Shown here one piece after another: positions 1-64,000 of a DNA stretch of 64,000 bases. The DNA is from Microcoleus sp. AS-A8 (GTDB taxonomy: Bacteria > Cyanobacteriota > Cyanobacteriia > Cyanobacteriales > Coleofasciculaceae), in the NCBI GenBank assembly GCA_039962225.1, contig JAMPKV010000001.1, positions 620,001 to 684,000 on the forward strand, read 5' to 3'. A model generated the notes under the pieces. That model had not been told where the DNA came from and did no database searches. It saw nothing but the letters and a program-made list of their open reading frames with translations. Each line of letters begins with the position of its first letter. Position 1 is the first letter of the stretch. A program made the position numbers and the translations under genes.

Positions 1-1053
1 TTTTTCAGCGGATTTTTCACTTTGGTCGGCTAATTTACGAATCTCATTAGCAACGACGGAAAAACCTTTACCATGCTCTCCAGCACGAACGGCTTCCACA
101 GATGAATTGAAAGCCAACATGTTCGTTTTGTTGGCTAAGTCCGAAACGAGTTGAGAAATACTGCCAATTTGATCGGCTTGTTCGCTCAAATACACAATTT
201 GTTCGGCGATCGCTCCTACTTTATTTTCTAAAATAAACATCCCTTCCAAGGTTTCCTCCACGGCTTGGGTACCTCCCTGTGCGAGTCCCAGCGCTTGTTG
301 TGCAGCGGTAACAGCCGCTTTGGCTTGCTCTGCCGCCTGTCGGCAAGAGGCTTCTAGTTCATCCATCGTAGTCGTGGTTTCATTCACTGAAGCCGCCTGC
401 TGACTCGCAATGCGTTCTTGTTCGTCGATGGTGGCAGAAATCTGACTTGAAGAACTAGCCAGGGTATTGATCGTCCTCGTCAGCCTCGATTTAATATATT
501 GAGAAATATTCCAAATGACTATTAGAATACCGAGGTTGGCAATAAACAAAATAATAGCCAAATTTTTGGAAAGTTGGACATTATGTTTGGCAAATGATTC
601 GGCTGATGATACGGCGGCATTTGTTAAATTCCAGTAATCTTCACTTTCTTTGAGGAGACGTTCTTTTTCTGAGGGTTTAGGATTATTTTTATAGCTTGTT
701 AAGGTTGTTTTAACGTTAGCCCAAGATTGTTCAATTTGCGACATTTTGGTCTGAAAATCTGGGTTTTCAACTTTAAATAAATTAAGTTCTTTATCTCCTT
801 TTATAAGTCCTTGAATGATGTCGTCTAACTTAGAGACTACGCTATCTGTATTTTGTTCTAAGAGAGTTAACTTAATTAAGCGTTGACTATTTCCGCGCAC
901 GATACCCGCATAATTCACGATTCGACCGTCAATCGTCATACTGTCGATCTGACGATAAATAGTCACCAGATTAAACAGAGCGAATAAAAGCAGGACTAAG
1001 ACTGTAATTCGGAGTTGATTGATGATTCTAAATTGATTGATAACTTTATTCAT
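1..1053 (-). CDS. Methyl-accepting chemotaxis protein, 3' end outside window
   Basis: Membrane chemoreceptor that should signal to CheA/CheW and steer phototaxis or twitching. The ATG is at 1051-1053 and the frame stays open to base 1 (351 residues). A first membrane segment lies at about residues 13-33. The periplasmic part carries GRIVNYAGIVRGNSQR, which resembles the PilJ-type N-terminal module (NxAGxxRxxSQR). A second membrane segment lies at about 163-183. A long coiled signalling helix follows and reaches the conserved tip (NKTNMLAFNSSVEAVRAGEHG, then GFSVVANEIRKLADQS). I see no clear HAMP domain between membrane segment 2 and the coil. The C-terminal end is lost at the window edge. No che gene is adjacent. 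The family is confident; the ligand is unknown. Confidence 0.9.
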   Translation of the reverse strand, partial: MNKVINQFRIINQLRITVLVLLLFALFNLVTIYRQIDSMTIDGRIVNYAGIVRGNSQRLIKLTLLEQNTDSVVSKLDDIIQGLIKGDKELNLFKVENPDFQTKMSQIEQSWANVKTTLTSYKNNPKPSEKERLLKESEDYWNLTNAAVSSAESFAKHNVQLSKNLAIILFIANLGILIVIWNISQYIKSRLTRTINTLASSSSQISATIDEQERIASQQAASVNETTTTMDELEASCRQAAEQAKAAVTAAQQALGLAQGGTQAVEETLEGMFILENKVGAIAEQIVYLSEQADQIGSISQLVSDLANKTNMLAFNSSVEAVRAGEHGKGFSVVANEIRKLADQSEKSAEK

Positions 1054-2077
1054 TGACAAGTCTTTCTCCCCATTAGGTGCAAAACTTCGGAATCTGCTCT
1101 CTCCGCAAACACTTGATTGCTGACTTGATAAATTTGCACCCTGGACTTTACGGGTTTCGTGATGTTTTCGCTTTGATATAGCGTTTTCATTCGAGATGTG
1201 AAAATCTCTCTTCTGTCCTCTGTGTTCTTTGCGGCAAGACACTATGCGTCGAGCTAATTGTTCACAAAACAAATAGAAATGCTATATTTAGCATCAAAGA
1301 TTTTGTCAATTAATCAAAACCCGCTCTAGATTTATTTTCATCCTCTATCAAGATTTAGAGAAGAAATAGGCGGAATTGAAAACTGATGCAATTATATCTG
1401 TAAAAATAGATAGCCCTGGCCTATACAACTCGTAGGATAGCTGACGTAAGATAATTGCAATGACTAGTTTACGATGAGTGTATACCAGACATTTTTTTAG
1501 TTGTACTACGCTGTATGACGCCTATATTAATGCTATTTCACTCGGCGAAGATTCGCAACAGATTGAGGTGATATTCATTAATTATTTATAATTCGATGTA
1601 GAAAAGTAGCATGATTGAATTAACTGTTGAAAATTGATTGAGCATTTGGCTTCAGAACCCATTAATATAGACAAATAAGAGAAACTAGATGCCTTTCACA
1701 GCAAAAATGTATCGTAAGATACTAAAAAACAACTCTTGTGTGAGATAAGTTCTTCACCAGACAACAACGATAGTTGTCTAACTTTATCTACACGTTGAGC
1801 AACTCGAAAGCATCTACGGTTTTAGGTTTGATTGCCTGTTAACAACAACGACAACAAGACGGATGCCCTTTGATCTCCCGTCTATATCAACTCACAATCA
1901 TTCATTTTTGTAGCGGAAATTCATCCTCTCGGCTGTACGGACGGATTTGGCCTTGATCATGGGGTGTGAATTCAACAACAAGCAACTCCATAGGAGTAAA
2001 TTGCGCCGCTTTTAAGTTTGAGGGGAATGCATCATCTTCATCTCAAGCCCTAAAAATACTCCTGAAATTTGTTACAA
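1054..2077. other. AT-rich intergenic region with one stem-loop
   Basis: A 1-kb stretch between divergent genes without a convincing ORF. The clearest structure is a nested stem-loop at 1744-1789. Its inner arms AGACAAC (1759-1765) and GTTGTCT (1773-1779) are perfect, and its outer arms GATAAGTT and AACTTTATC pair with one bulge. I see nothing else that I can name. The region should hold the promoters of both flanking genes. Confidence 0.5.
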
Positions 2078-3223
2078 ATGATACCAAAAAACCTGACTCA
2101 AGCATTAGACAACCTCAGTAAATTCAGTGACGGAGAACTCATCTTACACAACGATACGGTTGTTTGGAATCTTCATCTGGTTCGGGGGAAATTGCTCTAT
2201 GCTACAGATAAAATCCATCCCGTAAGACGATGGAACAGAGCGTTAAAACAGCAGTGCCCTAACTGGAATTGGAGTGTTGATTCTTCCGAGGTATTGGACA
2301 ATGAATCTTGGCAAGGCCAGCTTCTCACTCAAGGATTCAACCAAAAGCAACTGAGTCTAATCCAAGCCAAGTTAGTGATTCGTAATGTTGTTCAAGAATG
2401 TTTGTTTGAGCTGAGTAACTGCACAGACTTGAACAGTGATTGGAAACCGAGCCAAAAAACGACATCGGTTTTCTACCAAACTGTAGCCTTGTCTAGCAAA
2501 GAAATACAGACACTCCTCAATAACACAGTACAGTTGCAGCAAAAATGGCAAGCGACGGGTTTAGATCACCTGAGTCCAACCCTCGCACCAACGTTGCGGC
2601 AGGGTGCAGACCCTCAATCACTCTCAGTTTCGCACAGCTATCTTAACGGTCAGTTCACCCTCTGGGATATTGCCTTGCAACTGCACCAATCAATGCCTGA
2701 GATTACTCGCTCCTTAATTCCTTCAGTTGAGAAGGGCATACTGCAATTCCAAGAGATTTCTGATTTACCTGTACCCGCACTCAAACAGCCCATTGCCGCC
2801 AAGCCCCCCCAAGTAGAAACTACAGCGCTCGAATCGACCCAGACACAGCCTTTAATCGCTTGTATTGAAGATAGTCCTGTGTTGGCTCACACCTTAAAAA
2901 AAATCTTGATGCCTGCTGGATATCAAGTGTTGATTATTCCAGAACCCATGCGCGGATTCTCCCAACTCCTAGAACACAAGCCGGAGCTAATTTTGCTAGA
3001 CTTACACTTGCCCAATGCCGATGGTTATAGCATCTGTAAATTTTTGCGGGAGACCCCCCTGTTTAAGAAGACACCAATTATTATTCTGACCGCTCGAAAT
3101 ACCCAATTGGATCGCTTTCGTGCCATTCAATCTGGCGCAACTGAGTTTTTAGGCAAGCCCCCACAGCCTCAAGAATTACTGCAAATGGTTCAGAAATACC
3201 TTACTTGTTTAGTTAAGGTTTAA
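2078..3223 (+). CDS. PatA-type response regulator
   Basis: Two-component output protein of the cyanobacterial PatA/PixG type. The N-terminal part (about residues 5-235) resembles the PatA N-terminal/DUF4388 module, with LSKFSDGELILHN near the start and a second conserved patch around LNGQFTLWDIALQL. A C-terminal receiver spans about 262-380, with the acidic pocket IEDSP, the phospho-acceptor in LILLDLHLP, the threonine in ILTAR and the lysine in LGKPP. It has no DNA-binding domain, so it probably acts by protein contact, as PixG or PatA do. I chose the ATG at 2078; an in-frame TTG lies three codons upstream at 2069. No Shine-Dalgarno sequence is obvious for either start. The gene converges on the degraded kinase at 3265, which may once have been its partner. 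Confidence 0.85.
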   Translation: MIPKNLTQALDNLSKFSDGELILHNDTVVWNLHLVRGKLLYATDKIHPVRRWNRALKQQCPNWNWSVDSSEVLDNESWQGQLLTQGFNQKQLSLIQAKLVIRNVVQECLFELSNCTDLNSDWKPSQKTTSVFYQTVALSSKEIQTLLNNTVQLQQKWQATGLDHLSPTLAPTLRQGADPQSLSVSHSYLNGQFTLWDIALQLHQSMPEITRSLIPSVEKGILQFQEISDLPVPALKQPIAAKPPQVETTALESTQTQPLIACIEDSPVLAHTLKKILMPAGYQVLIIPEPMRGFSQLLEHKPELILLDLHLPNADGYSICKFLRETPLFKKTPIIILTARNTQLDRFRAIQSGATEFLGKPPQPQELLQMVQKYLTCLVKV

Positions 3224-3264
3224 GGTAAAGGAGTTGTCCTGTTTCTATGTCCTCGGCATAAACA

Positions 3265-4172
3265 CTAAATACAGGCTTTTACCGGAATCTCTACAATCAT
3301 CTCTGTGCCTTTTCCGGGGACAGAAACACAAGTCAGTTGACCCTGGTGTTTTTCGACTACAATCTGATAGCTGATCGCTAATCCCAAACCTGTGCCACTT
3401 CCCACAGGTTTTGTACTATAAAATGGGTCGAATATCTGATGGCGCACGGCCTCACTCATCCCAGAACCATTGTCAGTAATGCGAATCACTACAACTTGAG
3501 AATTGGAATGTTGTCCCTTGACTGACATAACAGGTAACCTTTGGCAGTTGACTGTAATCTTTAATTACCTCAATTTCGGGGTGATCGCCTACTGCTCTGA
3601 GTCGGTGCTGCAAAATGATTAAGGTATTGTCAATGCTTCCACAAAACATCCATTTTCATCGGTCAGGCAAATTGCGGCTGGGGTGGACTTAAAGATGGAT
3701 TGCCTAAGCTTATTTTGGTTGCTTAACTCAACTTGAAGCTTTTGACACATGATAATGTTTTGAGAAAGCTGTGTATTTTTTTAATGAGTTGTTTAGAGAG
3801 CAACTGAATTTTTAGTTGATTCTCAATCCGCGCTAAAACTTCTTCCACTTGGAACGGCTTTGTGATGTAATGTACACCCCCAGATTGAAAGGCTTTAACC
3901 TTATCTAAGGCTTCATTCAAAGCACTAATAAAAATAACAGGGATATTCGAGGTCTGTTCATCTGTTTTTAACTGCTTGCAGACTTTATAGCCATCCAGAG
4001 AAGGCATTTTGATGTCCAACAAAATTAGGTCTGGTTTGGCTAACCGGGCTGTAGAAAGAGCTTTATGACCCTTGAGTATTTCCCGCACTTTATAGCCTTA
4101 ATCAGTCAACAAATTGGATAATAGCTGCAAGCTGAGCAAAGTATCACCGACAATCAAAATATTGGCGTTCAT
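3265..4172 (-). pseudogene. Decayed receiver-histidine kinase pseudogene
   Basis: Remains of a cyanobacterial REC-linker-histidine kinase. From the ATG at 4170-4172 the receiver reads MNANILIVGDT, where the acidic pair is GD instead of DD. It hits an in-frame TAA after 25 codons and then continues as GYKVREILKG with the phospho-acceptor in LILLDIKMP. The frame is lost at a run of seven T (about 3776-3782). The next readable pieces are a linker (MCQKLQVELSNQ), then NTLIILQHRLRAVGDHPEIE, then a HATPase fragment with TDNGSGM and GTGLGLAIS. Comparison with the intact kinase at 57029 shows that the phospho-His helix and the NQVFINILSNA N-box are missing, so at least two deletions have occurred. 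The product cannot be a kinase. Confidence 0.8.
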
Positions 4173-4214
4173 TGGAACAATCGCCTGACAGTTAACAGTT
4201 CGCTATTCAACAAA

Positions 4215-6182
4215 TTATTTTTTTGAACTCTGAGCTATCCAATCCTCAATTCTGTCGAATTCAAAATCGTTAACTAGGTTCGAGAGAATCTTGGCTAAAG
4301 TGGTATCCTTGGCTTCAAGTTGTTCAATCAGACTAAAAGCCAATTCGGAATCTGCCGCAGCGACGGCCTGGTGCAACTCGGCTACCCAACGGGCAGGTAA
4401 AGTATTAAGAGTAGCTGGAGTGAGGGCATCAAACTCAAATTGGGTTGGATTGAGTTTGTTAGCGGGTTCATCGTAGATATAGCGCACGCCAATATGTTTG
4501 TTCATCGCGTCCAAGATATCAGCCTCGCGGAATGGCTTACGCACAAAAGCATCACAACCAGCCGACAGGACTATAGCGCGATCTTCTTCTAACGTACTAG
4601 CCGTTAGGGCAATAATCGCGGTAGCTTGACCTTTGGTTGCCGCTTTGATGTGTTTGGTCGCTTCATAGCCATCCAGGATCGGCATCCGCATATCCATCCA
4701 GATTAAATGGGGTTCCCAGGTGTCCCACACCTCAATGGCTTCTTTGCCGTTGCTCGCTTCCTTCAGTTCAAAGCCCAGAGGAGAAAGCAATTTAATTAAC
4801 AGTTGACGATTACTCCATTTGTCATCGACAATCAGAATCCGATAACGGGGTTGATTGGGCTCTAGGGCAATGATTTGGCGCATTGCCAATTGAGTTTCGA
4901 TGTTGGCAGTATCAGCTTTGCTGATGGCAATATCAAATTTGAAAATTGTCCCACGTCCCACTTCAGTACTAACAGTGATTTCACCATCCATTAATTGTAT
5001 GAATTTACGGGCTATGGGCAAACCTAACCCTGTCCCTTCTTGGGCTTCTTTACCCGTTTGGCTTTGAACAAATGCTTCAAAAATGGACTCTAAGTCATCT
5101 TGAGCAATACCAGCGCCCGTATCTTCAATCTCGAAATTTAATTTTAACTTAGAAACATTTTCTTTGGTTTCCTCGTTGGATTTTTGCCGTTTAACTCTTA
5201 CACATACTCCACCTTCTTGGGTAAACTTAATCGCGTTGTTCAGCAGATTAATCAAAATTTGCCGTAATTTGACTTCATCAGTTCTCACATATTGAGGAAT
5301 GTCAGGATTTCGTTCAAACACTAACTGCAAATGCCGCTCATCAGCTTTGAGTTGAAACATATCTTCCAAATCATCCAGTAGGCGATGGAGATCGAAGTTT
5401 TTTTCGTTGAGGGTGGTACGTCCAGCTTCAATTTTGGATAAATCTAAGACTTGGTTGATTAGGGCTAGTAAATGTTCACCACTACGCGCTATAATCCGAA
5501 GGTTTTCCTGTTGTTCTGAAGCTATTGTTGGACTCTTCGTCATCAATTGGGTAAAGCCAAGAATCACATTGAGGGGTGAGCGCAATTCGTGGCTCATGTT
5601 AGCGATAAACGTACTCTTGGCAACATTGGCTACTTCTGCGGCTTCTTTGGCTTTGGCTAATTCGATATTTAACTGATCCACTTTCTGGGCAGCCAATCGC
5701 AACTCAATCTCATCCATAACCACGGCGGCTAAGTCCCTTAAGATTGACATTTCCTCAGAGGAAATAGACCGTAATTTTTTGTCAATCACGCACAAAGTTC
5801 CCAAGTTATGACCGTCGTAGGTTCGTAACGGAGCAGCGGCATAAAAGCGTAAGCCCATCTCGCCCACCACGAGCGGATTTGTTAACGAACGCAAATCTTT
5901 GGCCGCATCCGTAATGGCATAAATATCATCAGAAAAAATTGCCGATGCACACAATCCTGGTGCTCGATCAATTTGCTGAACCTCGAGACCATGATGAGAC
6001 TTGAACCAAATGCGATCGCTATCCACCAAACTGACAATCGCAATTGGTACTTTAAATAATCTAGCCGCAATTGAGGTTATGCGGTCAAAAGCCCCATCAG
6101 GAGGTGTATCCAGAATTTCATAACGACGCAAGGCATTAAGACGTTCTGTCTCTCTCTCTGAAATCAATTGTTGATTAGCCAT
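4215..6182 (-). CDS. GAF hybrid histidine kinase with C-terminal receiver
   Basis: Cytosolic hybrid sensor kinase of 655 residues. It starts with a short helix ([20 protein letters not shown]) that leads a GAF domain at about 20-165, of the kind often found in front of cyanobacterial kinases. The HisKA helix follows with the phospho-acceptor His198 in [11 protein letters not shown]. The HATPase has its N, G1 and G2 boxes ([28 protein letters not shown]). The receiver begins [12 protein letters not shown], with the acceptor Asp497 in WMDMRMP. The last 85 residues form a helical tail rich in acidic residues, seen in similar cyanobacterial kinases and too divergent for me to call Hpt. No transmembrane segment or GAF chromophore cysteine is evident. 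Its input is unknown. The start ATG is at 6180-6182. Confidence 0.9.
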
Positions 6183-6578
6183 CGTTGTGCTTGTTTATTG
6201 ACTCGTCCAAAAGTCATGTACCTACTGCTGTGCCCGTTTGATTTAGTAGGCTGTGAGCTCACAGCCTTAGAGGAATTGTGTAGCGCTATCCACAGAAAAA
6301 GTAAATTAAAAGTTGTGCTGCCTCAAATTGAGTGCCTGACTAAAAGGATTTTGACGGGTGATTACCTGATTCGTACTCAACTTTTGAGGAAAAAATAATA
6401 TATAGCCAACTTGGGCTTTTCTAATCTATCTCGTGATAGACCCGGTCTGCAAAATCAATCATCTGCCCCTAAAACAAAAATATACAAACAATAAGGGCGC
6501 ACAACCGTGCGCCCCTATTGGCTCAAGCTTATCAATTATTAGGAATAAATGAGCGATCGCTAATCGGCTATCTTAACT
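6183..6578. other. Intergenic region between hybrid kinase and cysW
   Basis: About 400 bp carrying the promoter side of the hybrid kinase and the 3' side of cysW. The only clear structure is the palindrome at 6491-6518. The open frame at 6168-6398 on the plus strand shows no protein-like features and is dismissed. No cysA gene is present here. Confidence 0.5.
6491..6518. repeat. Palindromic hairpin, GGGGCGCAC type
   Basis: GGGCGCAC (6495-6502) and GTGCGCCC (6507-6514) form a perfect 8-bp stem with an AACC loop, extended by ATAA/CTAT. It lies about 60 bp past the cysW stop and could act as a 3' stabiliser or terminator of the sulfate operon, although no T tract follows. It resembles the hairpins at 10413, 27136, 53351 and 56341. 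Confidence 0.7.
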
Positions 6579-7457
6579 TTAATGAACACCAGAACGACGC
6601 GTCGTTCTACGCTCTAAAATTTCCTTGGCGATGATCGTGACAACCGCTAGCAAAGTGAGCAATACAGCAGCCGAGTAAGCCGCTTGAGTCTCATATTGCT
6701 TGTAAGCCTCTTCCACAAAGAGCGGTAGAGGTTGAGTTTTACCCGTAATGTTACCAGATACAACAGCGATCGCACCGAATTCACCCATTGCTCTAGCATT
6801 AGTCAAAATCACACCATAGAGTAAGCCCCAGCGAATATTCGGCAGAGTGACGCGCCAGAAGATTTGCCAATCATTCGCCCCCAGAGTCTTGGCACATTCT
6901 TCTTGATCAAAACCAACCTCATCCAAAACCGGAATCACTTCACGAGCCACAAAGGGCATAGTGATAAAGGCGGTTGCCAGTACCATTGCAGGGAAGGCAA
7001 AAACAATCTTAATATCGTGAGCTTCTAAAAACGGCCCAAACCAACCGTTCCGCCCATAGAGCAAGACAATCATCAACCCTGCCACCACGGGTGAGATGGA
7101 AAAAGGCAGGTCAATAATGCTCAGGATTAAAGCGCGTCCACGGAATTTTTTCCGAGCGAGCACCCAAGCGGCACACAGACCAAATACGGTATTTAACGGG
7201 ACGGTAATTAGCGCTAAATACAGCGTAAGCTGCGCCGCATGGAGAAAGTGGGGCTTCGTCATCTGTGATAAAAACGTCCCAAAGCCCTTGCTAAACGCTT
7301 GCACGAACACATTGACCGCCGGGATTAACAACATTAAGCTCAGGTAGGTGACTGCTACCCCGATGAGCACAACGGGAACCCAGTTCCTTTGCTTCGTTGG
7401 GGAAACGTCCTTGCCAGGAGGCGTATCATGGTGCAACGAGGGTTCTAAATTATGCAT
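6579..7457 (-). CDS. cysW: Sulfate ABC transporter permease CysW
   Basis: Second membrane permease of the sulfate/thiosulfate importer, 292 residues. It has about six hydrophobic segments. The first, at about 28-50 ([20 protein letters not shown]), follows a polar N-terminal tail. The cytoplasmic EAA-type loop is readable as [21 protein letters not shown], the site that docks on the ATPase. The family-specific [19 protein letters not shown] region follows. Its start overlaps the cysT stop by 8 nt, so the two are probably translationally coupled. The gene ends the operon: no cysA ATPase gene follows, and the next gene is a sensor kinase, so the ATPase must be encoded elsewhere. Confidence 0.95.
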
Positions 7458-8304
7458 AGCGTCTTCCCCAAGCTTGCAAAAGGTTAATGGCCAATAGGAT
7501 TAACAGCGAAATCACCAACAACACGGTACCAATTACGGTAGCTCCCGAATAGTCGTACTGTTCCAAGCGTTGGAAAACCAATACCGGTGCGATTAAATCT
7601 TTATACGGGATGTTAGAAGCCACAATTACCGTCGAGCCATACTCTCCAACCGCTCGTGCAAACCCCAGGGCGACACCCGTCAAGATGGATGGAATTAAGG
7701 GGGGCAAAATCACTCGCCAGAAGGTCTGCCATTGAGAAGCTCCCAAAGCCCAAGCGGCTTCTTCAATTTCTTTTTCCATTTCTGTAAGAACTGGCTGCAC
7801 CGTTCGCACCACAAAGGGCAGCGAAATAAACACCATCGCTACCCACACCCCCAAGCGAGTGAAGGAAACCTTTATCCCAAAAGGAGCCAAGAGGGAACCA
7901 ATCCATCCGTTATTGCTGTAAACCGTTGCCAGTGTTAAACCAGCAACAGCGGTAGGCAAAGCAAAGGGCAAATCGATTACGGCATCGATAATCTTTTTGA
8001 ATGGAAAGTTATAGCGAACCAAAACCCAGGCAATCAGCGTGCCAAACACGCCATTCACCAGTCCCGCTAGCAAGGCGGTGACAAAGGTTACATCATAAGT
8101 GGATAGAGCAACCTCACTCGTAGCAATTTTCCAGAAATTAATCGGCCCTTCAGTACTGGCTTTGAGTAACATAGCCAACGTTGGCACAAATAGCATCAGG
8201 GTGAGATACCCGATTGTGATTCCCCAAGCCCAAGAGAATTTGCTCACTGGAGCCATTGAAGTTTTCCCAACCGGAGTGGGCTGGAAGGGAGAAGATATAG
8301 CCAT
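7450..8304 (-). CDS. cysT: Sulfate ABC transporter permease CysT
   Basis: First permease of the sulfate importer (CysT, also called CysU), 284 residues with about six membrane segments. The EAA loop reads [21 protein letters not shown]. The conserved [17 protein letters not shown] and [11 protein letters not shown] segments are typical of CysT. It pairs with CysW to form the channel that receives sulfate from SbpA. The ATG is at 8302-8304. It lies 189 bp downstream of sbpA, separated by a purine-rich repeat tract, and overlaps cysW by 8 nt. Expression with sbpA under sulfur limitation is expected from the family. No sulfur-responsive operator is certain beyond the inverted repeat upstream of sbpA. 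Confidence 0.95.
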
Positions 8305-8306
8305 TG

Positions 8307-8397
8307 TGAAAAAGGATGAGGAGTAAAGAATGAAGAGTGAAGTGTGAAGAATGAAGGATAAAGTGTGAAATATGAAAGATGAAGGGTAGAAAGGATA
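8307..8397. repeat. Degenerate purine-rich short repeats between sbpA and cysT
   Basis: About 90 bp built from degenerate TGAAGNG/TGAAGGA-type units, nearly all purine plus T on the plus strand. It resembles the short tandem repeats scattered in cyanobacterial genomes. It forms the pyrimidine-rich 5' side of cysT within the operon and probably inserted without breaking a gene. Confidence 0.6.
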
Positions 8398-8493
8398 CCT
8401 GTCTAATCAGGAAAACAGCCGGATTGCAGCCGCCTTTTTTATCCTTCCTACTTCATCCTTGAGCCTGTTTTATCCTGCAATCTTTTTTGATTT

Positions 8494-9678
8494 CTACTTG
8501 CCCGCTTGAATTTTGTCGAAGACAGCGCCGTCATCAAAGAATTGCTTTTGGATCTTGTCCCATCCCCCTAAATCCTTAACCGTGTAGAGGGTTTTGATTT
8601 TGGGGTATTGGGTTTGCGTTTCTTTTTCGACAGTGGGGTCAACAGGACGAAATCCTACCTTGGCAAATTCTCGTTGTGCTTCTGGCGTATATAGGAATTT
8701 GACAAAGGCTTCGGCAACTTCACGCGTCCCATGTTTATCCACGTTTTTGTCTACCACAGCAACGGGATTATCGATGGAGATATTGACATCCGGCACAACA
8801 TAGGGAAGATTTTCACCTTGCTGCTTCGCCAGAATCATCTCGTTTTCGTAGTTGATGAGAGCATCGCCTTGACCTTGCTTGAAGAATACGTCCGTGGCTT
8901 CCCGCGCATCTCTAGGCAGTACGGGGACGTTCTTAAAGACTTGTTTCGTGAAGTCTAGTGCTTTATTTTCATCCCCACCTGTTTTTGTCACAGCGCCCCA
9001 GAAAGCCAAAAAGTTCCAGCGTGCGCCGCCTGAGGTTTTGGGGTTAGCGGTAATCACTTTTATGCCTGGTTTAGCCAAGTCTGCCCAAGTGCTAATCTTT
9101 TTGGGATTTCCTTCGCGGGTGACGATAGCACCTACAGATTTGCTAACAATGGCTTCGTTAGGGGATTCTTGCTCCCAACCGGGTTGAATCAGGCCAGCTT
9201 TCTCTATTTTCTTGGTGTCAAGGGCGAGGGCGAGGTGTACCACATCGGCTTCCAAGCCATCAATCACAGCACGAGTTTGGGAACCTGAACCCCCGTAGCT
9301 TTGCTGGAAGGTGACGTTTTGGTTATGTTCTTTCTTCCACTGTTCAGCAAATTTGGGAATGATTTGGTCGTGGGCAGCTTTGGTTACGGCGAAAGAGACA
9401 AGGGTTATCTCCACGTCTTTTTTCTGACTCGCTCCGCTATTAGCAGAATTGTTGGGTGCGGTTGTGCTGTTGTTCCCTTCCCCAGAGCAAGCTGAGATTG
9501 CGACACTCAAGCTGACTCCCACAAGAAACAGGGATAGAAACCCCCGCCGAGAACTGTAGTTTAGCCGACTTCTTTGCTGCCTACCCTGCTCAATCCCTGG
9601 CACAGCCTTAAGAACACTATTAATAATTTGCCCTATTAAGTGCCTCCCCGCTTGGGGAAGGCGTTGCCACTGACTCAT
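8494..9678 (-). CDS. sbpA: Sulfate-binding lipoprotein SbpA
   Basis: Periplasmic substrate-binding protein of the sulfate/thiosulfate ABC importer, 394 residues. The N-terminus is long: about 40 polar residues precede an RRGF twin-arginine-like start of the hydrophobic core (FLSLFLVGVSLSVAIS) and a lipobox ending in SAC at about residue 64. The mature part carries family motifs including EITLVSFAVTKAAHDQIIPK, FQQSYGGSGSQ, ADVVHLALALD, NPKTSGGARWNFLA and DVFFKQGQGDALINYENE. The start is supported by AGGAG 8 nt upstream. A later internal start cannot be excluded because the leader is unusually long. It is first in the sbpA-cysT-cysW operon. An inverted repeat lies upstream at 9694/9797. Confidence 0.95.
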   Translation of the reverse strand: MSQWQRLPQAGRHLIGQIINSVLKAVPGIEQGRQQRSRLNYSSRRGFLSLFLVGVSLSVAISACSGEGNNSTTAPNNSANSGASQKKDVEITLVSFAVTKAAHDQIIPKFAEQWKKEHNQNVTFQQSYGGSGSQTRAVIDGLEADVVHLALALDTKKIEKAGLIQPGWEQESPNEAIVSKSVGAIVTREGNPKKISTWADLAKPGIKVITANPKTSGGARWNFLAFWGAVTKTGGDENKALDFTKQVFKNVPVLPRDAREATDVFFKQGQGDALINYENEMILAKQQGENLPYVVPDVNISIDNPVAVVDKNVDKHGTREVAEAFVKFLYTPEAQREFAKVGFRPVDPTVEKETQTQYPKIKTLYTVKDLGGWDKIQKQFFDDGAVFDKIQAGK

Positions 9679-9693
9679 GAAAATACTCCTATT

Positions 9694-9810
9694 AATCTAC
9701 GGTAAATACATCAACTTACCGGATTTAATGAATACTGACATGTTTCTCTAATTTTGGGAAGTAGTTTCCCCAAAAAATTTAGCAAAAACTCGACTGATTT
9801 ACCGTAGATT
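9694..9810. promoter_or_regulatory. Inverted repeat upstream of sbpA, possible operator or small palindromic element
   Basis: AATCTACGGTAAAT (9694-9707) recurs in perfect inverted form as ATTTACCGTAGATT (9797-9810), 89 bp apart. Between them sits an imperfect hairpin TTTTGGGAA...TTCCCCAAAA at about 9753-9775. The left copy starts 16 nt upstream of the sbpA start codon, so the element covers the sbpA leader or promoter. It could be paired binding sites for a sulfur regulator such as CysR, or a small terminal-inverted-repeat element. Neither is proven. Confidence 0.45.
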
Positions 9811-10025
9811 TTGGGCACTTAAGGGAGTGTAGGTATACTCTCTAATTACTCTAGTCGAAAAATACAAGCCCTGGCCTACCTCAAGGTAGACTTTCCGCCT
9901 GTCCAACCCTAGGCAAGAGTACTCCCACGCAACTTTTTTTGCCACGATAGCAAATTATCCCGATGGGGTCGCACGACTGAGGAAAAAAGAATTTAGCTAG
10001 GTTGTAACGCTAAGGTAGTCATTTC

Positions 10026-10316
10026 ATGAAAAATGGGCAATGTCCTAAGTGTGGTTCGCATGAAGTTTTTAGTAACACGAATCGAAAATTTCCGGCTCTC
10101 AATACAATGACCATAGGTTCAGGCAACTTCGGCAATCGTTACGCCTATCTCGATACCTATGTTTGTGTTCGTTGTGGTTATGTGGAAAACTATGTAGCTA
10201 AACAAGCCGATTTGAACTATATCGAAGAAGAATGGACTTGTGTTAGAGAAGATAACAATCAAGTCCGTGATTCCTCTAGCGAAGATTCAGTCAGTCTAGG
10301 CTTTGCCTCCCTTTAA
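10026..10316 (+). CDS. Small zinc-ribbon protein, function unknown
   Basis: A 96-residue protein with two CxxC knuckles: CPKCGSHEVF at the N-terminus and CVRCGYVENYV at about residues 49-59. Together they can form a zinc ribbon. The segment between is polar and rich in N, G and Y, and the C-terminal tail is acidic. The ATG at 10026 follows a long non-coding stretch. It has no catalytic signature. Such proteins may bind nucleic acid or protein, but nothing here decides. It stands alone, with sbpA divergent upstream and a stress protein about 530 bp downstream. Confidence 0.7.
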   Translation: MKNGQCPKCGSHEVFSNTNRKFPALNTMTIGSGNFGNRYAYLDTYVCVRCGYVENYVAKQADLNYIEEEWTCVREDNNQVRDSSSEDSVSLGFASL

Positions 10317-10851
10317 TGACAAGTTCTTTTCCTCAATTGTTCACTTCTCCTACTCGTGCAACCGGGTGGGACAACGCGATAGCATTATCGGCTTTTCTCC
10401 CTAGAGGAATTTAGGGGCAGCCACAAGGGCTGCCCTTCCTCATTTCAGGGTACCTGCAAAGGATATGACCATAGAATTTTATGAAGCTTTAGGAATGTCA
10501 TTTTTAATAATTTTATATTTTTGGTCGGATTAGCTGACACACCGAAGCAAACCTTCGCAGGATTGTAGTCCTTGCGGAGAAAATATCCTTACTTGTAGCC
10601 TTCGTCAAAGCTCATAAGTTTTACACTTTGTTGAGAGATAAGTAAAAGAATCTTACAAACTCTATCGGTCATAAGAAATTTAGGAGATGATTATAAGTAC
10701 GCCGATATCCGTCTCAGAGAGCATTGAGTGAATAGTGATGCTGATCGTGCAATTCTTTAGGTCGCTCTCTGACCCGTTATTCGCTTAAAAAGCATAGCAA
10801 TAATGGCAACTGTGGCTATGTAGCCCATTCATCCCTGAGGAGGGAAAGATT
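10317..10851. other. Intergenic region upstream of universal stress gene
   Basis: About 535 bp without a credible ORF. It contains the hairpin at 10413-10437 just past the zinc-ribbon gene. The rest should carry the promoter of the universal stress protein gene; no recognisable operator was seen. Confidence 0.5.
10413..10437. repeat. Palindromic hairpin AGGGGCAGCC type
   Basis: AGGGGCAGCC (10413-10422) pairs with GGCTGCCCTT (10428-10437), 9 of 10 bases, across a 5-nt loop. It belongs by look to the same dispersed hairpin class as 6491, 27136, 53351 and 56341. It lies about 100 bp after the zinc-ribbon gene. Confidence 0.65.
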
Positions 10852-11382
10852 ATGGCTGTCAACAAAATTCTGGTTGCTCTTGATCGCTCACCTCAATCCC
10901 TCGTAGTGTTTGAACAAGCTCTAGAGATAGCCCAAATAGAGGAAAGCCATCTTTTGTTGTTTCACACTCTGAGCTGGGATGCCAATGAACAGTGGACTCC
11001 CTTTATTGGGACATTGGCTGATATCGACTTGTATGGAAACTTCCATCGGCTCCATCGAGAGCATCTTCAACAAGAAATTGAGAAAGCTCAGAGTTGGCTG
11101 CAAACTTATTGTCACCAAGCCAGATTAAAGAATGTTCCTAGTGAATTGGACTGCCAGCTTGGAGAGGCTGGCTCACTGATTTGTAAGGTCGCCCAAAACT
11201 GGGGAGCCGATTTAATTGTTATCGGTCGTCGAGGCCACCGATGGCTATCAGAAATTTTGTTAGGAAGTGTGAGTAATTATGTGGTGCATCATGCCCTTTG
11301 CTCTGTCTTGGTTGTGCAAGGAATCACTCTAAAGAATGTAAATTCTACAGCTAAAGGCATTCCAGAAAAACTTACATACTAG
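10852..11382 (+). CDS. Universal stress protein (UspA family)
   Basis: Single-domain cytosolic Usp of 176 residues. It starts NKILVALDRSPQSLVVFEQAL, the family's beta1-loop with the nucleotide-contacting Asp. It ends with the ATP-binding signature GxxG-9x-GS, here GRRGHRWLSEILLGS, followed by VVHHALCSVLVV. The signature suggests an ATP-binding rather than a UspA-type non-binding member. An AGGAGG-like sequence lies upstream of the ATG (GAGGAGGGAAAGATT). Residues 40-85 form the usual helical insert (FHRLHREHLQQEIEKAQSW). The role is inferred from the family: stress tolerance through an unknown mechanism. It is monocistronic as far as can be seen. Confidence 0.9.
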   Translation: MAVNKILVALDRSPQSLVVFEQALEIAQIEESHLLLFHTLSWDANEQWTPFIGTLADIDLYGNFHRLHREHLQQEIEKAQSWLQTYCHQARLKNVPSELDCQLGEAGSLICKVAQNWGADLIVIGRRGHRWLSEILLGSVSNYVVHHALCSVLVVQGITLKNVNSTAKGIPEKLTY

Positions 11383-11472
11383 GGATGAACTTGACGCAAA
11401 ATTGAATAATTTTCAGAGATTAAATTTTTGAACATTTTATCAATTGTTTAAATAATAGTATTTGAAGAAAAT

Positions 11473-12273
11473 ATGAAATATCGGAAAACTCCGGTAGGAT
11501 TTTTCATTTCAAGTTTTGGAATTATTGCATTGATCACTATACTTTCCGCTTGTGGATCGGGGCCTCCTGACAAAAGCTCCACACCAACTCTAACCCCAGA
11601 GTCGGAAGGTGTACAAAAAGAGGTTGAAAGAGTCATTGAAAAATTACCTATCGGTCAACGTGTTCCGAAAGGCATGGTGATTTACAAAGGCCCAATAGAA
11701 CAGGGTATTCCTGTGAATTCTTTCCTGGCCGGTAGTGATATTGAGTACGTCGGATTGAAGGACGAGAAAACGGCTGAAGTTCGCATTAAAGGACAGCGTG
11801 CCTTCAAACGTAATGGTGACTCCCTAGAGTGGAAAGGAAGTCCTCTAGAGGGGGTGGACGTGCAACTGCGCGATCGCGTCTTGTGGTTTAGCCCAGATCG
11901 GTTACAGCTTGCGGGTACTATTGATCTAACGGTGAATCAAATAGCACCTAAACCCGGTTCGATTCCCCAGATTCCAGACAAAGGTACATCCAAGCTGATC
12001 GTTTATAAACTGCCAGTGATTTACCGAGTCCAGCGAGGAGAGACAATTTCCGGCACGACTTTAACCTATGTCGGAAAAACTGAGAAAGGCGCAGAGTTAG
12101 GTGGACTGCTCAAAGACGAATATCCCTACCGTGAAGTCGGCGATTCTATCTCTTGGCAAGGCCAACTCCGTTCCAAAGTTTACCTCGATCTGGTCGCACG
12201 CACGGTTTTTTACAACGAGGACAGCCTGAATCTTACCGGAGTGGCAACTATCATCCTGGCACCTGGAAATTGA
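11473..12273 (+). CDS. Lipoprotein with two tandem repeats, function unknown
   Basis: Predicted lipoprotein of 266 residues: a charged start (MKYRKTP), a hydrophobic segment, and a lipobox ending LSAC at about residue 27. The mature part is a tandem duplication. Repeat 1 (about 60-155) and repeat 2 (about 172-262) share the order VIYK or IVYK, a YVG strand, GDSLEWKG versus GDSISWQG, a strand ending in V, then DRLQLAGTIDLTV versus DSLNLTGVATIIL. Each unit looks all-beta. I do not recognise the family. It could be a periplasmic binding or envelope protein. There is no operon partner: Usp is 90 bp upstream and about 400 bp of non-coding DNA follow. Confidence 0.7.
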   Translation: MKYRKTPVGFFISSFGIIALITILSACGSGPPDKSSTPTLTPESEGVQKEVERVIEKLPIGQRVPKGMVIYKGPIEQGIPVNSFLAGSDIEYVGLKDEKTAEVRIKGQRAFKRNGDSLEWKGSPLEGVDVQLRDRVLWFSPDRLQLAGTIDLTVNQIAPKPGSIPQIPDKGTSKLIVYKLPVIYRVQRGETISGTTLTYVGKTEKGAELGGLLKDEYPYREVGDSISWQGQLRSKVYLDLVARTVFYNEDSLNLTGVATIILAPGN

Positions 12274-12680
12274 GGCGTAAGAACAGGAGTTGAGTGGAGT
12301 TTACACATAAAGTAAGTTCGTAGGACTGCGGTGTCCTCGTATGAGTTCCGGCTTGGGCAATCGCTGCCCTGAGAAAGAAGGGTTGGCGTACACATTAGCA
12401 GATTGACGGCAAAATAAATCGGCTAATTAGCGTAAATCATTTGAGACAAATGGCTGAAGCAACAGCTCTTAGGGAAAGAAGACAATTTAACATGAAGGCT
12501 AAAATCATTCCCTAAGGATTAGGCAAAAACTCTACATGCCATGTAAAAGTAGTCCAATTTATAAAGTTTGAGCAGAGTAAATAAATCTGCCCTATTGGTA
12601 TTTTTTGAACCTTGCACATGCCTGTAAGGTAATCGACTCTCAAACACAAACGCTTGTTAGTAAAAATTCAAGTCAAATCA
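12274..12680. other. Intergenic region, no clear features
   Basis: About 400 bp. The only structure I see is a short stem AGGAC/GTCCT near 12322-12337. I see no ORF or recognisable RNA. Confidence 0.4.
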
Positions 12681-12980
12681 ATGCAGATTCTTCACGCCAT
12701 TACTCAGACTGAATCAGGGTACACACTTAAAGTTTGGGAACCCGCCGTAATCACAAAAGATCGAGTTCGCCCGTTTCTCTGGGAAATTAATCTCAGCGCT
12801 GCAACCACTGACGAATTTGAGTTAGTCTTGGAGCAAATTAACCTTTTACATAGATACCATACTGAGACGTCGGGAATAATTCCATTGCCAAGTCATGGTT
12901 TAAATAGGATTGACCTTGGCAAACAGTTGAGTGCATCCGTTGAAAGCAACGAATGTACTACTTCTTGTTTATCTATTTAG
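12681..12980 (+). CDS. Small conserved-looking hypothetical protein
   Basis: A 99-residue protein from the ATG at 12681; an in-frame TTG at 12654 would add nine residues. The first half alternates strands (MQILHAITQTESGYTLKVWEP). The middle has FLWEINLSAATTDEFELVLEQI, and the tail is less ordered and ends near two cysteines. It has no membrane segment, signal peptide or catalytic motif that I can name. It has no operon partner; the VOC gene begins about 175 bp downstream. I rate it as probably real on composition alone. Confidence 0.5.
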   Translation: MQILHAITQTESGYTLKVWEPAVITKDRVRPFLWEINLSAATTDEFELVLEQINLLHRYHTETSGIIPLPSHGLNRIDLGKQLSASVESNECTTSCLSI

Positions 12981-13155
12981 AGCCTCATCATCATTGATGA
13001 AATGTTGATACTGCGCCTTGATGGTTGAATAGGGGATGCCTGTTGTGGAGTGGAAACAGGCTGATGTTGAATCGATGTTCGCCTAGGCAGGTGATCTAGG
13101 TCAAAATTAATGACATCAGACCAACCTCCCTTGTATTCTTTCTTTCAAACTCGTG

Positions 13156-13518
13156 ATGCAGATTACCCGGTGTCTTCATGTCGCTGTTCTTGTTTCTGAC
13201 TTGGAAAAGGCAGAGCATTTTTATGGCAATATTTTAGGATTATCTAAAGTAGAGCGAATACTCAAATATCCCGGTGTTTGGTATCAGGTGGGAGACTTTC
13301 AGATTCACCTGATTGTAGACTCATCCATTCACCCCAAACTGCAAAATCCCGAAAAATGGGGACGGAACCCCCACTTCGCCCTCTCCGTTGCTGACTTGGA
13401 TGCCGCCAAAAGCCAGCTATTAAAACATGGCTGTTCTCTACAAATGAGCGCGTCTGGTCGCCCTGCGCTGTTTACTCAAGACCCAGATGGTAACATCATC
13501 GAATTAGGTCAGGCTTAG
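13156..13518 (+). CDS. Glyoxalase/VOC superfamily protein
   Basis: Small metal-enzyme fold protein of about 120 residues with paired beta-alpha-beta-beta-beta modules. The N-terminal module reads CLHVAVLVSDLEKAEHFYGNILGLS with a metal-type His, and WYQVGDFQIHLIV carries a second His. The C-terminal module has HFALSVADLDAAKSQL and ends DPDGNIIEL with a Glu in the usual metal position. This pattern fits VOC dioxygenases, glyoxalase I-like or resistance proteins. The substrate cannot be deduced. GTG (13153) and ATG (13156) are adjacent start choices. The recombinase-like gene begins 42 bp downstream on the same strand, so the two may be co-transcribed. Confidence 0.85.
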   Translation: MQITRCLHVAVLVSDLEKAEHFYGNILGLSKVERILKYPGVWYQVGDFQIHLIVDSSIHPKLQNPEKWGRNPHFALSVADLDAAKSQLLKHGCSLQMSASGRPALFTQDPDGNIIELGQA

Positions 13519-13560
13519 GGTATAAAGGATTACACCCCTACGGGATGCGATCGCGATTGC

Positions 13561-14871
13561 ATGAAAATTGTTGCCTACCTTTACAGTGACCCCCTCCTTG
13601 AATCCCCAGCGAACCCAACGATTTGGGGATTTGAGGTGGATCGGGTCTATCAAGATTTGGGAGGACGTCAGCAATTGCAGCAGTTGTTGGCGGATTGTCA
13701 CGTCGAACCCGCAAATTACTTATTAATCCAGCGCTTAGATGCACTGGGAGACACCATAGAGGAAGTTAGCGATCGCCTCACTCAACTCGAATCTCTGGGT
13801 ATCGAAGTCATTGCCACAGAACAATCCTACAACTCTTCCCAACTTACCACTAGCGATATTCCGAATATTCGGGCAAATTTATTCAAAATCCTGAGTGAAA
13901 TTCAAAACGACCAATGTAGCCGTCGTATTCGTCAAGGACACGCCCGGAATCGCCTAAAAGCTCTCCCACCTCCTGGGAAAGCACCCTATGGCTATCGGCG
14001 CGGGAAAGATCGCTACATCATTGATCGTTCTACAGCCCCTGTCGTCAAAGATTTTTTTGAACAGTTTCTCTTATATGGCTCGTTGCGGGGAGCCGTGCGA
14101 TATCTAGAAAAAAAGTACAATAAAAAAATTTCGGTGTCCACAGGGTGGCGTTGGCTAACCAACCCCATCTATCGAGGTGATTTGGGTTATCACAATGGTG
14201 AGGTAATTTCTGATGCCCATAACCCCATTCTCAACCGAGAAGAAGCCGCCCAGATAGACCGCTTACTGCGTCGCAACCGCCGACTTCCCCCCCGTACCGC
14301 CAGCGCCCCTCGCTCTTTGGCGGGTTTAGTCGTCTGCGGGGAGTGCCAGTCTCACATGACGGTGACCAGTGTCACAAGACCTCGCACTGACAAAGAATAC
14401 CTCTACCTACGTCCGATTAGCTGCCCCAAGCGTCCCAAGTGCCGTGCGATCGCTTACGAAAAAATTCTTTTATTCACAATTCAGTCAATATGTCAAGAGT
14501 TACCTCGTGCCGTCGCTAGTATGAATACCCCTAGCTTGGATGGGGTAAAACAATCGCTCAACCTTCAAATCGCCCAAAATGAGGAAATATTAGCACAACT
14601 CCCAGCCTTAACCGCAACGGGTGTCCTCGATACAGAAACGGCTGATTTACGTGCCTACAAACTCCGGGCAGAAATTTCCCAACTGCGATCCCGACTCGCC
14701 GCACTACCCCCTGTAAATTTACAAGCGATCGCCCAAGCTGTTTCCATTCCCCAATTTTGGAATGATTTATCGGAAGCCGAGCGCCGATTCTATTTTCGAG
14801 AATTTATTCGGCACATTGAAATCATGCGTCAAGACCAGGAGTGGTGGCTAAAACTCATTTTTATTTTTTGA
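13561..14871 (+). CDS. XisF-like large serine recombinase family protein
   Basis: 436-residue member of the large serine recombinase architecture. It has an N-terminal resolvase-like domain (about 1-130), a recombinase domain (about 150-255: PYGYRRGKDRYIIDRSTAPVVKDFF, then WRWLTNPIYRGDLGYH), a zinc beta-ribbon (CGECQSHM, then CPKRPKC, about 260-305) and a C-terminal coiled coil. It resembles the cyanobacterial XisF-like proteins linked to fdxN-element excision. The N-terminal domain is atypical. The usual YxRVS is YLYS (a serine at residue 9 but no preceding Arg), and the catalytic LDRLGR is LDALGD (residues 59-64), so both usual arginines are missing. No integrated element or attachment site is visible nearby. 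The neighbourhood suggests a resident cellular gene. Its 3' end overlaps mltA by 11 bp. Confidence 0.8.
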   Translation: MKIVAYLYSDPLLESPANPTIWGFEVDRVYQDLGGRQQLQQLLADCHVEPANYLLIQRLDALGDTIEEVSDRLTQLESLGIEVIATEQSYNSSQLTTSDIPNIRANLFKILSEIQNDQCSRRIRQGHARNRLKALPPPGKAPYGYRRGKDRYIIDRSTAPVVKDFFEQFLLYGSLRGAVRYLEKKYNKKISVSTGWRWLTNPIYRGDLGYHNGEVISDAHNPILNREEAAQIDRLLRRNRRLPPRTASAPRSLAGLVVCGECQSHMTVTSVTRPRTDKEYLYLRPISCPKRPKCRAIAYEKILLFTIQSICQELPRAVASMNTPSLDGVKQSLNLQIAQNEEILAQLPALTATGVLDTETADLRAYKLRAEISQLRSRLAALPPVNLQAIAQAVSIPQFWNDLSEAERRFYFREFIRHIEIMRQDQEWWLKLIFIF

Positions 14872-16117
14872 GCAACAAGTAATAAAGTTCTCCTGTTCCG
14901 TTAATCGCCCCGGCGCGATCGCCTGCTTTTGGCCCTGTTCCCATAAAGATATCAACGCGACCGGCTCCCTGAATCGCACTGCCCGTATCCTGATCGAGTA
15001 CGTAGCGATTCACCATCCGAGTTTCGAGCTGATTCATGGGGTTGGAGTAAGGGATGGGGGCATTAATCAGCGCTAAGGCTCCCGGTGGCATTAGGGATTT
15101 ATCCGTCGCAATCGAGCGCTCTGGGGTTACTGGTACGCCAACACTACCCATTGCGGGTGCCCCGTAGGTTTCTCTGAAGAAAACAAAGCTTTGATTGCGA
15201 GGTAAATATTGACTTAGTTCAGGCGGATTGGCGCGAAAATAATCGATCAGAACCTGTAGTGTCAATCCCTCCAAGGGCAATTTGCCATCTTTAACCAATT
15301 CTCGCCCGATGCTGACATAGGGGTAATCGGTCTTGCCTGCATAACCGACTGTCATTTGCTTGCCGTCGGGGAGTTGAAGACGGGCGGAACCCTGGACTTG
15401 AACGAGAAACGCCTCTAAGCGATCGCGCAACCAGACCAGTTCGCCCCCTCTGAGTTGGCTGTTGGTCCCTAAACCATCTTCCCCTTCTAACTCAGCACGG
15501 GTCGGGTGAGGTGTCTTCCACCTTGGGAAGTTAGTAGGCAGTTTGTAGAGGGGGTAGCGATACTCGGCACTCCGCCTCCGACTCGCCGCATAAATCGGTT
15601 CAAAATATCCCGTAAACAGGACTGTCCCCTGCTCGTCTCTCCCGACAGACTTGTAAAAAACAAACTCGCGCTTGACCGCCGCTTGCAGCTGTGCAGGAGA
15701 GCGGGAATTGAGAACGAGTTGGCGGAAACGCACGAGGGAGCGACGGACGCGATCGCGTGTTATTTCGGGTACCGGATACTTCCGGTAAGCCTCAGCCGCC
15801 TTGGCTGAAGCCAAAAAACGTAAGCTGTTGTCGAGCGACTTCAACAGCGCTTGCCGATCCCCCGGTTGACCCGCACTCCCCCACAACTGATCGTCTAAAC
15901 CCAATGCACCCAGATTGACCTGACTCTCATCCAGGTTTACGGGTCGTAGTGGCACATTGACTCGACCCGCATCTGGATTAACAGGTTGCTGGGCTACATT
16001 TTCCTGACCCACTTTCGGGTTAACGGGTTGCTGCGGCGCATCGGCGAGGGCTAAACCATTCGCACTCAAGAAAGCCATCCCTACAGTTAGGGAGAGCCAA
16101 GTTATTATTTTTCCCAT
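14861..16117 (-). CDS. mltA: Membrane-bound lytic murein transglycosylase A
   Basis: Cleaves the MurNAc-GlcNAc bond of peptidoglycan with 1,6-anhydro product formation. A hydrophobic leader (ITWLSLTVGMAFLSANGLA) lacks a clear lipobox cysteine, so export without lipidation is likely. The MltA core runs from about residue 120 (VLFTGYFEPIYAASRR) through GEDGLGTNSQLRGGELVWL to VQGSARLQLPDG. The C-terminal 3D domain holds DQDTGSAIQGAGRVDIFMGTG with the catalytic Asp region. Between leader and core are three 14-residue repeats around PVN (QQPVNPKVGQENVA and relatives). I chose the ATG at 16115-16117; GTG 16123 and TTG 16126 are alternatives. The gene converges on, and overlaps, the recombinase gene. 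Confidence 0.92.
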   Translation of the reverse strand: MGKIITWLSLTVGMAFLSANGLALADAPQQPVNPKVGQENVAQQPVNPDAGRVNVPLRPVNLDESQVNLGALGLDDQLWGSAGQPGDRQALLKSLDNSLRFLASAKAAEAYRKYPVPEITRDRVRRSLVRFRQLVLNSRSPAQLQAAVKREFVFYKSVGRDEQGTVLFTGYFEPIYAASRRRSAEYRYPLYKLPTNFPRWKTPHPTRAELEGEDGLGTNSQLRGGELVWLRDRLEAFLVQVQGSARLQLPDGKQMTVGYAGKTDYPYVSIGRELVKDGKLPLEGLTLQVLIDYFRANPPELSQYLPRNQSFVFFRETYGAPAMGSVGVPVTPERSIATDKSLMPPGALALINAPIPYSNPMNQLETRMVNRYVLDQDTGSAIQGAGRVDIFMGTGPKAGDRAGAINGTGELYYLLLKK

Positions 16118-16137
16118 ACTCACCAAAAATTGCCAAA

Positions 16138-16190
16138 CCGCTAGTCATTGGTCATGGGTCAATAGATCCCTGACCCCTAACCCTTGACCC
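16138..16190. repeat. Short GGTCA/TGACC-rich repeat with dyad symmetry
   Basis: Between mltA and the small gene at 16194 lies a run of GTCATTGGTCATGGGTCAATAG followed by TGACCCCTAACCCTTGACC, an imperfect inverted set of 7-bp units. It has the look of a cyanobacterial short-repeat insertion and is related in style to the repeat inside the kinase gene at 60360-60420. Confidence 0.5.
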
Positions 16191-16193
16191 CGA

Positions 16194-16445
16194 CTAATAG
16201 CGTTCGACGCTTCCAGCGTAAACCGGTTCCACGCGAATCGCTGTAACGCTAGAGGGACGCAGCACCATGTACTCACCCTGGATATTTTTGATCGGCACGT
16301 TGATGAAGTCTTGAGAGGTGGCTTTGGGCATTAGTTCGCCACTGTACCACTTTTGAAACTCTTGAATCGTTGCGAAACGCACTTCTTCCCGGTGACCACT
16401 TGACAAAAAGATGTATACGGCGTACTCATCTGGGGTTCTGGGCAT
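16194..16445 (-). CDS. Conserved small hypothetical protein
   Basis: An 83-residue cytosolic protein starting MPRTPDEYAVYIFLSSGHRE, with the body FATIQEFQKWYSG and ending VTAIRVEPVYAGSVERY. It is a compact alpha/beta domain without a known motif. I believe similar proteins occur widely in cyanobacteria, but I cannot assign a family name. An in-frame TTG at 16454 would add three residues; the ATG is preferred. It lies about 65 bp before the TIR/NDT-like gene on the same strand and 68 bp from mltA, so it may belong to that transcription unit. Confidence 0.7.
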   Translation of the reverse strand: MPRTPDEYAVYIFLSSGHREEVRFATIQEFQKWYSGELMPKATSQDFINVPIKNIQGEYMVLRPSSVTAIRVEPVYAGSVERY

Positions 16446-16509
16446 GGAAAACAATCCTTAATCCGTAACCCAATTATTATCAGCGACCGGGCGGCGGAAA
16501 ATCACATCT

Positions 16510-17280
16510 TCAAGACAATAAATTATACCGTTGCAGCAAAGTTTCCAGCACCGACGGCAGAGTATGTTGTAAATCTTTGGCCTGTTTAAACAACAACTGC
16601 TGGTAACTGGGCAAGTCAAAGGGGAATTGTCCGGGTAAGTCTTGTCGTTCCATCTGTACCAGCAAAATTTGTTCGGTGCGCTTGGCGGTTAAGGCGTAGC
16701 CCATCTCCACACAAACATGAGGACTGGGAATTAATAGAGGAGTTTTTTCTCCATCTATCTGAGCCACGGATGTCCCATCGGCAACAAACAGCAGACTTTT
16801 GCGGATTTTACGCATTTGGGTGCTGCTTAAGCGCATAGGTTCACCGGCAGGTCGTCGGGATTCTTCCAGTGTGAGGGGTAAGCGAGAGCGCTGGTTAAAG
16901 GTTTCCAGAGTCTTCGAGAGGGCATTACGCAGCGCCTCATTAGAAGCGTTGTACTCATTTTGGTAGCTCAAAAAAATGATGGGTTCCAGTTGCGCCATCA
17001 CCTCAAGCTTTGTGAAGTAAATCTCGTGAGAAATCAAGTCAATGTTGGAAATCGCATAACCACCACTGCCTTCGATATAGAATTCGACGGTTTCCCCTTC
17101 CAAGTACCGCCCAAACCAAAGGGAGTGTTTCACATCCTGGCTATCGTCTAAAAAGTCAGCTCTTAAACCTGACTTGAGCAAGCTATTTTTGCTCAGACGC
17201 AAGTCGTGAGGGCGTTTCTCCAGTTCTTTAATCGGTTCATATTGCTGGAGATACCAGGCTTTCAGGGCAATGATGGCCAT
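16510..17280 (-). CDS. Uncharacterised protein with a possible TIR/NDT-like nucleotide-binding domain
   Basis: A 256-residue protein in two parts. The N-terminal 100 residues are a beta-rich unknown domain (LRLSKNSLLKSGLRADFLDD, then WFGRYLEGETVEFYIEGSGGYAISNIDL). The C-terminal part begins PIIFLSYQNEYNASNEALRN and includes MRKIRKSLLFVADGTSVAQI, then PSPHVCVEMGYAL and EQILLVQ. The order of a strand with FLSY, a strand before DGTS, and CVEMGYAL resembles TIR-like and nucleoside deoxyribosyltransferase-like folds, where the Glu before MGYAL is catalytic. That resemblance is by eye only. It lies 59 bp downstream of the nitrogenase-C-terminal-like gene on the same strand. I see no defence gene beside it. 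Confidence 0.5.
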   Translation of the reverse strand: MAIIALKAWYLQQYEPIKELEKRPHDLRLSKNSLLKSGLRADFLDDSQDVKHSLWFGRYLEGETVEFYIEGSGGYAISNIDLISHEIYFTKLEVMAQLEPIIFLSYQNEYNASNEALRNALSKTLETFNQRSRLPLTLEESRRPAGEPMRLSSTQMRKIRKSLLFVADGTSVAQIDGEKTPLLIPSPHVCVEMGYALTAKRTEQILLVQMERQDLPGQFPFDLPSYQQLLFKQAKDLQHTLPSVLETLLQRYNLLS

Positions 17281-17339
17281 GATGTCTTACAGATGCACGG
17301 TTTCCCGACGCCCTCCACTAAAATCCTTGAACTGGAATT

Positions 17340-17717
17340 TTAACAGTAAGCGGAGATATCTTCACCACATTCATCGGCGAGGTAACACAAAGCCCGAAAG
17401 CGCAATGCGACAACTTCCTCATACAACGGATTCAGCTTGCACATGGGCGGAATATGGAACAGAGTACGACCAAATAGTTTGATCTCACGTTCAAAGGGAC
17501 ACTGTGCTGGGATGAGTTGGCACAGTCGATGTGCCATTTCAGGGCTGTTGACATCAAGGCTCTCAAGCCACTGCCGTACAGGGTGAAGCAGGTCAAAGGT
17601 TTTCTTGGCTTTGGGGAAATTTGTCGAGGTGGTTGGCTCAGAAGAAGTTTTAGCTGGCTGCGTCCAAACCCAACTTGTAATGGTCAGATTTTTTGCTGTA
17701 TGCTCGGATACATTCAT
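17340..17717 (-). CDS. Mo-dependent nitrogenase C-terminal family protein
   Basis: A 125-residue member of the family annotated as Mo-dependent nitrogenase C-terminal (PF06967 by recall). The conserved core runs from PVRQWLESLDV through LCQLIPAQCPFEREIK and LFGRTLFHIPPMCKLNPLYE to LRFRALCYLADECGED. The N-terminal 45 residues are polar and low in order. Despite the family name it is not a nitrogenase subunit, and no nif gene is near. Function is unknown. Several cysteines in the core (CQLIPAQC, MCKL, ALCYLADEC) could bind a metal or form disulfides; that is inference. Confidence 0.8.
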   Translation of the reverse strand: MNVSEHTAKNLTITSWVWTQPAKTSSEPTTSTNFPKAKKTFDLLHPVRQWLESLDVNSPEMAHRLCQLIPAQCPFEREIKLFGRTLFHIPPMCKLNPLYEEVVALRFRALCYLADECGEDISAYC

Positions 17718-17846
17718 AGTTCCTTTCCTGTGCTTGGGAAAAGCGAACTGGATCGCCTGTAATTTACCTACAACCGCTCAGCATCCAATACCGGATAAAT
17801 TCCGGTACCCTCTTGGGTGAATTGCCATACTCTAGCAGGGACGGAC

Positions 17847-17951
17847 ATGTCGCCTAAAAGAGTCAAACGCTTGTTTGTAACTATTACAGGTGTCACGGTT
17901 CTGGGTGGTCTGACCCTCGGTCAAGGTGGCTGGGGTCAATATAGCTACTGA
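17847..17951 (+). CDS. Possible 34-residue exported peptide or 5' gene remnant
   Basis: The short frame MSPKRVKRLFVTITGV..., ending GQYSY, has a basic start, a hydrophobic core and a Gly/Gln-rich end, like a signal peptide. Upstream is a weak ribosome-binding-like AGCAGGGACGGAC. It could be a real tiny secreted peptide, or the surviving 5' end of a longer exported protein, because the following 450 bp hold no in-frame continuation. Confidence 0.3.
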   Translation: MSPKRVKRLFVTITGVTVLGGLTLGQGGWGQYSY

Positions 17952-18098
17952 ATCAGCAGCTTATCTTAAAGCCAAATTGATTAGATGCACTGAACGAATA
18001 ACAGTCGTTCGAGTAAGTAAAAAAACCTAATTGATCAGGGCGGAAATGAATGACGTATCTATCTAAACTTTTAAAGTGATCGGGCTGGTTATTGATAT

Positions 18099-18174
18099 GG
18101 TTACTGAAACACAAGGTAATTACCTTGGTAATTTCACGGAACTTCTGTGAAGTTAGATTGAGAGTCTCAGTAAC
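18099..18174. other. Branched inverted-repeat structure in intergenic DNA
   Basis: GTTACTGA (from 18100) and TCAGTAAC (18167-18174) form an outer stem that closes two inner hairpins: the palindrome AAGGTAATTACCTT (18113-18126) and ACTTC-TGT-GAAGT (18141-18153). This three-way-junction layout may be a structured RNA or a small mobile palindrome. No known RNA family is recognised. Confidence 0.4.
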
Positions 18175-18222
18175 ATCACTTAACAGGATAACCGATCTGT
18201 GTAGTGAACATCATAAAACAAA

Positions 18223-18268
18223 AGACTGACTTTGCCAGGGGATATTTCTTCCTGGACAAAATCAGTCT
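18223..18268 (-). terminator. Rho-independent-like terminator downstream of rnj
   Basis: On the minus strand the arms CCTGG...TCAGTCT (rc of 18223-18239) and AGACTGA...CCAGG (rc of 18251-18268) form a stem of about 17 bp with a bulge. It is followed by TTTTGTTTTA. It lies about 160 nt past the rnj stop and is the best terminator candidate for the asd-dapA-rnj unit. Confidence 0.6.
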
Positions 18269-18427
18269 GAGCAAACGCGTCCTGTAGTAGACCGGGCTGT
18301 AGGAGAGAGGAACAGAGGGAACCTGACTCAAGCCAGTTTTCTAGATTCTTTACAAATCTTCATTTTTTCCTAAAGCCTCGGTCACCCCTGGCTGTTGAGA
18401 AGGGGTTAATCTTATCTCTCAGTGAGA

Positions 18428-20188
18428 CTAGGAAGCCACCCTAGCCGTTGAGCGTCGGCGTCGCCCCGTGACCTTGACCGGGGGTTCCTCCGGAGCTTGG
18501 AGCAAGAAGACCACAAGGGGATGACTCTGAAGCTCACGTCGGGCTAAGCGGCGTAAGTCATTCTCAATTTGCACTTGCAAGCCTGCCCAGTCGATATCCA
18601 ACTCGCTACCCTCGAAGGACTTGGCAAAGTCTGTCCAGCGCTCAGTTAATGTCCGTTCAATGGCCTTAATCACCAACTGTTCCAACAGGGATTTCTCAAC
18701 CAGCGAGACAACCCCCCGTAGGTGGATTTCTGGCTTGGCGAGCAGTTTGCCCTCCCAGTCTACGGCTGCCGCGACAGTAACAACACCATCTTCTGCCAGT
18801 TGCTGCCGTTCTTTGAGTACGTTGTCATGGACAATGCCGCATCGATCAACCAGTTCAATCCCAGACGGCACCTTGCCTGCGACTCCAATGCTATTTTCTG
18901 TTACTTCTACGATATCCCCGTTGTTGATCACGACCGTATTTTCTGTGGGGATACCCATCGCATGAGCCATCTTGGCATGTTGCACCAGCATCCGATGCTC
19001 GCCGTGAACTGGCACAAAGAATTTTGGTCGAGTTAGGGATAACATCAGCTTCTGGTCTTCCTGTGCACCGTGCCCGGAAACATGGATTCCCTTGTCCCGA
19101 CCATAGATGACATTGGCTCCCTGGATCATCAGCTTATCGATGGTATTGACCACAGCAATGGTATTGCCAGGAATGGGGTTAGCGGAGAATACCACCGTAT
19201 CGCCCTGCTTGATTTTAATTTGTCGGTGTTCGCCATTGGCAATTCGCGTCATTGCCGCCATCGGTTCACCCTGAGAACCGGTTGTCAGAATCACTACCTT
19301 TTCGGGAGGTAAGTTGCTAACGGCATGTAATGGCTCAAACAAGTTATCTGGGCATTTAATGTAACCCAGATTCCGAGCATGGGCGATCACATTCAGCATC
19401 GAGCGCCCGACAACCGAAACAACCCGTTTGTGTTTCTGTGCGAGTTGCAAAATGATATTCACTCGGTGAACTGACGAGGCAAAGGTTGTGATCAGTACCC
19501 GTCCAGGTGCTTGAGCAAAAACACGGTCGAGATTGGGATAAACTGCACTTTCTGAAGGGGTGTGTCCTGGGACTTCAGCATTGGTTGAATCACTCAGTAA
19601 GCAGAGTACCCCTTTCTCACCGTGTTCTGCCAATCTTTGGAAATCAAAGAATTCGCCATCCACGGGTGTATGGTCAATTTTGAAATCTCCCGTATGAATC
19701 ACGACACCGAGAGGGGTGTGGATGGCAATGGTAAAGCTATCCGCCATGGAGTGGGTATTGCGAATAAATTCAACCACGAAGGAAGTGCCAACTCGTACCA
19801 TGTCACGGGGACTAACCGTCTTCAATACTGTGCGATTGGCGACTCCCGCTTCTTCCAGTTTGCCTTGCAGCAACGCCATGGCTAGACGTGGCCCATGAAT
19901 GACGGGAATATCAAATTGCTTGAGGTGATAGGGAATGCCGCCGATATGGTCTTCATGACCGTGGGTGACAATCATCCCTTTAATTTTGTGGCGATTTTCC
20001 CGCAGATAGGTCATATCGGGGAGAACAATATTCACCCCGTGCATTTCATCGTTGGGAAAAGCAATCCCTGCATCTACAAGGATAATTTCATCGTTGATCT
20101 CTAAAATACAGGTGTTTTTGCCAATCTCATGCAATCCGCCCAGGGGAATAATTTTTAAGGCTGATGCAGATTTTTTATTGTTAGTCAT
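18428..20188 (-). CDS. rnj: Ribonuclease J
   Basis: Metallo-beta-lactamase/beta-CASP ribonuclease for mRNA decay and RNA maturation (5'-3' exo- and endonuclease activity in the family). Motifs: PLGGLHEIGKN at the N-terminus, the zinc motif HGHEDHIGG, later metal ligands in HTGDFKIDHTPVDG, LLSDSTNAEVPGHTPSE, and the beta-CASP segment TTFASSVHRVN. A C-terminal domain ends in a basic stretch (TGRRRRSTARVAS). I prefer the ATG at 20186-20188 because AAAGGAGG lies just before it, though only 3 nt away. An upstream TTG at 20233 would add 15 residues. It is probably the last gene of asd-dapA-rnj. A candidate plus-strand sRNA lies opposite its 5' leader. Confidence 0.95.
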   Translation of the reverse strand: MTNNKKSASALKIIPLGGLHEIGKNTCILEINDEIILVDAGIAFPNDEMHGVNIVLPDMTYLRENRHKIKGMIVTHGHEDHIGGIPYHLKQFDIPVIHGPRLAMALLQGKLEEAGVANRTVLKTVSPRDMVRVGTSFVVEFIRNTHSMADSFTIAIHTPLGVVIHTGDFKIDHTPVDGEFFDFQRLAEHGEKGVLCLLSDSTNAEVPGHTPSESAVYPNLDRVFAQAPGRVLITTFASSVHRVNIILQLAQKHKRVVSVVGRSMLNVIAHARNLGYIKCPDNLFEPLHAVSNLPPEKVVILTTGSQGEPMAAMTRIANGEHRQIKIKQGDTVVFSANPIPGNTIAVVNTIDKLMIQGANVIYGRDKGIHVSGHGAQEDQKLMLSLTRPKFFVPVHGEHRMLVQHAKMAHAMGIPTENTVVINNGDIVEVTENSIGVAGKVPSGIELVDRCGIVHDNVLKERQQLAEDGVVTVAAAVDWEGKLLAKPEIHLRGVVSLVEKSLLEQLVIKAIERTLTERWTDFAKSFEGSELDIDWAGLQVQIENDLRRLARRELQSHPLVVFLLQAPEEPPVKVTGRRRRSTARVAS

Positions 20189-20297
20189 TTGCCTCCTTTG
20201 AGGTATGCGTTTATCTTTGTTTACGGAATTCAAAATCGTTCAAAACTCAAAAAACAGTGAGTTGGTAGATAACAATCTATGGTGACGCCAAGCAGTC

Positions 20298-20400
20298 GGC
20301 ATCATGCAAAACTTTTCCATCCCTCGTCTGCGACCAATGATCTATCTAGTCTCACTACGAATAGAGGAGATGATGCCTGAACCACATGGGTTCTTTTTTT
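20298..20400 (+). ncRNA. Candidate intergenic sRNA with Rho-independent terminator
   Basis: In the 349-bp gap between dapA and rnj, the plus strand carries GAACC-acatg-GGTTC (20379-20393) followed directly by seven T (20394-20400), a textbook intrinsic terminator. No plus-strand gene ends here. Upstream, GGCATCAT (20298-20305) can pair with ATGATGCC (20370-20377), closing a domain of about 80 nt. The unpaired AGAGGAG near 20364 could be a target-binding site. The 5' end is a guess. It would be antisense to the rnj leader. Confidence 0.5.
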
Positions 20401-20537
20401 ATGTGTCCCCTATCCTTGAGTCTTTGAATCGGGGGAAGATAGGGACTATTAAGACTATTAAGAACCATTCATAGGTAAGATTTATTCCGTTTATGGGGTT
20501 ATGGTGAAAATTTTGTAGATAGTAATATCCGAGCTTT

Positions 20538-21422
20538 TTAAAGCAAAGCAAGTTCAATCAGAACTTTTTCTAACTCTTCTTTAAACTCAGTTGACAGGTC
20601 ACATAGAGGAGGACGTGAGGAACCTACGTCCCACCCTTGCAGTTTCAGCGCTGCTTTGAGAGGGATCGGGTTGGTCGTGCAGAACAAGACTTTAAATAAG
20701 GGGAAAAGTTTTAGATGAATTTCCCTTGCTCTAACGATTTTCCCCGCTTCAAACGATTGGATCATCTGTTGCAGATCTTGACCCACTAAATGACTGGCAA
20801 CACTGACAACTCCAGTGCCTCCAATTGCCAGCATGGCTAGGGTAAAGGAATCATCTCCAGAGTAAAGGGCAAAATCAGGTGGTGTCAAACGCCGAATTTG
20901 ACTGGCCTGGTCGAGATTACCACTGGCTTCTTTGAGTGCCACAATGTTGGGGATTTCGGCTAAGCGGGCAACGGTCTCCGGTTGGAGATTTTGACCGGTG
21001 CGGCTCGGAACATTGTAAAGCATCAAGGGAAGGTCAGGACAGGCTTGCGCGATCGCCTGAAAATGATGATACAGTCCTGACTGTGGTGGCTTGTTGTAGT
21101 AAGGAACGACTTGTAACGATCCATCTAGCCCTATTTTAGCGGCTTTTTGCGTCGCGGCAATGGCTTCTTGAGTCGAATTTGACCCAGTTCCCGCCATAAC
21201 GTTAGCTTTTCCGGCTACGGCTTTCTGTATCACTTGAAATAACTGGTACTCTTCATCCCAAGTGAGGGTTGGAGATTCCCCCGTAGTCCCGCAAACGACA
21301 AGGGTATCTGTGCCATTGTTCACTAAATGAGCGGCTAATTGCTCAGCGACTTCATAATTGACGCTGCCATCTTCCTTGAAGGGCGTGAGCATCGCCGTTA
21401 GTACACGTCCAAAATTGACCAC
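20538..21422 (-). CDS. dapA: 4-hydroxy-tetrahydrodipicolinate synthase
   Basis: Condenses pyruvate with aspartate semialdehyde, the first step of the lysine/diaminopimelate branch. The TIM-barrel family length (294 residues) is normal. Motifs: [13 protein letters not shown], the tyrosine region [28 protein letters not shown], and the Schiff-base lysine in [10 protein letters not shown]. The start codon is GTG ([11 protein letters not shown]), with AGGAGG about 12 nt upstream. It sits directly downstream of asd, whose product is its substrate, and upstream of rnj. This asd-dapA-rnj order is common in cyanobacteria as far as I recall. A repeat-rich 168-bp spacer separates it from asd. Confidence 0.97.
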
Positions 21423-21484
21423 CCTTTTTTTATTCCTCCTTGGTCAAAGGTTTGCTCGGCGTAGCCGTTGCCATAAGTGTCAGT

Positions 21485-21595
21485 TAGACGGTTGAAGGTT
21501 GAAGGTTATAGGGTTGAAGATTAATTTCTTCAATTTGGAACTTTCAACTTGCCACCCTAGCAACTTTCAATCCCTCAACTTGCCAGTTTGTTAAT
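21485..21595. repeat. GGTTGAA/TTCAACC repeat between asd and dapA
   Basis: The asd-dapA spacer contains GTTGAAGGTTGAAGGTTATAGGG units followed by inverted relatives (AACTTTCAACTTGCCACCC, AACTTTCAATCCCTCAACTTG). The 7-bp period GGTTGAA and its complement give a loose hairpin. It looks like a cyanobacterial short tandem repeat inserted in the operon. Confidence 0.55.
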
Positions 21596-22634
21596 GAGTC
21601 ACTGTTGTTGTTGCCGATCGAAGTAAATTTCGCGCAACCAACAATTCCGCAATTTGTACCGCGTTCAGGGCAGCACCCTTACGAATTTGGTCGCCACACA
21701 GCCAAAGTTCCAAACCGCAGGGATGAGAAAGGTCTTGACGAATTCGACCCACTAGAACTTCATCACGACCTGAGGCATCAATCGGCATTGGGAAGTAATT
21801 GGCTTGCCAGTCTTCCACCAGTTGCACTCCAGGGGCATTGGCAAGCACCTCTCTTGCCTTGGCGACTGACATGGGTTGTGCAAACTCTAGATTAATCGCT
21901 TCTGAGTGGGCACGAAGTACAGGAACCCGTACACAAGTCGCGCTAACTCTGAGCTGGGGCGCATTAAAAATCTTGCGCGTTTCGTTGACCATCTTCATCT
22001 CTTCCTCGCAGTACCCCTGCTCATTCAGCGGCGTGTTGTGCGGGAATAGATTAAAGGCTAATGGGTAAGGAAAGCTTTCTGTGATCGGGGTTTCCCCGTG
22101 CAAAATGGCTTGCGCCTGGGTCTTGAGTTCTTCCATGGCTCTCATCCCAGCCCCACTCGCCGATTGATACGTGGCAGCAACAATTCGTTGCACGGGCTGA
22201 ACTTGATGCAACGGCCAAACCGCCACGGCCATCAAAATCGTTGTGCAGTTAGGGTTGGCGATAATGCCTTGATGCATCGCTGCGGCATCAGGATTCACCT
22301 CTGGAATGACCAGGGGCACCTCTGGATTCATGCGAAAGGCACTAGAGTTGTCAATCACGACCGCGCCGCGCTCAACAGCTTTGGCCGCCCAAGCTTTCGA
22401 CGTTGACCCTCCGGCAGAGGCTAAAACTACATCGATATTCTCAAACGATTGCTCGGATACAGGCTCTACTAACAGTTCTTCTCCCTGGAAGGACAGGGTA
22501 CGCCCAGCCGAGCGGGGTGAGGCTAAAAGCTTTAACTCAGCAAGTGGGAAGTTTCGGCTTTGCAGTAATTCCAGTAATTCTGTGCCTACTGCACCCGTCG
22601 CGCCTAAAATAGCCACGCGAATTGGATTAGACAA
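21591..22634 (-). CDS. asd: Aspartate-semialdehyde dehydrogenase
   Basis: NADPH-dependent reduction of aspartyl phosphate to the semialdehyde, the shared precursor of lysine, threonine and methionine. The Rossmann start VAILGATGAVGTELLELL, the catalytic Cys in IANPNCTTILMA, YQSASGAGMRAMEEL and the C-terminal CGDQIRKGAALNAVQIAE are all present. I favour the TTG start at 22632-22634 (MSNPIRVAILG). The in-frame GTG at 22649 contains the GGAGGA that would serve as its ribosome-binding site about 8 nt upstream. It heads the minus-strand asd-dapA-rnj group. The flanking 700-bp gap holds divergent promoters for asd and tig. Confidence 0.95.
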   Translation of the reverse strand: MSNPIRVAILGATGAVGTELLELLQSRNFPLAELKLLASPRSAGRTLSFQGEELLVEPVSEQSFENIDVVLASAGGSTSKAWAAKAVERGAVVIDNSSAFRMNPEVPLVIPEVNPDAAAMHQGIIANPNCTTILMAVAVWPLHQVQPVQRIVAATYQSASGAGMRAMEELKTQAQAILHGETPITESFPYPLAFNLFPHNTPLNEQGYCEEEMKMVNETRKIFNAPQLRVSATCVRVPVLRAHSEAINLEFAQPMSVAKAREVLANAPGVQLVEDWQANYFPMPIDASGRDEVLVGRIRQDLSHPCGLELWLCGDQIRKGAALNAVQIAELLVARNLLRSATTTVTH

Positions 22635-23393
22635 ATGAATTTCCTCCACCTTAATAAAGAGCTTAATAACTTAATAAAGAGATACTTGTCACACGGACTG
22701 GATTGAGGCTTTATAGGTCGTTAATTTTTTTTAAGTTTACTGGATACTCTTACATTAATAACTTGGTTTCGTTCTAGCGCACCGTCGTTTTAAAAATGGC
22801 ATGAAATTTAATAAATTGCTATTACCTGTCTTAACACGCTTGAGTCCGGTTTCTCACTCTATCATCTGAGGGATAGTCAGAGCTATTGGCCTGAAGAGAG
22901 CCTTCACCCTTGAGTCGGTTACACCCCAAGACCCCTTCGCCTGCCGTGAAAGGAATAGCTGTGATTCCTTATAGTCTAGGCTGATGCTACGCGATCGGCT
23001 AGACTTGGCTTAATAGTTCGACTTATGCTCTAGACCCCGATTGAGTAGCTACTTATAGTCGCTTTGGCGCTCAAAGTAAAGTTCGCTACGTTCGGCTGAA
23101 TCTATGCGTCATGCTAACGCTAATACCCGCTCCTATGTACTATCATCAGATACGGAAACTACAAGCACTGCCTAGAGCGTTGTCTTAAAGACGATCACCC
23201 TTGGCGGTGTCCCAAAGGGGCAATCGCAAAGGAAAAACGGTTGATGCTTATACTTAACGGGTTGGATGGAACTAGGATACCACGAGAGACCCGCCTTCAC
23301 CCTTAAAGGACTTGGTTGCTTAAGCATCTATTGAAATATCCGCCCTAATTCCTTACAAAATCTATATAACAGTTGTCTGAAACGAAAGCGTCC
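22635..23393. other. Divergent promoter region of asd and tig
   Basis: About 760 bp between divergent genes. Near asd is a direct repeat CTTAATAAAGAG (about 22650 and 22669). Near 23203 is a weak CCCTT...AAGGG stem. The remainder has no ORF or RNA that I recognise. A longer leader for tig is possible. Confidence 0.4.
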
Positions 23394-24842
23394 ATGAAAG
23401 TTACTCAGGAACCGCTCCCCAAGAGCCAGATCGGTCTGGAGATTGAAATTCCCGCCGAAACGACCAAACAAGCCTACGAAAAGGTCGTGCAAAACCTCTC
23501 ACGTTCTGCCAACATTCCTGGGTTTCGCAAAGGCAAGGTACCCCGTCAAATTTTGCTACAACGGCTGGGACACCAACGAATTAAAGAAGCCGCGCTCGAA
23601 GATTTGGTTCAAGATGGTCTAAAACAAGCGATTGAGCAAGAATCGATCAAGGCTCTGGGAAACTACCAGCTCACCTCCACTTATGAGGAATTAATTAGTC
23701 GATTTCAGCCGGGACAACCACTAACGTTTTCGGCATCTGTTGATGTCCCACCCCAAATTAACTTAGGAGAGTACAGTGGATTGAGTGTTAAAGCCGAGGA
23801 GACTCAGCCTGAGCCAGAGGCGGTGGAGCAGTTCTTAGAACAGCGTCGCGTCGAGCAAGCCACTCTCATCCCCGTAGAATCACGCCCTGCTCAGCTGGGA
23901 GATGTGGCGGTGGTGGATTACAGTGGTCGATATACGGGCGAGGGAGAAGAAGCCACAGAAATCTCAGGGGCTCAAGCCACCGACTTTCAAATTGAACTCG
24001 GAGAAGGACGGTTTTTGGAGGGGATCGTTAACGGGATAGTGGGCATGAACCCTGGAGAAACCAAAGAAGTCGAACTCACTTTTCCGGAAGATTACCCGCG
24101 AGAAGATTTAGCCAGCAAGCCGGCCCTTTTTACCATCACCCTGAAAGAACTCAAGGAAAAAGAGTTACCAGAGTTAGATGACGACTTTGCTCAAGAAGTT
24201 AGCGAAAAAGAAACGCTGGCAGAACTACGGGAATCCTTAGAAAAGCAGTTTCAGGAAAAAGCGGATCGAGAAACAGCGACGAGTAAGGAGCAAGCTTTAT
24301 TAGAGGCACTCCTAGAGAAAGTGGAGATTGATCTGCCGGAGACGATGATTGAGCAGGAAGTCCAAACTCTTTTGACCCAAACGGCGATCCAGATGGAAAG
24401 CTATGGGATGGATGTACGCAAGCTGTTTAATGCCGAAACACTACCACAGCTCAAAGAGCGATCGCGCCCCGATGCCGTTGTCCGCCTCAAGCAATCCCTG
24501 GCTCTTCAGGAAATTGCGAAACGGGAATCTCTCACGGTTACACCCGAAGAGATTGAAGCCAAATCCAAAGAAGTCTTGGAACAGCTTTCTGGACAAGATG
24601 TCGATCCCAAGCGACTGCGGGAGGTCGTTGAATCCGATTTAATTAAAGAGAAAGCGATTAAGTGGCTCGAAGAACACGCCACGATTGAATTGGTACCCAA
24701 AGGTTCCTTGACGCCAGCAGAAACAGAAGAAACAGAAGGAGAAGAAACTCAAATTGAGTCTCCAACAGCGTCGGTCGCTCAAGAACCGGAAATTGAGGCC
24801 GCGTCCCAGACGATTGACGTACAAGCCGAACCCGCTGAATAG
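23394..24842 (+). CDS. tig: Trigger factor
   Basis: Ribosome-bound chaperone and peptidyl-prolyl isomerase that meets nascent chains. The ribosome-binding domain contains the signature GFRKGKVPR at about residues 45-55. The FKBP-type PPIase domain follows (GDVAVVDYSGRYTGEGEEA, then GMNPGETKEVELTFPEDYP). The C-terminal helical arms end in an acidic and Q/T-rich tail after residue 440 (ETEETEGEETQ), common in cyanobacterial versions. I use the ATG at 23394 (MKVTQEPLPKSQ). An upstream TTG at 23373 would add seven residues. It is followed by clpP and clpX on the same strand, so nascent-chain folding and ATP-dependent proteolysis are encoded together. Confidence 0.97.
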   Translation: MKVTQEPLPKSQIGLEIEIPAETTKQAYEKVVQNLSRSANIPGFRKGKVPRQILLQRLGHQRIKEAALEDLVQDGLKQAIEQESIKALGNYQLTSTYEELISRFQPGQPLTFSASVDVPPQINLGEYSGLSVKAEETQPEPEAVEQFLEQRRVEQATLIPVESRPAQLGDVAVVDYSGRYTGEGEEATEISGAQATDFQIELGEGRFLEGIVNGIVGMNPGETKEVELTFPEDYPREDLASKPALFTITLKELKEKELPELDDDFAQEVSEKETLAELRESLEKQFQEKADRETATSKEQALLEALLEKVEIDLPETMIEQEVQTLLTQTAIQMESYGMDVRKLFNAETLPQLKERSRPDAVVRLKQSLALQEIAKRESLTVTPEEIEAKSKEVLEQLSGQDVDPKRLREVVESDLIKEKAIKWLEEHATIELVPKGSLTPAETEETEGEETQIESPTASVAQEPEIEAASQTIDVQAEPAE

Positions 24843-24896
24843 AGAAAAGATGGAGGATGGGAGGGCTATCTCTCCCGATCCCCAAGCCCAAATCCA

Positions 24897-24933
24897 ATGC
24901 CTCAGACCGTCAGTCGTCTGCCAATTGAGGCAT
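24897..24933 (+). promoter_or_regulatory. Stem-loop in tig-clpP spacer
   Basis: ATGCCTCA (24897-24904) pairs perfectly with TGAGGCAT (24926-24933). Inside, CAGAC (24903-24907) can pair with GTCTG (24916-24920). It sits 55 bp after tig and about 90 bp before clpP. It may be a processing site or partial attenuator that sets different levels of trigger factor and protease; no T tract follows. Confidence 0.4.
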
Positions 24934-25025
24934 AATGATCACTAGAAGAATAGTTGTTATATTCCCCCTTTTATGCAGGGGCAAGATAGCACCACGGCTA
25001 ACTAAAATGCTTTAACGTCTGTTCT

Positions 25026-25718
25026 ATGCTGCAATCTCAGTCCAACGGCTACCAGTTCACGAGCTTAAGTTCCTTTGACATTGGCTCTCTTGGCCCTAGC
25101 AACGTCGTCCCGATGGTGGTAGAGCAGTCCGGTATAGGGGAACGCGCTTTTGACATCTACTCACGGCTCTTAAGAGAGCGCATCGTGTTTTTGGGGACGC
25201 AGGTAGACGATACTGTCGCTGACTCCATTATTGCCCAACTCCTGTTTTTAGATGCCGAAGATCCCGAAAAAGATATTCAACTCTACATCAACTCGCCCGG
25301 TGGTTCAGTAACAGCAGGGATGGCGATGTATGACACCATGCAGCAAATTCGTCCAGATGTTGTTACCATATGCTTCGGCTTAGCTGCCAGCATGGGAGCA
25401 TTTCTCCTGACCGCCGGAGCGCCCGGTAAACGGATGGCTCTGCCCAATTCCAGAATCATGATTCACCAACCTTTGGGTGGTGCACAGGGACAGGCGATAG
25501 ATATTGAAATCCAAGCTAGAGAAATTCTTTACCATAAGCGGACGCTGAACCAGTTACTGGCTCATCATACGGGTCAGTCGCTCGAAAAAATCGAAGCAGA
25601 TACTGAGCGCGACTTCTTTATGTCAGCGGCTGAGGCGAAAGACTATGGTTTGATCGATCAGGTCATCACCAGGCAGAATCTTCCCAAGTCGGAAGCAGCT
25701 GTCACTCCTATCAAGTAA
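25026..25718 (+). CDS. clpP: ATP-dependent Clp protease proteolytic subunit
   Basis: Serine peptidase subunit of the barrel-shaped Clp protease. The catalytic triad is readable: Ser in [12 protein letters not shown], His in MIHQPLGG and Asp in [11 protein letters not shown]. The oligomerisation and fold motifs ERIVFLG and [14 protein letters not shown] are intact. The 230-residue length includes an N-terminal extension of about 30 residues rich in S, G and Q before [16 protein letters not shown], which may be a cleaved propeptide. The start is the ATG at 25026; an internal ATG at about residue 30 is possible. It lies 10 bp upstream of clpX and is probably co-transcribed with it. Cyanobacteria carry several clpP paralogues; pairing with clpX suggests the ClpP2 type. 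Confidence 0.95.
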
Positions 25719-25728
25719 GAGGCTTCAT

Positions 25729-27069
25729 ATGTCTAAATACGACTCCCATCTAAAATGTTCGTTTTGCGGCAAGTCTCAGGAGCAGGTGCGTAAGCTAATT
25801 GCAGGGCCAGGAGTTTATATCTGCGATGAATGCGTTGACCTGTGTAACGAAATTCTAGATGAGGAGTTGCTCGACTCGAGTGGGCCAGCTCCCCAACCCG
25901 TACCCCCCAAAGAACCCCCGCAGAAGCGTCGCGCTCGTGCTTCGGGTCTCTCGTTGAATCAAATTCCCAAACCCAGGGAATTGAAAAAGTACTTGGATGA
26001 GCATGTTATTGGTCAAGACGACGCCAAGAAAGTTCTCTCGGTTGCCGTCTATAACCACTACAAGCGCCTGAGCTTTATTCAGTCTAAGGGCACTGGCAAG
26101 GCGGGGTTGGAGGATGTGGTAGAGCTGCAAAAGTCCAATATTCTCCTGATGGGGCCGACCGGTTGCGGGAAAACCCTTCTGGCTCAGACGTTAGCGAGTG
26201 TATTGGATGTACCTTTTGCGGTCGCCGATGCCACGACGCTGACGGAAGCCGGCTATGTCGGGGAAGATGTCGAGAATATCTTACTGCGGCTGCTGCAAGT
26301 GGCAGACCTCGATGTGGAGGAAGCTCAGCGTGGGATTATCTATATCGATGAAATAGACAAGATTGCTCGTAAAAGTGAAAACCCTTCCATTACCAGGGAT
26401 GTTTCTGGGGAAGGCGTCCAGCAAGCTTTGCTCAAGATGTTAGAAGGGACGGTTGCCAATGTACCGCCACAGGGGGGTCGTAAGCATCCCTATCAAGATT
26501 GCATTCAAATTGACACGAGCAACATCCTGTTTATTTGCGGGGGAGCTTTTGTTGGTTTGGAGAAGGTGGTCGAGCAGCGGATTGGCAAGCGCTCCATCGG
26601 GTTTATTCAACCTGGAGAGGGTCAGTCCAAAGACAAGCGCACAGCTGATGTGTTACGGCATTTAGAGCCGGACGACTTGGTGAAGTTTGGCATGATTCCA
26701 GAGTTCATTGGACGCGTGCCTGTGGTGGCGGTCGTTGACCCATTGGATGAAGAAGCGTTGATGGAAATTTTGACGGAACCCCGCAATGCGCTGGTGAAGC
26801 AGTATCAAAAACTGCTGAAGATGGACAGCGTGCAATTGGAGTTTAAACCAGATGCGATTCGGGCGATCGCGCAAGAAGCTTACCGCCGGAAAACGGGGGC
26901 TAGAGCATTGCGCGGCATTGTGGAAGAATTGATGCTAGACGTGATGTACGAGTTGCCTTCTCGTAAGGATGTCACTCGCTGTATGATTACGCGGGAAATG
27001 GTGGAAAAACGCTCCACAGCAGAACTATTGGTACATCCCTCTTCCCTACCGAAACCAGAATCCGCTTAA
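25729..27069 (+). CDS. clpX: ATP-dependent Clp protease ATP-binding subunit ClpX
   Basis: AAA+ unfoldase that feeds substrates to ClpP. The N-terminal zinc-binding domain has [11 protein letters not shown] and [10 protein letters not shown] (C4 type). The Walker A is [15 protein letters not shown] and the Walker B is [11 protein letters not shown]. The pore loop is GYVGEDV, sensor and arginine-finger regions are present (RRPE-like GFIQPGEG segment, [11 protein letters not shown]), and the ClpP-contact IGF-type loop lies within [11 protein letters not shown]. The length of 446 residues is normal. The linker after the zinc domain is Pro-rich. It begins 10 bp after clpP, with an ATG at 25729. 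Together with tig and clpP it forms a typical bacterial protein-quality-control cluster. Confidence 0.97.
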
Positions 27070-27135
27070 AAAAGAGGAGATTTGGCTAGGAGATTCGAGC
27101 CAGAGCGTAGGAAAATTTTTAATAGCAGATTTTTG

Positions 27136-27161
27136 TAGGGACGTATTACTATACGCCCCTA
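27136..27161. repeat. Palindromic hairpin TAGGGACGTAT type
   Basis: TAGGGACGTAT (27136-27146) pairs with ATACGCCCCTA (27151-27161) with one mismatch across a 4-nt loop, 67 bp after clpX. It is another of the GTAGGGGC-type dispersed hairpins and may serve as the end of the clpX transcript. Confidence 0.6.
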
Positions 27162-27188
27162 TGACTTATTTTACTTAAATCGTTTAAT

Positions 27189-28046
27189 ATGCCTGTGATT
27201 AACGTTCGTGGCGTCGAACACTACTACGAGTGGATACGCCAACCCACAGCCTCTCAAACTAAGCCAGTCATCGTTTTCATTCATGGCTGGGGCGGTTCGG
27301 CTCGGTACTGGGAAAGTACCGCGCTCACCCTGTCCGAGCAATTTGACTGCCTGCTCTACGATCTACGCGGATTTGGTCGCTCAAAGTTACCCCAAGAGCC
27401 AATTGAGGAGTTGCTCTATGAAATGGAGGATTACGCTGAAGATTTAGCGGCGTTGCTAGATACTCTAGAGCTACGTCGCGTCTACATCATGGCTCACTCC
27501 ATGGGGGCGTCTTCTGCTGTGCTATTTCTCAACCGTTATCCAGAGCGAGTCGAGCGAGCGGTTTTAACCTGTAGTGGCATATTTGAATACGACGAGAAAT
27601 CCTTCTCCGCCTTCCATAAATTTGGCAAGTACGTTGTTCAGTTCCGTCCCCGTTGGTTCTTGCGAGTTCCTTTTGCCAGTGCGATGTTCATGGCGCGATT
27701 TTTGCACCGTCCGTTGCCTGTGGCTTTGAGCCGTGCTTTTTTAGAGGATTTCTTAGAGGCGGATTACAAAGCGGCGTTGGGAACAATGTTGACATCCGTG
27801 AGCAAATATGCGGCTGAGGTGATGCCCCAAGAGTTTGCTCAACTCAGCGTGCCAACGCTCTTAGTTGCGGGTACACATGACAAAATTATCCCCGCAGAAC
27901 TGGGGCGTCGGGCGGCTCAGCTCAATGAAAAAGTTGAGTATTTTGAAATTTCTGACACGGCTCACTTCCCCATGCTGGAGAAGCCGGACGTTTATTTAGA
28001 GCGAGTGCAGGAATTTCTGGGCGTTGGCTCCCCAGCAAACGCTTGA
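27189..28046 (+). CDS. Alpha/beta hydrolase
   Basis: A 285-residue alpha/beta-fold hydrolase. It starts MPVINVRGVEHYYEWIRQP. It has the oxyanion segment VFIHGWGGSARYW, the conserved LYDLRGFGRSKLP, the nucleophile elbow AHSMGAS (GxSxG-like, S at about residue 100), a cap domain from about 130-200 (FGKYVVQFRPRWFLR), the acid in VAGTHDKIIP and the catalytic His in SDTAHFPMLEKP. The triad is complete, so it is probably active. The substrate is unknown; esterase, lipase or haloperoxidase-like functions are all possible. No signal peptide. It follows clpX by about 120 bp with a hairpin between, so it probably has its own promoter. Confidence 0.88.
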   Translation: MPVINVRGVEHYYEWIRQPTASQTKPVIVFIHGWGGSARYWESTALTLSEQFDCLLYDLRGFGRSKLPQEPIEELLYEMEDYAEDLAALLDTLELRRVYIMAHSMGASSAVLFLNRYPERVERAVLTCSGIFEYDEKSFSAFHKFGKYVVQFRPRWFLRVPFASAMFMARFLHRPLPVALSRAFLEDFLEADYKAALGTMLTSVSKYAAEVMPQEFAQLSVPTLLVAGTHDKIIPAELGRRAAQLNEKVEYFEISDTAHFPMLEKPDVYLERVQEFLGVGSPANA

Positions 28047-28361
28047 GCAAAGAGGCAAAAATAAAGAAATCCCCAGCCCTTAACAGGGCTGGGGATATTA
28101 ATCAGGGTGCATCTACCATTCCTTTATTCCAAAACTGGCGACCACCTCCGGATCGATTTGGAGCAATTTGGGGACAAAACCCGAATATCAAGAACCTCGA
28201 TGCTCGTTCTGAGTGAATCCTGTATTGGTAAATGATTGATTACAGGAGAATCGAGACGCCTCCAGAAACCCAACTGCATAAGTTCCCCTGACTCAGAGAT
28301 ACAAGACGTTAGCTAACAAGAGCGAGCGGATAGGTTCATTGGGAAATAAGGGAGAATTCCG
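28047..28361. other. Intergenic region with strong hairpin
   Basis: About 315 bp. It contains the perfect hairpin at 28071-28094 just after the hydrolase gene. The remainder holds no ORF. A Shine-Dalgarno-like AAGGGAG lies close to the ATG at 28362. Confidence 0.5.
28071..28094. terminator. Perfect 9-bp stem-loop after hydrolase gene
   Basis: CCCCAGCCC (28071-28079), loop TTAACA, GGGCTGGGG (28086-28094). It starts 25 bp after the hydrolase stop. The GC-rich stem suits a transcript end, although only ATATTA follows instead of a T run. Confidence 0.6.
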
Positions 28362-29414
28362 ATGTGGGATGGTTTTATTGGCAAGCAAATTCGACGGGGC
28401 GATCGCAATCTCTTATTAACGAATTTAGGATTGTTGTTGGTGCCGATCGCAGTAGGACTAATGAGTCCGCGATATTGGCACAACTTTAGCTTCGGCCCCT
28501 TTCCTATAGACAAGCAAGCACTCTTATCGATTCAAAATCCCGATACAGAGGAAAAATACTTCCTCACAGTTGAGGGAGACAAATCCTTCAAAACTGGGTT
28601 GCAGCAAATCACTCAGCGAGTTAGCAAAAGTACGGGAAATATTACCAGTGAAGAAATCTCTGCCGACTATGTTGCCCTAAAAGTCGGACAAAAAATACTG
28701 GTAGTTAAGGCAAAAGTTGGGAACGCGGATAACACCAAATTTACAGGCGACTTGGTGAATATACCAGACAATGTTCAGAGCGAACTCATTGATAAAACCG
28801 AAGCTGAATATCCCAACTTAAAAGGTGTATTTCTTCCTTATATGCTGCAAGAGGATGATTTCCGCTTCCCTGGATATATTGGCTTAGCGGTTGGAATTCC
28901 TTGTTTAGTGATTGGAGTTGGGAATCTGCAAAAGGTATTAAAACGGCGGTCTGCTCCTGAATTGCATCCCATTGGTAAATCTCTAACAAAATTAAGTGAT
29001 TACCCAGAAAGCACCGCTGCCCAAATTGACTCGGAAGTTCAATCGGACATCAATAAATTTTCCCTGGGGTCGCTACAGATTACAGCATCATGGCTGCTAA
29101 GACAGACGAGATTCGGTCTAGATATCATGAAGCTGGAGCAAATTGTTTGGATTTACGAAAAAGTTACCCAACACCGGACGAATGGGATTCCTACAGGAAA
29201 AACCTATGCTGCGATTATCATCAATCGTCAAGGAGAATCGATAGAAATTCCCGGAAATAAGCAGAACGTTGAGCAAATTCTCCTTGAAATAATCAATCGA
29301 GTACCCTGGATTCTAGCTGGTTTTAGTCAAGAGTTGCAAAACCTCTGGATGTCTGATCGCACTAAACTGTTTGAAGTTGTGGAGCAACGTCGTTGGTCAG
29401 AATATCGGGCTTAA
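28362..29414 (+). CDS. Membrane protein of unknown function
   Basis: 350 residues with two predicted membrane segments: one at about 22-44 (LLLTNLGLLLVPIAVGLMSP) and one at about 171-190 (YIGLAVGIPCLVIGVGNL). Between them is a polar, probably extracytoplasmic domain (about 50-165) with ENPDTEEKYFLTVEGD-like beta strands. The C-terminal 150 residues are cytoplasmic and contain ASWLLRQTRFGLDIMKLEQIVWIYEK and AAIIINRQGESIEIPG, resembling PH-like domains of small bacterial membrane proteins. I cannot name the family. The ATG at 28362 has AAGGGAG upstream. It stands alone between the hydrolase and the convergent cobK. Confidence 0.65.
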   Translation: MWDGFIGKQIRRGDRNLLLTNLGLLLVPIAVGLMSPRYWHNFSFGPFPIDKQALLSIQNPDTEEKYFLTVEGDKSFKTGLQQITQRVSKSTGNITSEEISADYVALKVGQKILVVKAKVGNADNTKFTGDLVNIPDNVQSELIDKTEAEYPNLKGVFLPYMLQEDDFRFPGYIGLAVGIPCLVIGVGNLQKVLKRRSAPELHPIGKSLTKLSDYPESTAAQIDSEVQSDINKFSLGSLQITASWLLRQTRFGLDIMKLEQIVWIYEKVTQHRTNGIPTGKTYAAIIINRQGESIEIPGNKQNVEQILLEIINRVPWILAGFSQELQNLWMSDRTKLFEVVEQRRWSEYRA

Positions 29415-29539
29415 ACAAAACCTGTAGCTGTTCGTTAACTCTACCTATCAAAACAACATACGTGTAAAATTCTCTCTTTTCTTTTCCTCCGCGTTCTCTA
29501 CGCCTCTGTAGTTCGTTTTTTTCCAATCAGACGAGGCGG

Positions 29540-30352
29540 CTACCTCACATGAGTGCGACAAAACTCCAAGGCTAAAGAAAAATCGCTGGTTTGCTGAGGG
29601 TAGTCAACCACAGGACGGTCAATGACGACTAGAGGGATACCCAATTCAGCGGCAACGGTTCGCTTAATCTCTTCGCCTCCAGCCACACCAGAAGCCTTTG
29701 TTACCACCAGCGAAATCTCCCAGTGACGCCAGAGTGACTTTTCTAACTCAGCGGAGACAGGAGGACGAATGGCAATAATCCGATCTGAAGTAAATCCAGC
29801 CGCAATCGCCGCTTCCAGGGACGTGAGGGCTGGTAGAATCCGGGCAAATAGGGTAGACCTATCTTGCCACCCTTGAAATAGATGTAAGGCTTTATAACCA
29901 ACGGTGAGCAGTACTCGCTGTTGGAGGAGGTAGTCCCCAGCTAAAAGAGTCTCAAAGCTTTCCAGCCTGATGACCCTTGAATGGTCAGTTTGAGGGTCAA
30001 CGACTGGGCGTTCAAAGCGCAGATAGGGAATTTTTCGCTGAGCCGCAGCCCTTGTTGCCATTTGGGAAATTTCTACAGCATAAGGATGAGAGGCGTCGAG
30101 GATAGCCGCAATTTGTTGCTCTTGGAAAAAATGATTTAACTGCTCAACATCCAAACGCCCAACTTGAACTGTGAGGCTTGGAAGTTTAGGATAAAGCATC
30201 TGGGCGGAGACTGTTGTCACCGTTACCGTACAGGACAAACCCAGAGAGGCGATCGCGCCAGCCAAAGCAACACTTTCACTCGTACCGCCAATCAGCCAGA
30301 GGCGATTACCCAAAAAATAGCCTCCCAATGCGCGATCGTTAGGGTCTAGCAA
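29540..30352 (-). CDS. cobK: Precorrin-6A reductase
   Basis: NADPH-dependent reductase of corrin-ring biosynthesis (CobK/CbiJ family), 270 residues. The start RLWLIGGTSESVALAGAIA is the family N-terminus. AILDASHPYAVEIS is a hallmark motif, and LRFERPVVDP, AIRPPVSAELE and VTKASGVAGGEEIKR follow in the expected order. The only start that keeps the N-terminus is a TTG at 30350-30352; no ATG lies before the conserved region. No other cob gene is in the window, and no cobalamin riboswitch was recognised upstream. A small conserved membrane protein follows upstream on the same strand. Confidence 0.9.
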   Translation of the reverse strand: MLDPNDRALGGYFLGNRLWLIGGTSESVALAGAIASLGLSCTVTVTTVSAQMLYPKLPSLTVQVGRLDVEQLNHFFQEQQIAAILDASHPYAVEISQMATRAAAQRKIPYLRFERPVVDPQTDHSRVIRLESFETLLAGDYLLQQRVLLTVGYKALHLFQGWQDRSTLFARILPALTSLEAAIAAGFTSDRIIAIRPPVSAELEKSLWRHWEISLVVTKASGVAGGEEIKRTVAAELGIPLVVIDRPVVDYPQQTSDFSLALEFCRTHVR

Positions 30353-30384
30353 TATCAGTCCAGCTCAACGAGTCACGGCACAGC

Positions 30385-30573
30385 TTACCCTTTCAGGGCT
30401 TTGGTAAAGTTTCTGCGATAAGACTTATTGGCAATAATCAAGGCCGGCCACAACAGTGACAAGGCAACCCGGTTAGGCAAACTGCGGGAGAAGTTTGTTC
30501 GTTCAAACCCCTTCCAGAACTTCCAGATGCCGTACCCGTAAATTCCCAGTCCCAGCAAAATAAATAGTTTCAT
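30385..30573 (-). CDS. Small conserved membrane protein
   Basis: A 62-residue protein with an N-terminal membrane segment (MKLFILLGLGIYGYGIWKFW) followed by a basic, amphipathic region (FERTNFSRSLPNRVALSLLWPALIIANKSYRRNF). It is the sort of one-TM protein often found in cyanobacterial genomes without known function. The ATG is at 30571-30573. It lies 32 bp upstream of the cobK start on the same strand, so the two may be co-transcribed; a functional link is not implied. Confidence 0.6.
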   Translation of the reverse strand: MKLFILLGLGIYGYGIWKFWKGFERTNFSRSLPNRVALSLLWPALIIANKSYRRNFTKALKG

Positions 30574-31131
30574 AATGCAATCAACCCCTATAACAACTGA
30601 CTAAGGTTCACCGCGTCAAAGCTGTTTGACCGTCAATTTCCGCTTCCCTCACGCCTGCTACCCTGCTGCAAGCCTATTTCCATCTGGAAACCTCTACAGC
30701 CACGCGTTCAGGGTGTAGAAGAGTCCACGCAATTGATTCCCCTTACAGCTCAAATTAGCATTAATTTAGTTCTAGTCTATCTAGGCGAACCTTGCGGCGT
30801 CACCCAGATGTTCAAAGCAACCCCAACATATTATTTATTTATGAGCTAATTAGAGCTTGACTCTCAAACCAGTAGCACTGGATCGTTAAGTCTTCAACGA
30901 GGAAGGCAGCTATTGGTAAACAGCTATATACATATATAACTGTTCAAAACAAAATGAATACATATTACATTAGTTCTATTTTTGTCAAGAGTAAAAGTCA
31001 CTAATTTTCTGACGAGTTGATCTTGTGGAGGGGTACCATAATTCTCAAGATATAGGAGACTATTAAGAATAGGTAACAAAACTTAGAATCTCACGATATT
31101 ACACCGTGAAGCGCGCAAATTAGGAGGACTT
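30574..31131. other. Divergent intergenic region upstream of nucleotidyltransferase fusion
   Basis: About 560 bp between divergent genes, AT-rich in the right half (TACATATATAAC near 30930). An AGGAGG-like GGAGGACTT precedes the ATG at 31132. I see no RNA gene or operator that I can name. Confidence 0.4.
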
Positions 31132-33678
31132 ATGCGAGCAGTGCTGATGGCTGGCGGTTCAGGAACACGTCTGAGGCCGCTGACATGCGATCTTCCCAAG
31201 CCGATGGTCCCGATCCTAAATCGACCCATCGCTGAACACATTATCAACCTTCTCAAGCGACATCACATCACGGAGGTTGTAGCAACACTGCACTATCTCC
31301 CCGATGTCATGCGAGACTACTTCCAAGACGGCAGTGATTTTGGCGTACAAATGACCTACGCCGTTGAGGAAGACCAGCCTCTAGGGACTGCCGGTTGTGT
31401 CAAAAATATTGCCGAATTACTGGATGACACGTTTTTAGTGATCAGCGGCGATAGTATCACTGACTTTGATTTAAGCGCAGCGATTGAATTCCATAAACGC
31501 CAGAATTCAAAAGCAACTCTAGTTCTGACTCGCGTTCCCAATCCAGTTGAGTTTGGGGTCGTGATCACCGACGAGGAAATGCGTATTCGACGGTTTTTAG
31601 AAAAGCCTTCGACCAGTGAAATTTTTTCAGATACGGTCAACACCGGGACGTACATTCTGGAACCATCAGTTTTAGACTACCTGCCCGTTAATGAGGAATG
31701 TGACTTTTCCAAAGATTTGTTTCCGTTGCTCTTAGCCAAAAATGAGCCAATGTATGGCTACATTGCAGAGGGTTACTGGTGTGATGTCGGTCACCTGGAT
31801 GCCTACCGCGAAGCCCAGTACGATGCTTTACACCAACAGGTGGATCTAGACTTTGCTTACCCTGAGCAAAAGCCAGGATTATGGGTCGGTCAGAATACCT
31901 ACATTGACCCGACAGCCAAGATTGAAACCCCGGCACTGATTGGCAGCAACTGCCGTATTGGCCCACGAGTAACGATCGAAGCGGGAACGGTGATTGGTGA
32001 TAATGTCACCGTCGGCGCAGATGCTGATCTGAAGCGTCCCATTCTCTGGAATGGCGCAATCATTGGTGAGGAAGTACATCTGCGTGCCTGTGTGATTTGC
32101 CGAGGCACGAGGGTAGACCGTCGCGCTCATGTCTTGGAAGGTGCCGTCGTTGGCCCCCTCTCTACCATCGGTGAAGAAGCATTAGTCAGTCCAGGTGTGC
32201 GCGTCTGGCCTTGTAAGCGGATTGAATCGGGAGCCACATTGAATATTAATTTGATTTGGGGTCAAACGGCTCAACGGAATCTGTTTGGTCAGCGCGGTGT
32301 TCAAGGGTTGGCAAACATTGACATTACTCCAGAATTTGCGGTTAAGTTGGGGGCGGCTTATGGCTCAACCTTAAAACCAGGTTCCCAAGTCGCGATATCC
32401 CGCGATCAACGCAGTATTTCCCGCATGGTGTCGCGGGCTTTAATTGCTGGATTGATGTCTGTGGGAGTCCATGTCCAGAATCTGGAACACACAGCCATTC
32501 CCATTGCTCGCTTGGTGATACCCACACTTTCGGTGGTTGGGGGCATTCACGTTCGAGTCCACCCAGACCGTCCGGATTACATTCTGATCGAAATTTTCAA
32601 CTCCCAGGGAATTAATATCTCCAAGGGGCAGGAGAAGAAAATCGAAGGGGCTTATTTCAAGGAAGACTTGCGGCGATCGCAAATTCATGAAATTGGTAAT
32701 GTGGGCTACCCCAGTCAAGTGAACGATCTCTACAGTACTGGGTTTACCCGACATCTGAATATTGAAGCAATTCGCAACAGTGGTTCCAAGGTCGTGATTG
32801 ACTACGGTTACTCGGTTTCGGGGGCGGTACTCCCGCAATTGCTAGGAAAATTTGGTTGTGATGCGGTTGTTCTCAATGCCAGTTTGAACCAAATGGGACT
32901 CTCAAACCACGAACGGGAGGGATTGCTCGCGCAGTTGGGTCATGTTGTCGAAGCACTGAGAGCGAATTTTGGTGCACAGGTGTCGGCGAATGGAGAACAG
33001 CTGATTTTGGTGGATGAATCAGGCATCCCGATTCGGGGCGAGGTTTTAACCGCGCTGATGGTCAACGTCATGCTCACCGCCAATCCCAGAGGCACAGTGG
33101 TTGTACCCGTACAGGCATCGAGTGCCGTTGAACAAATTGCTCGCCGTCATGATGGCAAAGTGATTCGGACTAAAGCGAATCCAACGGCGTTGATGGAAGC
33201 CTCTCAAGCCAATCCTAATGTTGTGTTGGGCGGTAGTGGAGAAATGGGCTTTATTTTCCCACATCTCCATCCTGGCTTTGATGCGATGTTCTGTATGGCT
33301 AAGTTGATTGAGATGCTAACCATACAGGAGCGATCGCTCGGTCAAATTCGTACCGATCTCCCCCGCGTTTGCCACAAAACCCACACAGTGCGCTGTCCTT
33401 GGACGGTGAAAGGTTCCCTTATGCGCCATCTGGTGGAAACTCATCCCAATGAGAACTTAGAGCTAATCGATGGGGTGAAAATTGTCAACCACCAAACAGA
33501 TAGTTGGGTGTTGATTTTACCGGATGCTGGCGAACCCCTGGTACACATCTTTGCCAACAGCGATGACCGAGATTGGGTTGATGACAGTTTAAGGAAATAT
33601 CGTAATTACGTTCAAGACTTTGTGGAACACGAACAGGGTGTGGTAGAACCGCCCAAAGTTGAAGCGATGACAACATAG
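31132..33678 (+). CDS. Nucleotidyltransferase-phosphomannomutase fusion (mannose-1-phosphate guanylyltransferase-like)
   Basis: 848 residues in three parts. Residues 1-240 form a sugar-nucleotidyltransferase with the signature [13 protein letters not shown], ending in the catalytic-type [11 protein letters not shown]. Residues about 260-365 are a left-handed beta-helix of hexapeptide repeats ([22 protein letters not shown]). Residues about 375-840 match the phosphoglucomutase/phosphomannomutase domains. In the mutase part the usual phosphoserine loop TASHNP is replaced by [10 protein letters not shown] (about 473-482), so the serine is missing. The metal loop is also not recognisable, and the mutase half may not be catalytic. 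Such fusions are widespread in cyanobacteria and are annotated as mannose-1-phosphate guanylyltransferase for GDP-mannose supply to polysaccharides. The substrate is unproven. Confidence 0.88.
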
Positions 33679-33708
33679 AACGGTCTATTTCTCTGGCTAT
33701 CCTGTCGC

Positions 33709-33735
33709 CACCATGGCGATAGGATGCCTGATACA
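33709..33735 (+). terminator. Stem-loop after nucleotidyltransferase gene
   Basis: ATCCTGTCGCC (33709-33719) pairs with GGCGATAGGAT (33725-33735), 10 Watson-Crick pairs and one G-U, loop of 5 nt. It starts 30 bp after the stop. A second, weaker GAGTGAA/TTCACTC pair lies near 33785-33813. No strong T run follows the first. Confidence 0.5.
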
Positions 33736-34053
33736 CCAGGGAATTGGGCACAAGAGTGAAGGATAAGCTCCCAAAGAAAGCAAGAGTGAATATTGAATCA
33801 ACCCTTTTTCACTCTTTCCCAGTCCGCAATTCACCACTCGATTAACACCTTTGGTACGCTTGTTCTATGATGGATCAGGAGGAGGCTGAAACATGTGCAG
33901 ACTCCTTTTATTTTTTTGACCTGCTACTTGTACATTAAGGGGGAGAGGTTTCACGGCTTTCCACTGAGCACCTAGCAACTAGCTTGACTCGGAAAGCATG
34001 TAGAACTCTTGCCTAGCCGGTCGATCACCAAGAGCGCCAAGGAGGATTTCACG

Positions 34054-34614
34054 ATGAATAGCTGCATCTTGATGGCACAAATCATTCAAGATCCAGAACT
34101 TCGTTACACGGCTGATAGCCAAACGCCTATCGCCCAGATGCTGGTCGAGTTTCCCAGTCAACGGGCTGAAGACCCACCTGCACGGTTAAGAGTGGTCGGT
34201 TGGGGAAATTTGGCTAATTCCATTAAGGAAAACTATGCCCTGGGCGATCGCGTCGTCATCGAAGGTCGATTGGGCATGAATACCGTGGAGCGATCAGAAG
34301 GGTTTAAGGAAAAACGAGCGGAATTGACCGTCTCCCGCATTTACAAACTGGGCGCTGATACTTTATTTGAACCTCATGTCGCTGTACCTGCGACAACCTC
34401 TGAGGCTTCAGCACCTGTTTCTTCTCCAAAATCCAATAATGTGGTGGTACCTTTAAGGTCACCTCGGCAATCAGCGCCGATGCCTAATACTCGCGATTTG
34501 GAGAGAGACTACACTTCTTCAGTGACTGAGCCAACTTATGAAACCCCCGCCATTCGCACTTCAACCACTCCAACTCCAGATAACTCACAAGATTTAGATG
34601 ATATTCCCTTCTAG
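34054..34614 (+). CDS. ssb: Single-stranded DNA-binding protein
   Basis: OB-fold SSB of 186 residues. The N-terminal OB domain (about 1-110) begins MNSCILMAQIIQDPELRYT and includes IAQMLVEFPSQ, LRVVGWGNLA, GDRVVIEGRLGMNT and AELTVSRIYKLG. A proline/serine-rich linker follows, and the C-terminus ends in the acidic tip DDIPF, which recruits replication and repair partners. The ATG at 34054 is favoured by AAGGAGG 9 nt upstream, rather than an earlier in-frame start. Its divergence from the standard E. coli SSB OB domain suggests the cyanobacterial second paralogue. It has no obvious operon partner. Confidence 0.9.
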   Translation: MNSCILMAQIIQDPELRYTADSQTPIAQMLVEFPSQRAEDPPARLRVVGWGNLANSIKENYALGDRVVIEGRLGMNTVERSEGFKEKRAELTVSRIYKLGADTLFEPHVAVPATTSEASAPVSSPKSNNVVVPLRSPRQSAPMPNTRDLERDYTSSVTEPTYETPAIRTSTTPTPDNSQDLDDIPF

Positions 34615-34703
34615 CCGAATGAGTGGGAAACAAGCTACGGCCTATTTGCCTAAGTTAAAGTTAGTGCGCTCACCCGTTAAATTCCCTTAAGAGTTCAACC
34701 TGG

Positions 34704-35021
34704 CTAAAACACTAGGCTATTTTGAAGATACGTCAACTCGGAAGGGAGTAAGCTGGTGCAATAACTAGGGAAGATGGCACAGCGGTCATCTAAGGTCGCC
34801 TCATCTTCAAAGATTACCCCGACAAAACCTACTCGGAGACATGTTTCGTCGCGATTATAGTACTGCATGTCGGGATGTTCGGCATCGTATTCTACCCTCC
34901 AAACTACCTGACCTAATTCTTCTTCGAGTTCCCAGTCCCGCTCAGGAGTTTGTATGAGCCAATCTAGTTCTGCTAAATCAAACATGGGGATTTGGTTACA
35001 GTAAAAAATTTCGATGCCCAT
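34704..35021 (-). CDS. Conserved hypothetical protein, cytosolic
   Basis: A 105-residue acidic protein starting MGIEIFYCNQIPMFDLAELDW, with a beta-rich middle (LGQVVWRVEYDAEHPDMQYY) and LRVGFVGVIFEDEATLDDRC. The ATG at 35019-35021 has a strong GGGAGG 7 nt upstream, so the longer in-frame reading from 35042 is not needed. I do not recognise the family. There is no signal peptide or membrane segment. It is convergent with ssb. Confidence 0.6.
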   Translation of the reverse strand: MGIEIFYCNQIPMFDLAELDWLIQTPERDWELEEELGQVVWRVEYDAEHPDMQYYNRDETCLRVGFVGVIFEDEATLDDRCAIFPSYCTSLLPSELTYLQNSLVF

Positions 35022-35304
35022 ACTTAACCTCCCTGTATACATAGATGCAACCCATCAGCCATGATCAAGTTTCCTCCCCTGGAAAGGGTTTTTCAACTTT
35101 TTCCTTAGTTTTTAGCAGAGCGTGGTGGACAAGAGCAACTCCTTAAAGGTCTGTTTTTTCGGATCTGGGAATTACCCAACCTCTCCCGCTCTCTTTTTTC
35201 ATTGGTTGCGCCAGAGGAGTTCCGAGAAATTACGGAGATTGATCAGTGGCCCCATGTTCTGATTTAGGGGATTTTGCTGTTTTCTTCTCGTGTCAGGAGC
35301 AAGT

Positions 35305-35616
35305 ATGTTCGGAGATGTTGAATCGTTGTTACTCCAGATGTTAACTCCAGTTTCTCTCCTACCGAATGCACTGCCTGAGTTATTCGCTCAAGTCAGTTAC
35401 TCTGGAAAAATTACCTTGGCAGACCGCTATAGGCTGATGGCGGCTTTGTTAGGAGAGTCACTCCCTGACGAAGAGAGAGAGTTAATCGACCGACTGCTAC
35501 ATGCTGTATATCGGAGACGGCTGAAAGTCGTGAATGAATTTTCATCCGTACTCACGCTGAAAACATCACCTCTAGGTATCCAAATCGAGGCATTGATTGT
35601 TCAATGCTGTGCTTAA
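35305..35616 (+). CDS. Small helical hypothetical protein
   Basis: A 103-residue protein, mostly alpha-helical by pattern: MFGDVESLLLQMLTPVSLLP, then ITLADRYRLMAALLGESLPD and EERELIDRLLHAVYRRRLKVV. The ATG at 35305 has AGGAG 7 nt upstream; the earlier GTG at 35290 overlaps that site and is less likely. No metal site or catalytic motif is visible. The function is unknown. The IS-bounded region starts about 320 bp downstream. Confidence 0.55.
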   Translation: MFGDVESLLLQMLTPVSLLPNALPELFAQVSYSGKITLADRYRLMAALLGESLPDEERELIDRLLHAVYRRRLKVVNEFSSVLTLKTSPLGIQIEALIVQCCA

Positions 35617-35935
35617 TGGTCTATCGGAAGCCAAAAGGTAGCTTGTTATACAACAAGTAAGTCCGCCGGGGCACCCAAGAGAGTCACTTCACTCTAGGGC
35701 TGCCTGAAAATTCTATCTAAAAATCTGGCAAAGCAGATTATTTGACTAGATCAATTACAAATAACTGTTTTTAATATTTGAATGCACCTAGAGCGATGTT
35801 TAAGAGAAGAGGACACTTCAAGAATCTTCCTACATCATTTAAATTCAACATCAGCTCCGAAGCCTTAGCCGTCGGTTACAATTCTTATTCTTTTGTTGAG
35901 CCGTCTGTGAGCTCAAACGCCGATGCCTGAAGCTT

Positions 35936-37439
35936 ATACCAAGTTGCGGTCAAACATAGTAGACTTGCAAGAGTACGTGGCTTTTGAGAAAAGCGCTCTT
36001 CCACAAAAAGACTCTCAATGGCGCGAGGCAGAGCGCTTCCTGAAGGGAGGATGACTAATGAACCCAGTGACCTGTACCAGCCCACACTTAGAGATACAAA
36101 CGGTTAAGTGGAAGCTGAAAACGGCAAAGAAACATTGGGAGAAACAAAGGTGGTTAGTAATTTATAACGGGATGGTAGACCCGCGTTCGGCAAGAAATAT
36201 TGCCAAACACGTAGGCGTGTCTAAAGGATTCGTGCATAAAGTAATCCAACGCTACAACAATCAAGGAGAAGAGGCGCTCAAGAGACCAGGTAGCGGAGGG
36301 AGACGCAACAGTTACCTGAGTTGGGAACAAGAAAAACAACTGATAGACTCATTTAAGCAAAAAGCAGCCAAAGGACAGATTGCGACAACCAAAGAGATTC
36401 AACTCGCCTACGAGAAGCTGGTGGGATTCAAAGTCCATAAAACGACAATTTACCGCTTATTGGAGCGACACCAGTGGCGGAAAATAGTGCCGCGCCCCGT
36501 ACATCCCAAAAGTAACAACCAAGCCCAAGAGGAGTTTAAAAAAACTTTGCCTATCAGGTAGAACAAATTAATCTTGCCTAGAGACCCTCTAGATACTAGA
36601 CCCCTGCTAATCATGGCAGGAGATGAAGGGCGATTTGGTCGGCTTGGGGAGATACGTTCTTGCTGGTGCCCAGAAGGACTCCGTCCCACTGTCGCGAAAC
36701 AGCAGGTCTGACAGTATGTTTATGCTTATGCGGCTGTAGCACCGTCTTTGGGTCAAATGACCTGTTTAATTTTACCCTACGTGAATACACAGATGATGAA
36801 TCTGTTTTTACAGCAGGTTTCGGTAGAGTTTGCTGATTATTTCATTATTCTGCAAGTAGACAAAGCCGCTTGGCATCGGTCAAACAGCCTCAAAGTCCCG
36901 GAAAATATTCGTCTAGTTTATCAACCGTCTTATAGCCCTCAGTTGATGCCTGTAGAACACCTGTGGGATGAGATTAGAGAAAAGCATTTTTATAAGCGGA
37001 TATTTAAGTCTCTTTCCCAAGTTGAAGATGAACTTAATCTTGGGCTAGTTGAGCTTTTAGCTGAACCGGAACGGCTGCGATCGCTGACTTTTTTTCCTCA
37101 TTTGAGAATCCCTGTTTAACTTGAGCATGAACGAGAACTTAAGGCGTAGCGAGTGCAGGCAAAGTCAATTGCTTCCATGCAGGAACAGTTGTCACCGACC
37201 ACTAAGCCTTGCCTTCCTGGCTTACTTTTTCACCTACTCCTGTGTGCCATACTCCACGCTCGCTTTGATGATTAACCCGGAGCAGGGTTAGGTGTTTTTT
37301 CTTATTGTCGGGTTCAGTAGGAATAGTGAGTTCAAGCGTGCTTTTTGCGATCGCACCCGCCCTGAACCCTTGCTCTTACTGCTTTTATCAATAATCATGC
37401 ACTCTTGCAAGTTTACTACGTTTGACCGCAACTTGGTAT
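35936..37439. mobile_element. Decayed IS630-family insertion sequence with 44-bp inverted repeats
   Basis: Near-perfect terminal inverted repeats border the element: 35936-35979 (ATACCAAGTTGCGGTC...) and 37396-37439 match at 40 of 44 positions when inverted. They enclose a degraded IS630-type transposase (36058-37119) and about 280 bp of extra DNA at the right end with no gene. The total of about 1.5 kb is longer than a standard IS630, so a further insertion may lie inside. TA dinucleotides occur at both borders, as expected for this family, but I cannot fix the exact duplication. Confidence 0.65.
36058..37119 (+). pseudogene. IS630-type transposase with two in-frame stops
   Basis: One reading frame interrupted by TAG (36559-36561) and TGA (36709-36711). 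The N-terminal part is a helix-turn-helix (ARNIAKHVGVSKGFVHKVI, then a second HTH near KTTIYRLLERHQWRK). After the first stop the frame resumes with the DDE core: AGDEGRFGRLG (first Asp), LQVDKAAWHRS (second Asp) and PVEHLWDEIREKH (Glu). It ends in FFPHLRIPV. Between the stops the alternative frame reads AYQVEQINLA, which suggests small compensating indels. The transposase is inactive unless both stops are read through. A GGAGG lies just before the ATG at 36058. Confidence 0.8.
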
Positions 37440-37606
37440 TAGGTGCGATCGCTGCAAAGATCAGGCTCAACCAAATACACTTTAGCTGCTTCAGTTGCCC
37501 TTTTAGCGACGAAGTGAACCCGAATCCTACTATAGCTTATTGCAAAAACTTATGAATTAAATTAATTTAATTGATATTCATTGCTTCCTCTACCAACAAT
37601 CAAGCC

Positions 37607-37900
37607 ATGTTTCAATTGCTACAGCCACTGGTGTACGCCATCCAGCCTTATTTGGTGCCGATATGCTTTTGCTTAACTTGGGGGTTAATCCTTCTGGTCG
37701 GTTTAACCATCTGGTCAACTGTCACACACAGCGTTACGATTGCCAAACGTATGCATCAAATTCCCTGTAGCCATTGTCAGTTTTTCACAGCAGATTACCG
37801 TCTGAAGTGTACGGTGCATCCCTCCGTCGCCAATACCGAGTCTGCCATTAACTGTTCGGATTATTGCCCGAACAATAGTCGAGTGAGTACCACATGGTGA
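37607..37900 (+). CDS. Small membrane protein with Cys-rich tail
   Basis: A 97-residue protein from the ATG at 37607. A hydrophobic stretch at about 13-42 (YLVPICFCLTWGLILLVGLT) forms one membrane anchor. The rest is polar with a cysteine-rich patch: IPCSHCQFFTADYRLKCTVHP and AINCSDYCPNN. The C-x-x-C...C...C pattern could bind a metal or a cluster; that is inference. I have seen similar small proteins in cyanobacteria, but I cannot name a family. A hairpin with a T run at 37932-37957 follows as a good terminator. Confidence 0.6.
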   Translation: MFQLLQPLVYAIQPYLVPICFCLTWGLILLVGLTIWSTVTHSVTIAKRMHQIPCSHCQFFTADYRLKCTVHPSVANTESAINCSDYCPNNSRVSTTW

Positions 37901-37931
37901 ACGTTGTCTCACGTTCAATTTATAGCTAATC

Positions 37932-37957
37932 AAGCGTCTCCTCAATAGGGGCGCTTT
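37932..37957 (+). terminator. Rho-independent terminator after small membrane protein
   Basis: AAGCGTCTCC (37932-37941) pairs imperfectly with GGGGCGCTT (37948-37956), and a run of T follows (TTTTTAAATTTT). It begins 31 bp after the stop codon of the gene at 37607. Confidence 0.65.
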
Positions 37958-37979
37958 TTAAATTTTATGTTTAAGCTTT

Positions 37980-38132
37980 AAAACAACAACAACACTCAAG
38001 CTGGAATACTAAGTGACTTCCTATCTTAAGTAATACTAAATAGAGTTGCACTGAATAACATCGTCAAGTGCATAACTCTCCATTCACTAACTTAGGAAAT
38101 ATTAGCGTTCTGTTGAGTGTTGATGTTGTTTT
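37980..38132. mobile_element. MITE-like imperfect palindrome
   Basis: AAAACAACAACAACACTCAA (37980-37999) is mirrored by TTGAGTGTTGATGTTGTTTT (38113-38132), 19 of 20 positions. Further inward, AGAGTTGCACT pairs with AGTGCATAACTCT with a 2-nt bulge, and an AT-rich middle has partial symmetry. The 153-bp unit has no coding capacity and looks like a non-autonomous foldback element. Confidence 0.5.
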
Positions 38133-38633
38133 TTGATGAGACAGACTTTAAGTGAAACAGCGTTTTTTACTCCTTGAATCTAATGTGGACTGCGCTGTAG
38201 TATCTGTCAGAGAAGCTTTCCAGCTTCAATTACTAATTTACCACTCCCTATTCAAGGCAGAAGTAAATGACACGGAAGTTTACTTTGAAAGGGGGATATT
38301 AAGCCGTTAGAGCTTGAACAGGCAGGACTGAAATGAGTAAAATGCCTATCACAAAAGCCATTTCTGCTCTTGAGATCGGTCAATTAGATGATTGTTAGTT
38401 TATTAACATGGCGTAATAAATTCAAAGCAGAAGAATGTCCGTAGGGCGTTCTTGTGACATTCCCAAATCAGAAAACTAGTGCAAGAAGGCAGAAGGCAGA
38501 AGGCAGAAGGCAGAAGGCAGAAGGAAAGAAAGCTTGTACAGCAAGCTTTTTAACCTTTTTCAACTGGATAGTTATTTCCGCCACGCTGCACAAGTAGGGT
38601 ACATTCTGACGCACCCTACTTGCAGTAATCGTT
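38133..38633. other. Gene-free stretch with tandem heptamer
   Basis: About 500 bp between the palindromic element and the AMIN-hydrolase stop. It contains the AGAAGGC tandem repeat (38484-38525). I see no other structure or ORF. Confidence 0.4.
38484..38525. repeat. AGAAGGC tandem repeat
   Basis: Five exact AGAAGGC units and a sixth ending AGAAGGA, 42 bp in all. This is typical of the short tandem heptamers of filamentous cyanobacteria. There are no spacers, so it is not a CRISPR array. Copy number may vary between strains. Confidence 0.85.
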
Positions 38634-39953
38634 TCAGCGTGACGATGAATTCATGGGAAGTCCTGCCGTCTGATGATCCAGATAGTTATAGACGATTTGG
38701 GAAACTTGACGGATAAAATCTCGCCCCCTGACATCTTTATAGGGACGTCTGACGAAAATTCCGGCCAAATAGCGCTTGCCATTCGGCATCTCAATCATTC
38801 CTGCATCCCCGATCAGAAAACCGATGTCTCCAGTTTTATGAGCAATCTCAGCACCAGGAGCCAAACCGGCAGGTAGCAGTGTTCTCGTTTTGGTATTACG
38901 TAATATTTCTAAAGCCTGCTCCCGACTGGATGGAGCCAGTAACTTCTGATCGGCAACCAGTGAGAGTAATCGGACTAAGTCTTTAGGACTGGTGGTATTG
39001 GTGCCTTTAAAATCACCGAGCATATTGCGGATCACCGTGTCCTTCAGTCCCCAACTCTGGAAACGCTGATTGAGTCTTGCTCTTCCGCCTAAGCGATCGA
39101 TGATCATATTGGTAGCGGTATTATCGCTAATCGTAATCATCTTGGTCACCGTCTCTCGGATACTGAACTTTTTACCCGCTCTTTGGTACTGCATCGTTCC
39201 AGACCCGTTGGTCATCAAGTCCCGCCGCATAACCAGGGTTTCATTCAGGTTCACTTTCCCCGCGTCTAAATCCTGGAAAAAGGCAATGAGGATGGGTAGC
39301 TTAATGGTGCTGGCGGCTGGAAAAACGCGATCGCCACGGATGTCCAAATAGTTTCCCGTATCCAGATCCAAGAAAAACATACCCGTCTGGAGAAAACTAT
39401 AGCGAGCCATCAACGATTGAATTTGAGGCTCAAGTCCTGGCATTTCCTTCCCTAAAGAAACCACTCCGCCAAACCGTGAGGCAGGTGCTGGGGGTACAGC
39501 AATAGCCTGTTGGGTTTGACCTGTAGAATCAGTTGAACCCAATTCACGGGGGTTATTACCTGTAGTTCGCTCAGCATTAGGTAACTGGAGAACCCAGCGT
39601 GTGGAGGAATCTGCACGAACCTGGACTTTTTTGGGGTCTAAGGTGTAGCCAGGAGCTAATTCAACCACCATCCGGGTGGTTTGGGGGTCAAGCTGTCCTA
39701 CCCGTATCTCCTTAATCGAGAGGTCTACCCCTTGATTAGTTTGAGAGCGTTCTAGAGTAATGTTCGGAAGATCAATCACAAGGCGAGTGGGGTTCGCCAT
39801 CAGAAAGACTCTGGGTTGAACTCCCTCATCTGTCGTCAAGTTGAGTTGACGAAGAGGGCGATTGAAGTTCCAAGATTCTAAGCTACCTGCTTGAGCGGGA
39901 GCGCAGAGTACAAAAGCGCCCATTATGCCGGGTAAGAGCCAGCGTACTTTCAC
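38634..39953 (-). CDS. AMIN-domain serine hydrolase (class A beta-lactamase-like)
   Basis: A secreted 439-residue protein. A signal peptide (VRWLLPGIMGAFVLCAPAQA) leads an AMIN domain at about 28-135 (WNFNRPLRQLNLTTDEGVQP, TRLVIDLPN), a module that in other proteins binds the cell wall. A beta-lactamase-like/transpeptidase fold follows at about 170-430 with the three catalytic motifs: SxxK as Ser215-TIK-Lys218 in FPAASTIKLP, SDN near 276 (ISDNTATN), and KTG near 373 (AHKTGDIG). It could be a DD-peptidase or beta-lactamase; the AMIN fusion favours a cell-wall role. The start codon is GTG, with AAGGAAA upstream. The 3' end lies next to the tandem-repeat region. Confidence 0.88.
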   Translation of the reverse strand: MKVRWLLPGIMGAFVLCAPAQAGSLESWNFNRPLRQLNLTTDEGVQPRVFLMANPTRLVIDLPNITLERSQTNQGVDLSIKEIRVGQLDPQTTRMVVELAPGYTLDPKKVQVRADSSTRWVLQLPNAERTTGNNPRELGSTDSTGQTQQAIAVPPAPASRFGGVVSLGKEMPGLEPQIQSLMARYSFLQTGMFFLDLDTGNYLDIRGDRVFPAASTIKLPILIAFFQDLDAGKVNLNETLVMRRDLMTNGSGTMQYQRAGKKFSIRETVTKMITISDNTATNMIIDRLGGRARLNQRFQSWGLKDTVIRNMLGDFKGTNTTSPKDLVRLLSLVADQKLLAPSSREQALEILRNTKTRTLLPAGLAPGAEIAHKTGDIGFLIGDAGMIEMPNGKRYLAGIFVRRPYKDVRGRDFIRQVSQIVYNYLDHQTAGLPMNSSSR

Positions 39954-40291
39954 TAATATTGTTTCCTTATTCCTGGGTCTGGGTTCTATTGGTCAAAACG
40001 TTGATTACCAAGAATGCTGTCTTGACCGATTAAAGATTATTACTCAGATGAGAATCTTTCTGAAACGTTTCTTTCCGTTGTGACTCAGTAAGCTCAGGAC
40101 TTTCCTGAAAAATAGCCGTAAAAATTCCAGGAGGTGGGGAAAGTTAGCAAGAATTAATAAGAAATTATTATCAATCATAAATTGGGCAGGAAGCCCGTGA
40201 TGCAGCTAAGTCAGTTTTGCCACAATATACGCTCCAAGACCTCTACAAACGGCAAAAAGCTAGACAACCCAAAGGAATGATGTTTTACGAA
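39954..40291. other. Intergenic region upstream of AMIN-hydrolase gene
   Basis: About 340 bp between the AMIN-hydrolase start and the cutA stop. The right half contains the possible coding remnant at 40181-40306. No terminator or operator is clear. Confidence 0.4.
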
Positions 40292-40306
40292 TCAGCCGCT
40301 ACATGA
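40181..40306 (+). pseudogene. Possible 3' gene remnant next to cutA
   Basis: A short plus-strand frame without a start codon reads ...ARDAAKSVLPQYTLQDLYK then RQKARQPKGMMFYESAAT and stops at 40304-40306, overlapping the 3' end of cutA by 15 bp. The charged, helix-like composition looks protein-like, so it could be the tail of a lost gene. Chance is also possible. Confidence 0.25.
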
Positions 40307-40627
40307 GTTGGAAATCCACTGCAAATAAGGCTCCGAACCGGCCACAATAGGCAATGCAATAATTTCAGGGACTTCGTAAGAGTGCAATTCTCGAATCTTG
40401 TTCTCTAATACAGGGAATTGGGCTAATTCGGTTTTAATCACCATTTGCCACTCTTGTTCGTCCATCACTTGACCTTGCCAGGTATAGATGGAATGCACGG
40501 GCATGAGAGTGACACAAGCAGCTAGTTTAGCTTCCACTAAAGCTTGCGCGATCGCTTTTCCTTCTTCCTGGGAAGACGCGGTTACTAATACAACACCATA
40601 GCCTGTTGCGGCAGAATCGCTCTCCAT
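40292..40627 (-). CDS. cutA: Divalent-cation tolerance protein CutA
   Basis: A small ferredoxin-like trimeric protein of 111 residues, of a family linked to metal-ion tolerance. The core reads VLVTASSQEEGKAIAQALVE, then AACVTLMPVHSIYTWQGQVMDEQEW, and ends EVPEIIALPIVAGSEPYLQWI, matching the family from end to end. The conserved Cys and the YxWxG motif are present. The first ten residues are an extra polar extension. The ATG is at 40625-40627. It may share a transcript with the short hypothetical gene upstream at 40674. The biochemical function in cyanobacteria is not settled; direct copper resistance is not proven for this family. Confidence 0.93.
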   Translation of the reverse strand: MESDSAATGYGVVLVTASSQEEGKAIAQALVEAKLAACVTLMPVHSIYTWQGQVMDEQEWQMVIKTELAQFPVLENKIRELHSYEVPEIIALPIVAGSEPYLQWISNSCSG

Positions 40628-40673
40628 TCGTTAGCACTCAATTCCAAAACATTCAGGATTGTATCAGCCTTGT

Positions 40674-40910
40674 CTATCCCATGAGCGAGTACCCCGACGC
40701 TGGATTGTTGCTGACGCCACTGGCTTGAATACATGTGATGATGTCATGCTCGTACCAGTTAGAGACTGGATATTGTAATGGATTGAAGCCTGCCCTTTTA
40801 CAAATCCAGCCAACTTGCTGCTTCCGCCATCGACTTAGCCAAGGATGGGAAATTTCCCAGGTGAAATCGGTCTTGGGGTCTGTAAAAATAAATCCTGTAT
40901 CTAATTGCAT
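40674..40910 (-). CDS. Short hypothetical protein, uncertain
   Basis: A possible 78-residue product starting MQLDTGFIFTDPKTDFTWEI, with an aromatic-rich middle (SHPWLSRWRKQQVGWICKRAG) and ending near VSNNPASGYSLMG. An in-frame upstream start at 40925 also exists. The Trp-rich composition and lack of homology in my memory leave it doubtful. It is on the same strand as cutA, 46 bp upstream. Confidence 0.35.
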   Translation of the reverse strand: MQLDTGFIFTDPKTDFTWEISHPWLSRWRKQQVGWICKRAGFNPLQYPVSNWYEHDIITCIQASGVSNNPASGYSLMG

Positions 40911-41144
40911 TGCTTTCAAACACACTCTCTGGTTGCAATCAGATTCTAGGGAAGCTGGTAGAAAATATTAATCAACCTTTGGGTACACCCCTCAAGGATA
41001 AATTGAGTCCGATGTGTCTTACTATACAGACCATTGTGACATTCAACCAAAGATTAAGTGCGCTTCCTACGCTCCCAGGAAAATCGCTAACGGTGTATAA
41101 ACAAGCTTCAAAGACCACGTTTTGCCAGAGGTCGAGTTTGTGAG

Positions 41145-44100
41145 CTACTGACGTTGAGCTAGCTTGGTGACAAGAGCAACTAACTCGTTTGGCTCTACAG
41201 GTTTAGACAGATGGCTTTGAAACCCTGCTGATAGCGCCTGCTGATAGTTGATTTCGCCCGCATAGGCGGTAAGAGCGATCGCCCGAATTTGCCCTCCTTG
41301 CTCTGGCGGTAAGCTTCTCACTTGTTGTATGAGCATATATCCATCCACATCCGGCATCCCGATATCGCTCAACAGCAAGTCGGGTACAGATTGAGTTAAA
41401 GCCGCAAGTGCGTCATGGGCTGAGCCAACGGCTCTTACCTGCGCTCCATACTGTTCCAGCAGAAAGACGACAAACTCCCGTGTATCGACATCATCATCGA
41501 CCACTAAAATTTCTATGCCCTGCAAATCCAAAGATGGCTCAGGCTGTTCGCTGTTTTGCTCGTTTTGGGGTTGAGACAGCAGGAGAGGGATTTTAACAAT
41601 AAAGGTGGCTCCTTGCCCCTCACCAGCGCTATCTGCCTGAACGGTTCCCCCATGCAGTTCGACTAGGTGACGGACAATTGCCAACCCTAACCCCAGCCCG
41701 CCAAACTTGCGGGTGGTAGTAGCATCGGCTTGGCGGAAGTAGTCAAATACATAGGGTAGGAAGTCTACCGGAATTCCCTTACCCGTATCGCTGACGGTAA
41801 TTTGGGCGTGAGAACCAATGCACTCTAGCCGGATATCGACCCGTCCTCCTGGGGGTGTGAACTTAATCGCGTTGGAGAGCAGGTTCCAAACGACTTGCTG
41901 TAAGCGGCTGGCATCCCCTGAAACGACGTCCGCCTGGGGTGCAAGTTGTGTACACATCTGAATGGATTTAGCTTCAGCCGCTAGACGTACCGTTTCCATC
42001 GCGGCTTGAATGGTGGATGTCAGAGCGACGGGAGTAATATTCAAGCTGAGTTTGCCGCGCAAAATCCGGGAGACATCGAGCAAATCTTCAATTAATTCAG
42101 CCTGTAACCTGGCATTGCGTTCGATAGTTGCCAAGGCTTCAGAAGTTTTATCGGCATCAAACTTTCGGGTTTGCAGTAATCTTGACCAGCCGAGGATAGG
42201 GTTGAGGGGCGATCGCAATTCGTGAGAGAGTACGGCTAGAAACTCATCTTTAATCCGGTTAGCCTGTTCAGCCGCTTCGCGAGCGGCTTGTTCCTGTTGT
42301 AGGAGAAGTTCGCGCTGCTGTTCTAGGCGTTTTTGTTCTTCAATATCTGTTGCCGTACCAAACCATTTGATCACCTGACCCCATTCATTCTTCACGGGTA
42401 CGGCTTGGTGCAAATGCCAGCGATATACCCCATCTGCCCGTCGCATTCGACCTTCGGCTTGATAGAGGCTGCCATCTCGCTGGGCGGCTCTCCAGTACTC
42501 GACCAGACTTGGGAGGTCATCGGGATGGACGAGCGTTTTCCAACCTTCGATTCGTACTTTTGCCAAAGTTAATCCCGTGAAGTCGAACCAGCGTTGATTG
42601 ACATCGAGTAGTATTCCTTCGGCGTTGGTAGTCCACACCAACTGCGGGATAGATTCGGCTAAATACCGATAACGCTCCTCGCTCTGACGCAAGGCTTCTT
42701 CAGCTCGTTTGCGATCGGTGATGTCAACGGCAACCCCTCCGACTAGGCGTTGCCCAGAGACATCTTCAATGGGAAATTTGTACACCAGAAAATCACCGAG
42801 CGTACCATCACAGCGCGGGGCCGTTTCGAGCGCTTCAATCACCTGATTGCTTTGGGCAACCTTTTGAATGTTAGTGAGAAATTGCTCGGCGACTTCAGCC
42901 GGATATAGATCGAAGACGCTTTTGCCGATGACGTTATCCTTGGGAAAGTCAAAAATGCTGGAATAGGTTTGACTGAGGTAGATTATACGCCCGTCTGCAT
43001 CCGTAATCCAAGAAGCGGCTGGGCTATTATTCATAAACGCTTGAAAGCGTTCTTCACTTTGGCGTAGTGCCACCTCAGCTTGTTTGCGATCGGTCACATC
43101 CTGAAAGACCACAACCGCCGCCACAATTTGTTCTTCGCCGTCCAGAATGGGAGCTGAGTTCGTATTCATAAAGATGCGACAACCATCACTTCGGTATAGC
43201 TCGATTTCTTCGTTGGTTATGGTTTCGCCCGTTTGCAGCGATCGCATCAGGGGATAGTCTTTGGCGTTGTAAGGTTGACCGTCTAAACGCAAGCCCTGAA
43301 ACGGTGCAATCTGGTCATACTCTCCCAATTGCAGCGATTGTTCGTAGTCATAGCCAACAATTTGTTTGGCTTGTTTGTTCGTGAGTACCAATTTGCCCGA
43401 TGCGGCATCTGCAATCATCACGCCCGCAGGCATCTGTCGTAATACAGCCTCAAACCGAGCACGTTCGATCGCCAATTCCTGGAGTACCCGTTCCCGGTCG
43501 GCTTCGGCTTGCTGGCGTTGGCGCATCGCGGCTTTTTGTTCACTGATATCGACCACAACGGAGATTGCAGATTCCGGTTTCCCAGACGCATCACAAATCG
43601 CTGCTACATTGTTGCTCACCCAAATTTCAGAGCCGTCTTTGCGGATATAGCGCTTCTCGATCGCATAGCTCTCCCCTTGCGTGATCAAGCGATGGAAAAG
43701 CTCCATGTTGTAGGGCAAATCGTCCGGATGAGTGATATCTTGCTTCCGCTTCTGTAGCAGTTCTGCCATCGGATAACCGACGATATCGCAATATTTTTGG
43801 TTGACCAGCACGAATTGAGCTGTTAAATCCATTTGTGCAATCCCGACCGTTGCCTGGTTCACGATCGCCCCGAACCGCTCCTCACTAGCGCGGAATGCCT
43901 CCTGAGTCTGTTTGAGGTCGGTGAGGTCAGTAATCATCGCAAACAACCCTTTGACCTCTCCTTGGCTGTCAATGTCAGGAATATATTGTCGGCGAACATA
44001 CCGGGAACCTCCCTCCCTAAAGGGCACCCATAGTTCGCTCGTAACGGGTTCTCCGGCTAAGGCTTTGTCAATATCAAAGCGTAGATACTGATATGCCGTT

Positions 44101-46925
44101 TCACCGACCAATTCTTCCACGCGCTGACCGATAATTTCCTCTACAGGTTTTCCAAACCAGCCGGTAAAAGCACGGTTGGCGAAGCGATAACGGCGATCGC
44201 CGTCAATATAGGCAATCAGAGCTGGAACGGTATCTGTAATCAGTTGCAATTCGGCTTCTCGTTGTTGCAGAGCCTCCTGTGCGTGTTTGCGATCAGTGAT
44301 ATCGGCAACAAAAATAGACAGCCCATTCGATGAGGGATAGATCCGGTTCTCGAACCATCGGCTCATTGATGGATAGAAGTATTCAAATTGAAGGGGAATT
44401 TGTTCGGCTACGGCACGTTGTAGTTCAATTTGAAACTCGCTACCGATGGTATCGGGATATAATTCCCAAATGTTTTTACCCAGGAGTTCTTCTCGGCTTT
44501 TGCCTGTGACTTCCACGACCCGGTCATTGGCATAGGTATAACGCCAATCCCGATCCAATGCTAAAAACTGATCCTCAATTCTGGATAGTACGTTCTCCAG
44601 AGCGTCCTTGGCGGACTGGATCTCAGCTCGTAAAACTTCCTCGCGACGGGTTGCTTCCTGCCGCATTTGAGCCAGTTTCAAGGTTGCCTCGACTCGTGCC
44701 AGCAGCTCGCGAGCCGAAAAGGGTTTAATCAGATAATCATCCGCTCCAGCTTCGAGCCCTTCAATCCGAGAGTCTTCCCCAGCACGGGCAGACAAGAGGA
44801 TGATGGGAATTTCCCGGGTATGGGGGTCATCCCGCAGCGATCGCAACAACCCCAAACCATCCAGCCTTGGCATCATCACATCCGTCAAAACCAAGTCGGG
44901 AAGCTGCTGACTCATACTCCTTAAAGCCGCCACTCCATCTACTACGGTTTCCACTTCATACCCTTGAGTGACTAACAGGCGTTTTACATAATCGCGCATA
45001 TCTGCGTTATCGTCAGCCAAAAGAATATGGGCAGAGGGAGTACAGGATAAAAAGGGAGCACAGGAGGAAACAAAGGATAATTCTCCCCCGACTTCTGTTG
45101 CTACTCTACTTCCCCTGATCTCTTCCTCTGGCAACCAGCGCAAGGCTTCTTCCACATAGGTTGCAGCCCCCATTGCGGTTGAAGTAAGGGTGCGAGATGT
45201 ACTAATGCGTTCTGTCGGAATGTGGGCGTAGCCTGTGGGCATCAGCACGGTAAAGCAACTCCCACGATCAACAACGCTACTCACTTGAATCGTGCCGCCA
45301 TGCAGTTTGACTAATTCCTGCACTAACGACAGACCGATGCCTGACCCTTCATAGGTTCGCCCCCTTGCTCCTTCCACCCGATGGAAGCGCTCAAACAACT
45401 GCGGCATCGCTTCGGCGGGAATCCCAGTACCGGTGTCTCGGACTTCTAGCTCAATATGGTCATCCGCCCAACGTAAGGCAACCGTAATTTCTCCCTGCCA
45501 GGTGAACTTAAACGCATTGGAAAGTAGGTTGAGAACAATCTTTTCCCACATTTCCCGGTCTACATAGATGGGTTCAGGGAGTGGAGGACAGTCCACACCG
45601 AGGCGCATTCCAGCTTGTTCGATCGCGGAGCGAAACATCCCTGCTAAATCAGCAGTAAGCATCGCCAAATCTGTTGGCTCATATACCGCCTGGACTCGTC
45701 CTGCCTCAATCCGGGAGAAGTCCAACAGCGTATTCACTAGCTTGAGCAAGCGCAGGGAGTTGCGGTGAGCGGTTTCGAGGTGAGAGCGTTCGCTGGGTAA
45801 GAGTGTGGCGGAATTGACCAGCATCTCTTCCAGGGGGCCTAGCATTAGGGTGAGCGGAGTGCGAAACTCATGACTGATGTTGCTAAAGAAGATGGTCTTG
45901 GCGCGATCAACTTCAGCCAACGCTTCTGCGCGTTTGCGTTCTTCCTCGTAGGCTTGAGCGTTGGCAATGCTAGCCGCAATCTGAGCGGCAACCAGATCGA
46001 TAAATCCGCTATAGTTATCGTCGAAGAGTCGGAACGGGTTTAAACCGACCACTAAGATACCAGCTTGCCCTGTTTGCCCGGAGGCAGCGATGGGCACAAT
46101 GACCGCCTGATGCGGGGAGCGCTGCCAAGCCCCCGTCGGCAAGCGACCCAACAAGGCTTCCAAATCGCCAACCAGGCATGGCTTGTGCGTTGCGATTGCT
46201 TCTGCAAACGGCCAAGGCGAATCTGAATCGAGATAGATGCGTTCAGCAACGGCTCTGTGGTTTCGCTCGATGCCCGATGTCCCAGCCAAATAAACCCACT
46301 CCTGACCCGGATCGACCAGATAAATCATCGCAAAGGGTAGGTCGTAGGGGTTAGTTTCTAGACATTTTGCACTCCGTGTGCAGGCATCATCGAAGGTTCG
46401 GGCGTCTGCTGTCTTCGCCGCCAATTCCCGCAATAGTGCTAACTGACGCTCGCCGATAATGCGCTGCGTGTCGTCCGTGTTGGCACAGATGATACCACCT
46501 GTACCACCCCCATCGTTAGGAACCGGACTGTATGAGAAGGTGTAATAGGTTTCCTCCGGATAGCCGTTGCGCTCCATAATTAGCAGCAGCGCTTCGTCGT
46601 AAGTGCCCTCATTCTTGAGCATCGCGGATTCGGCCCTAGGCCCGACCTGATCCCAAATCTCGTGCCACACCTCAGAAGCCGACTGTCCCAGTGCTTTCGG
46701 ATGTTTGCCGCCGACAATGGATTTATAGGCGTCGTTGTAAAGGTTAATCAGTTGCTCGCCCCACCAGACAAACATGGGTTGGCGGGAGGTGAGCATAATT
46801 CGCACCGTAGTCTTCAGACTCTGCGGCCATTGCTCGACGGCACCTAGAGGGGTAGCTGACCAGTCGAGCGATCGCATCATAGCACCCGTCTCCCCTCCCC
46901 CAGCGAAAACCTGTTTCAGTGCCAT
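41145..46925 (-). CDS. Giant multi-PAS hybrid sensor with two kinase cores
   Basis: About 1926 residues from the ATG at 46923-46925 (a GTG at 46946 would add seven). Numbering below counts from the GTG. Order: PAS-like (20-160), GAF (165-335), HisKA with His near 359 (NISHEFRTPLTLML), HATPase (465-575), receiver (638-755; Asp near 688 in LTDVMMP), six PAS units (about 790-1540), second HisKA with His near 1574 ([15 protein letters not shown]), HATPase (1680-1790) and final receiver (1810-1930; Asp near 1859 in LSDIGMP). Both kinase cores keep N, G1 and G2 boxes (GLGLGLAIV in the second). No transmembrane segment is visible. None of the PAS units has the LOV cysteine motif, and the GAF lacks a bilin cysteine pattern. 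The phosphorelay inputs are unknown. Confidence 0.92.
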   Translation of the reverse strand: MALKQVFAGGGETGAMMRSLDWSATPLGAVEQWPQSLKTTVRIMLTSRQPMFVWWGEQLINLYNDAYKSIVGGKHPKALGQSASEVWHEIWDQVGPRAESAMLKNEGTYDEALLLIMERNGYPEETYYTFSYSPVPNDGGGTGGIICANTDDTQRIIGERQLALLRELAAKTADARTFDDACTRSAKCLETNPYDLPFAMIYLVDPGQEWVYLAGTSGIERNHRAVAERIYLDSDSPWPFAEAIATHKPCLVGDLEALLGRLPTGAWQRSPHQAVIVPIAASGQTGQAGILVVGLNPFRLFDDNYSGFIDLVAAQIAASIANAQAYEEERKRAEALAEVDRAKTIFFSNISHEFRTPLTLMLGPLEEMLVNSATLLPSERSHLETAHRNSLRLLKLVNTLLDFSRIEAGRVQAVYEPTDLAMLTADLAGMFRSAIEQAGMRLGVDCPPLPEPIYVDREMWEKIVLNLLSNAFKFTWQGEITVALRWADDHIELEVRDTGTGIPAEAMPQLFERFHRVEGARGRTYEGSGIGLSLVQELVKLHGGTIQVSSVVDRGSCFTVLMPTGYAHIPTERISTSRTLTSTAMGAATYVEEALRWLPEEEIRGSRVATEVGGELSFVSSCAPFLSCTPSAHILLADDNADMRDYVKRLLVTQGYEVETVVDGVAALRSMSQQLPDLVLTDVMMPRLDGLGLLRSLRDDPHTREIPIILLSARAGEDSRIEGLEAGADDYLIKPFSARELLARVEATLKLAQMRQEATRREEVLRAEIQSAKDALENVLSRIEDQFLALDRDWRYTYANDRVVEVTGKSREELLGKNIWELYPDTIGSEFQIELQRAVAEQIPLQFEYFYPSMSRWFENRIYPSSNGLSIFVADITDRKHAQEALQQREAELQLITDTVPALIAYIDGDRRYRFANRAFTGWFGKPVEEIIGQRVEELVGETAYQYLRFDIDKALAGEPVTSELWVPFREGGSRYVRRQYIPDIDSQGEVKGLFAMITDLTDLKQTQEAFRASEERFGAIVNQATVGIAQMDLTAQFVLVNQKYCDIVGYPMAELLQKRKQDITHPDDLPYNMELFHRLITQGESYAIEKRYIRKDGSEIWVSNNVAAICDASGKPESAISVVVDISEQKAAMRQRQQAEADRERVLQELAIERARFEAVLRQMPAGVMIADAASGKLVLTNKQAKQIVGYDYEQSLQLGEYDQIAPFQGLRLDGQPYNAKDYPLMRSLQTGETITNEEIELYRSDGCRIFMNTNSAPILDGEEQIVAAVVVFQDVTDRKQAEVALRQSEERFQAFMNNSPAASWITDADGRIIYLSQTYSSIFDFPKDNVIGKSVFDLYPAEVAEQFLTNIQKVAQSNQVIEALETAPRCDGTLGDFLVYKFPIEDVSGQRLVGGVAVDITDRKRAEEALRQSEERYRYLAESIPQLVWTTNAEGILLDVNQRWFDFTGLTLAKVRIEGWKTLVHPDDLPSLVEYWRAAQRDGSLYQAEGRMRRADGVYRWHLHQAVPVKNEWGQVIKWFGTATDIEEQKRLEQQRELLLQQEQAAREAAEQANRIKDEFLAVLSHELRSPLNPILGWSRLLQTRKFDADKTSEALATIERNARLQAELIEDLLDVSRILRGKLSLNITPVALTSTIQAAMETVRLAAEAKSIQMCTQLAPQADVVSGDASRLQQVVWNLLSNAIKFTPPGGRVDIRLECIGSHAQITVSDTGKGIPVDFLPYVFDYFRQADATTTRKFGGLGLGLAIVRHLVELHGGTVQADSAGEGQGATFIVKIPLLLSQPQNEQNSEQPEPSLDLQGIEILVVDDDVDTREFVVFLLEQYGAQVRAVGSAHDALAALTQSVPDLLLSDIGMPDVDGYMLIQQVRSLPPEQGGQIRAIALTAYAGEINYQQALSAGFQSHLSKPVEPNELVALVTKLAQRQ

Positions 46926-46949
46926 TACTTCCCCTTGTTGAGTCACCGT

Positions 46950-47138
46950 CTATGCTCCTCTCTGAAAATAGACGCGGGGACACAGGGACGCACACCGAGG
47001 AACAAAGAGTTTGATCGCAACGTTCCTGTACTCGCTTTCGTGGGCGTCTAACGTAGCAACAAACTTCTCCCGCGTCAGTCCCAAATCCTGTCGCAGTTCT
47101 TGAATAAAGTTACCGATCTCTAGTTGCCATCCCACCAC
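46950..47138 (-). pseudogene. Truncated XRE-like helix-turn-helix gene
   Basis: A 62-codon frame starting GTG reads MVGWQLEIGNFIQELRQDLG, then LTREKFVATLDAHESEY. The first 30 residues look like the start of an XRE-type HTH (IQELRQDLGLTREKFVATL), but the recognition helix and the rest are replaced by unrelated sequence (NVAIKLFVPRCASLC). It ends 4 nt upstream of the GTG of the giant kinase, so it looks like a 5' remnant left when the kinase gene or other DNA was inserted. Confidence 0.45.
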
Positions 47139-47344
47139 AACTATGGTTTTTGCATCACTCGCTCTTCCCTAATGGTAGATACAGTATGCGATTTTTTGCT
47201 CAAACTTGCTATTTCAAAGGAAGGATCTTTCGCTGGATGAGGCCATGTATTTGTATATTGAAGCTGATAAGTCTTAAGCGTCGGCTCTGTTTGAGTTTCG
47301 CTGATATTGAGTGGCCCCAGTAGAGCCCTTTCCCAGAGAAAAAA

Positions 47345-48394
47345 CTATTGAACCTGAAAGGCTGTGTACTTGCCTCCGAGTCCTACAACAATTGCCTGAG
47401 TATTAGCAATGAGCATTTTTTCGTAAGTGTCAGCATGGGTTCCCTTTTCACCGAGTCCGTCAGCCCATAGTTTTTGTTCTGAAACTTTGACTTTCGCTTC
47501 TCTGGAAACCGTTTCAATCAGCTTTGGATTAATTGTCGCTTCTGCAAAAATCGTCGGCACATTCGCCTGCTTAATGTCACTCACTAATTCTTTTACCCGT
47601 CCTGCTGTTGGTTTTTCTTCAGTACTGATACCCTGCAACGCCCCTTCCATGGGAATTCCATAAGCGGCGGCGTAATATCCTATGGCATCATGGGTGGTGA
47701 CTAACTTGCGCTGTTGGACGGGAATCGTGCCAATTTGCGATTGAATCCAGCTATCGAGTTGCGTGAGTTCACGGGTCATTTTCTCCGCATTGCGGCTGTA
47801 TGTTTCTCCCTTGTTCGGAGATATCTTTTCCAATTGAGCCCGAACGGCCTCAACCATCCGCACACCATTTTTGGCATCATGCCAGACATGAGGATCGAAT
47901 TCCCCATGCTCCTGATTGGCTTCTGCTTTTTCCCCTGCGCTATGCTTGTGCTCGTCCGGTTCACCTTTGAGGGGTTTAGGAACGGCAATTTCACCCACAG
48001 CAACTTTGGGGATAGAATTTTGGGTTGACTCTATTAGCTTGATTAAGTCAGTTTCAAAACCGTAGCCATTGTAGAGAATTAGGTTCGCTTGCTCAATGGC
48101 TTTGCGATCGCTGGGCTTCGGTTGATAAGCGTGGGGGTCTGTCCCCGCAGGAATTAAACAAGTTAGGTCAACGCTACCTTGAGCGATTTTTTCTGTAATA
48201 TCACAAAGGACACTGCTGGTGGCAACAACTTTGGGTCGGTTGCTGTCTACGGGTGCCGGGGTGGTTGCTGAGGTGGTGTTGGGGGCAGAAGTTGTCGTTT
48301 GCTGGTTCGAGGTACAAGCCATCCCGGCGAGTGCCAGCGTTAAAACAGTTGCACTTCCTATACAACGGGTTTTGAGAGAAAAGCTTTTTAACAT
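47345..48394 (-). CDS. znuA: Zinc (or manganese) ABC transporter substrate-binding lipoprotein
   Basis: Cluster A-I metal-binding protein of 349 residues that hands Zn2+ or Mn2+ to the ABC permease. A signal peptide with lipobox LAGMAC precedes a Thr/Pro-rich linker. Metal-ligand His positions lie in GTDPHAYQP, DPHVWHDAKNG and TTHDAIGYYA, with an Asp/Glu ligand in WADGLGEKGTHADTYEK. Between lobes is a His/Glu-rich insert (EPDEHKHSAGEKAEANQEHG), a typical zinc-ZnuA loop that favours Zn over Mn. It is divergently transcribed from znuC-znuB across a 51-bp gap with a Zur-type box. The neighbouring CobW-like gene may share the zinc regulon, though no box was found there. Confidence 0.88.
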   Translation of the reverse strand: MLKSFSLKTRCIGSATVLTLALAGMACTSNQQTTTSAPNTTSATTPAPVDSNRPKVVATSSVLCDITEKIAQGSVDLTCLIPAGTDPHAYQPKPSDRKAIEQANLILYNGYGFETDLIKLIESTQNSIPKVAVGEIAVPKPLKGEPDEHKHSAGEKAEANQEHGEFDPHVWHDAKNGVRMVEAVRAQLEKISPNKGETYSRNAEKMTRELTQLDSWIQSQIGTIPVQQRKLVTTHDAIGYYAAAYGIPMEGALQGISTEEKPTAGRVKELVSDIKQANVPTIFAEATINPKLIETVSREAKVKVSEQKLWADGLGEKGTHADTYEKMLIANTQAIVVGLGGKYTAFQVQ

Positions 48395-48418
48395 GACTCA
48401 CGGTTGAACAAGCTAATA

Positions 48419-48433
48419 TGATAATGATTCTCA
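48419..48433. promoter_or_regulatory. Zur-type operator between znuA and znuC
   Basis: TGATAATGATTCTCA is a 7-1-7 dyad, with 6 of 7 arm positions matching. It agrees with the cyanobacterial Zur box TGATAATNATTATCA except for one base. It lies midway in the 51-bp divergent gap, so one site could repress both transcripts when zinc is sufficient. A Fur site has a related sequence; the transporter type favours Zur. Confidence 0.7.
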
Positions 48434-48445
48434 TTCAGATCGTTA

Positions 48446-49195
48446 ATGTTAGAAGTTCAGAATTTAGCTGTCAACTATCGAGGAATTCGAGCCTTAGGAA
48501 ACGTCAGCTTTCGTTTAGCACCGGGGCAATTGGTGGGATTGTTGGGGCCGAATGGTGCGGGTAAAAGTACCATGATTAAAGCGATGCTGGGATTAGTGCC
48601 TGCCATGACTGGAGTCGTGAAGTTCAAGGGGCAGGCGCTCAAACAGCAGTTATGTCGGTGTGCTTACGTGCCGCAGCGATCGCAAATTGACTGGGATTAT
48701 CCCGTCACGGTGTGGAGTGTCGTCCTGATGTCCCGTACTGCACATACGGGATGGTTTCGCTCACCCTCTCGTCAATCTCAACAAATTGTCGCCGAAGCCC
48801 TCCAGCGCGTGGGGATGTGGGAATTACGCCACCGTCAGATTGGGGAACTTTCGGGGGGACAGCAGCAACGAGTTTTTTTTGCGCGGGCGTTGGCACAGCA
48901 AGGGGAACTGTTCTTATTTGATGAACCTCTAGCGGGTGTAGATCAAAAGACAGAAAGAATTCTTTTTCAGATTTTTAGGGAACTGAAGTCCGAAGGAAAA
49001 ACTCTATTGGTCAGTTCTCATGAATGGGGAAAAACCTTAAGTCATTATGACCAACTCATGTTGTTAAATCGAGAGTTGATTGCCACGGGTTCTCCTCAAG
49101 ATGTCATGACGCTAGACAATATTCAACGTGCTTATGGAGAAGGGTTACAGTCACAACTTCTCCATCAAGGTTCAGAAACGTTATATTTTTGTTAA
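48446..49195 (+). CDS. znuC: Zinc ABC transporter ATPase
   Basis: ATP-binding subunit of 249 residues. Walker A GPNGAGKSTMIKAML, Q-loop VPQRSQIDW, signature LSGGQQQRVFFARALAQ, Walker B LFLFDEPLAGVD and the H-loop SSHEWGKTL are all present, so it should be active. The Q-loop region VPQRSQIDWDYPVTV is typical of metal (A-I) transporters such as ZnuC, MntA and SitB. It starts at ATG 48446, right after the Zur-type box, and is followed 27 bp later by the permease gene with which it should form an operon. The metal is inferred from the regulatory site and the ZnuA loop. Confidence 0.9.
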   Translation: MLEVQNLAVNYRGIRALGNVSFRLAPGQLVGLLGPNGAGKSTMIKAMLGLVPAMTGVVKFKGQALKQQLCRCAYVPQRSQIDWDYPVTVWSVVLMSRTAHTGWFRSPSRQSQQIVAEALQRVGMWELRHRQIGELSGGQQQRVFFARALAQQGELFLFDEPLAGVDQKTERILFQIFRELKSEGKTLLVSSHEWGKTLSHYDQLMLLNRELIATGSPQDVMTLDNIQRAYGEGLQSQLLHQGSETLYFC

Positions 49196-49261
49196 GAATC
49201 AACAGTCAGAAGTTATTGGCTGTTGCCCAAGAGTATTAATAATCTCAAATCCCAAATCGAC

Positions 49262-50152
49262 ATGTTGCATTGGTTGATAGAACCGCTAGGCTATGAATTC
49301 ATCCGAAATGCGATCGCGGTAGGTATTTTCACTGGCATTCTTTGCCCAGTGGTGGGTACTTACCTCATTGTCCAGCGCATGGCTTTATTAGGGGATGTCA
49401 TTGCCCATGCAGTTTTACCGGGATTGGCGATCGCCTTTTCTTGGGGGATTGATATCTTACTGGGATCTTTCATTTCAGGTCTTCTAAGTACCTTTGTCAT
49501 TGCCTGGATTCGCACTCAATCCCGTGTTAAAGCGGATGCAGCCATGGCCTTGACTTTTTCCAGTTTTTTTGCATTGGGCATCACTTTGATTACCTTATTA
49601 AAAAGCAAATTAGACCTCGATAGTCTGCTGTTTGGTGATATTCTTGGAGTCACAATCGCTGATGCTCAACGCACGGCGATTATTACTTTCATTGTGCTGT
49701 TATTAATCAAATTATTTTATAAAGAATTGCTCCTCTATACTTTTGATAAACAGGGCGCTCAAGCCTTGGGATATCCGGTTAATGTCCTAAATTTTGGCTT
49801 AATGGCTGCAATTACTCTCACCATTGTGACCAGTATGCAAACGGTGGGTGTTGTCTTGGTGATTTCTCTGATGGTTGGCCCTGGGATTACCGCCTATCTT
49901 TTGGTGAAAGAATTACACCAAGTTATGGGATTAGGCGCAATTTTAGGAGTGATGGCGACGATTAGTGGAGTCTATGTCAGCTATTACTTCAATATTCCTT
50001 CCGGCCCAGCCATTGTATTGGTAACGTTTAGTTTATTTGTGTTAGCACTGCTGTTTAGTCCTTCACAAGGTATTTTGACACGGCCAGAGAGAGGAAATCG
50101 TTCCGCTTGGATTGGGCGGGTGTTGCCATTTATTAAGCTCGGTCACAAGTGA
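49262..50152 (+). CDS. znuB: Zinc ABC transporter permease
   Basis: ABC-3 family metal permease of 296 residues from the ATG at 49262; a TTG at 49223 would add 13. It has eight or nine hydrophobic segments. The family's LGDVIAHAVLPGLAIA motif near residue 50 (a permease hallmark) and ALGYPVNVLNF plus VVLVISLMVGPGITAYLL towards the C-terminus are present. It channels the metal delivered by ZnuA and is driven by ZnuC. Its coding start is 66 bp after znuC on the same strand. It completes the transporter, so the znuA/znuCB locus is self-contained. Mn or Fe transport is an alternative. Confidence 0.9.
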   Translation: MLHWLIEPLGYEFIRNAIAVGIFTGILCPVVGTYLIVQRMALLGDVIAHAVLPGLAIAFSWGIDILLGSFISGLLSTFVIAWIRTQSRVKADAAMALTFSSFFALGITLITLLKSKLDLDSLLFGDILGVTIADAQRTAIITFIVLLLIKLFYKELLLYTFDKQGAQALGYPVNVLNFGLMAAITLTIVTSMQTVGVVLVISLMVGPGITAYLLVKELHQVMGLGAILGVMATISGVYVSYYFNIPSGPAIVLVTFSLFVLALLFSPSQGILTRPERGNRSAWIGRVLPFIKLGHK

Positions 50153-50309
50153 TACGAAGTTGCTCTCAAACGGGATCTAAGTTTTCACGGAATGAGGGGA
50201 ACCTCTCTCCAAACCTCTCTCCTACTCTTGAGAGACGCTAGGAATTCTCCCCTAACTCCTCATACGCAGTTGCATTCAAACCTAGTCGTCCAGATATCCA
50301 GTTTGAGTG

Positions 50310-50912
50310 ATGCACTGTGTCATGGTAACGGTGACAATAAAACTAAAGCAGTTTGACGTGAGTGGATTGGCGAGTCGAAACGTGAGTTCAGAAAACAAAG
50401 AAAAATTCCAAATTGAGTATCAGGCCGGAAAAGTCGCATTTGAACGGGGTGAGTATCGTGCATCTGTCAAGCATTTAGAAGCCGCCTGTGCTTTGACGAG
50501 CCGAAACTCTCGGTTAGGGGGAGAGGCGCAGATGTGGTTAGTGACGGCGTATGAAGCGGCGGGGAAAAAACCGGAAGCGATCGCTCTTTGTCAGCAACTG
50601 AGTCGTCATCCCGATATAGAAACGCGCAAAGAAGGCAAACGCTTACTCTATATTCTGCAAGCCCCTGAGCTCAAACGACCGGCAGAATGGATGACGCAAA
50701 TCCCGGACTTAGGGGCGATCGCAGAAAGTGATCCTGAAGCTCGTCGCGGCAGCCAAAGTGCGAGTGGTAGTAGCAAACGCGATCGCAAAGACAAACTCGA
50801 ACCAGAACCAATTGACCTGAGCCAAGTCAACACCAAAGATAATCAATTTATTTGGGTGGCTCTGATTGCCCTGATTCTGACAGTAGGAGGGTTAATTTGG
50901 CTCGGAGTTTGA
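50310..50912 (+). CDS. Tail-anchored TPR-like protein
   Basis: About 200 residues with a TPR-like segment (KFQIEYQAGKVAFERGEYRA, SVKHLEAACALTSRNSRL, then AQMWLVTAYEAAGKKPEAI). A charged linker rich in S, R and D follows, and a single C-terminal membrane segment ends the protein (FIWVALIALILTVGGLIWLG). This suggests a cytoplasmic protein-protein module anchored in a membrane. Start choice is unsure: GTG 50307, ATG 50310 and ATG 50322 all lie in frame before the TPR. I do not recognise a specific function. It precedes the DUF3153 gene by about 240 bp on the same strand. Confidence 0.7.
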   Translation: MHCVMVTVTIKLKQFDVSGLASRNVSSENKEKFQIEYQAGKVAFERGEYRASVKHLEAACALTSRNSRLGGEAQMWLVTAYEAAGKKPEAIALCQQLSRHPDIETRKEGKRLLYILQAPELKRPAEWMTQIPDLGAIAESDPEARRGSQSASGSSKRDRKDKLEPEPIDLSQVNTKDNQFIWVALIALILTVGGLIWLGV

Positions 50913-51151
50913 GGCTTAAACGAGCTCAAACAAAAGAGGGGAGATGGGGAAATGGGGGATGAGAGGAAAAATAAAGTACTACGTTTGAGTGCAACTGTGT
51001 ATCAATACCTCCATATATCCAACCTCTAAAATTGGTCGTCAAGAGCGCTCCAATCCAGCCGTTCCTACAGTAATCTTGTACCGGGAAGGCTGTAATTTAA
51101 ATCCACTCAATCAACTTAAAAGATCGGCTTTTAGCGTCAGGAGAGAGATTT

Positions 51152-51985
51152 GTGAAACCAGCAGTTGTCAATCTATTGCCGTTTTGGCGTCAAATTTTAG
51201 GGCGCTTACGGGTTCTCTGGGTGATTTTACTGCCAGCGCTGTTACTTTCTGGCTGTGTTGAATATAATGTCGGAGTCAACTTCGAGGGTCAGCATCACGG
51301 CGCGATTGTGCAGCATATCAAGCTAGGGGAACAGTTGACCAGCTTTAGTAACGAACAGGCGCAAGAATGGCTCAAAAGCATTGAGCAGAGGGCACGTCAG
51401 CTTGACGGGAAAACCCAGCGTCTTTCTGAGCAAGAAATTAAGGTGACGATTCCGTTTAGCAATGGTACGGAATTAGAGTCCAAGTTTAATCAATTTTTTA
51501 ATCCGGGAGCCCAGAAAAAGTCTCCCGCTAAGGCTGGCGTGCCACTCAATTTACCCACTTTAGATTCTAAATTTCATTTGAATCAGGGCAACTGGTTCTT
51601 AGTGCAACGAAATCAGTTAAGCTACGACCTAGATTTGCGATCGCTAGGTGTTCTCTCCAGCAACGGAAATGTAATTGTTAGTCCTAGTTCTCTGTTAGAT
51701 TTGCAGTTTAGTTTAGAAACCCCTTGGGGCGCACGCAGTGTGAATCAGGGAGAGAACGCCATCCCCCCAGCCGTCTATGAAAATGGGCATCAGCTCGTGT
51801 GGAAACTCCAACCTGGACAGATGAATCATTTAGAAGCTGTCTTTTGGCTTCCGAGTCCTTTGGGTGTCGGAACTGTGGCGATTATACTTTTGGTTTTGGG
51901 TGGCTTCTATCTCAAGTACAAAACTTTTCCTTGGACAATGGCTCAACCCGTTGCATCGCCTAATTTTTCCAAAGTGCAGTCGTGA
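51152..51985 (+). CDS. DUF3153-family lipoprotein
   Basis: A 277-residue cyanobacterial DUF3153-type protein. The N-terminus has a hydrophobic segment ending in the lipobox LSGC at about residue 35 (VILLPALLLSGCVEYNVGV). The body has conserved FEGQHHGAIVQHIKLGEQLT, IEQRARQLDGKTQRLSEQEI and the C-terminal VFWLPSPLGVGTVAII, which runs into a second membrane segment. The start is GTG at 51152, with AGGAGAGA upstream. It is therefore a lipid-anchored, extracytoplasmic domain with a C-terminal membrane tail. The family's function is unknown. A strong hairpin (52055-52090) follows. Confidence 0.8.
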   Translation: MKPAVVNLLPFWRQILGRLRVLWVILLPALLLSGCVEYNVGVNFEGQHHGAIVQHIKLGEQLTSFSNEQAQEWLKSIEQRARQLDGKTQRLSEQEIKVTIPFSNGTELESKFNQFFNPGAQKKSPAKAGVPLNLPTLDSKFHLNQGNWFLVQRNQLSYDLDLRSLGVLSSNGNVIVSPSSLLDLQFSLETPWGARSVNQGENAIPPAVYENGHQLVWKLQPGQMNHLEAVFWLPSPLGVGTVAIILLVLGGFYLKYKTFPWTMAQPVASPNFSKVQS

Positions 51986-52054
51986 GATCAATGGTGTTTT
52001 CATGGGTTACCAAGGATTGTTCCAACCATCATTAAATCGATAGAGCTGTAGCCC

Positions 52055-52090
52055 ACATGCCGCAGGTTACTGGTAGAAGCAGCGGCATGT
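52055..52090. terminator. Perfect 9-bp stem-loop after DUF3153 gene
   Basis: ACATGCCGC (52055-52063) and GCGGCATGT (52082-52090) with an 18-nt loop. It sits about 70 bp past the stop codon. No T tract follows, so termination is uncertain. Confidence 0.5.
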
Positions 52091-52110
52091 GATGTACAAG
52101 TTATATGGAA

Positions 52111-52219
52111 TCCGTTGGCATTGGAATAATAGTTTTTTTAACGCAGAGACCGCAAAGAGTCATGCAGAGGAACGCAGAGTTTTTGCACTCTAATCTCCGT
52201 TAAGTCCGGTGCCAACGGA
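52111..52219. mobile_element. Palindrome-bounded repeat unit near Fic cassette
   Basis: TCCGTTGGCA (52111-52120) is repeated in inverted form as TGCCAACGGA (52210-52219), 109 bp end to end. The interior carries AACGCAGAG-type motifs (around 52140 and 52170), as seen in dispersed cyanobacterial repeats; a related CGCGTTCT...CTACGCCTCTG run is near 29490. It could be a small MITE. No gene is present. Confidence 0.45.
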
Positions 52220-52249
52220 AATAATATTAAAGGAGGTTTAAATATGAGT

Positions 52250-52909
52250 TCAACCTGCAATGCACATCAAAATATAATTTTCTAATGCCTCCTTATTTCC
52301 CCTGCGATATTCGCTAATCGCCCAAGTGTATAACGGGTGATTAGGTCGAGGTTCAATCGGAAATTGTTTGAGCCAGTAACCATGCTGACCTAAAATAGCC
52401 CAGAGAATAAACCTGGCGATGTGTCCGTTCCCATTGGCATAGGGATGAACTCGCAGCACGTCATCAAAAATCGCACAGGCAAAGGCTACTGTATTGAGCA
52501 GTTTATCTTCGGGTGAAATTTGAGTATCTGGGAGTTGATGGGTTAACTCTAATAGTTTCATCCCTTCTCGAACCCACTGAGCAATTTTCTCCATTCTCTG
52601 TTCAACTAGAAAAGGAGGAAAACCGACATCCAAGCCTTCTGTTGAACCGACATAATATTCTTTCAGACAGGGAAAATCTTCGCCGCGATAATGACCGGCA
52701 TAGTAAATACATTCCCTGGGTACTAAAAGGCTGAAAAGGTATCCATGAATGGCTCGCGTGTCAGCCGCGCTTTCGACAAAATCTAGGGTTTGCTGGTAGA
52801 GCTGAACGACGATATCTTCTGTTCTTTCTTTAAGGATGATCTCCCGTTTGGGATGATCGGCATATTCCCACGCTGGACAATCAGGAGGATACATCCGGTC
52901 TATATTCAA
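52250..52909 (-). CDS. Fic/DOC-family protein
   Basis: 219 residues in the Fic (nucleotidyl- or phospho-transferase) family. The start is TTG at 52907-52909; an ATG at 52892-52894 (MYPPDCPAW) is an alternative. The Fic core lies in the C-terminal half: VHPYANGNGHIARFILW around residue 155. The canonical active-site motif is HPFx(D/E)GN(G/K)R. Here the acidic residue is Asn (HPYANGNGH) and the final Arg is His. The flap and fold helices before it (DKLLNTVAFACAIFDDVLR) look intact. It may be a kinase-like (Doc-type HxFxNANKR) or altered enzyme. It starts 6 bp after a small unknown gene, which is probably its partner. Confidence 0.85.
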   Translation of the reverse strand: MNIDRMYPPDCPAWEYADHPKREIILKERTEDIVVQLYQQTLDFVESAADTRAIHGYLFSLLVPRECIYYAGHYRGEDFPCLKEYYVGSTEGLDVGFPPFLVEQRMEKIAQWVREGMKLLELTHQLPDTQISPEDKLLNTVAFACAIFDDVLRVHPYANGNGHIARFILWAILGQHGYWLKQFPIEPRPNHPLYTWAISEYRRGNKEALENYILMCIAG

Positions 52910-52915
52910 GCGGAA

Positions 52916-53269
52916 TTAATCAACAGCGTCGGCAACATCATCGGCTAAATTTTTAGCCAGATTTCTCATATCTTCTTGTTGGCGATTCCTTAAGGAAATG
53001 AGCGCTTTTTGGGCAAGTTTGCGTTGGTTCCCTGAACAACAAATCGGTTGAAACGAATGGAGTTTTTTTATTATTTCTGGAACCTCCTCTTTGAGTTGCT
53101 TCAGTCGTGAAGAGATGGTTACAGCGGGGTGAATACCAAATCTTTGAGCATAAATTCTTCTGAGACTGGCTCTGGTGTCGAAATTTTGATGATTTTGGCG
53201 AGAAACTTTGATGTAGCTAAGACCTAAACGATGGGCAAAATCGTTCTCTGGACTAAAATTTCTACGCAT
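52916..53269 (-). CDS. Small hypothetical partner of the Fic protein
   Basis: 117 residues, mainly charged helices. It begins MRRNFSPENDFAHRLGLSYI, has IYAQRFGIHPAVTISSRLKQ and ends with FNLADDVADAVD-like helices (RNLAKNLADDVADAVD). The ATG at 53267-53269 has GGGAG 8 nt upstream. The stop is 6 bp before the Fic start, a spacing typical of toxin-antitoxin-type pairs. It does not show the (S/T)xxxE(G/N) inhibitory helix motif that marks many Fic antitoxins, so an unknown antitoxin or substrate-recognition role is inference only. Confidence 0.6.
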   Translation of the reverse strand: MRRNFSPENDFAHRLGLSYIKVSRQNHQNFDTRASLRRIYAQRFGIHPAVTISSRLKQLKEEVPEIIKKLHSFQPICCSGNQRKLAQKALISLRNRQQEDMRNLAKNLADDVADAVD

Positions 53270-53350
53270 AATTTAAGCTCCCTGTCTGGTGTAGCATTTT
53301 GTCCACTCTGTGCGCTCTATAGTGTTCATTCTGGCACAGAGCCATCATCA

Positions 53351-53371
53351 GGGCACGACAATATCGTGCCC
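53351..53371. repeat. Palindromic hairpin GGGCACGA type
   Basis: GGGCACGA (53351-53358) and TCGTGCCC (53364-53371) are a perfect 8-bp stem with a 5-nt loop, followed by CTAC. It lies between the divergent small gene and the cysS stop, and belongs by look to the dispersed hairpin class seen at 6491, 10413, 27136 and 56341. Confidence 0.6.
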
Positions 53372-53379
53372 CTACATCG

Positions 53380-54843
53380 TTACTCACGATGCCAAATTGT
53401 CACACCACCGGGCTTATCGATTAAGGTAATGCCTTTGGCTTGAAGTTCGTTGCGGATGCGATCGCCCTCAGCAAAGTTCTTGGCTTTGCGTGCATCAGCA
53501 CGCTGCTGAATGAACGCTTCAATCTCCGCATCACTTAACCCATCCGCCGATGCCTCCTGTACCTCTGGTTGGGCTGCCAAACCCAACACCTCCGCCAGAG
53601 TTACCAATGTTCGCCACACAACCTGCAACTCTTGAGGCGATGTTTCAGTTTTGCCCTCATGCACCAAGAGATTCCCTTCGCGGCGTAAGTCTTTCGCCAC
53701 TTCAAACAAAACCGCTAAACCCCCAGCAAAATTTAAGTCATCATCGACTGCCAGATTAAATCGTTCCACCAAGGCAGGTTGTAGGGGTGAATCGCCGTTC
53801 GCCCTGACGGCTTCTGGCGTCCAACCCAATTGCCTACCATATTGGTTGCCGAATAGCAACCCTTCCTTCAGGGTATTCCAACCATTAGTGGCGGATTCTA
53901 TGGCATCATCAGAAAAATCAATCGGCTTGCGGTATTGTGCCATCAGCACAAACAGCCGCACCGCCATAGAGTCAACCGGCCTATCCAGCAAATCTCGAAT
54001 TGTGATGAAGTTGCCTAAAGACTTCGCCATCTTCTCACCCTCCACTTTCACCATGGCGGTGTGTAGCCAGTAACGCGCTAAGGGCTGACCGGTTACGGCT
54101 TCAGATTGAGCGATTTCATTCTCATGGTGAGGGAAAATCAAATCGGCTCCACCCGTGTGAATGTCAATGGTTTCACCTAACTGTTCCCGAATCATCGCCG
54201 AGCACTCAATATGCCAACCCGGACGACCTTCACCCCAAGGCGATTCCCACGCAGGTTCCCCTGGTTTTGCCGCTTTCCACAGAGCAAAGTCACAGGGGTC
54301 TTTTTTCTTGGATTCCTCTTCTTGTACATCCACTCGTCCGCTTGCTCCTGCGAGCATGTCTTCTAACTTGCGTCCCGAAAGCTTGCCATACTCCGAGAAC
54401 TGACGCACCGCATAGTAGACATCACCCGCTGCTGGGTAGGCATAGTTTTTCTGCTCTAAGTCGTAAATCAGCCGTTTAATCCCATCCAGGGTGTGAGTAG
54501 CTCTGGGATAAGCATCGGCTTTTTTCACATTCAGCCGCTCCATATCCTCAAAATAGGTCTGGATGAAGCGCTCTGAAACCTCCTCCATAGAGGTTCCCTC
54601 CTGCCGCGCCCGGTTGAGGATTTTATCGTCAATATCGGTGAAATTCTGGACATACTGAACGTCATATCCGCGCCATTGCAGATAACGTCTTGCCGTATCC
54701 CAAACGATGCAGGTTCTGGCATGACCCAAATGGCAATAGTCATACACCGTGATGCCGCAGCAATACATCCGTACTTTGCCAGTTTCCAACGGTTCAAAAG
54801 GTTCTTTGCGACGAGTCAGGGTGTTGTAAAGATTTAAGGCCAT
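53380..54843 (-). CDS. cysS: Cysteinyl-tRNA synthetase
   Basis: Class I aminoacyl-tRNA synthetase charging tRNA-Cys, 487 residues. The HIGH-type motif is HLGHART (about 37-43), zinc ligands include [12 protein letters not shown] (Cys) and WHIECSAM, and [11 protein letters not shown] precedes the KMSKS-type KMAKSLGN. The C-terminal anticodon-binding part is readable ([20 protein letters not shown]). The protein begins [20 protein letters not shown]. The length is normal for bacteria. It stands alone on the minus strand, with the structured element at 54983 upstream. Confidence 0.97.
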
Positions 54844-55177
54844 GGCACAGTAAAAAGTGAAATCAGTACTCAGGATAGATCGGCAATAATGGGGGAGGCA
54901 GGGATATTGGTAAAACGGGTAGATTGAATCGTTCTCAATCAGCCCAGCATCCTGCCCGGAACCGCCCGGAAATCACTTTCCGAGCTAATAGCCTAAATCC
55001 ACTTTAGTGGAGACAAGAACTCTATTTCGTCCTCTTGGCAGGCTTGGGCTATTAGCTAGGGATTAAACCATCCCTGACGGATAGGGCGTGCAAGACAGAG
55101 GCTAAAATCCTCCCGCCGATGTAAATTGCCTCTATACGCGATTCTCTCTATATTCTGACTCTTTCGACAGCAAGGTT
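54844..55177. other. Divergent intergenic region between cysS and the CobW gene
   Basis: About 330 bp that should hold divergent promoters. The main structure is the nested hairpin unit at 54983-55074. I found no Zur-type box near the CobW-like start. Confidence 0.5.
54983..55074. other. Nested stem-loop element
   Basis: AGCTAATAGCC (54983-54993) pairs perfectly with GGCTATTAGCT (55047-55057). Inside, TCCAC-ttta-GTGGA (54998-55011) forms a hairpin. Just outside, GGGAT (55059-55063) and ATCCC (55070-55074) form another. The layout suits a small structured RNA, a leader of cysS or the CobW gene, or a foldback repeat. I cannot name the family. Confidence 0.45.
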
Positions 55178-56317
55178 ATGCAATCAGCAGTTAGTTCCGA
55201 ACAATCTCAGCCAATGGACGCCTCGAAACATGGCTTGCCGGTCACCATCATTACGGGTTTTCTCGGTAGCGGCAAGACCACTCTGCTCAACCACGTTTTG
55301 ACAAATCAGCAGGGTCTGAAGACGGCTGTGCTGGTGAATGAGTTTGGTGAAATCGGCATCGATAATGAACTGATTGTCACCACCGACGAGAACATGGTGG
55401 AACTGAGTAATGGTTGTATCTGCTGCACGATTAATAATGATTTAGCAGAAGCCGTCTACAAAATCTTAGAACGCGAAGACAAGATTGATTATCTGGTGGT
55501 AGAAACGACGGGTTTGGCTGACCCTCTACCTGTGGCGCTGACCTTTTTGGGCACGGAACTGCGAGACTTGACTCGTCTCGATTCCATCGTTACGGTGGTC
55601 GATTGCGAAAATTTCAGTCTGGATTTATTTAACAGTGAAGCCGCCTATAGCCAGATTGCCTATGGTGACATCATTCTCCTGAATAAAGTAGACCTAGTGG
55701 ATGAAGCAGATGTTGATGCCCTGGAGGTTAGGATTCGCGAAATCAAAGCCGGTGCGCGGATTCTCCGCACGACAAAATCTCAGGTACCCTTGCCTTTAAT
55801 TCTCAGTGTCGGTCTGTTTGAAACGGATAAGTATTTTGGGTCAGAGGCAACTGAGCAGGCTCATGACCATGACCATGAGCATCATGACCATGAGCATCAC
55901 GACCATGAGCATGGCCCTGATTGTGAGCATGAGCATCATCATCATGACCATGAACATCACGACCATGAGCATCATCATCATTCCAATCATCTAGAAAATG
56001 ATGGATTTACCTCGCTTTCTTTTGAAAGTGATAAGCCTCTTGCCATCCGGAAGTTTCAGTATTTCCTAGACAATCAGTTGCCGTCCAATGTTTTCCGGGC
56101 TAAGGGAATTCTGTGGTTTGATGAGAGTCCGCATCGCCATATCTTCCACCTCAGTGGTAAGCGGTTCACGATTGAAGATGATGAATGGAACGATAAACCG
56201 AAGAAAAGCCAACTGGTTCTGATTGGTCAGGATTTGGATCACCAGACGTTGCGGGCGCAAATTGAAAAATGCGTTTGTTTACCTTCCGTCAATCGTGGTA
56301 AGGGGTTTGGAAAATAA
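55178..56317 (+). CDS. COG0523 (CobW-type) GTPase with His-rich metal loop
   Basis: G3E-family P-loop GTPase of 379 residues, likely a metal chaperone. Walker A is GFLGSGKTTLLNHVL. The metal-binding CxCC is CICCTINNDLAE, the Walker B region contains VVETTGLADP, and the NKxD is LLNKVDLVDEAD. From about residue 228 there is a His/Asp/Glu tract (HDHDHEHHDHEHHDHEHGPD and following), longer than 40 residues, typical of zinc- or nickel-handling members. The C-terminal CobW domain ends RFTIEDDEWNDKP. The local zinc importer suggests zinc. Other COG0523 proteins serve cobalamin, nitrile hydratase or nickel pathways, so the cargo is unproven. Confidence 0.88.
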   Translation: MQSAVSSEQSQPMDASKHGLPVTIITGFLGSGKTTLLNHVLTNQQGLKTAVLVNEFGEIGIDNELIVTTDENMVELSNGCICCTINNDLAEAVYKILEREDKIDYLVVETTGLADPLPVALTFLGTELRDLTRLDSIVTVVDCENFSLDLFNSEAAYSQIAYGDIILLNKVDLVDEADVDALEVRIREIKAGARILRTTKSQVPLPLILSVGLFETDKYFGSEATEQAHDHDHEHHDHEHHDHEHGPDCEHEHHHHDHEHHDHEHHHHSNHLENDGFTSLSFESDKPLAIRKFQYFLDNQLPSNVFRAKGILWFDESPHRHIFHLSGKRFTIEDDEWNDKPKKSQLVLIGQDLDHQTLRAQIEKCVCLPSVNRGKGFGK

Positions 56318-57028
56318 TTTTTAGTCCTGCGTTCGGCCTTGTAGGGACAGACATCTGTGTGTCCCTACAGTGGATCTATAGGCTCAATGGAGCTGATAAT
56401 CACTCATAATCACTGAATATTAATCCCAAATTGAGCTAACTTTCTCCCACCTTGCCCGACAGTCATCGCGAAGTTAACAACCCAAAAATGCAGTTATTGT
56501 TAGCATTATATCTGCATAAAAACTTATATCTAAAGCAGTAGATTACAGCATCGGATATTCTATCCGTCCTCTCTCGCTTGTGCTCCTGAATACTTCAACG
56601 CCGAAACACTTACTTTTTGAGGGGGTCTAGTGCAAGAGTATAAACAGAGGATAAGATTTGAACAGACGTTTGTCAGAGGTCGTCTACAGTGACTAGCTCT
56701 TCCTAGGAGAGTCGAAATTGAAAAGGCTTAATGTAGCTGACAGTTGCTTCATTTAACACCCATCAAGGGAGATAATGGAGCTCTGGAGCTAGCTAACCGA
56801 TAAGAAGGCGATTTAAGTTTAGGGAAATAATAAACTTGAGGTGCTGATTGACTGACACAACTTCCCGAAGAGTAGTCGAGTCAGCCTTCTAGATTGAGCT
56901 TTGAAGCGTGAAAATTGTTACGTTGTAGGGGTGCACGGGGATTCTATCAGTAAGACTTCCCTCATTTTTTTAGTTAGTAAACATCAAGCGTGTACTTGCT
57001 ATCTACCTAATTTTGAAATTTCGCTATT
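56318..57028. other. Intergenic region with one palindrome, upstream of sensor kinase
   Basis: About 710 bp. It begins with the GTAGGGACA hairpin. The rest is AT-rich and should hold the promoter of the kinase at 57029, but no operator or ORF is evident. Confidence 0.4.
56341..56368. repeat. Palindromic hairpin GTAGGGACA type
   Basis: GTAGGGACA (56341-56349) and TGTCCCTAC (56360-56368) form a perfect 9-bp stem with a 10-nt loop, 23 bp after the CobW-like stop. Same class as the hairpins at 6491, 10413, 27136 and 53351. Confidence 0.65.
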
Positions 57029-60000
57029 ATGACATCAACGCTGAAGCCAACGCTCAACCGTGATGCTTTCAGAGTTCTCTGGGTTGAAGACAACCTAACT
57101 GAGGCAAAACAGCTTCAAGAGTTAGAGTTACTGCTAGAAGCTCAAGGAGAAAATATTTTCTTAACCCATGTTAAGAGTATCACTGAAACGATAGAAGCGT
57201 TGAATCAGGAAAATTTCGATGTTGTTTTATTCGATTTGTCACTTCCTGAGCGCCCTGATCTACATCCTCTGACTATAATTCACGAATACATTAGCCACCC
57301 CAAAAATGGAGCTTGCCCTGCCATTATTGTGATCATAGGAGACGATGATCAACCACTCGCTCTCCAATGTATTCGCGCCGGAGTACAAGATTGTTGGATG
57401 AAAGGGAACGTCAGCCGTATTCACTTGATGGATTCCTTACGCTATGCAATCGCCAGACGGGACGCGATCGCATCTATTGCCCATCAGCAAATGCGAGAAA
57501 CTCTGCTAAGAAATCAACAGAAATATCGCTGCGCGATCTCTGAGTTTCCAGATGCGATTACTCCAACCGCACCTCAACCCTCACATCAAGAATTCATCAG
57601 CCAAGAAGAACACCGCTTTTTCACCCTCTCCCTCGATTTACTTTGTATTGCTGGTGTTGATGGTTATTTCAAGCGATTGAATCCGGTTTGGGAAACTACG
57701 CTTGGCTATACTATCTCCGAGCTGCTCAACCAACCTATTCTTGAATTGGTTCATCCAGACGATCGAAAAGCCAGCCGACGTGCCGTGCAAAAACTCAAGG
57801 ATGGTAGCATTCCCTCGCTGAAATTTCAAAACCGTTTTATCTGTAAAGATGGTTCTTATCGGTGGCTTTCTTGGACAACGGTGTCTTTTTCTCAGGAAGG
57901 TTTAATCTATGGCGTTGCCCGTGATATCACGGAGCGTAAGCATTCAGAAGCAGCCTTGCAAAGTAGTGAAGCACGATTTCGTACCTTAGTCAGCAATCTT
58001 CCTGGTGCTGTCTATCGCTGCAAGTGTGATGCTAATTGGACGATGGAATTTCTCAGCCGAGATATTGAGCGAATTAGCGGTTATCCAGCTTCAGATTTTA
58101 TCGCTAATCACAAGCGAAATTTAAATAGTATTATTCATTCTGAAGATGTTGAATCGGTCGAGCGTGCCATTCAGGAGGCTTTAGAAACTAAACAGCCATT
58201 CTCTTTGGAATACCGAATTCTTCATGGGAATGGCAGCATCCGATGGGTTTATGAAAAGGGTCAGGGTATCTTTACAACTCAAGGAGAACTACTCTGTCTG
58301 GATGGCGTGATTTTTGATATTACTGAGCGCAAACAAGCGGAAAGTGAACTTCATCGCACCCAACAATTCCTCAACTCTTTGCTGGATAATCTGCCTGTGG
58401 GCGTGTTTGCCAAAGATGCCCAGAAATTGCATTTTGTGTTCTGGAACAAGACCCTGACTGAACTGATCGGTTACAGTACGAATGAGGTAATTGGCAAGAG
58501 TGATTATGATTTATTCTCAGAAAATCACGCGAATTTCTCGAAGGCTCAAGACCAAGAAGCTTTCTTAACGGGTAAGCTAATTGATAACCCCGCAGAACCG
58601 ATTCCTACCCATCGTGGGCAACGCATCTTTCATGTCAAAAAAATTCCTATCTTTGACGAAGTCGGCAGACCGCAATATGTATTAGGAATTGCAGACGATA
58701 TTACTGAGCGCCAGCAGACAATTGATCGTTTACGCCTCTTAGAACGAGCGATCGCAGCATCGAGTAACGGCATTGTGATTACGGATGCCACTGACTCTAA
58801 TCACCCCTTAGTTTACGCCAATCCTGGTTTTGAGCGAATCACAGGTTACTCGGTAGAGGAAGTGATGGGTCAAAATTGTCGCTTCTTGCAAGGGACAGAT
58901 CGAGAACAACCCGCTCTGGCTGAGCTGCGAACAGCGCTGCAACAGGAGCGAGAATGTCGAGTTGTGTTACGGAACTACCGAAAAGACGGCTCTCTGTTTT
59001 GGAATGAATTCTCAATCTCCCCGGTGCGAAATGCCGCCGGAAAATTAACTCACCATATCGGCGTTCACAGGGACATCACCGAACTCAAACAAGCCGAAGC
59101 GGCATTAAAGCAGCAAGTGTTGCGAGAACACTTGGTAGGGGCGATGCGAGCGCGCATTCGCCGCACTCTGAACCTCAAAGAAGTCCTGACAACGGCAGTG
59201 GAGGAAGTGCGGCAGTTTCTCCAAACGGACCGAACTGTAATTTACCGCTTTTACCCGGATTGGAGTGGAGTGATAGTGGTTGAGTCCGTTGGCGAGGATT
59301 GGACACCCCTGTTTGGACTTGACATTCAAGACAACTGTTTTGCCCAAACGTATGCCTCCCAATATCAACAAGGTCGCATACGAGCGGTGGATAATATTCA
59401 TCAGGCGGGTTTAAGCCAGTGCCATATCGATCTCCTCAGCCAGTTAGAGGTTCAAGCCAACCTAGTGGTTCCTCTATTGCAAGGAGAAACCTTATGGGGA
59501 CTGCTGATTGCTCATCACTGTAGGGATTCGAGGGGGTGGAACTCCTTTGAGATCGAGTGTCTCAGCCAGTTGTCCGTACAATTGGCGATCGCCATCCAGC
59601 AATCCACTCTCTTTGAACAAGCGCAAACCGAACTCGTGGAGCGCAAGCGAGTCGAAGAGAACTTGCGCCGCAGTGAAGCGCGTGAGCGGAAACGAGCCAA
59701 GCAACTGTTAATCGCACTGCACGACCTGAAAAACACCCAAACTCAGTTGGTGCAAACTGAAAAAATGGCGAGTTTGGGTCAACTCGTGGCGGGTGTTGCC
59801 CATGAAATCAACAATCCCACCAGCTTTATCTCCTGCAATGTTGCCCCAGCGCTGGGATATACCGATGATCTACTGCATCTGATATCCCTTTACCAAAAGT
59901 ACTATGCGACGCCTCCTGCTGAAATCGAAAACGAGATTGTCGCCATCGACCTGGACTTTATCAAAGAAGATTTCCCCAAATTGCTGCGTTCCATGCAGAA

Positions 60001-60649
60001 AGGAGCCTCGCGCATCCAACAAATTGTCCTATCTCTGCGGAACTTCTCGCGTCTTGATGAAGCTGAACGTAAGAAAGTTGACCTTCATCAGGGAATTGAT
60101 AATACCTTGATGATTTTGCAAAACCGTTTGAAAGAACAGTCCAGTCGCTCGGCTATTCAGGTCATTAGAGAATTCGGTAACCTTCCCTTGGTGGATTGCT
60201 ACCCTAGCGAGCTAAATCAGGTATTTATCAATATTTTGAGTAATGCCATTGATGCCATTGAATGCAGGATGAAAAAAGATGCTTCTCTAACTCCTCAAAT
60301 TCGGATTTGTACACAAGTTTTGAGCAGCCGTAAAACGCCAGTAAACACTCAAAATTCTCAGGGTCAATGCCCAATAACCCATTCCCATTGGTCAATGGCC
60401 CATGGTCAATTCCCTATCCATTTCACTGACAAGGTGGTGATTCGCATCGCCGACAATGGAATTGGTATTCCAGAAAATGTTAACCTGCGCGTGTTTGACC
60501 CGTTTTTTACCACAAAACCCATTGGCAAAGGTACGGGTTTAGGGTTGTCGATTTCCCACTCGATTGTGGTAAAAAAACATAGAGGTGAATTATACTATCA
60601 TACACCGGATGGACAAGGGACAGAGTTTGTGATCGAGTTACCGTTTTGA
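57029..60649 (+). CDS. Sensor kinase with receiver, PAS/LOV and cyanobacteriochrome-type GAF domains
   Basis: 1206 residues. An N-terminal receiver (about 10-150) holds Asp69 in VLFDLSLP. Three PAS units lie at about 195-310, 315-435 and 443-560. The fourth (about 570-690) has the LOV signature GQNCRFLQG with Cys617, then NYRKDGSLFWNEF and HHIGVHRDIT. A GAF domain (about 705-870) contains DRTVIYRFYPDWSGVIVVES, a DxCF motif DNCF (Cys770) and the bilin-type QCH (Cys798), then ANLVVPLL and LWGLLIAHH. HisKA carries His925 (VAHEINNPTSF), and the HATPase ends in GKGTGLGLSIS. The combination predicts a photosensory kinase, possibly responding to flavin (LOV) and bilin (GAF). An in-frame insertion rich in short repeats occurs at about residues 1103-1135. 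No partner is in the immediate vicinity. Confidence 0.9.
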   Translation: MTSTLKPTLNRDAFRVLWVEDNLTEAKQLQELELLLEAQGENIFLTHVKSITETIEALNQENFDVVLFDLSLPERPDLHPLTIIHEYISHPKNGACPAIIVIIGDDDQPLALQCIRAGVQDCWMKGNVSRIHLMDSLRYAIARRDAIASIAHQQMRETLLRNQQKYRCAISEFPDAITPTAPQPSHQEFISQEEHRFFTLSLDLLCIAGVDGYFKRLNPVWETTLGYTISELLNQPILELVHPDDRKASRRAVQKLKDGSIPSLKFQNRFICKDGSYRWLSWTTVSFSQEGLIYGVARDITERKHSEAALQSSEARFRTLVSNLPGAVYRCKCDANWTMEFLSRDIERISGYPASDFIANHKRNLNSIIHSEDVESVERAIQEALETKQPFSLEYRILHGNGSIRWVYEKGQGIFTTQGELLCLDGVIFDITERKQAESELHRTQQFLNSLLDNLPVGVFAKDAQKLHFVFWNKTLTELIGYSTNEVIGKSDYDLFSENHANFSKAQDQEAFLTGKLIDNPAEPIPTHRGQRIFHVKKIPIFDEVGRPQYVLGIADDITERQQTIDRLRLLERAIAASSNGIVITDATDSNHPLVYANPGFERITGYSVEEVMGQNCRFLQGTDREQPALAELRTALQQERECRVVLRNYRKDGSLFWNEFSISPVRNAAGKLTHHIGVHRDITELKQAEAALKQQVLREHLVGAMRARIRRTLNLKEVLTTAVEEVRQFLQTDRTVIYRFYPDWSGVIVVESVGEDWTPLFGLDIQDNCFAQTYASQYQQGRIRAVDNIHQAGLSQCHIDLLSQLEVQANLVVPLLQGETLWGLLIAHHCRDSRGWNSFEIECLSQLSVQLAIAIQQSTLFEQAQTELVERKRVEENLRRSEARERKRAKQLLIALHDLKNTQTQLVQTEKMASLGQLVAGVAHEINNPTSFISCNVAPALGYTDDLLHLISLYQKYYATPPAEIENEIVAIDLDFIKEDFPKLLRSMQKGASRIQQIVLSLRNFSRLDEAERKKVDLHQGIDNTLMILQNRLKEQSSRSAIQVIREFGNLPLVDCYPSELNQVFINILSNAIDAIECRMKKDASLTPQIRICTQVLSSRKTPVNTQNSQGQCPITHSHWSMAHGQFPIHFTDKVVIRIADNGIGIPENVNLRVFDPFFTTKPIGKGTGLGLSISHSIVVKKHRGELYYHTPDGQGTEFVIELPF
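60345..60425 (+). repeat. In-frame short-repeat insertion in kinase gene
   Basis: Within the HATPase region, between N-box and G1 box, a stretch of GGTCAATGCCCAATAACCCA and related CCCATTGGTCAATGGCCCAT units is translated in frame as QCPITHSHWSMAHGQFPI. Kinases of this type normally have only a short connector there. It resembles the 7-bp repeats scattered in the window. Confidence 0.6.
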
Positions 60650-60812
60650 CACCCGTTAACTAAAGGATGAAATATGAAATTATTGCGCCCCGCTTTTCTA
60701 GGATGAGGGTTGAATATTGAAAAGAAAATTTATGTTTCTGCCCACAATGACATTTCAGACACCTTGAGTCAAAAGTGAACCGTTATTTCTCGAAAATTCC
60801 CCATTCCCTCTT

Positions 60813-61268
60813 ATGCGTTTGATCATCCAACGAGTTAAATCTTCTCAAGTTCAAGTTGACAATGTTGTGATTGGCAAAATCGGCAGAGGATTGAATCTTT
60901 TGGTAGGGATTGCCAACACGGATACCGAAACAGAACTCGACTGGATGGCGCGAAAATGCCTGGATTTACGGCTATTTCCGGGTGATGAAGGTATTGCTGA
61001 CCGTTGGGAAAAATCTGTGCAGGAGATTGGAGGTGAACTCTTAGTCGTCAGTCAGTTTACCCTCTACGGTGACTGCCGTAAAGGACGTCGCCCTTCTTTC
61101 AGTCAGTCAGCAGCGCCAGATGTCGCACAACAGCTATACGAAAAGTTTGTTGAGAGGTTACGGCAAAGTGGTTTACGGGTGGAAACAGGACAGTTTGGAG
61201 CCATGATGCAAGTCTCCATTGAAAATGATGGCCCTGTAACGCTACTTTTAGAACGAGAGCATGATTAG
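60813..61268 (+). CDS. dtd: D-aminoacyl-tRNA deacylase
   Basis: Removes D-amino acids (and Gly from Ala-tRNA) from mischarged tRNAs as a dimer, 151 residues. It begins [21 protein letters not shown]. The catalytic [18 protein letters not shown] and the cross-subunit motif [13 protein letters not shown] (NxGPxT) are intact. The length is normal. It stands on the plus strand about 160 bp after the LOV/GAF kinase and is not evidently linked to it. Confidence 0.95.
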
Positions 61269-61300
61269 AAAATTTATCGCTTTTTAAGTTGCTTGGAATC

Positions 61301-61375
61301 AGGTAATAAGTAATGGGTAATAAGTAAAACTTTCTCCCAATTATCTATTACCTATTACCCATGACCTATTACTTC
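61301..61375. repeat. GGTAATA/TATTACC inverted short repeats
   Basis: Repeats of GGTAATAAGTAATGGGTAAT are followed by complements (TATTACCTATTACCCATGAC and TATTAC), forming a long imperfect stem of 7-bp units between dtd and the convergent synthetase gene. It could aid transcript ends on both strands, or be a mobile short repeat. Confidence 0.6.
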
Positions 61376-61469
61376 TTTGTTCGTGGTCAAGGGGACTGAG
61401 GAAGAGTTGATAGGAATATATACCTAGTTATTCCCCTCAGTCACCTAAATTACACTCGATTCGCGAGGA

Positions 61470-64000
61470 TTAGCGTAACTTGTAAACTACTTTCATGATT
61501 GATGGCTCAGAGGTGGATTCAAGATGAAAGCCGAGTTTTTGACAAACGTGCTGCATGGCTCGATTTTCAGACAGAATCTCAGCCGTGATGTATTGCAATT
61601 TTTCGTCTTGACCGATTTCGAGCAGACGACGCAAGAACTCCGTACCCAACCCTTTACACTGGAAGCGATCGCCAATCAACATAGAAAACTCAGCTTCATC
61701 CCTCCCATGCAATTTGCTCAAGCGACCGAAACCCAGAAGGTGATGTTCGCCCGTTGCGGGGTCTGTATAATCTGCCACTAGAGCAAGTTCGCGATCGTAG
61801 TCAATGAAACAAATCCGGGAGAGTCGATCATGAGCCACTCGTGTTTGCAGCTTCATTAAGTGAAAGTAGCGAGAATAAATACTTTCTTCCGACAAGTTTT
61901 CGTGGAATTTAACCACCAGGGGTTCATCCTCAGGTCGAATCGGGCGGATTTTGATCGGTGTGCCATTCTTCATCGTCCAGTCAGACACATACTGAATCGG
62001 ATAGGGACGAATCGCCGCCTGAGGTAGCTTGTCCTCCTCTACATCCAGGCTATGCAAAACCACACGCGCATCCAGAGCAATGAATCCGTCCGGGGAAGCG
62101 AGTAAGGGGTTGATATCAATCTCCTTAATCCACCGTTGTTCAACCACAAGCTGACTAAACTGAACTAGTAATTGCTCCAACATCGCCAAATCCACAGGCG
62201 GTCGTCCACGCACGCCTTTGAGAGCCGTGTAGATTTTGGTTTGTTCCATCATCCGCCGTGCCAATGTTGTATTCAGCGGCGGTAACCCCAAAGCTCGGTC
62301 TTTAAAAACTTCAACCAACTGCCCACCCGTGCCAAACAGGAGTACAGGCCCAAATTGAGGATCTGGACTACTGCCGAGGATTAGTTCATAGCCCTCCAGC
62401 TTCAACATCGGCTGCACCGTCACACCCAAGAAATGCTCAGCGCCAGCTTTCAGAAGTACCGCTGACTCAATCGCCTGATAAGCTTTACGCACATCATCGG
62501 CATCCGCCAAGTTGAGCTTCACGCCACCGACATCGGTTTTATGGGTGATGGTTTCGGAATATAGCTTCAAGACCACTGGGTAGCCCATCTCCTGGGCTAA
62601 CTGTACCGCCTCCGCTTCAGATTGGGCAATGTGAGTTTCAACCGTGGGAATGCCATAAGCTTTCAGGAGTTGCTTCGATTCAAACTCACTCAGCAGAGTC
62701 CGACCCGATGCTCGGATCGATTGTATAATCTCTGTCGCCCGAACTCGGTCTGGAGCCTTGTCATCAGCTCTTCCTTCTAGGACGGGTGTTTCGTAGATAC
62801 CCCGCAGGTTATAAGCGTAGCGCCACATGTAGTTGAACACACGGGCGGCGGTATCCGGGAAAGGGAGGGTGAAAATCCTCGCCTCGTTGAGCATTGCTTC
62901 CCCCCCTGCCACCTCAGCTCCCCCCATCCAACTCGCAAGGATGGGTTTCGCCGGAAGAGTACTTCCCTGCAACCGTTCCACAAACTGCTTCGCTGTCTGG
63001 ATGGGGTCAGTCATGGCTTGCGGAGTGAGGATGGCGAGGAGTCCATCACTGTCAGGATTTTTCAGGGCAATCTCGCAGGCTTTGGCATAGCGATTGGGGT
63101 CGGCATCCCCTAAAACATCAATAGGGTTACTGTGACTCCAATGGGTTGGCAATAGCTGATTGAGTTCGTCCATGGTTTGGGGTGATAAGGGCGCAAGTTC
63201 ACCCCCTTCCGAAATCAGCGCGTCGGTTGCCAATACCCCAGGGCCACCTGCATTCGTGATAATGGTTAAGCGTTTGCCTTTGGGGCGTGGCGCTTTGGCT
63301 AATACCTCCGCCATGTTAAATAAATCGTCAATCATGTTGACCCGCAATACGCCGCAGCGACGGAACGCGGCTTCTAACACTTCATCACTGCCAGTTAGCG
63401 CCCCCGTATGAGAAGCGGCAGCGGCGGCTGCTGCTTCAGTCCGACCGGCTTTAATCACAATAATCGGTTTCGTGAGCGCCACTTCCCGTGCGGCGGATAA
63501 AAATGACCGCGCATTGCCGATGGATTCCATGTAAATGACAATGCTGTGGGTGGCGGGATCATCGCCCAAGTAATAAATCAGGTCACCCCAGTTAACATCC
63601 AGCATGGAGCCGATGGACATGAAGGCGCTGAAGCCTACATTTTCCCGGAAGCTCCAATCCAAAATCGATGTACACAGAGCGCCACTTTGACTGATGAACC
63701 CCACGTTACCCGGTCGTGCCATCGCATTGGCAAAGGTGGCATTCAGACCGCTGACGGGACTCATCACACCCAGGCAATTGGGGCCAATAATTCGCATTCT
63801 GCCCTGACGTGCCTGTTTAAGAACGTCCTGCTCTAATTGAATTCCTTGTTCTCCGACTTCCTTAAAGCCAGCCGAGATGATAATCGCTCCCTTGACCCCT
63901 GCGGCTACGCATTCGCCAATCACACCAGGCACCGTTGGGGCCGGTGTGACCACGACGGCTAGATCGACGGTTTCAGGCACCGCTGCAATGCTGGGATAAG
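61470..64000 (-). CDS. ADP-forming acyl-CoA synthetase fused to GNAT acetyltransferase, 5' end outside window
   Basis: The minus-strand frame is open to base 64000, reading [20 protein letters not shown] at the edge, so the N-terminal CoA-binding part is truncated here. Downstream are CoA-ligase regions ([25 protein letters not shown]), the catalytic-type His in [15 protein letters not shown], and an ATP-grasp domain ([40 protein letters not shown]). The last 160 residues form a GNAT domain: [20 protein letters not shown], then [15 protein letters not shown] (acetyl-CoA motif QxxGxG). This resembles the Pat/YfiQ-type protein lysine acetyltransferase with a synthetase-like domain. It may regulate metabolic enzymes by acetylation; a direct acetate-to-acetyl-CoA role is also possible. 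Confidence 0.9.

Follow-up and report, generated by a model that had tools for sequence, protein, structure and literature searches.

A Microcoleus sensor histidine kinase combining a DXCF cyanobacteriochrome-type GAF domain with a LOV-type domain that carries histidine at the conserved glutamine site

The window analyzed here, a stretch of 64,000 nucleotides from the genome of Microcoleus sp. AS-A8, contains on its forward strand (57029-60649) an open reading frame of 1206 amino acids, which we read, with roughly an even chance of being right, as a cytoplasmic, orphan sensor histidine kinase whose competent switch would be a dual-cysteine (DXCF) cyanobacteriochrome (CBCR) GAF domain, with a conserved but photochemically altered LOV domain upstream of it. 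This reading is built on the domain order, individual residues, their conservation, selection and the presence of bilin-making genes, from which we infer chromophore binding, the colors sensed, the direction of signaling and a weak LOV photocycle.

Domain layout of the kinase

The domain order of the protein is REC-PAS-PAS-PAS-LOV-CBCR GAF-histidine kinase, with Pfam recognizing a weak receiver, four PAS domains, the GAF domain and the kinase end. Together with the matches to PDB sequences, this bears out the preliminary description of the DNA, which had proposed a single kinase with LOV-type and DXCF CBCR-type domains and a receiver-like N-terminus. The features are as follows.

57029..60649, forward strand: kinase open reading frame (translation, Pfam; collinear, 90.5% identical same-genus orthologue)
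57068..57457, forward strand: receiver-like domain, residues 14-143 (PF00072, PDB 6oap match)
57656..57934, forward strand: PAS 1, residues about 210-302 (Pfam)
57992..58336, forward strand: PAS 2, residues about 322-436 (Pfam)
58382..58714, forward strand: PAS 3, residues 452-562 (PF08448)
58727..59113, forward strand: LOV-type PAS domain, residues 567-695 (PDB LOV matches, PF13426, NCBIfam)
58877..58879, forward strand: Cys617, expected flavin-adduct cysteine (motif; same in orthologue)
59066..59068, forward strand: His680 (CAC), site of the conserved LOV glutamine (alignment with LOV chain 8a3u)
59144..59626, forward strand: DXCF cyanobacteriochrome-type GAF domain, residues 706-866 (PDB matches, PF01590 at 84.2 bits)
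59336..59338, forward strand: Cys770, second cysteine, in D-N-C-F (motif; same in orthologue)
59420..59422, forward strand: Cys798, canonical bilin-anchoring cysteine, followed by His799 (motif; same in orthologue)
59801..59803, forward strand: His925 in HEINNP, expected phospho-accepting histidine (motif; weak H-box alignment)
60206..60646, forward strand: HATPase_c domain with N-box, DNGIGIP and GTGLGLSIS (PF02518 at 70.2 bits)

The strings on which the preliminary description relied are all present in the translation, namely GQNCRFLQG (614-622), NYRKDGSLFWN (649-659) and HHIGVHRDIT (675-684), as well as PDWSG (743-747), DNCF (768-771), QCH (797-799), ANLVVPLL (810-817) and LWGLLIAHH (822-830), and its numbering of Cys617, Cys770 and Cys798 agrees with the reading frame.

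At the C-terminal end, the motifs of a histidine kinase are all found: the H-box with His925, the N-box LNQVFINILSNAIDA, the G1 box DNGIGIP and the G2 box GTGLGLSIS. An alignment of the H-box region to a histidine kinase chain scores 11.5 bits, which is weak by itself, and the Pfam HisKA model (cut-off 26.9 bits) gives 29.4 bits when the stretch is scanned alone and 25.9 bits with the full-length protein. With the GAF domain ending at approximately residue 866 and His925 lying in the H-box, the CBCR adjoins the kinase. Between the N-box and the G1 box, the ATPase domain holds a poorly conserved insert (residues about 1101-1134; 60329-60430) that contains two imperfect direct copies of a 25-nt sequence (at 60362 and 60390, 76% alike), and this insert is also present, with changes, in the orthologue of a genome of the same genus (G388). 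An exact repeat element as the source of the insert was rejected, as it has one genomic place only (E 0.001).

The N-terminal receiver-like domain scores 32.0 bits against PF00072 when scanned alone and 27.9 bits within the full-length sequence, against a cut-off of 30.2, with PDB 6oap as its best solved match (E 2.8e-4). Asp69 (57233-57235), picked by eye, is the candidate phospho-acceptor, and the Thr/Ser usual in receivers looks replaced (VIIG). Because this residue is apparently missing and the receiver is the fastest-evolving segment among those compared, it may not be phosphorylated in the normal way.

No response regulator gene was seen beside the kinase when the neighboring translations were read by eye; the neighboring genes look like those for a CobW-type GTPase, a D-Tyr deacylase and an acetyl-CoA synthetase-like protein. 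The signal from a promoter and terminator scan was near shuffle level. Elsewhere in the window, an open reading frame of 1933 amino acids on the reverse strand (41145-46946), with several PAS matches, represents another large multi-sensor protein.

The LOV-type and CBCR-type sensor domains

Residues 565-693 match LOV structures far above chance, the best being 8a3u and 7r5n (E 6.9e-40 against PDB sequences), and the domain scores 87.7 bits with PF13426 and 180.7 bits with the NCBIfam YtvA-family model NF052652, the latter being under the whole-protein cut-off of 250. Cys617 occupies the adduct cysteine position of the motif GXNCRFLQ, and Asn649, Asn659, Arg618 and Gln621 are all retained. In LOV domains, the asparagine pair and the Arg and Gln of NCRFLQ are flavin-contacting residues, and the LOV domain of the kinase very probably still binds flavin. 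The LOV pattern, described earlier as full, is nevertheless incomplete, because the flavin-side glutamine of the last strand is replaced by His680 (GVHRDIT), which faces the Gln of 8a3u (igiQrdvt) and is presumably equivalent to Gln513 of AsLOV2. In the same strand lies a second histidine, His676 (59054-59056), which is Tyr in the G388 orthologue; the position is Phe or Tyr in 127 of 130 distinct Cys-LOVs.

The G388 orthologue is collinear, 90.5% identical overall and 96.1% identical in the LOV domain, and keeps Cys617, Cys770, Cys798 and His680, the last encoded by CAC in both species. The dN/dS ratios, which are rough values by the Nei-Gojobori method from one genome pair and short stretches, are 0.072 for the LOV domain (the lowest among the segments compared), 0.081 for the H-box/linker part, 0.082 for PAS 3, 0.106 for the GAF domain and 0.144 for the ATPase domain, rising to 0.25-0.31 for PAS 1 and PAS 2 and to 0.33, the highest, for the receiver (0.17 overall). 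The LOV domain is kept by selection. Decay of the domain is unlikely in view of this lowest ratio, and a sequencing error at codon 680 is unlikely as well, given the same ratio and the occurrence of CAC in two species.

The published results on LOV domains lacking the glutamine are mixed, as far as the sections of the two papers drawn on here extend. In the study of Dietler et al. (2022; PMC9098866), YF1 Q123H binds flavin, forms no adduct and gives no blue-light response, AsLOV2 Q513H binds flavin and fails in canonical photochemistry, and NmPAL Q347H loses its light response and is locked; in the tests on YF1 and on NmPAL alike, His is, with Pro, among the substitutions that abolish light responses. 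Other substitutions, for example Leu, keep signaling, a natural Met-LOV signals well, and about 350 natural Gln-less LOVs were found, 'even histidine' included (PMC9098866). The account of AsLOV2 Q513H given there conflicts with that of a second study, in which this variant has a photocycle of 27-30 s with incomplete bleaching (PMC3903614). As PMC9098866 argues that LOV domains can generally do without the glutamine, His680 lowers the case for a canonical LOV and not that for the LOV fold, and the results obtained with engineered Gln-to-His variants need not transfer to a natural His-LOV. Because the Gln-to-His and other Gln-less results are mixed, weak, fast or redox-type photochemistry is predicted by analogy for the His680 LOV, and its loss is not certain.

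Residues 694-865 match structures of the CBCR/phytochrome type, the best being 6oap (E 1.2e-52 against PDB sequences); further matches are RcaE (3.4e-34), 3vv4 (3.5e-32) and 4fof (7.7e-31). Among the best 60 of the 80 PDB sequences matched at 1e-5 or better, many chains are named phytochrome or, in the case of 3w2z, 4glq, 4fof and 3vv4, are CBCRs according to the respective papers, while the remaining matches are neutrally named (histidine kinase, diguanylate cyclase). The two domain assignments made in the preliminary description thus withstand a profile and sequence comparison, in which LOV structures are found for the one domain and CBCR/phytochrome-type chains, going by their names and known identities, appear to be better matches to the other than non-bilin GAF families. 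3vv4 is TePixJ (PMC4469895). In addition to the canonical pair Cys798-His799, the GAF domain has a second cysteine in Asp768-Asn-Cys770-Phe771, 28 residues before Cys798, and this arrangement fits the description of DXCF cyanobacteriochromes in the portion of PMC11284453 drawn on. In the genome there is also a PF05996 match at 1.5e-79 (ferredoxin-dependent bilin reductase family), together with heme oxygenase matches, two of them strong and one short and weak; the cell should therefore have a reduced bilin, for example phycocyanobilin, at its disposal.

The color states of this CBCR are predicted from its class membership. Two DXCF CBCRs covered in the sections of PMC4469895 used here have dark states at 430 and 435 nm and products at 530 and 600 nm, respectively, and the LOV protein YtvA absorbs at 450 nm (PMC4469895). 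Since both dark states would thus be blue, the LOV and CBCR domains would both answer blue light, and green-to-orange light would reset the CBCR alone. The earlier proposal that the kinase integrates two colors of light is weakened accordingly: the dark states overlap, and what stands of a second color is the light resetting the CBCR.

Distribution of the domain pair and of the histidine

A LOV-domain search covered 388 cyanobacterial genomes, 212 of which match at 1e-20. The census consists of the 149 best-scoring rows beyond the query, in each of which the best LOV match of the genomic stretch was read, and is as a consequence biased towards LOVs resembling the query. Cysteine is present at the position of Cys617 in 132 rows (129 distinct sequences), and the glutamine site of these Cys-LOVs is Gln in 129, with one instance each of Ile, Leu and His. 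In the 17 rows that lack the adduct cysteine, the residue is Ser in 11, Gly in 3 and Phe in 3; 16 of these LOV-like domains keep the glutamine.

The sole His-LOV of the census (L245, from genome G263) comprises residues 410-538 of a 933-residue hybrid kinase, reads IGVHTDVT and has the adduct cysteine; no CBCR-like GAF was found by a test of its frame for a canonical-Cys GAF. In a tree of 169 LOV domains (FastTree, midpoint root), the nearest neighbor of this domain is a Gln LOV, as is that of the pair formed by the query and its orthologue, and histidine at the glutamine site seems to have arisen twice, because Gln LOVs neighbor both His lineages. A wider set of 158 distinct LOVs, which is residue-filtered, mixed and inclusive of other phyla, has Gln in 140, Leu in 8, His in 3 (two of these being the query lineage), Ser, Val and Ala in 2 each and Ile in 1. 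Within this set, non-Gln LOVs are not very rare, and His is rare.

The preliminary description had considered the combination of LOV and CBCR uncommon. This is contradicted by the census, in which a GAF domain whose canonical Cys precedes His or Tyr shares the reading frame of at least 30 of the 132 Cys-LOVs, a lower bound given that the stretches extend no more than about 4 kb to each side and some end at contig ends. The glutamine is present in all 30 of these proteins. The first 86 stretches had given 6 of 69, and the increase derives mostly from genus g60, from which only two stretches had then been included. A further search with matches in 318 of the 388 genomes does not count the combination, since a single domain can match.

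Across all loci retrieved, 49 distinct aligned LOV segments occur in frames with a canonical-Cys CBCR GAF. Three belong to the query lineage, namely a complete and a truncated copy of the query and the G388 orthologue; the other 46 have Gln (45) or Leu (1). The second cysteine is also present in 47 of the 49. The spacing between the LOV and CBCR cysteines is 308-309 in 27 segments, 181 in 11 (the three of the query lineage and eight others) and different again in 11, and the 308-spaced group includes many proteins of about 940 amino acids from genus g60. The AS-A8 genome itself encodes a second LOV and DXCF-CBCR protein (L250/L001, 940 amino acids) with the glutamine kept and a wider spacing, which is one of the 30 census proteins that show the combination not to be uncommon. 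In three LOV-CBCR relatives of about 940-960 amino acids (L197, L300 and L301), the GAF domain, inspected by eye, has seemingly lost the canonical cysteine, with L197 keeping the second one (DSCF); these are possible pseudo-CBCRs. Among the hits listed in searches of the open-access literature, none presents a natural LOV-CBCR kinase in its title or the start of its abstract. Proteins with flavin- and bilin-type domains are, by this census, a recurrent cyanobacterial design, and natural two-chromophore integration is therefore open to study in many proteins.

Readings of the kinase and comparison with known systems

The CBCR is regarded here as the main switch and the LOV domain as a modified upstream input because the former adjoins the kinase, while the receiver, PAS 1 and PAS 2 evolve faster. 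In the proposed mechanism, the CBCR GAF beside the kinase would act as a competent photoswitch, whose 15Z dark state, in which the bilin would be anchored at Cys798 and linked at C10 to Cys770, would absorb blue light and whose photoproduct would absorb green to orange. Flipping of the bilin by light would alter the helix that leads from the GAF domain to His925 and so would set kinase versus phosphatase activity. The His680 LOV would form its adduct poorly, recover fast or respond via flavin redox chemistry, and would modulate the coiled coil that leads to the GAF domain instead of serving as an equal second photoswitch, with the three PAS domains and the receiver-like domain adding further inputs.

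That both domains are ordinary photoswitches, with the kinase summing flavin and bilin signals and His680 being tolerated, is tenable but doubtful. It would agree with the retention of the other flavin-site residues checked, with the strong purifying selection on the LOV domain, with the ability of Gln-less LOVs, the natural Met-LOV included, to signal (PMC9098866, in the parts used) and with the photocycle that AsLOV2 Q513H still shows in one study (PMC3903614, likewise); however, His, with Pro, abolished the light responses of YF1 and NmPAL (PMC9098866), and the glutamine is kept in 129 of the 132 census Cys-LOVs.

Rather unlikely is the reading of the LOV domain as a structural spacer or dimerization unit devoid of useful flavin photochemistry, which would leave the CBCR as sole light sensor. 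His680, along with His676, which of the two species only AS-A8 has, and a Cys-Cys spacing that is invariably 181 within one group of relatives would suit such a role, but Cys617, Asn649, Asn659, Arg618 and Gln621 are retained and the dN/dS ratio is the lowest among the segments compared. The reading is weakened in particular because a domain acting as a spacer could dispense with the adduct cysteine.

Unlikely, too, is a more specific variation on the altered LOV, in which a natural Gln-to-His change would have turned the domain, kept by selection along with its adduct cysteine, from an adduct photoswitch into a different flavin unit feeding the CBCR directly behind it. This unit would provide a redox or semiquinone input, or else serve as a non-cycling, fluorescent antenna that collects blue light for the green-absorbing state of the bilin, so that the kinase would have one switch, the bilin, assisted by the flavin. 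A GAF domain without bilin, acting in small-molecule or protein-protein contacts, is very improbable, for although the Pfam GAF model is generic, the DXCF and Cys-His dual cysteines, the CBCR-type matches to 1.2e-52 and the bilin synthesis genes all speak against it.

The role of the LOV glutamine has so far been argued largely from engineered mutants. The kinase provides a natural LOV that bears the substitution by which engineered LOVs lost their light response and that has nevertheless retained its cysteine in two species, under strong selection, and could reveal whether a native pocket makes His work or whether the LOV serves another purpose.

Compared with known systems, the nearest solved architecture, on the basis of sequence comparison, is that of PPHK, which we take to be the protein of the entries 6oap, 6oaq and 6ob8 ('Dual sensor histidine kinase'). 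Like the AS-A8 kinase, it combines a receiver and a CBCR GAF in one histidine kinase, and 6oap is the best solved match for both the GAF domain (1.2e-52) and the receiver (2.8e-4). In 6oap, the receiver (to about residue 118) adjoins the GAF domain (from 138) with no PAS or LOV domain between them, whereas three PAS domains and the LOV domain intervene here, and its alignment lacks a cysteine at the DXCF position, where the AS-A8 kinase has Cys770. PPHK reportedly combines its two inputs, phosphorylation and light, in the manner of a logic OR.

LOV and DXCF-CBCR proteins such as L250, L272, L277 and L307 (approximately 940 amino acids) share with the kinase a Cys-LOV and a canonical-Cys CBCR, usually with the second cysteine as well, but as a group they almost always have Gln and often a spacing of 308-309, in contrast to His680 and a spacing of 181. 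The short LOV proteins 8a3u and 7r5n, presumably of the PpSB1-LOV types, and YtvA-family LOVs have the fold, the cysteine, CRFLQ and the two Asn in common with the LOV domain of the kinase, although the aligned short LOV chains keep the glutamine where the kinase has His680. The Gln-deficient LOVs of PMC9098866 resemble it in having the adduct cysteine without the glutamine; in the parts of that paper drawn on, the natural Gln-less LOV tested is a Met-LOV, and there is neither a test of a natural His-LOV nor any reference to a CBCR partner. Finally, the TePixJ-type DXCF CBCRs (3vv4 and 4fof) share the DXCF second cysteine and the Cys-His pair, but their entries are named methyl-accepting chemotaxis proteins, whereas the AS-A8 protein is a kinase.
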